Assembly (NCBI GenBank): GCA_902782475.1
Contig: CACZNR010000060.1
Span: 1 to 18,817 of the forward strand
DNA from: an uncultured Eubacteriales bacterium
Lineage (GTDB): Bacteria > Bacillota > Clostridia > Christensenellales > Christensenellaceae
Reading direction: 5' to 3'
DNA length: 18,817 nt
This document shows, in pieces, positions 1 through 18,817 of this stretch (position 1 is the stretch's first letter; every line of letters starts with the position of its first letter). The notes under the pieces were generated by a model. The model worked only from the letters and a program-made list of their open reading frames with translations. It was not told where the DNA came from and searched no databases. The position numbers and the translations under genes are program-made.

Positions 1-69
1 ATATAATCCTGATAACATTATCTCAAAAACAGACCATTCATTAAAGAGCAAAATAGATGATGAGGTCTC

Positions 70-99
70 TTGACATGCACAGCATTAATTTTTAATAAT
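70..99 (+). promoter_or_regulatory. Probable sigma-A promoter of the pseudouridine synthase gene
   Basis: A perfect -35 box TTGACA (70-75) is followed after 18 bases by AATAAT (94-99), five of six matches to TATAAT. The start codon at 138 lies about 30-35 bases beyond the expected transcription start. Bases 1-69 contain no coding start or recognisable gene end, so this looks like the beginning of a transcription unit. Confidence 0.6.
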
Positions 100-137
100 G
101 AAAACGAACATTAACCGGAAAGAAAGATTTTATATCA

Positions 138-1049
138 ATGGATCTTAACAACATATATTCTTACCACTTTGAAAATGATGAGCTCTGCCTCAGATCGGGC
201 CGTTTTGATGAATGGACGGTGCAGGAGCTGCTGGATGACCTGATACCGTCAAAAAAGGTACAGCATTCTCTTATGCAGGATAGGCTTCTTCTTGTGGGCG
301 ATGCGGTACCCGGGAGAAATACAGACTTGGCGGGGAACACAGTCAGGATCAGGCTGAACAGCCCCAAAACAAGAGCTGGAGCATATACAGGGGCTCCTGC
401 AGTCCTGTATGAGGATGAATTACTGCTGGCAGTGCATAAAGTCAGGGATCTTCTCGTACATACAGACGGAAGCGGAGATGATACACTTACTGACATGGTT
501 GATATGATGTATGAGGGAACAGGGATCAAGCCTCATGCATTGCACAGACTGGACAGGGATACGGAAGGGATAGTCCTGTTTTCCAAGTCAGAGATCTTCC
601 AGCCGCTGCTCGATAAGATGATGTCTGAAAAACTGATAAAAAGGATATATCAGGCTGTTGTGAAGGGACACTTTCCGGAAAAAGGGATGGATATCGATCT
701 TCCTATAGGAAGAGACAGACATAATTCAGGGAGGTATCTTGTTTCAAGAACGGGAAAGGATGCTGTTACCCATGCCAGATTTGAGGGATATTTACGGGAA
801 GAAGATGCTTCACTTGTTACCTGTATCCTGGAAACGGGAAGGACACATCAGATAAGAGTGCATCTGTCACACTCCGGGTTTCCCATACTGAACGACAGGT
901 TATACGGAATGCCCTCAGATGCGATCGACAGGATGGGCCTGCGTGCAGTCAAAGTGAACATATTACATCCGTTTACAAAACAAGATATAATAATAGAGGA
1001 TCACATACCTCCTGATTGGGAGTCTGTATTCAAAGGCAAAAAAGTCTAG
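138..1049 (+). CDS. RluA-family RNA pseudouridine synthase
   Basis: This enzyme converts specific uridines in rRNA or tRNA to pseudouridine; it is cytoplasmic. The protein has 303 residues, normal for the RluA/RluD family. Residues about 25-78 resemble the S4-like RNA-binding domain placed in front of the catalytic domain in this family. The catalytic motif HRLDRDTEG spans residues 136-144, with Asp139 as the expected catalytic aspartate. The later family block RTHQIRVHLSHSGFPI is also intact. The Shine-Dalgarno is weak (GGAAAG, about 15 bases upstream), but no better in-frame start exists. A TTGACA-type promoter lies at 70-99. The substrate position cannot be told from sequence alone. The next gene follows after about 160 bases with its own likely promoter, so this gene is probably transcribed alone. 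Confidence 0.9.
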   Translation: MDLNNIYSYHFENDELCLRSGRFDEWTVQELLDDLIPSKKVQHSLMQDRLLLVGDAVPGRNTDLAGNTVRIRLNSPKTRAGAYTGAPAVLYEDELLLAVHKVRDLLVHTDGSGDDTLTDMVDMMYEGTGIKPHALHRLDRDTEGIVLFSKSEIFQPLLDKMMSEKLIKRIYQAVVKGHFPEKGMDIDLPIGRDRHNSGRYLVSRTGKDAVTHARFEGYLREEDASLVTCILETGRTHQIRVHLSHSGFPILNDRLYGMPSDAIDRMGLRAVKVNILHPFTKQDIIIEDHIPPDWESVFKGKKV

Positions 1050-1151
1050 GAGGCACGGCCAACGGGTAAAAGGATTTTTTATAATGAGATGTTTTTCCAA
1101 GGCTGATCATAAGTATAGAAGCAGATGAAAGGCCGGAAATTTTACCATAAG

Positions 1152-1181
1152 TTGAGTCATGACATAGAGTATAATAATAAT
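1152..1181 (+). promoter_or_regulatory. Possible promoter of the C69 dipeptidase gene
   Basis: TTGAGT (1152-1157) is separated by 18 bases from AATAAT (1176-1181). A perfect TATAAT also occurs at 1170-1175, but nothing at the right distance upstream of it resembles a -35 box. The exact -10 box is therefore uncertain, although the AT-rich block before the start codon makes a promoter here likely. Confidence 0.4.
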
Positions 1182-1210
1182 CGAATCAATAAAGGAGAAA
1201 AGAATCAATT

Positions 1211-2674
1211 ATGCCTTGTACAACAATACTTGCAGGAAAAAATGCAACCAATGACAGATCGACCCTGATAGCAAGGACAGACGACGGGTTCTTCGATGTG
1301 AAGAAACTGATAGTCGTTGAGCCAAAAAATCAGCCAAGAAAGTATAAAAGTAAGATCTCTCATGTTGAGATAGATCTTCCGGATAATCCGATGCGTTATA
1401 CCGCATCTCCAAGTGTGGACCCAAAGAATGGAATATGGGCAGCAACGGGGATCAATGAAGCAAATGTCGGTATGACAGCTACCGAAACAATAACATCCAA
1501 CCCGAGAGTACTTTCCGCAGACCCGCTGGTAGTGCTCAGGAAGGCTAAGACCAGAAAGGAAAAGGAGATACCTGGAGGCATAGGAGAAGAGGATATAGTA
1601 GTACTTGTCCTTCCATATATCAGAAGTGCTAGAGAGGGAGTACTGAGACTTGGCGAACTTCTTGAAAAGTATGGAACATACGAATCAAACGGCATAGCCT
1701 TCAACGATGAAAATGAAGTCTGGTGGCTTGAAACTATAGGCGGACACCACTGGATGGCCAGAAAGGTCCCTGATGACATGTGCGTTATCAATCCGAATCA
1801 GTTTGGAATGGACAGCTTTGACATCGAGGATGCATTCGGTGAGAAAAAAGAGAATATGTGTTCATCAGATCTTCTGGAGTTCATAAAAAAGAATGACCTT
1901 GATTGCAACCAGGACGGTCAGTTTAATCCAAGGGACATATTCGGATCCCACTCTGACATGGATCATATCTATAACACACCAAGAGCATGGTTCATGGGAA
2001 GATATCTTGCACCATATTCGTATTCATGGGATGGTGAGAACGCAGAGTTCACGCCTGAAAGTGATGACATTCCATGGTGTCTGGTGCCGGACAGAAAGGT
2101 AACAGTGGAAGATTTTGCCGTTATCCTGTCATCCCATTATCAGGGGACTCCTTATAACCCATATCTGAATCATGACAGTGGAAAGAGAGGCATGTACAGA
2201 TCCATAGGGATCAACAGGACCGGAGTTACATCCATTTGTCAGATCAGGAGCAATGTGCCTGATGAGATTAAGGGAATTGAATGGATATGCTTTGGATCCA
2301 CTACTTTCGGTGCATTCCTTCCGGTATATACAAACGTTTCAAAGATGCCTGCTTATCTTTCAGATGTGACTCTTGATACCTCAACAGAGAACTTCTACTG
2401 GGGAAGCAGACTGATAGGGGCATTTGCCGATGCAAACTATAATACAAGTATCCAGAATGTGGAGAGATACCAGAATCAGGTTGCCGTTGAGGGAAGAAGG
2501 ATAATCCGTGAATACGACAGAAAGATGATGGATACCAAGGATTTCTCTCTTGCAGAAAAGGCAAATACAGAACTTGCTGGCATGGCAAAGGAAAAGACCA
2601 TAGATACTCTCAACAAGGTGCTGCATGATGCCAGCCTTCACATGAAGAATGGCTACAACAGAGCCGACAACTGA
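1211..2674 (+). CDS. pepD: C69-family dipeptidase (peptidase U34, PepD type)
   Basis: This belongs to the C69 N-terminal-nucleophile hydrolases, which cleave dipeptides; no signal peptide is seen, so it should act in the cytoplasm. The N-terminus MPCTTILAGKNATNDRSTLI matches the family start, with Cys3 as the expected nucleophile that becomes N-terminal after removal of the first residues. The following block IARTDDG is typical as well. At 487 residues it has a normal family length, with no frameshift or truncation. The Shine-Dalgarno AAAGGAG (1191-1197) is strong but about 13 bases from the ATG, slightly far. The small Dabb-fold gene begins 11 bases after the stop, so the two are probably cotranscribed. 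Peptide scavenging is the likely role; the dipeptide preference is unknown. Confidence 0.9.
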   Translation: MPCTTILAGKNATNDRSTLIARTDDGFFDVKKLIVVEPKNQPRKYKSKISHVEIDLPDNPMRYTASPSVDPKNGIWAATGINEANVGMTATETITSNPRVLSADPLVVLRKAKTRKEKEIPGGIGEEDIVVLVLPYIRSAREGVLRLGELLEKYGTYESNGIAFNDENEVWWLETIGGHHWMARKVPDDMCVINPNQFGMDSFDIEDAFGEKKENMCSSDLLEFIKKNDLDCNQDGQFNPRDIFGSHSDMDHIYNTPRAWFMGRYLAPYSYSWDGENAEFTPESDDIPWCLVPDRKVTVEDFAVILSSHYQGTPYNPYLNHDSGKRGMYRSIGINRTGVTSICQIRSNVPDEIKGIEWICFGSTTFGAFLPVYTNVSKMPAYLSDVTLDTSTENFYWGSRLIGAFADANYNTSIQNVERYQNQVAVEGRRIIREYDRKMMDTKDFSLAEKANTELAGMAKEKTIDTLNKVLHDASLHMKNGYNRADN

Positions 2675-2685
2675 GGTAACAGATA

Positions 2686-2970
2686 ATGAAGCATTACATC
2701 ATAGTTAAATTCAAGGACAAAACTGTTGCGGAAAAGATCAAAGTGCCTGTAAAGGCTCTGTTTGAAAGGACTCTGGCCATTGAGGGGATCAACGCCGTAG
2801 AAGTCAAAACATGCTGCATCGACAGGGAGAACCGTTATGACATGATGATCACCATCGATATGGAAAAGGAAGCCCTTTCTTCATATGATGTTTCTGAACC
2901 TCATAAGGAATGGAAGGCTGAATACGGGGATCTGATCGAAAAGAAAGCTATATTCGACAGTGAGGATTAA
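2686..2970 (+). CDS. Small Dabb-type (stress-responsive alpha/beta barrel) protein
   Basis: A 94-residue cytoplasmic protein with the plan of the Dabb family: a first strand MKHYIIVKFKD, a helix rich in K/E, a second strand region about residues 37-47, a third strand DMMITIDME, and the SEPHKEW block near residues 69-75 that is characteristic. Family members are dimeric ferredoxin-like barrels; many have no known substrate, and the role here is unknown. The Shine-Dalgarno GAGG overlaps the dipeptidase stop codon, so translation may be coupled to pepD. The last codons overlap the convergent histidine-phosphatase gene by four bases (2967-2970). Confidence 0.75.
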   Translation: MKHYIIVKFKDKTVAEKIKVPVKALFERTLAIEGINAVEVKTCCIDRENRYDMMITIDMEKEALSSYDVSEPHKEWKAEYGDLIEKKAIFDSED

Positions 2971-3650
2971 AGAAGCGGAGTCACAGAGTCCATCAGTTCA
3001 CTGGAATAGTAGATGTTGCTTTTTTGAGAGATGTCATAAATAACGATGCCTGAATCATACGAGCAGGATATGACATCGATGCCACAGTTTGGCTGAAGGC
3101 CACTTCCCCAGAAGGAACTGAGATCCCGTGATCTTCCCATCATCAGCATAAGGGCCCGGTTTATGGCACCGTGACCTGAGATAAGTACTTTTGAAATGGA
3201 ACCATCCTTTACGATAGGTTCCATTTTTTCCTTAAGGAAGTGATCCGCCCTTTCACATAAATGGTCGAGGCTTTCATAGTCAGAAACTCCAAGTTTTATT
3301 ATGTGTTCGTTATATCTGACCGGATCCGTTTTGAAGTATCTGAAAAAGGAGGCCGGATCATCTGTCATACTGGTGGTTATCTTTCCTTCGAAGTTGCCGA
3401 ACGAAAGCTCCATCAGGTCGTTGTCGGTCATGATGCTCTCTGAACGTGATACGAGCCTCGCAGTCTCAGTGGCACGTGAAAGAGGACTGGAGTAGACAAG
3501 GTCAAAAGCGATCCCCATATCATGAAGTGCCTTCCCTGTTTCTTCTGCCATTTTAAGGCCGATGCTGTCAAGAGGGATGTCAGTATGCCCCTGTATTCTG
3601 TGCTCAGAATTCCACTCAGTTGTTCCATGTCTTAAGAGATATATCTGCAT
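2967..3650 (-). CDS. Histidine phosphatase family protein (phosphoglycerate-mutase-like)
   Basis: This is a member of the histidine phosphatase (dPGM/acid phosphatase-like) superfamily, which transfers phosphate through a phospho-histidine. The N-terminal signature LRHGTTEWN gives His8 as the nucleophile. The mid-chain block YSSPLSRATETA and the acidic residue in ELSFGNFEG fit the family, and the C-terminal SGHGAINRAL supplies His160. The length of 227 residues is normal. The substrate cannot be assigned; relatives act on sugar phosphates, nucleotides or cobalamin precursors. It is the only - strand gene in the window. The Shine-Dalgarno AAAGGTGA sits before the ATG (complement near 3660-3667). 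A TATAAT box and a dyad lie upstream (3685-3716). Confidence 0.85.
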   Translation of the reverse strand: MQIYLLRHGTTEWNSEHRIQGHTDIPLDSIGLKMAEETGKALHDMGIAFDLVYSSPLSRATETARLVSRSESIMTDNDLMELSFGNFEGKITTSMTDDPASFFRYFKTDPVRYNEHIIKLGVSDYESLDHLCERADHFLKEKMEPIVKDGSISKVLISGHGAINRALMLMMGRSRDLSSFWGSGLQPNCGIDVISCSYDSGIVIYDISQKSNIYYSSELMDSVTPLL

Positions 3651-3684
3651 GTTTACCAGTCACCTTTTTCTTTTGCATATCAAG

Positions 3685-3714
3685 ATTATACATTATGTTA
3701 TGTACAGGATAACA
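3685..3714 (-). promoter_or_regulatory. Possible promoter of the histidine phosphatase gene
   Basis: Read on the - strand, a perfect TATAAT lies at 3690-3685. With an 18-base spacer the -35 position holds TGTTAT (3714-3709), a poor match. The weak -35 box, together with the dyad that overlaps it, would fit an activated or repressed promoter. Confidence 0.45.
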
Positions 3715-3716
3715 TA
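3694..3716. promoter_or_regulatory. Perfect 8+8 bp dyad, candidate operator
   Basis: TATGTTAT (3694-3701) and ATAACATA (3709-3716) are exact inverted copies separated by seven bases. The 23-bp element covers the -35 box and most of the spacer of the - strand promoter, and also lies about 140 bases upstream of the divergent Fe-S scaffold gene. No T-run follows, so it is not a terminator. A dimeric transcription factor site is the natural reading; the factor is unknown. Confidence 0.4.
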
Positions 3717-3841
3717 TTTTTCCGGGGGACAGTTTCTACCGGGTCAAAAAGAGATTTTTAAGCTCTTATTTTCTTGTAAAATGCCCATCAATGTGTGAAA
3801 ATATTAGTGTTATTTGAATTCTTTGGTTGATCAGAAAAAAC

Positions 3842-3848
3842 GAGGAGG
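3842..3848 (+). promoter_or_regulatory. Strong Shine-Dalgarno that fixes the scaffold start at 3854
   Basis: GAGGAGG lies five bases before ATG 3854. The reading frame is open upstream to a TTG at 3827, but that codon has no ribosome-binding site and the extra residues would be translated from the Shine-Dalgarno itself. The start at 3854 is therefore preferred. Confidence 0.85.
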
Positions 3849-3853
3849 ATTAT

Positions 3854-4546
3854 ATGATTTACTCAACAGAAATTAAGAATATGTGCCCTGTTGCTCAGGG
3901 AGTTCACCACGGTGCAGCTCCTATTCCAGAAGAAGCAAAATGGGTACAGGCTAAGAAAATCGAGGATATTTCAGGTTATACACATGGTATAGGCTGGTGT
4001 GCACCACAGCAGGGTACATGCAAGCTTTCCCTCAATGTTAAGGATGGCATCATTCAGGAAGCTCTTGTAGAGACTATCGGATGTTCAGGTATGACTCACT
4101 CAGCTGCTATGGCTGCAGAGATACTTCCGGGACTTACATTACTTGAAGCACTCAATACAGACCTTGTATGTGACGCTATAAATACAGCCATGAGAGAACT
4201 GTTCCTTCAGATCGTATACGGCAGAACACAGAGCGCATTCTCTGAAGACGGACTTCAGATCGGTGCAGGTCTTGAGGACCTTGGAAAAGGTGGCCGTTCA
4301 ATGATAGGTACCACATACGGTACAGTTGCAAAGGGACCGCGTTATCTTGAACTTACAGACGGATATATCACAAAGATCGCTCTTGATGAGAATGATGAGA
4401 TCATCGGATACAAGTATGTAAACTTCGGAAAGATGATGGATTTCATCAAGGCTGGAGATGATGCAAATACTGCACTTGAAAAGGCTTCAGGACAGTATGG
4501 AAGAGTAGCAGATGCAGCCCGTCTCGTTGACCCAAGACGTGAGTGA
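3854..4546 (+). CDS. NifU/IscU-like iron-sulfur cluster scaffold protein (partner of GGGtGRT protein)
   Basis: This 230-residue protein resembles NifU/IscU Fe-S scaffolds. The stretch from residue 56 to 85 matches the IscU core, with Cys77 in the GCSG turn corresponding to the second IscU cysteine. Other cysteines are at 11, 49, 56 and 106; there is none after 106, so the third IscU ligand is not in its usual place. The family role would be to assemble or hold an Fe-S cluster in the cytoplasm, but members of this subgroup have not been characterised to my knowledge. The GGGtGRT gene starts 19 bases downstream with its own strong Shine-Dalgarno, and the pair ends at a strong terminator. No cysteine desulfurase or other suf/isc gene is nearby. 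Codon choice leans to ATC, GGT and CGT more than in neighbouring genes, suggesting high expression. Confidence 0.8.
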   Translation: MIYSTEIKNMCPVAQGVHHGAAPIPEEAKWVQAKKIEDISGYTHGIGWCAPQQGTCKLSLNVKDGIIQEALVETIGCSGMTHSAAMAAEILPGLTLLEALNTDLVCDAINTAMRELFLQIVYGRTQSAFSEDGLQIGAGLEDLGKGGRSMIGTTYGTVAKGPRYLELTDGYITKIALDENDEIIGYKYVNFGKMMDFIKAGDDANTALEKASGQYGRVADAARLVDPRRE

Positions 4547-4565
4547 TTAGGAGGAGGAAATTAAT

Positions 4566-5585
4566 ATGGCATTATTTGAATCATATGAAAGAAGAGAACC
4601 TCAGATACTTGCAGTACTGAAGGAATATGGTATCTCTTCAATTGAAGAATGCAAGGAGATCACAGAAGCTGCAGGACTTGATGTATACCATCTTATAGAA
4701 GGTATCCAGCCTATCTGCTTTGAGAATGCAAAATGGGCTTACACTGTAGGAGCAGCTATTGCTATAAAGAAGAACTGCCGCAGAGCAGCCGATGCAGCAG
4801 CAGCTATCGGTATCGGACTTCAGGCTTTCTGCATCCCTGGATCAGTTGCAGACAGAAGAAAAGTTGGTCTTGGACATGGAAACCTCGGAAAGATGCTCCT
4901 TGAAGAGGATACAGAGTGCTTTGCATTCCTTGCAGGACATGAGTCGTTTGCAGCAGCTGAAGGTGCTATAGGTATTGCTGAAAAAGCCAACAAGGTAAGG
5001 ACAAAGCCACTTCGTGTCATCCTTAACGGACTTGGAAAGGATGCAGCACAGATCATTTCAAGGATCAACGGATTTACCTATGTTGAGACAAAATACAACT
5101 ACTTCACAGGAGAACTGGAAGAAGTTTACAGAAAGTGCTATTCAAAGGATCCTGATTCACCAAGAGCAAAGGTAAACTGCTACGGTGCAAACGATGTTCA
5201 GGAAGGTGTTGCCATCATGTGGAAAGAGAACGTTGACGTTTCAATAACAGGAAACTCAACCAACCCTACAAGATTCCAGCATCCAGTTGCCGGAACATAT
5301 AAAAAGGAAAGGATAGAAGCAGGAAAGAAATACTTCTCAGTTGCTTCCGGTGGTGGTACAGGACGTACTCTCCATCCTGATAACATGGCAGCAGGCCCTG
5401 CTTCATATGGAATGACAGATACAATGGGCCGTATGCACAGTGATGCACAGTTTGCCGGTTCATCTTCTGTTCCTGCACATGTTGAGATGATGGGTCTTAT
5501 CGGAGCAGGAAACAACCCTATGGTCGGCATGACAGTTTCCACAGCAGTTTCAATAGAAGAAGCAGCTAAGGCCGGAAAATTCTGA
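4566..5585 (+). CDS. GGGtGRT protein
   Basis: The protein (339 residues) carries the name-giving motif GGGTGRT at residues 262-268, followed by the conserved region LHPDNMAAGPASYGMTDTMG and a Gly/Ala-rich C-terminus. Members of this family of about 335 residues are usually encoded next to a NifU-like scaffold, exactly as here; no biochemical function is known to me. Cysteines occur in the first third and middle of the chain, but no classical ferredoxin CxxCxxC pattern is visible. No signal peptide or membrane segment is present. A strong Shine-Dalgarno (AGGAGGA) precedes the ATG, and a strong intrinsic terminator begins about 20 bases after the stop. A role linked to Fe-S clusters is inferred from context only. 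Confidence 0.85.
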   Translation: MALFESYERREPQILAVLKEYGISSIEECKEITEAAGLDVYHLIEGIQPICFENAKWAYTVGAAIAIKKNCRRAADAAAAIGIGLQAFCIPGSVADRRKVGLGHGNLGKMLLEEDTECFAFLAGHESFAAAEGAIGIAEKANKVRTKPLRVILNGLGKDAAQIISRINGFTYVETKYNYFTGELEEVYRKCYSKDPDSPRAKVNCYGANDVQEGVAIMWKENVDVSITGNSTNPTRFQHPVAGTYKKERIEAGKKYFSVASGGGTGRTLHPDNMAAGPASYGMTDTMGRMHSDAQFAGSSSVPAHVEMMGLIGAGNNPMVGMTVSTAVSIEEAAKAGKF

Positions 5586-5603
5586 TCTTTCAAGAATATA
5601 TGT

Positions 5604-5637
5604 TAGCCTGATGTCAGATGACATCAGGCTATTTTTT
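5604..5637 (+). terminator. Strong rho-independent terminator after the GGGtGRT gene
   Basis: The arms TAGCCTGATGTC (5604-5615) and GACATCAGGCTA (5620-5631) form a perfect 12-bp stem with the four-base loop AGAT, followed by six T (5632-5637). It closes the scaffold/GGGtGRT operon and separates it from the signal peptidase gene. Confidence 0.95.
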
Positions 5638-5666
5638 GTATATACTAACTTTGTATTTACTATAAT
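5636..5666 (+). promoter_or_regulatory. Probable promoter of the signal peptidase gene
   Basis: A perfect TATAAT lies at 5661-5666. The best -35 candidate is TTGTAT (5636-5641) with a long 19-base spacer, overlapping the T-run of the preceding terminator. A promoter is needed here because of that terminator; the -10 call is firmer than the -35. Confidence 0.45.
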
Positions 5667-5683
5667 CTTTTGAAGGTGATTAA

Positions 5684-6193
5684 ATGAAAAGATCCCTTAA
5701 AGTCACAGGGCTGATCCTGCTCATATCTGTAATATTGCTCATGCTTCCTCTGGCAGTTCTCAGAGTTCTTGATTGTGAAGTATATTCTGTTATCAGCGGA
5801 AGCATGGAACCTTCTGTTCCTGTAAACAGTCTTGTGGTATTAAGGCATGCTGATCCGCTGGAAATATCTGCAGGAGATGTCATAGCCTTCAGGGCTGGAG
5901 ATACTGTAATTATACACAGGGTAGTGACAAATCTGAGAGAGACGCATGAACTGACTACCAAAGGAGATGCCAATACCAGGGAAGACCTTGGAAAAGTCAT
6001 GTACAGGGATGTCATCGGTAAAGCTGTTTTTCATATCAATGATATGGGGCTGTTTTTTGAATATCTCTCAGGAACAAAGGGAAAAATATTTCTGTCAATC
6101 GCTGCAACAACAGGGGTAATATTATGCACATTTTCATCTTTCATGGGTAAGACAGAAAAAGAAAATGAAACAGAGCAACATGATCCTGTCTAA
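5684..6193 (+). CDS. SipW-type (ER/archaeal-type, S26B) signal peptidase I
   Basis: A membrane-bound signal peptidase of 169 residues. Residues about 7-29 form an N-terminal membrane anchor and about 134-155 a second, C-terminal one. Catalytic Ser40 lies in SGSMEP. The base is His78 (IIHRVV) where bacterial-type LepB would have lysine, which places it in the SipW/eukaryotic ER class. Asp95 in TKGDAN completes the expected set. In Bacillus, SipW processes TasA and TapA, and relatives process camelysin-like or similar exported proteins; none of these is encoded in this window. The Shine-Dalgarno AAGGTGAT fits ATG 5684. The gene has its own -10 box and seems monocistronic, so its substrate must be encoded elsewhere. 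Confidence 0.9.
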   Translation: MKRSLKVTGLILLISVILLMLPLAVLRVLDCEVYSVISGSMEPSVPVNSLVVLRHADPLEISAGDVIAFRAGDTVIIHRVVTNLRETHELTTKGDANTREDLGKVMYRDVIGKAVFHINDMGLFFEYLSGTKGKIFLSIAATTGVILCTFSSFMGKTEKENETEQHDPV

Positions 6194-6207
6194 TCACACA
6201 TAATTCA

Positions 6208-6237
6208 TATACAATGTTTCAAAAAGCCAGATATAAT
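6208..6237 (+). promoter_or_regulatory. Probable promoter of the isomerase-esterase-glycosidase operon
   Basis: TATACA (6208-6213, four of six matches to TTGACA) and a perfect TATAAT (6232-6237) are 18 bases apart, with about 38 bases from the expected transcription start to ATG 6282. No clear operator dyad is visible next to it. Confidence 0.45.
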
Positions 6238-6281
6238 TAATCTTAGAGATATGATCATTCATTTTTACGGAGGGAAGCCAT

Positions 6282-7436
6282 ATGACATCTAACAAACATG
6301 AGATACTTGAATTGCCTGTATCGATCCTTCGGGGTGGAACCAGCAAAGGCATATATATCCTTGAGAAGGATATGCCTGCAGAAAGGAAGGAATGGGACAG
6401 GATACTCCTGCGCCTCATGGGGAGCCCGGATAAAAAGCAGATAGACGGACTTGGTGGAGCTCAGTCAGTAACAAGTAAAGTAGCCATAATAAAAAGATCG
6501 GACAGGACTGATGCGGATGTGGATTATACCTTCGCCCAGGTATCGGTGGACAAACCGATCGTGAGCTATCGTGGTAATTGCGGCAACATCTCATCAGGGG
6601 TGGGACCCTTTGCAGTGGAAGCGGGCCTTATTGAAGCGAAGGATCCTGTTACCGTAGTAAGAGTATACAATACCAATACAGATAAGATCATAGTGGAAGA
6701 TGTGCAGACACCCGGAGGAATAGTGGATTATTATGGAGACCTTCACATAGCCGGGGTACCTGGGAAGGCAGCCCCTGTGAAGATGAGGTTCCTGGATCCT
6801 TCCGGGACACTTGGCAAGGGGCTCCTTCCTACAGGAAACCCTGTAGACATCCTTGATGTACCAGGGTTTGGCAGGATAGAGGCATCCATAGTGGATGCAG
6901 CAAATCCGCTGGTATTTGTGAGAGCAAAAGACCTGGGACTCACCGGAAAAGAGATCCCGGGGGAGATAGATTCGGATCCCCGTAAGCTGGAACTTCTTGA
7001 AAAAGTCAGAGGCACTGCCGCTGTAAGGCTGGGTCTTACTGATGATCCTGCAAAAGCAGCATGGGAAACTCCTGGAGTGCCCAAGATGACATATGTAGCG
7101 GAAAAGGATGATTATACAGCCACTGACGGAACAGAGATCAAGGCCGAACAGATAGATATCATATCTCACATGATGTCCATGCAGAAAGCCCATCCGAGTT
7201 ATGCAATGACAGGGGCAATGTGTACTGCAGCGGCAGCGGTGATAGACGGAAGTATAGTAAATGGGGTCCTTGATGGCAAAACGGATCCTAAGAGCCTTCG
7301 GATAGGACATCCGTCAGGTATCCTGGAATGTGGAGTGGATCATGTCGTGGAGAACGGATGTATCAGGATAATCGATACATTCGGATACAGGACTGCAAAC
7401 CTCCTTCTTAAGGGGATCGCGGTCATAAGGCTTTGA
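6282..7436 (+). CDS. PrpF-family isomerase (methylaconitate/methylitaconate/oxalomesaconate type)
   Basis: This 384-residue cytoplasmic protein belongs to the PrpF family of double-bond isomerases with two diaminopimelate-epimerase-like halves. The family start LRGGTSKGIYI (residues 16-26) is intact. Lys66 in SVTSKVAII and Cys100 in GNCGNIS are 34 residues apart, the same spacing as Lys73 and Cys107 that I recall for Shewanella PrpF, so an active enzyme is likely. The block SYAMTGAMCTAAAAVI near the C-terminus is also typical. Family members act on 2-methylaconitate, 3-methylitaconate or 4-oxalomesaconate; no methylcitrate-cycle or nicotinate-fermentation gene is present to decide. The Shine-Dalgarno GGAGGG is seven bases from the ATG. 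It leads an operon with an SGNH esterase and a glycosidase-like gene, so the true substrate may be an unsaturated sugar-derived acid; this is speculation. Confidence 0.85.
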   Translation: MTSNKHEILELPVSILRGGTSKGIYILEKDMPAERKEWDRILLRLMGSPDKKQIDGLGGAQSVTSKVAIIKRSDRTDADVDYTFAQVSVDKPIVSYRGNCGNISSGVGPFAVEAGLIEAKDPVTVVRVYNTNTDKIIVEDVQTPGGIVDYYGDLHIAGVPGKAAPVKMRFLDPSGTLGKGLLPTGNPVDILDVPGFGRIEASIVDAANPLVFVRAKDLGLTGKEIPGEIDSDPRKLELLEKVRGTAAVRLGLTDDPAKAAWETPGVPKMTYVAEKDDYTATDGTEIKAEQIDIISHMMSMQKAHPSYAMTGAMCTAAAAVIDGSIVNGVLDGKTDPKSLRIGHPSGILECGVDHVVENGCIRIIDTFGYRTANLLLKGIAVIRL

Positions 7437-7460
7437 TAAGCGGATAACTGAGGTTTAAAT

Positions 7461-8588
7461 ATGGAAAGGATCAGTATAGGGGAATCAAAAAACGTAAAGA
7501 TACTCGGGAGGACCACATATACAGAAGGAAAACTCAATCTCTTCTGGACCGCTTCAGGCATAGACCTTGATACACCGGCGACGGAGATGTATATCGATGT
7601 GGAAACGGATTTCGAGAAATATGAGCCCTGGGTGGAGATATATGTTGATGGTGTGCTCAGCCAGAAGCGGATGGTCGATAAAGGTGTGAGCAGGATATAT
7701 ATACTGAGAAAGATGGATCCCGGAAAAGTTAGGAACATAAGATTCATAAAGTGTACCCAGCCGCATCCGAGTGATAAGAGGGAAATGTTCCGTATACTCG
7801 GGATAGGAGCTGATGCAGATCCTGTCCAAATGGAAAAGAGACCCGTCAGAATTGAATTCATCGGAGACAGCATAACTTCAGGGGAAGGACTTCATGGTGC
7901 CTACGGTGAGATGTCGAATACCGGGGCAATGTTTGCGGTGGATGGGAGCTATCATTCCATAATCGCAAAGGAGCTTGACGCTGATGCGGCTCTGTTCAGT
8001 ATGTGCGGATACGGGGTATACAGCGGATGGTGCGGAATGACGAAGGAAAGCATGCCTCAGTATTACGGCCAGGTGTGCGGAGTGACGGACAGCATATATG
8101 ACGATGTTACAGGTTCACATGAAAAATGGGATCATTCCCTTTTCAGACCTGACATCGTGATAATCAATCTTGGGACGAATGATTCAGGCAGCATAGACAT
8201 GTCAGGCCAGTATGTGGAAGACAAGGACTGGACCTGTCCTGTAAAGATAAACGAGGATGGCTCGGTAAAAGAGGAAGCTCTCTCTGACATATCCGGTGCT
8301 GTCGTCTCATTTCTTAAGGAACTGAGAAAGATCCATCCTGATGCCATGCTGATCTGGTGCTATGGTATGATCAGGGGAAGGCTTGATGAGACACTCAAGG
8401 ATGCAGTTCATTCGTACAGGAGGGAGACCGGAGATAATAAGGCATTCTATGTTTCGCTACCTGAAACAAGGAAAGAGGAGTTCGGTTCGAGATTCCATCC
8501 GGGGAGACAGTCACATAAGCATGCCGCAGAGATGATTTTGGATACTATCAGGAAGCTTCAGAACGGCGGAAGCATTCCTGAAATATAG
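7461..8588 (+). CDS. SGNH/GDSL esterase of the CE2 (acetyl-sugar deacetylase) type
   Basis: The 375-residue protein has two parts. An N-terminal beta-sandwich of roughly residues 1-125 resembles the jelly-roll of carbohydrate esterase family 2. An SGNH hydrolase domain follows, with Ser137 in the GDSIT block, Asn240 in NLGTNDSG, and His346 in FHPGRQSH. CE2 enzymes remove acetyl groups from sugars and xylan-type glycans, often with a Ser-His dyad. No signal peptide is seen, so it should work inside the cell on imported acetylated oligosaccharides. It starts 24 bases after the PrpF-type gene with TGAGG seven bases from the ATG, and the glycosidase-like gene follows 24 bases later. This supports one operon for a modified glycan. 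The assignment to an ester substrate is by family only. Confidence 0.8.
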   Translation: MERISIGESKNVKILGRTTYTEGKLNLFWTASGIDLDTPATEMYIDVETDFEKYEPWVEIYVDGVLSQKRMVDKGVSRIYILRKMDPGKVRNIRFIKCTQPHPSDKREMFRILGIGADADPVQMEKRPVRIEFIGDSITSGEGLHGAYGEMSNTGAMFAVDGSYHSIIAKELDADAALFSMCGYGVYSGWCGMTKESMPQYYGQVCGVTDSIYDDVTGSHEKWDHSLFRPDIVIINLGTNDSGSIDMSGQYVEDKDWTCPVKINEDGSVKEEALSDISGAVVSFLKELRKIHPDAMLIWCYGMIRGRLDETLKDAVHSYRRETGDNKAFYVSLPETRKEEFGSRFHPGRQSHKHAAEMILDTIRKLQNGGSIPEI

Positions 8589-8612
8589 ATCTCGAAAGAA
8601 AGGAAAGGGAAA

Positions 8613-10370
8613 ATGGAACGGTACAGGAATTTTCATCTTGCAACATATGCATATGCATATTATCTGGACAAGGTGACAGATGAACAGCTTAAAAAGGATA
8701 TAGAACATTTCATGTCATATGCTCCCCTGGAGAAGATGTTTGTGGAGAATCACAGGGGAAAGGTGACCATACCAAAGGACAGGCTCCTTCATTTCAAGGA
8801 GATATTTGAAAGCTATGGGCTGAAGACCTCGGGTGCCATAGTACCTACCGGAACTGTGGGAGAAAGAAAACCATCCATATTTGATACGTTCTGCTACACG
8901 GATCCTGAGCACAGAGAAGTATTTCTTGGATACATACGTGATCTGGCTGAAACCTTTGATGAGATCATACTGGACGATTTCTTCTTTACGGCATGCAGGT
9001 GTGATAAATGCATAGCGGCAAAAGGCAGCAGGAGCTGGAATGAATACAGACGCCAGATGATGGCAGACCTGTCCAGGGAAATGGTCGATATGGCTCATAA
9101 GATAAATCCTGAACTCAATTTCATCATCAAGTATCCTGCATGGTACAAGAGCTATCATGAAACAGGTTACGATCCGCAGGTTCAGAGGGATATATTCGAT
9201 GAGGTATATACCGGAACTGAGACCAGACTTCCGGACTATGACATGCAGCATTTCCAGAGATATCATTCCTTCAGCATCTTCAGATGGATGGAGAATGCCG
9301 CTCCTGGAAAGAACGGGGGTGGATGGATAGATTCAGGTGGCTCCGGACACAGTATAAATGTGTTCCTGGAACAGGTAGAACAGACAGTTTTTGCAGGAAC
9401 GAAAGAGGTAATGCTGTGGAATTTCAGGGACTTCGTTCAGCCTGACAATCTTAATCTTCCTCCGCTTGGAAAAGATCTCTACAGGATGGACAGGATAAGG
9501 GACAGACTGGGAACTCCCTGCGGGATAGCAGTATATGAGCCATTCAACTCTGACGGGGAGGACATGGTATATAACTATTTTGGGATGAGAGGACTGGCAT
9601 TTGAGCCGAAACAGGAGTTTGACATGGATGCTCCTTCCATGCTTCTTACATCCAGTTCTGCAAAGAATCCGGGAATCATTGATAAGCTCAGGACATATCT
9701 GTCAAAGGGCGGAACAGTCATAATGACAAATGGCTTCCTGCACGATACCTGGGACAGAGGCATACAGGAGTATACGAACCTTCAGATAACAGGGAGACTG
9801 ATGCGTGGGTCTGAATATATGACAGGAGACAGGAATCATGCTGCGGAGAGCGGAGTCTTCAAGGCACATGGAGATGTTGAGATAGAAGTTATAATCAACA
9901 AGGATAATGCAGGCTGGATAGACGTGAGCCTCAATGACAGGCAGTTCAACGCTCCTTTCTTCAATGAAGAGGATTACAGCAAAGGCCAGGTATTCCTTTT
10001 GAATGTACCTATGAACTATGCAGATATATATAACATCCCGGGAGGAGTCATTGATGCAATGGCCAGACACATGACAGTAGGAAGGAAAGTCTTTGTATCC
10101 TCAGAGGACAAAGTCTGCTTCTATGAGTATGACAACAATGTCTTCGGCATACACAACATGGAATTCTATCCTTCAGTCATAAGGATACATGTAAGGGGAG
10201 AAGCGCAAGCTATAGTAAATATCGAGACCGGAGAGAGATATGAGGACTTTATAAGATATCCTGAGCCAACTGTGGCAGGAGATGCAGTATCCCATGTTCC
10301 TGAAGAACCGGAAAAGTATATCGATCTGAGACTGGGATCAGGACAATACAGCTTTTATGAGATAGTCTGA
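8613..10370 (+). CDS. Glycosidase-like TIM-barrel protein with a GH42-like second domain, substrate unknown
   Basis: I do not recognise a named family for this 585-residue protein. The first part, about residues 1-285, looks like a (beta/alpha)8 barrel of the glycoside hydrolase type. It contains a strand ending in two acidic residues (Asp121-Asp122), followed by the cysteine cluster ACRCDKC at residues 127-133. A second acidic patch has Asp196-Glu197 and Glu203 (TGTETR), and a Trp-Asn pair lies in EVMLWNFRD. Residues about 295-385 resemble the Rossmann-like trimerisation domain of GH42 beta-galactosidases. The C-terminal 200 residues look all-beta. There is no signal peptide, so the site is intracellular. 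Shine-Dalgarno sequences AAAGGA/AAAGGG precede the ATG. It is the last gene of the operon with the isomerase and the CE2-like esterase. A role in cleaving an imported oligosaccharide is inferred. Confidence 0.6.
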   Translation: MERYRNFHLATYAYAYYLDKVTDEQLKKDIEHFMSYAPLEKMFVENHRGKVTIPKDRLLHFKEIFESYGLKTSGAIVPTGTVGERKPSIFDTFCYTDPEHREVFLGYIRDLAETFDEIILDDFFFTACRCDKCIAAKGSRSWNEYRRQMMADLSREMVDMAHKINPELNFIIKYPAWYKSYHETGYDPQVQRDIFDEVYTGTETRLPDYDMQHFQRYHSFSIFRWMENAAPGKNGGGWIDSGGSGHSINVFLEQVEQTVFAGTKEVMLWNFRDFVQPDNLNLPPLGKDLYRMDRIRDRLGTPCGIAVYEPFNSDGEDMVYNYFGMRGLAFEPKQEFDMDAPSMLLTSSSAKNPGIIDKLRTYLSKGGTVIMTNGFLHDTWDRGIQEYTNLQITGRLMRGSEYMTGDRNHAAESGVFKAHGDVEIEVIINKDNAGWIDVSLNDRQFNAPFFNEEDYSKGQVFLLNVPMNYADIYNIPGGVIDAMARHMTVGRKVFVSSEDKVCFYEYDNNVFGIHNMEFYPSVIRIHVRGEAQAIVNIETGERYEDFIRYPEPTVAGDAVSHVPEEPEKYIDLRLGSGQYSFYEIV

Positions 10371-10445
10371 ATTTAGCATGGATGTCAGAGGAGAATTGAA
10401 CACTGATACGCATTTCCAACGATATATGGTGTACAGGTGCTGAAA

Positions 10446-10474
10446 TAGACACAAATTCTATTCTATGTTAGAAT
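10446..10474 (+). promoter_or_regulatory. Promoter of the trxB-glmM-glmS operon
   Basis: TAGACA (10446-10451) and TAGAAT (10469-10474) are separated by the ideal 17 bases. The expected start of transcription is about 20 bases before ATG 10502. It is the clearest promoter in the window apart from the one at 70-99 and carries a dyad over the -10 box. Confidence 0.7.
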
Positions 10475-10476
10475 AG
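10458..10476. promoter_or_regulatory. Perfect 8+8 bp inverted repeat over the -10 box of trxB, candidate operator
   Basis: CTATTCTA (10458-10465) and TAGAATAG (10469-10476) are exact inverted copies with a three-base spacer; the right arm contains the -10 hexamer. No T-run follows, and the element lies upstream of the expected transcription start, so it is more likely a repressor site than a terminator. It does not match the PerR box I remember (TTATAATnATTATAA). Confidence 0.5.
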
Positions 10477-10491
10477 CGTTGATTAATCCTT

Positions 10492-10496
10492 AGGAG
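10492..10496 (+). promoter_or_regulatory. Shine-Dalgarno that fixes the trxB start at 10502
   Basis: AGGAG lies five bases before ATG 10502. A GTG two codons upstream (10496) shares its first base with this site and so cannot be the start used with it. Confidence 0.85.
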
Positions 10497-10501
10497 TGAA
10501 T

Positions 10502-11413
10502 ATGTTAGACGTTATTATTATTGGAGGAGGTCCGGCAGGACTTTCAGCCGCCATCTATGCAGAACGCGCAGGACTTAAGACAGCTGTCATAGAAAAGGCT
10601 GTGGCAGGTGGACAGATATCACAGACACACAAGCTTGAGAATTATCTGGGCTTTGAGAACGGGATCTCGGGAGCTGATTTCGCAGCTGCCATCCTTGCCC
10701 AGGCAAAACGCTTCGGAGGGGAGTTCATACTTGATGAAGTGACCGATCTTGAGCTTGAGGGAGATGTAAAGAAAGTCATCACAAAAGGTGCTGTATATGA
10801 AACCAGAAGTGTCATACTTGCCATGGGTGTAAGCCCGAGGAAGCTTGAGATACCTGGGGAACAGGAGCTTTCAGGAATGGGAGTTTCATACTGTGCTACA
10901 TGTGACGGTGCATTTTTCAGAGGTCTGCCTGTAGCTGTGGTAGGTGGAGGAGATACTGCGTTTGAAGATGCATTATATCTTTCTGAGATGGCATCAGATG
11001 TATATCTGATTCACAGAAGAGATGCCTTCAGGGCACAGGAGTATCTCGTAAAGCTGGCTGAAGCAAGATCCAATATCCATTTCGTAAAGGAGACGGTCCC
11101 TGTGGAGATACAGGGCAGGTTTGAAGTGGAAGGACTCAAGGTCAGAAACGTCAGAACGGAAGAGGAGAGCATCCTTGATGTAGCGGGTGTTTTCGTTGCT
11201 GCCGGTCATATTCCAGGAACTGATTTATTAAAGGGAAAGGTTGATCTGGATTCCCATGGTTATGTTATAGCATCAGAGAATACAAAGACGAATATCGACA
11301 ATGTCTTTGTTGCAGGAGATGTCAGGACAAAGTCCTTAAGACAGGTTGTGACGGCTGCATCAGATGGTGCCATTGCCGCCATGGAAGCCCATGCCAACAT
11401 CAAATTAAAATAA
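10502..11413 (+). CDS. trxB: Thioredoxin-disulfide reductase
   Basis: This cytoplasmic flavoenzyme passes electrons from NADPH to thioredoxin. The 303-residue chain is of normal length. The FAD-binding GGGPAG is at residues 8-13, the redox-active CATC at residues 131-134, the NADPH-binding VVGGGDTAFEDA follows, and the C-terminal FAD block VFVAGDVR is present. ATG 10502 is chosen because AGGAG precedes it by five bases. The gene has a good promoter with a dyad over the -10 box, which suggests regulated expression. glmM starts 21 bases after the stop with no terminator between, so trxB is the first gene of an operon with the amino-sugar genes. No thioredoxin gene is adjacent. Confidence 0.95.
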   Translation: MLDVIIIGGGPAGLSAAIYAERAGLKTAVIEKAVAGGQISQTHKLENYLGFENGISGADFAAAILAQAKRFGGEFILDEVTDLELEGDVKKVITKGAVYETRSVILAMGVSPRKLEIPGEQELSGMGVSYCATCDGAFFRGLPVAVVGGGDTAFEDALYLSEMASDVYLIHRRDAFRAQEYLVKLAEARSNIHFVKETVPVEIQGRFEVEGLKVRNVRTEEESILDVAGVFVAAGHIPGTDLLKGKVDLDSHGYVIASENTKTNIDNVFVAGDVRTKSLRQVVTAASDGAIAAMEAHANIKLK

Positions 11414-11434
11414 CTAAAAAATCAGGTATCTAAA

Positions 11435-12775
11435 ATGGGAAGATTATTCGGAACAGATGGCATCAGAGGGATAGCCAATCGTAGTTTGGATAGTATCTTG
11501 GCATACAAACTTGGACAGGCAGTTGCAATAAAGTTCAACAGGACTGCACATCAGGCCAGGATACTCATAGGAAAGGATACCAGGATATCAGGTGATATGC
11601 TTGAAAGCGCCCTGGTAGCTGGTATATGTTCAGCCGGAGCGGTCGCAGAGACCCTGGGAGTAGTACCTACTCCTGCCGTTGCATATCTTACAAGATTCTA
11701 TAAAGCCGATGCAGGCATTGTTATAAGCGCATCACATAATTCGGTCGAGTATAACGGCCTTAAAGTATTCAATGCAGAAGGCTATAAACTGGCTGACGAG
11801 ATCGAGGATGAGATCGAACTGATGATGGAAAAGGGAATGACGGATACCCTTCCTGAAGGAGTCGATGTTGGTCATAAACAGGATAAGCCTGAAGCATTCA
11901 GGGATTATCTTGATTTTCTCAAGACATGTGTCGGAACAAGACTTGATGGACTTAAGATCGCCATTGATGCGGCTAATGGTGCTGCATCATATATCGCACC
12001 TGTTCTTTATTCTGATCTTGGAGCGGAAGTCATATCAATGGGCAATACACCTGACGGGAACAATATAAATGATTCCTGTGGTTCCACACATCCTGAAAAG
12101 CTGCAGAGACTGGTCAAAAAGAGCGGTGCCGATATAGGCCTGGCTTTTGACGGAGATGCTGACAGACTTATTGCCGTGGATGAGAACGGTGAGATAGTAA
12201 ACGGGGATACCGTAATGGGTATCATATCAGTTTTCATGAAGAACAAGGGCCTTCTGAAAAAAGACACACTGGTTGGAACGGTCATGTCCAATCTTGGGCT
12301 GAAGCTCTATCTTGCTGAACAGGGCATAAAATTTGTTGAGACCGCAGTCGGAGACAGATATGTCCTGGAGGAGATGATAAGGAGCGGATATAATCTGGGA
12401 GGAGAACAGTCAGGTCACGTTATACTTCTTGACAGGAATACTACAGGAGACGGCATGCTGACAGCACTGTCTCTGCTTGAGGTGCTTGTAGCATACGGAA
12501 AAAAGCTTTCTGTCCTTGCTTCAGACATCAGGATACTTCCTCAGGTCCTTGTGAACGTCAAGGTCAATGACCATGTGAAGGAACACTACAGGGAAAATGC
12601 CGTGTTGTCGGAAGAGATACGCAGCGTGGAAGAAAAACTGCATGGAAAGGGCAGAGTGCTCATAAGACCATCGGGAACAGAACCACTGGTAAGGGTCATG
12701 CTGGAAGGTGAAGACATAGATGAGATAACTGTCTATGCCAATAGGATCGCAGCTCTTATTGGAGATATCAAGTGA
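11435..12775 (+). CDS. glmM: Phosphoglucosamine mutase
   Basis: The enzyme interconverts glucosamine-6-phosphate and glucosamine-1-phosphate for UDP-GlcNAc and peptidoglycan synthesis. The 446 residues match the family length. The N-terminal FGTDGIRG is present, the phosphoserine loop ISASHN gives Ser100, the metal-binding loop DGDADR is at residues 239-244, and the phosphate-binding RPSGTEPLVRVM closes the chain. The GlmM-type signature (rather than general phosphoglucomutase) fits the short chain and the neighbour glmS. The Shine-Dalgarno before ATG 11435 is weak (CAGG), so translation may depend partly on the upstream trxB cistron. The glmS start lies 10 bases after the stop codon. Confidence 0.95.
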   Translation: MGRLFGTDGIRGIANRSLDSILAYKLGQAVAIKFNRTAHQARILIGKDTRISGDMLESALVAGICSAGAVAETLGVVPTPAVAYLTRFYKADAGIVISASHNSVEYNGLKVFNAEGYKLADEIEDEIELMMEKGMTDTLPEGVDVGHKQDKPEAFRDYLDFLKTCVGTRLDGLKIAIDAANGAASYIAPVLYSDLGAEVISMGNTPDGNNINDSCGSTHPEKLQRLVKKSGADIGLAFDGDADRLIAVDENGEIVNGDTVMGIISVFMKNKGLLKKDTLVGTVMSNLGLKLYLAEQGIKFVETAVGDRYVLEEMIRSGYNLGGEQSGHVILLDRNTTGDGMLTALSLLEVLVAYGKKLSVLASDIRILPQVLVNVKVNDHVKEHYRENAVLSEEIRSVEEKLHGKGRVLIRPSGTEPLVRVMLEGEDIDEITVYANRIAALIGDIK

Positions 12776-12785
12776 GGTTATACAT

Positions 12786-14618
12786 ATGTGTGGAATAGTA
12801 GGTTATGTTGGTAAGAAAGACGTTCTTCCTGTTCTTCTGGGAGGACTTGGTAAGCTGGAATACAGGGGATATGACAGTGCCGGAGTGGCTTTTGTAAAGG
12901 ATGGCCAGATGAAAGTCATCAAGGCAAAGGGAAGGCTTTCAAATCTCCGTGAGAAATTAGGGGATGTCGTTGCCGAAGATACCATAGGAATAGGACATAC
13001 AAGGTGGGCGACCCATGGTGAACCATCGGATATAAATGCACATCCTCATACAAACACCGCCGGTGATATCGCCGTTGTTCATAACGGGATCATAGAGAAC
13101 TTTTCAAAGTTAAAGAACTGGCTCATCTCAAAGGGCATACATTTCGTATCCGAGACTGATACTGAAGTCGTTGCACACCTTGTAAATTACATGTACGAAG
13201 GCGACCTCAAGAGTGCAGTCATGAAGACTATCAAGATGCTGGAAGGATCATATGCACTCGGAGTCATAACTTTAAAGGAGCCTGACAGGATAGTTGCAGC
13301 AAGGAAAGACAGTCCGCTGGTAATAGGAATAGGAAAAGACGAGAATCTGATCGCATCAGATTTTCCGGCCATACTGGAATATACCAAGGATGTATATCTG
13401 CTGGATGACGGTGAAGTCGCTGAGATAACTGCAGATAACATAGAGATCTATGATGTCCTTGGAAACAGAGTGCACAAGGAACCTTTCACCATAGACTGGG
13501 ATGTATCACAGGCAGAAAAAGGCGGCTGGGAACATTTCATGATCAAGGAGATCCATGAACAGCCTGTTGCCATGCATGATACTCTCATGGCAAGGATGAG
13601 GGACGGAAAGATAGATCTTTCAGAGATAAACGTAACAGAAGAATATATAAATGACATAGAAGGCATACATATAGTTGCATGCGGAAGTGCATATCATGCG
13701 GGCATACTTGGAAAATATGTCATAGAGAACATAGCAAGGATCCCGGTATCTGTTGATGTGGCTTCTGAGTTCAGATACAGGATGCCGTCACCTCTTCTTT
13801 CAAAGAAGGATCTTTTCATCGTCATCAGTCAGTCCGGTGAGACAGCAGACACCATAGCTGCTCTTAGGGAAGCACAGAGCAAGGGAGCTAAGGTCATTGC
13901 CATTACCAATGTCAAGGGCAGTACCATATCAAGGGAAGCAGATTTCACCATGCATACCCAGGCAGGGCTTGAGATAGCTGTTGCAACATCAAAGGGTTAC
14001 ACCACCCAGTGCCTTTGCCTTTACATGATAGGTGCGGAGATAGCACGTATGAGAGGTGAGATGTCACAGGAAGAGTATGACAGATTCGTCAAGGACCTTC
14101 AGAAGATACCGGATCTCATGAAAATGGTGCTGGACAAGAAGGAAGAGATACAGCATCTTGCATCCATGAGGTTTGGAGATGTAAACGAGTTCTTCATCGG
14201 AAGAGGCATAGACTATGCACTTATGATGGAAGGTTCACTGAAGCTCAAGGAGCTGTCATATATCCATTCAGAGACCTATGCAGCAGGAGAACTTAAGCAT
14301 GGACCTATAGCCCTCATAGAGGACAATACTCTTGTCATGGCCCTGGCTACACAGAAGCCATTGATAGAAAAGGTCATAAGCAATATAAAGGAAGTAAAGG
14401 CAAGAGGTGCATATGTAGTTGCCATGACTCAGGACAGATACAGGGAACAGTTTGAAAAGGATTCAGACCTTGTTCTTACAGTGCCTGACATAGATGATCT
14501 GTTTGCTCCGCTCCTGGCAGTTCTTCCATATCAGCTCTACGGATACTATACGGCTGTATTCAAGGGTTGTGACGTGGATAAGCCAAGGAACCTTGCAAAA
14601 TCAGTAACAGTTGAATAA
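12786..14618 (+). CDS. glmS: Glutamine--fructose-6-phosphate aminotransferase (isomerizing)
   Basis: GlmS makes glucosamine-6-phosphate from fructose-6-phosphate and glutamine, the first step of amino-sugar synthesis, in the cytoplasm. The start is ATG 12786 because Cys2 (MCGIVGYVG) must become the N-terminal nucleophile; a longer frame reaches back to 12735 but would bury it. The 610 residues hold a class II glutamine amidotransferase domain (about 2-220) and two SIS sugar isomerase domains (about 285-420 and 455-595), with SQSGETADT in the first. The C-terminus PRNLAKSVTVE is the conserved tail. The Shine-Dalgarno TGAGG overlaps the glmM stop codon, suggesting translational coupling. The 10-base gap leaves no room for a glmS ribozyme. 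A short terminator follows. Confidence 0.97.
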   Translation: MCGIVGYVGKKDVLPVLLGGLGKLEYRGYDSAGVAFVKDGQMKVIKAKGRLSNLREKLGDVVAEDTIGIGHTRWATHGEPSDINAHPHTNTAGDIAVVHNGIIENFSKLKNWLISKGIHFVSETDTEVVAHLVNYMYEGDLKSAVMKTIKMLEGSYALGVITLKEPDRIVAARKDSPLVIGIGKDENLIASDFPAILEYTKDVYLLDDGEVAEITADNIEIYDVLGNRVHKEPFTIDWDVSQAEKGGWEHFMIKEIHEQPVAMHDTLMARMRDGKIDLSEINVTEEYINDIEGIHIVACGSAYHAGILGKYVIENIARIPVSVDVASEFRYRMPSPLLSKKDLFIVISQSGETADTIAALREAQSKGAKVIAITNVKGSTISREADFTMHTQAGLEIAVATSKGYTTQCLCLYMIGAEIARMRGEMSQEEYDRFVKDLQKIPDLMKMVLDKKEEIQHLASMRFGDVNEFFIGRGIDYALMMEGSLKLKELSYIHSETYAAGELKHGPIALIEDNTLVMALATQKPLIEKVISNIKEVKARGAYVVAMTQDRYREQFEKDSDLVLTVPDIDDLFAPLLAVLPYQLYGYYTAVFKGCDVDKPRNLAKSVTVE

Positions 14619-14635
14619 CAGGGATATGATTTCAG

Positions 14636-14664
14636 AAGAAAGGAGCAGATCGCTCCTTTCTTTT
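14636..14664 (+). terminator. Short terminator or attenuator between glmS and the sugar kinase
   Basis: AAGAAAGGAGC (14636-14646) pairs with GCTCCTTTCTT (14652-14662) around a five-base loop, but only four T (14661-14664) follow and they overlap the stem. It ends just 20 bases before the kinase ATG, so no complete promoter fits between. The pair downstream must be read through this hairpin or from a promoter inside the 3' end of glmS. Partial termination is the likely outcome. Confidence 0.65.
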
Positions 14665-14684
14665 ATAGCAGAAAGGGAGAGATT

Positions 14685-15617
14685 ATGAAAGTAGTTACCA
14701 TGGGAGAAGCCATAGTAGAGATCATGAGGGACAGGACGGACAGTCCGCTGTCAGAACCGGGATATTTCCGTGGACCTTTTCCAAGCGGAGCTCCGGCCAT
14801 ATTCATCGATGCTGTAGCACGGCTTGGCATCCCTGCTGCAATGATAAGCGGTGTCGGGGATGATGACTTCGGGGAAGTACTGAGAAAAAGGCTTGCAGAA
14901 GATGGCGTGGATACAGACAAGATACTTGTGGATAAAAACATCTCCACCGGCTGCGCCTTCGTATCCTATGATTCATCAGGTGACAGGAAGTTCATATTCC
15001 ATATAGGAAATACACCTGCAGTGAAGGCACCTGTACCTGAAGAGGAATTTCTCGAAGACACAGGGTATTTTCATATAATGGGTTGTTCTGTCATGGCTGA
15101 CAGAGACTTTGGAGAAAGGATAATTAAGACCATGGAACTTGCTTCACAAAAGGGAGCAAGGATATCCTTTGATTCTAATATCAGACCTGAACTCATGAAG
15201 GATCCGGATGTAAATTCCAGGATAGAGAAGATAACAGAGCATACGGATCTGTTCATGCCGGGAAAAAGTGAACTTCTGCAGTTTTCAGGAAAGGAGACCG
15301 TGGCGGAAGCAGTCAGCTGCTATTTTGACAGGTATAAAAAGATGGATATGATAGTGGTTAAGGACGGAAGTAACGGTGCCACCTGCTATACAAGGGATAA
15401 CAGCTGGAGTCACGGAATATACAGAGTCGACGCAGTGGATCCTACAGGAGCCGGAGACACGTTTGACGGCGCTTTCATAAGCTGCCTGCTCCTTGGAAAG
15501 GGGATCGAAGAAGCTCTTGAAACGGCTTCAGCTGCAGCAGCCATCAACACTGCAAATTTCGGGCCTATGGAAGGCAGGATAACCTGGGAAAAAATAAGAA
15601 AGATGACGGGAAGATGA
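14685..15617 (+). CDS. PfkB-family sugar kinase (fructokinase/KDG-kinase-like)
   Basis: This 310-residue protein is a ribokinase/PfkB-family kinase that phosphorylates a sugar with ATP in the cytoplasm. The N-terminus MKVVTMGEAIVEIM and the block SGAPAIFIDAVARLG resemble fructokinases and 2-keto-3-deoxygluconate kinases rather than phosphofructokinases of the LacC/FruK branch. The second PfkB signature DPTGAGDTFDGAF starts at residue 252, with Asp258 as the catalytic base. The Shine-Dalgarno AGAAAGGGAG precedes the ATG. The aldolase gene follows with only one base between stop and start, so the two act together: the kinase product should be the phosphorylated ketose that the aldolase cleaves, directly or after a second phosphorylation. 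The exact sugar cannot be read from sequence. Confidence 0.85.
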   Translation: MKVVTMGEAIVEIMRDRTDSPLSEPGYFRGPFPSGAPAIFIDAVARLGIPAAMISGVGDDDFGEVLRKRLAEDGVDTDKILVDKNISTGCAFVSYDSSGDRKFIFHIGNTPAVKAPVPEEEFLEDTGYFHIMGCSVMADRDFGERIIKTMELASQKGARISFDSNIRPELMKDPDVNSRIEKITEHTDLFMPGKSELLQFSGKETVAEAVSCYFDRYKKMDMIVVKDGSNGATCYTRDNSWSHGIYRVDAVDPTGAGDTFDGAFISCLLLGKGIEEALETASAAAAINTANFGPMEGRITWEKIRKMTGR

Positions 15618-15618
15618 T

Positions 15619-16458
15619 ATGTATACTACAAGCAGAGAAATGGTAAGAAAAGCAAAGCAGAACGGGTACGCAGTACCTGCATTCAATGCTGAAGATCTTG
15701 AGATGATACAGGCTATCATCAGTGCATGCGAAGAGATGAAGTCTCCTGTGATCATACAGACCACCCCGTCCACACTGAAATACATGAGGACTTTTGAGGC
15801 AAGTGCCATAGTAAAGGCGCTGGCAGAAAGGACAGGGATCCCGGTAAGCCTGCATCTTGATCATGGCAGCAGTTATGAACTTTGCAGACAGGCACTTGAG
15901 GACGGATATTCATCCATCATGATAGATGGTTCCAAGCTTTCTCTTGATGAGAATATAGAGCTTACGGCAAGAGTCGTGAAGCTGGCTGATACCTATGGGG
16001 TACCGGTGGAAGGTGAGCTGGGTACGATCGGAGGAAAGGAAGATTCACTGGAGGGAGAAGTTCAGTATACGAGACCCGAGGAGGCAGTAAGATTCGAAAA
16101 AGAGACCGGAGTTGCAATGTTTGCAGCAGCAATAGGGACGAAGCATGGCTTCTATAAGGGAGAACCGCATCTTAATTTTGAACTGCTGGAGGAGATAAAC
16201 AGGATGGTCAGTGTTCCTGTTGTACTGCATGGCGGTTCAGGCATACCGGATGATATGATACGAAGAGCAGTAAATACGGGGATAGCAAAGCTCAACGTGG
16301 CAACTGAACTGCGCTATGCAGCCACGCAGGCGGTGAGGAAGGCACTTCTGGATGAAAGTGTGATAGATCCTAAAAAATTCATGGGACCGGCCAGGGATGC
16401 TGTCCGGGAACTGTGCATGGAAAAGATAAAGCTCTGCGGATCTGAAGGAAAGGCATGA
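15619..16458 (+). CDS. Class II ketose-bisphosphate aldolase (fructose/tagatose-bisphosphate type)
   Basis: A zinc-dependent aldolase that splits a ketose bisphosphate (or a related ketose phosphate) into dihydroxyacetone phosphate and an aldehyde. In the 279-residue chain the HLDHGSS motif begins at residue 79, with Asp81 as expected catalytic residue and His82 as zinc ligand. GELGTIGGKED lies further on, His176 (TKHG) and His204 (LHGGSG) complete the zinc site, and LNVATELR follows. The size and motifs are closest to the GatY/KbaY and FbaA-short branch. The ATG begins one base after the kinase stop, with GGGAAG inside the kinase gene as Shine-Dalgarno. A terminator follows the stop by five bases, so kinase and aldolase form a two-gene unit with no transporter or isomerase. 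Confidence 0.9.
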   Translation: MYTTSREMVRKAKQNGYAVPAFNAEDLEMIQAIISACEEMKSPVIIQTTPSTLKYMRTFEASAIVKALAERTGIPVSLHLDHGSSYELCRQALEDGYSSIMIDGSKLSLDENIELTARVVKLADTYGVPVEGELGTIGGKEDSLEGEVQYTRPEEAVRFEKETGVAMFAAAIGTKHGFYKGEPHLNFELLEEINRMVSVPVVLHGGSGIPDDMIRRAVNTGIAKLNVATELRYAATQAVRKALLDESVIDPKKFMGPARDAVRELCMEKIKLCGSEGKA

Positions 16459-16463
16459 GACAG

Positions 16464-16490
16464 AGGATGGACGGGTGTCCATCCTTTTTT
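16464..16490 (+). terminator. Rho-independent terminator after the aldolase gene
   Basis: AGGATGGAC (16464-16472) and GTCCATCCT (16477-16485) form a nine-base-pair stem with the loop GGGT, and the T-run 16485-16490 follows directly. It closes the kinase-aldolase unit. Confidence 0.9.
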
Positions 16491-16531
16491 GATACAAACC
16501 TATTTTCTGAAGAGCATATAAATTGTAAAAT

Positions 16532-16537
16532 TATAAT
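16532..16537 (+). promoter_or_regulatory. Likely -10 box of the TetM/NYN gene
   Basis: A perfect TATAAT lies 21 bases before the TTG start codon, in the 68-base gap after the terminator. No convincing -35 box is found 16-18 bases upstream. The transcript leader would be only about 15 bases, enough for the Shine-Dalgarno AGGAG (16548-16552). Confidence 0.4.
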
Positions 16538-16547
16538 ATCTTTTTTT

Positions 16548-16552
16548 AGGAG
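16548..16552 (+). promoter_or_regulatory. Shine-Dalgarno supporting a TTG start for the TetM/NYN gene
   Basis: AGGAG is six bases before TTG 16559. From this TTG the protein begins QQVSLGIFAHVDAGKTT, the usual distance between N-terminus and P-loop in TetM-like proteins. No ATG or GTG offers a better start. Confidence 0.8.
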
Positions 16553-16558
16553 CATCAT

Positions 16559-18817
16559 TTGCAACAGGTAAGTCTTGGCATATTTGCCCACGTGGATGCA
16601 GGGAAGACCACGCTATGTGAGGCATTGCTTTATGAACAGGGAACCATAAGAAAGCTTGGAAGAGTGGATCACAGGGATTCACTTTTTGACAGTCATGAGC
16701 TTGAGCGGAGGAGAGGGATCACCATCTTTTCAAAGCAGGCAAGCTTTATCCTTGACGATGCCAGATATACGATACTTGATACACCGGGACACGTGGATTT
16801 TGTGTCTGAAGCAGAAAGGGTGCTTCCTGTAACAGACATCGCAGTATTCGTTGTCAGCGGCAAGGACGGTATCCAGGCTCACGGGGAGACTCTGTGGCGG
16901 CTCATAAAAAGCTACAGAAGACCTGCCGTCATTTTTGTAACGAAGATGGATCTGGCAAATTCCTCTGAAGAGGAGATCTTTTCTGATATCAGAAAGGACC
17001 TTGGAGACGAGCTGTTTACAATGGAAAACCATCAGGAAAGACTTTTCGTATCTCCGTCATGCTGTGAGGAAATAGCAACTGTGGATGAAAAAGTCCTCGA
17101 AAACTATCTTGAAAAGGGCACGATAGAACTTTCCTCATTGAAGGGATACTTCCTGCAGGGAAAGGCCGTTCCTGTCATATTCGGTTCCGGCCTGAAGCTT
17201 CAGGGCATAGATGAGCTTTTGAAGGTCGTCAGCATACTGAGACCTGACAGCAGTACAGGAGATACTTTTTCGGGAAGAGTCTTTAAGATATCCAGAGATG
17301 ATAGGAACAACAGGCTCACACATCTGAGGGTAACAGGCGGAAAGCTGTCGGTACGTGATGAGATCCGGTATACCGATACAAAAGGAAAAGAGTACAGTGA
17401 AAAGATAACGGGCATAAGAGAATACAACGGAGAAAGGTTCGTCCAGATAAGCGATGCTCCCCAGGGAAGCATAGTAGAAGTAACTGGTCTGACATCCACA
17501 TATGCAGGTCAGGGACTGGGAGAAGGAGAGGAATCCATACGGACAGTGTCAGAACCGGTCTTCGTTTACAGTATAGAACCTGAAGAACATGTGGACCTTA
17601 CGGTATTTTTGAGGCAGCTCCATGAACTGGAAGAGGAGGATCCGCTCCTTCGCTTCTCATATGATGAAGTCTATGATGCAGTTTTCGTTCAGCTCATGGG
17701 TGATGTGCAGATAGAGATCCTGCAGGAGCTCATAAGGAACAGGTTCAATGTGGAATGCAGCATAAAGGCAGGAAAGGTCCTGTATAAGGAGACCATAAGG
17801 GACAAGGTGGAAGGAATAGGCCATTATGAACCTATAAGACACTATGCTGAAGTCCATCTGATACTTGAAGGAAGCAGGATAAACAGTGGCATAAGCATCA
17901 GTTCCAGGTGTCCGACAGATGAACTGGACAAGAACTGGCAGTCCGACATAATAGATTATCTAGAAAACACCAGGCTTACCGGAGTACTGGGCAATTTTCC
18001 TGTAACAGATCTTAACATATATCTTATGGGAGGCAGAGTGAGCCTTTCCCATACAGACAGCAGTGACATAAGGGAAGCTACCCGCAGGGCTTTCAGACAG
18101 GGACTCATGAAAGCCGATTCCATGATACTGGAACCATATTATTACTATGAACTTAGACTTCCTACCGGTCAGGTCGGAAGAGCCATAACAGATATAAGGA
18201 ACATGAAGGGTGACTTTGAGATACTTGCTCTTAATGAAGAGGAGAGCCTGATACGCGGGTATTGCCCGGTCAGTGAGATGCAGGGATATTCAGCAAAAGT
18301 GATGTTCTATACTTCGGGAAAAGGAAGGCTCAGTACATCCTTTGACAGCTACAGGGAGGCCCATGACCCTGATGCTGTTCTTGAAGGCATAGGCTATGAT
18401 CCTGAAAGGGATACAGAGAATCCCGCAGATTCCATATTCTTCAAGCATGGGGCAGGATTCCATGTAAAATGGAATGAAGTTGAAAAATATATGCATATGG
18501 ATCGTTTCCTTGAGAAAAATGACGGAATGGTCATGGGAAAAGTCCACAGGCAGATCAGCCTTGACGAGCAGCAGGTCGAAGAGATACTGAACAGGGAATT
18601 AGGTGAAAAGAGAAGAAAACAGTACAGGTCTTCGGAATATAAGTACAGCAGTGTTATAAAGGGATATGACCCAAACAAGAAGCGATATGTCTTCATAGAT
18701 GGATACAATCTCCTTTTTGCAGATGAAGAACTCAAGACGGTGGCAAAGACCAACCTTGATGCGGCAAGGAACAGGCTCATAGACATGATGGCTGACTATG
18801 AGGCCTATACCGGGATA
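16559..18817 (+). CDS. TetM/EF-G-like ribosomal GTPase fused to a NYN (YacP/Rae1-like) nuclease domain, 3' end cut by the window
   Basis: The frame runs 753 codons from TTG 16559 to the window end without a stop, so it is partial. Residues 1 to about 595 have the layout of ribosomal protection proteins. P-loop AHVDAGKTT is at 10-18, RRGITI at 51-56, DTPGH at 74-78, and the guanine motif is TKMD (128-131) instead of NKxD. Beta-barrel and EF-G-like domains III-V follow, with GIGHYEPI at 419-426. The domain IV loop around residues 493-503 reads RVSLSHTDSSD and lacks the YSPVS tip I recall from TetM. Residues 600-708 are a charged linker. From about 709, YVFIDGYNLLF begins a NYN domain like YacP/Rae1, with Asp714 as the first expected metal-binding acid. 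Proteins of the TetM family displace ligands from the A-site region; Rae1 cleaves mRNA there. The combined role is inferred; tetracycline resistance is not supported. A terminator precedes it and it has its own -10 box. Confidence 0.85.
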   Translation, partial: MQQVSLGIFAHVDAGKTTLCEALLYEQGTIRKLGRVDHRDSLFDSHELERRRGITIFSKQASFILDDARYTILDTPGHVDFVSEAERVLPVTDIAVFVVSGKDGIQAHGETLWRLIKSYRRPAVIFVTKMDLANSSEEEIFSDIRKDLGDELFTMENHQERLFVSPSCCEEIATVDEKVLENYLEKGTIELSSLKGYFLQGKAVPVIFGSGLKLQGIDELLKVVSILRPDSSTGDTFSGRVFKISRDDRNNRLTHLRVTGGKLSVRDEIRYTDTKGKEYSEKITGIREYNGERFVQISDAPQGSIVEVTGLTSTYAGQGLGEGEESIRTVSEPVFVYSIEPEEHVDLTVFLRQLHELEEEDPLLRFSYDEVYDAVFVQLMGDVQIEILQELIRNRFNVECSIKAGKVLYKETIRDKVEGIGHYEPIRHYAEVHLILEGSRINSGISISSRCPTDELDKNWQSDIIDYLENTRLTGVLGNFPVTDLNIYLMGGRVSLSHTDSSDIREATRRAFRQGLMKADSMILEPYYYYELRLPTGQVGRAITDIRNMKGDFEILALNEEESLIRGYCPVSEMQGYSAKVMFYTSGKGRLSTSFDSYREAHDPDAVLEGIGYDPERDTENPADSIFFKHGAGFHVKWNEVEKYMHMDRFLEKNDGMVMGKVHRQISLDEQQVEEILNRELGEKRRKQYRSSEYKYSSVIKGYDPNKKRYVFIDGYNLLFADEELKTVAKTNLDAARNRLIDMMADYEAYTGI

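Follow-up and report, generated by a model that had tools for sequence, protein, structure and literature searches.

The window, the whole stretch of DNA analysed here, is 18,817 nucleotides of contig CACZNR010000060.1 from an uncultured Christensenellaceae bacterium, whose assembly is 1.38 Mb long, 85% complete and holds a single NYN_YacP match in all. Its last open frame (16559..18817, plus strand, as are all window features below) begins with TTG, stays open over 753 codons until the contig breaks off and forms the 5' part of a fused gene. The four genes just 5' of it encode a phosphoglucomutase, a SIS/amidotransferase protein, a PfkB kinase and a class II aldolase, which by their Pfam matches belong to ordinary metabolism. 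Between the aldolase gene and the fused frame stands a terminator-like hairpin, and a ribosome-binding site, AGGAG (16548..16552), lies 6 bases 5' of the TTG; both were read off the sequence.

Pfam placed a GTP_EFTU GTPase domain at residues 4-225 (16568..17233), in which the motifs AHVDAGKTT, RGITI, DTPGH and TKMD can be read off the translation. It is followed by EF-G domain II (EF-G_D2, residues 237-319, 17267..17515), domain III (EFG_III, residues 330-403, 17546..17767), domain IV (EFG_IV, residues 405-519, 17771..18115, also placed by alignment and by an EFG_IV match in the genome itself) and domain V (EFG_C, residues 523-602, 18125..18364). The GTPase domain and domains II-V thus stand in the order of the EF-G/Tet family, in agreement with the fold comparison described below. 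Behind domain V, alignment delimits a family-specific extension at about residues 603-652 (18365..18514) that ends in NPADSIFFKHGAGFHVKWNEVEKYMHM, and our extension profile A1 matches at 18308-18523. A linker follows at about residues 653-709 (18515..18685), a region of low confidence in the structural model of a same-genus relative, and then the start of a Rae1-like NYN_YacP domain at residues 711-752 (18689..18817), covering profile positions 1-43 of 166. The PF05991 search proposed in an earlier sequence-only reading was run; the window domain scored 34.9 bits on the protein against a cut-off of 24.6, and 40.9 bits at the same place in a whole-genome profile search. The first catalytic-type NYN aspartate, D714 (codon 18698-18700), is the sole NYN aspartate inside the window, and the remaining acidic positions fall beyond the contig end.

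Elsewhere in the assembly EFG_IV matches just once (L084, on contig G000:C124), in an EF-G-like protein with the P-loop GHGGDGKTTL. Judged by its sequence, this protein looks different from ordinary EF-G, and it carries a long insert in the GTPase domain that the fused family lacks. The main EF-G of the organism may lie in the missing 15% of the assembly.

Full-length relatives carry a complete Rae1-like domain

Because the window contig stops within the NYN domain, the integrity of the fusion was checked in relatives. A genome of the same genus (G001) encodes a full-length relative of 873 aa (L086:7179-9800), whose NYN_YacP match, like that of the window, exceeds the curated PF05991 cut-off, reaching 138.8 bits over profile positions 1-162. 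Scanning the species collection yielded 44 loci with a relative. Closed frames, 854-988 aa long, are present at 35 of them, and the remaining nine loci are cut by a contig end, unfused or distant. Among the carriers of the fused gene is a cultured commensal, Acetivibrio ethanolgignens (L038). The sequence-only reading had proposed a TetM/EF-G-like GTPase and a YacP/Rae1-type NYN domain in one chain, and this was confirmed by Pfam and by the closed frames of relatives: the frame continues well past FIDGYN, and one frame encodes both domains with no frameshift between them. The acidic residues beyond the window contig are likewise present in the relatives. D7, D53, D81 and D104 (5mq8 numbering) are invariant in all 47 complete fused rows, two of which are the same sequence, and in all 30 free NYN rows. 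These are the four acidic positions of Bacillus subtilis Rae1/YacP (PDB 5mq8/5mq9), a ribosome-associated A-site endoribonuclease, which the NYN domain of G001 matches with an E value of 1.8e-20.

AlphaFold2, run on the G001 protein with a 38-row alignment, gave a mean pLDDT of 80.6 and a pTM of 0.62. The model shows an EF-G-like body whose extension is fairly confident to about residue 655; residues 656-704 or so form a linker of low confidence, behind which lies a separate C-terminal domain. Foldseek and VIA-align comparisons with the PDB, which speak for the body alone, returned EF-G and its kin, with TetM at rank 45 in VIA-align. These proteins occupy the fold-match lists, so that the NYN domain is identified by sequence. 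Across 59 frames, in which some genes are counted twice, linkers measured 60-125 residues. Among 50 fused bodies, DTPGH is kept in 49 and HVD[AS]GKT in 42; of the eight bodies without the latter motif, seven come from loci truncated at the 5' side.

The GTPase body differs from tetracycline-protection proteins

The body had been called ribosomal-protection-type in the sequence-only reading, and this label found no support. On the tetracycline-protection equivalog NCBIfam NF012153, with a cut-off of 775 bits, the window protein scored 418 bits; three fused relatives (405, 422 and 417 bits) and two unfused relatives (379 and 454 bits) also fell short. Domain IV differs as well. In Tet(M), the tip of loop III is Ser508-Pro509-Val510, and Pro509 overlaps the drug, according to the consulted part of PMC7456112. 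Our alignments revealed no such tip in the window family: the loop is covered in 49 of 51 aligned rows, and the sole SPV among them (L004) precedes the tip. In its place stands a signature typical of the family, roughly HT..[GS]D[FLI][RK], found in 49/50 fused and 15/15 unfused bodies and absent in the single Tet(M) compared. Most relatives read GRAHxKHTEGGDFR at the tip, where Tet(M) and Tet(O) have GLYYSPVSTPADFR. The window carries the family signatures GHYEPIRHYAEVHL and HTDSSDIR, and by alignment its own loop, represented by the latter, is degenerate. The changed tip makes resistance unlikely only, because Tet(M) with loop III residues 508-510 all replaced by Ala can stay active, as stated in the part of PMC4750697 consulted. 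These results indicate that the GTPase body, by its sequence, is not a standard tetracycline-protection protein.

The fused family is about 29% identical to Tet(M)/Tet(O), from which it further differs by an added extension of some 50 residues after domain V, common to fused and unfused members. With EF-G it shares domain order, fold and GTPase motifs at about 20-28% identity in structural alignments, and differs from it by the extension and the NYN domain. Two conserved cysteines of the extension (in PCHN and SVFC), kept by most relatives, are missing in the window (18365-18514) and in one further locus (L050); as the window lineage lacks both, the idea of a zinc site in the extension was abandoned. 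An unfused member on a Ligilactobacillus salivarius plasmid (L090:2986-4920), near rpsN (S14), is annotated as tetracycline resistance and is the relative that scored 379 bits.

Fused and free Rae1 exclude each other almost completely

We compared the distribution of fused and free NYN domains in 196 genomes of the class, for which completeness of at least 90% was asked, the window's own genome at 85% being added. An NYN frame of at least 230 aa was counted as fused, contig-cut frames of 313-618 aa included, and a shorter one as free; two second matches below the cut-off (G211, G159) were left out. Results showed that NYN_YacP occurs in 133/196 genomes, 74 with a fused and 59 with a free form and none with both, where about 22 genomes with both would be expected if the two were independent, kinship ignored. 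All 74 fused frames also match the extension profile, and the 59 free frames measure 168-216 aa. The other 63 genomes have no NYN_YacP, so the function is dispensable. Counted by family, NYN_YacP is fused-only in 20, free-only in 20 and mixed in three of 43, which puts the fusion in 23 families; two genera (g54 and g110) hold both kinds. The remark in the sequence-only reading that similar long proteins occur in Lachnospiraceae was borne out, the fused form being common in this family and its kin.

Whether fused or free, the domain is nearly always present once per genome. In a sample of 393 genomes, 250 had NYN_YacP, and 245 of these had a single match, that of G297 being below the cut-off. 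The five genomes with more than one comprise three with a weak second match of 21 bits, one with a fused gene and a broken rae1 (G404) and one with a fused gene and an intact free rae1 (G320), the only such pair among them. An extension-bearing GTPase without a fused NYN was found in 11/196 genomes, six of which also have free Rae1. In a phylum-wide sample searched with the extension profile only, the extension occurred in 21/299 genomes, the window's included, and 18 of these matches lay in fused-size frames. A "split" form, with free rae1 beside the NYN-less GTPase gene, was looked for and rejected: no rae1 adjoined that gene at L036 or L044, and in two genomes the genes are on different contigs (G100) or more than 300 kb apart (G145).

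The home locus of the free gene was next to be considered, with genes named by Pfam and NCBIfam and mrnC by position. Where looked at, free Rae1 is a protein of about 170 aa encoded in an rlmB-rae1-sigH cluster, whereas the fused NYN is the C-terminal domain of a GTPase of about 870 aa at varied loci, usually without the EKLRR-type tail. In G091, a congener of three fused genomes (G159, G211 and G062), the order is cysS, an RNase III-domain gene, rlmB, rae1 and sigH. Of eight fused genomes examined, five (G159, G211, G334, G008 and G001) gave no rae1 match by tblastn at a locus that holds the mrnC-like gene, rlmB and sigH. In G062 a rae1-like relic with stops and frame changes remains (blastn, 71.6% over 587 columns spanning the gene and the stretch behind it), and in G404 rae1 is broken, residues 1-32 being read in one frame and 94-156 in another. 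The rae1 of G320 alone is intact, 58% identical to that of G091. Free rae1 is therefore absent (five), broken (two) or intact (one) at its home locus, that is, missing or broken in 7/8 fused genomes; such stages would be expected if the free gene became dispensable through the fused one. The fused protein most likely replaced free Rae1, which is well supported because the mutual exclusion is near complete and rae1 is missing or broken at its home locus.

Fused NYN domains form one clade and have mostly lost the Rae1 tail

A quick NYN tree of 90 rows, 55 of them fused, was built with SH-aLRT support and without bootstrap; the 340-aa frame L048 was counted as free, and L001, L050, L085 and identical rows were left out. 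Fused NYNs formed one clade (SH-aLRT 96) except for a single free row nested inside it, from G246. This genome (L079, L122) carries the free NYN and a separate GTPase of the unfused clade; from its position in the tree, the NYN is perhaps a liberated domain. A GTPase-body tree without outgroup separated 50 fused bodies and one Lactobacillus row from 15 unfused ones (SH-aLRT 100). The branch to the Tet(M) outgroup is 9.8 changes long, too long for placing the root or the direction of NYN gain or loss.

The B. subtilis Rae1 tail carries the motif EKLRR, and R166P is among the rae1 suppressor alleles judged to be loss-of-function in the portion of PMC6613710 consulted. The tails of 55 fused and 35 free closed frames were compared, and for the motif count 54 and 35 were used; scored by our own pattern, an EKLRR-type motif was present in 32/35 free and 10/54 fused domains, so that the Arg166-type tail is generally missing from the fused family; the tail of the window gene lies beyond the contig. 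The motif requires at least eight changes on the NYN tree. That the tail is mostly lost only in fused domains suggests dependence on the GTPase partner, and the GTPase may take over whatever the Rae1 tail does, a possible sign of coupling.

Fused genes lie at varied loci

Neighbour clustering covered 47 fused loci with flanks of varying length (48 were given, one of them without a recognised fused frame). No neighbour family recurred in more than four of the 47 as an operon partner, so the gene does not look like a travelling cassette. A mobile resistance element found no support either: there is no conserved mobile context, and only one fused gene is among the 40 plasmid matches listed of 1204. 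That record (L092, NZ_OY725736.1) is a 518-kb Monoglobus sequence called a plasmid, which carries secA and spore-coat genes beside the fused gene and may be a piece of chromosome. PADLOC gave no match to a defence system.

In G001, the end of the fused gene is overlapped by another gene (L086:9779-10525), whose product has a YlmH RNA-binding and an S4 domain. A role of YlmH in ribosome-associated quality control is reported in the section of PMC11317155 consulted. As a partner it was rejected, since the pairing was seen in G001 and in no other fused locus of the neighbour clustering. In G227 (L120, minus strand) the body of the fused gene is spread over two frames of 288 and 618 codons, by which the gene is broken or mis-assembled. 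Unannotated Listeria and Staphylococcus "phage" records match the NYN part alone, probably because they contain host DNA, and two faecal "Bacteriophage sp." records match over most of the query, a stretch that begins late in domain IV and runs to the NYN.

Discussion

It is probable that the fused gene is chromosomal and codes for a ribosome-directed mRNA endonuclease, a GTPase carrying a Rae1 domain on a flexible linker that replaced free Rae1. Delivery of an mRNA nuclease to ribosomes, as the sequence-only reading had envisaged, fits the replacement evidence; the GTP-driven docking and the cutting in the A site are inferred. EF-G-like factors place domain IV in the A site. There is no room in that site for such a domain IV and a Rae1 domain together, so that a sequential mechanism must be assumed. 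By analogy with its relatives EF-G and TetM, the GTPase would bind ribosomes with an empty or blocked A site; GTP would then be hydrolysed or domain IV withdrawn from the A site, upon which the tethered NYN could reach and cut the A-site mRNA, and the cut would start mRNA decay and ribosome rescue. Rae1 itself is described as an A-site mRNA endonuclease in the consulted parts of PMC6613710, PMC12320835 and PMC10100781. It is possible, though somewhat short of probable, that the protein is a single-chain, GTP-powered A-site nuclease, acting as a ribosome-rescue or mRNA-surveillance factor and as the standing Rae1 of 74/196 genomes, in which the GTPase recognises stalled ribosomes, the nucleotide cycle times the cut and the tail is dispensable. 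Several points count against the ribosome-directed endonuclease. The sequential order has to be assumed, G320 keeps both genes intact, the GTPase body occurs without an NYN in 11/196 genomes and so has its own task, perhaps an unrelated one, and the free NYN nested in the fused clade (G246) indicates that tethering is not obligatory. The co-occurrence count ignores kinship, with 20 families fused-only and 20 free-only, 63/196 genomes do without NYN_YacP, and the window itself has a degenerate domain-IV loop and only 43 NYN positions.

The NYN-less bodies and G246 also favour another reading, in which the two halves are uncoupled, the GTPase performing its own ribosome task as in its NYN-less relatives and the NYN doing the work of free Rae1 from a new gene address. 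The NYN-less members share the extension and the domain-IV signature, six of the eleven genomes with them have free Rae1, the linkers are long (60-125 residues), and the unfused NYN of G246 derives from the fused clade and coexists with a separate GTPase. We nevertheless regard this as rather unlikely, since mutating the tail motif disables the Rae1 of B. subtilis, yet the fused domains, unlike the free ones, have mostly lost it, and since the fusion is found in 23/43 families with NYN_YacP. Improbable, in our assessment, is the suggestion of Atkinson 2015 that a tetracycline-resistance protein acquired an RNase to resist the drug in a second way. The body is of the Tet family, with TetO and TetM as the best sequence matches among solved structures and tet_protect as the best NCBIfam match; an unfused relative is annotated TetM/TetW/TetO/TetS, and the active triple Ala mutants of Tet(M) (PMC4750697, the part consulted) leave room for a changed loop. 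The tet_protect match is below its cut-off, however, and all five relatives scored 379-454 bits against 775; the Ser508-Pro509-Val510 tip (PMC7456112, in part) is swapped for another conserved signature, the context is not mobile, with the 518-kb secA-bearing record as the one fused gene among the plasmid matches listed, and resistance genes do not spread by replacing a housekeeping gene. With free Rae1 apparently replaced, a routine role in RNA quality seems likelier than antibiotic resistance. Processing of rRNA or tRNA by the NYN, with the GTPase in ribosome assembly or maturation, has very little probability. It would agree with an early proposal for NYN domains (quoted in the consulted text of PMC4342817) and with the position of the free gene next to the rRNA methyltransferase gene rlmB and an RNase III-domain gene, but the closest characterised relative, Rae1, is described as cleaving A-site mRNA (PMC12320835, PMC6613710, both in part), and the acidic residues of the NYN match those of Rae1.

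The architecture is not new. In the part of Atkinson 2015 (PMC4342817) consulted, Tet proteins of ten species of Clostridiales are described as having acquired a YacP-like NYN, with RNase-based resistance suggested; by description these proteins have the same architecture, and they are presumably the same in sequence as the window clade. Beyond Atkinson 2015 we found no other description of the fused form among the open-licence papers listed by our searches, and no experimental one, in keeping with the sequence-only reading. As far as checked, what is new here is the distribution against free Rae1, the relics, the tail loss and the domain-IV signature; a 2018 paper on Rae1 distribution may cover the first of these.

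The fused family is at present filed as tetracycline resistance or "translation factor GTPase". If the ribosome-directed endonuclease is the right explanation, a gene filed under these names would be an mRNA-cutting quality-control enzyme of many gut bacteria, and resistance-gene annotations would be corrected. A single chain would then directly join a translational GTPase with an endonuclease that depends on the ribosome, and this would offer a clean system for asking how the state of the ribosome licenses mRNA cleavage.
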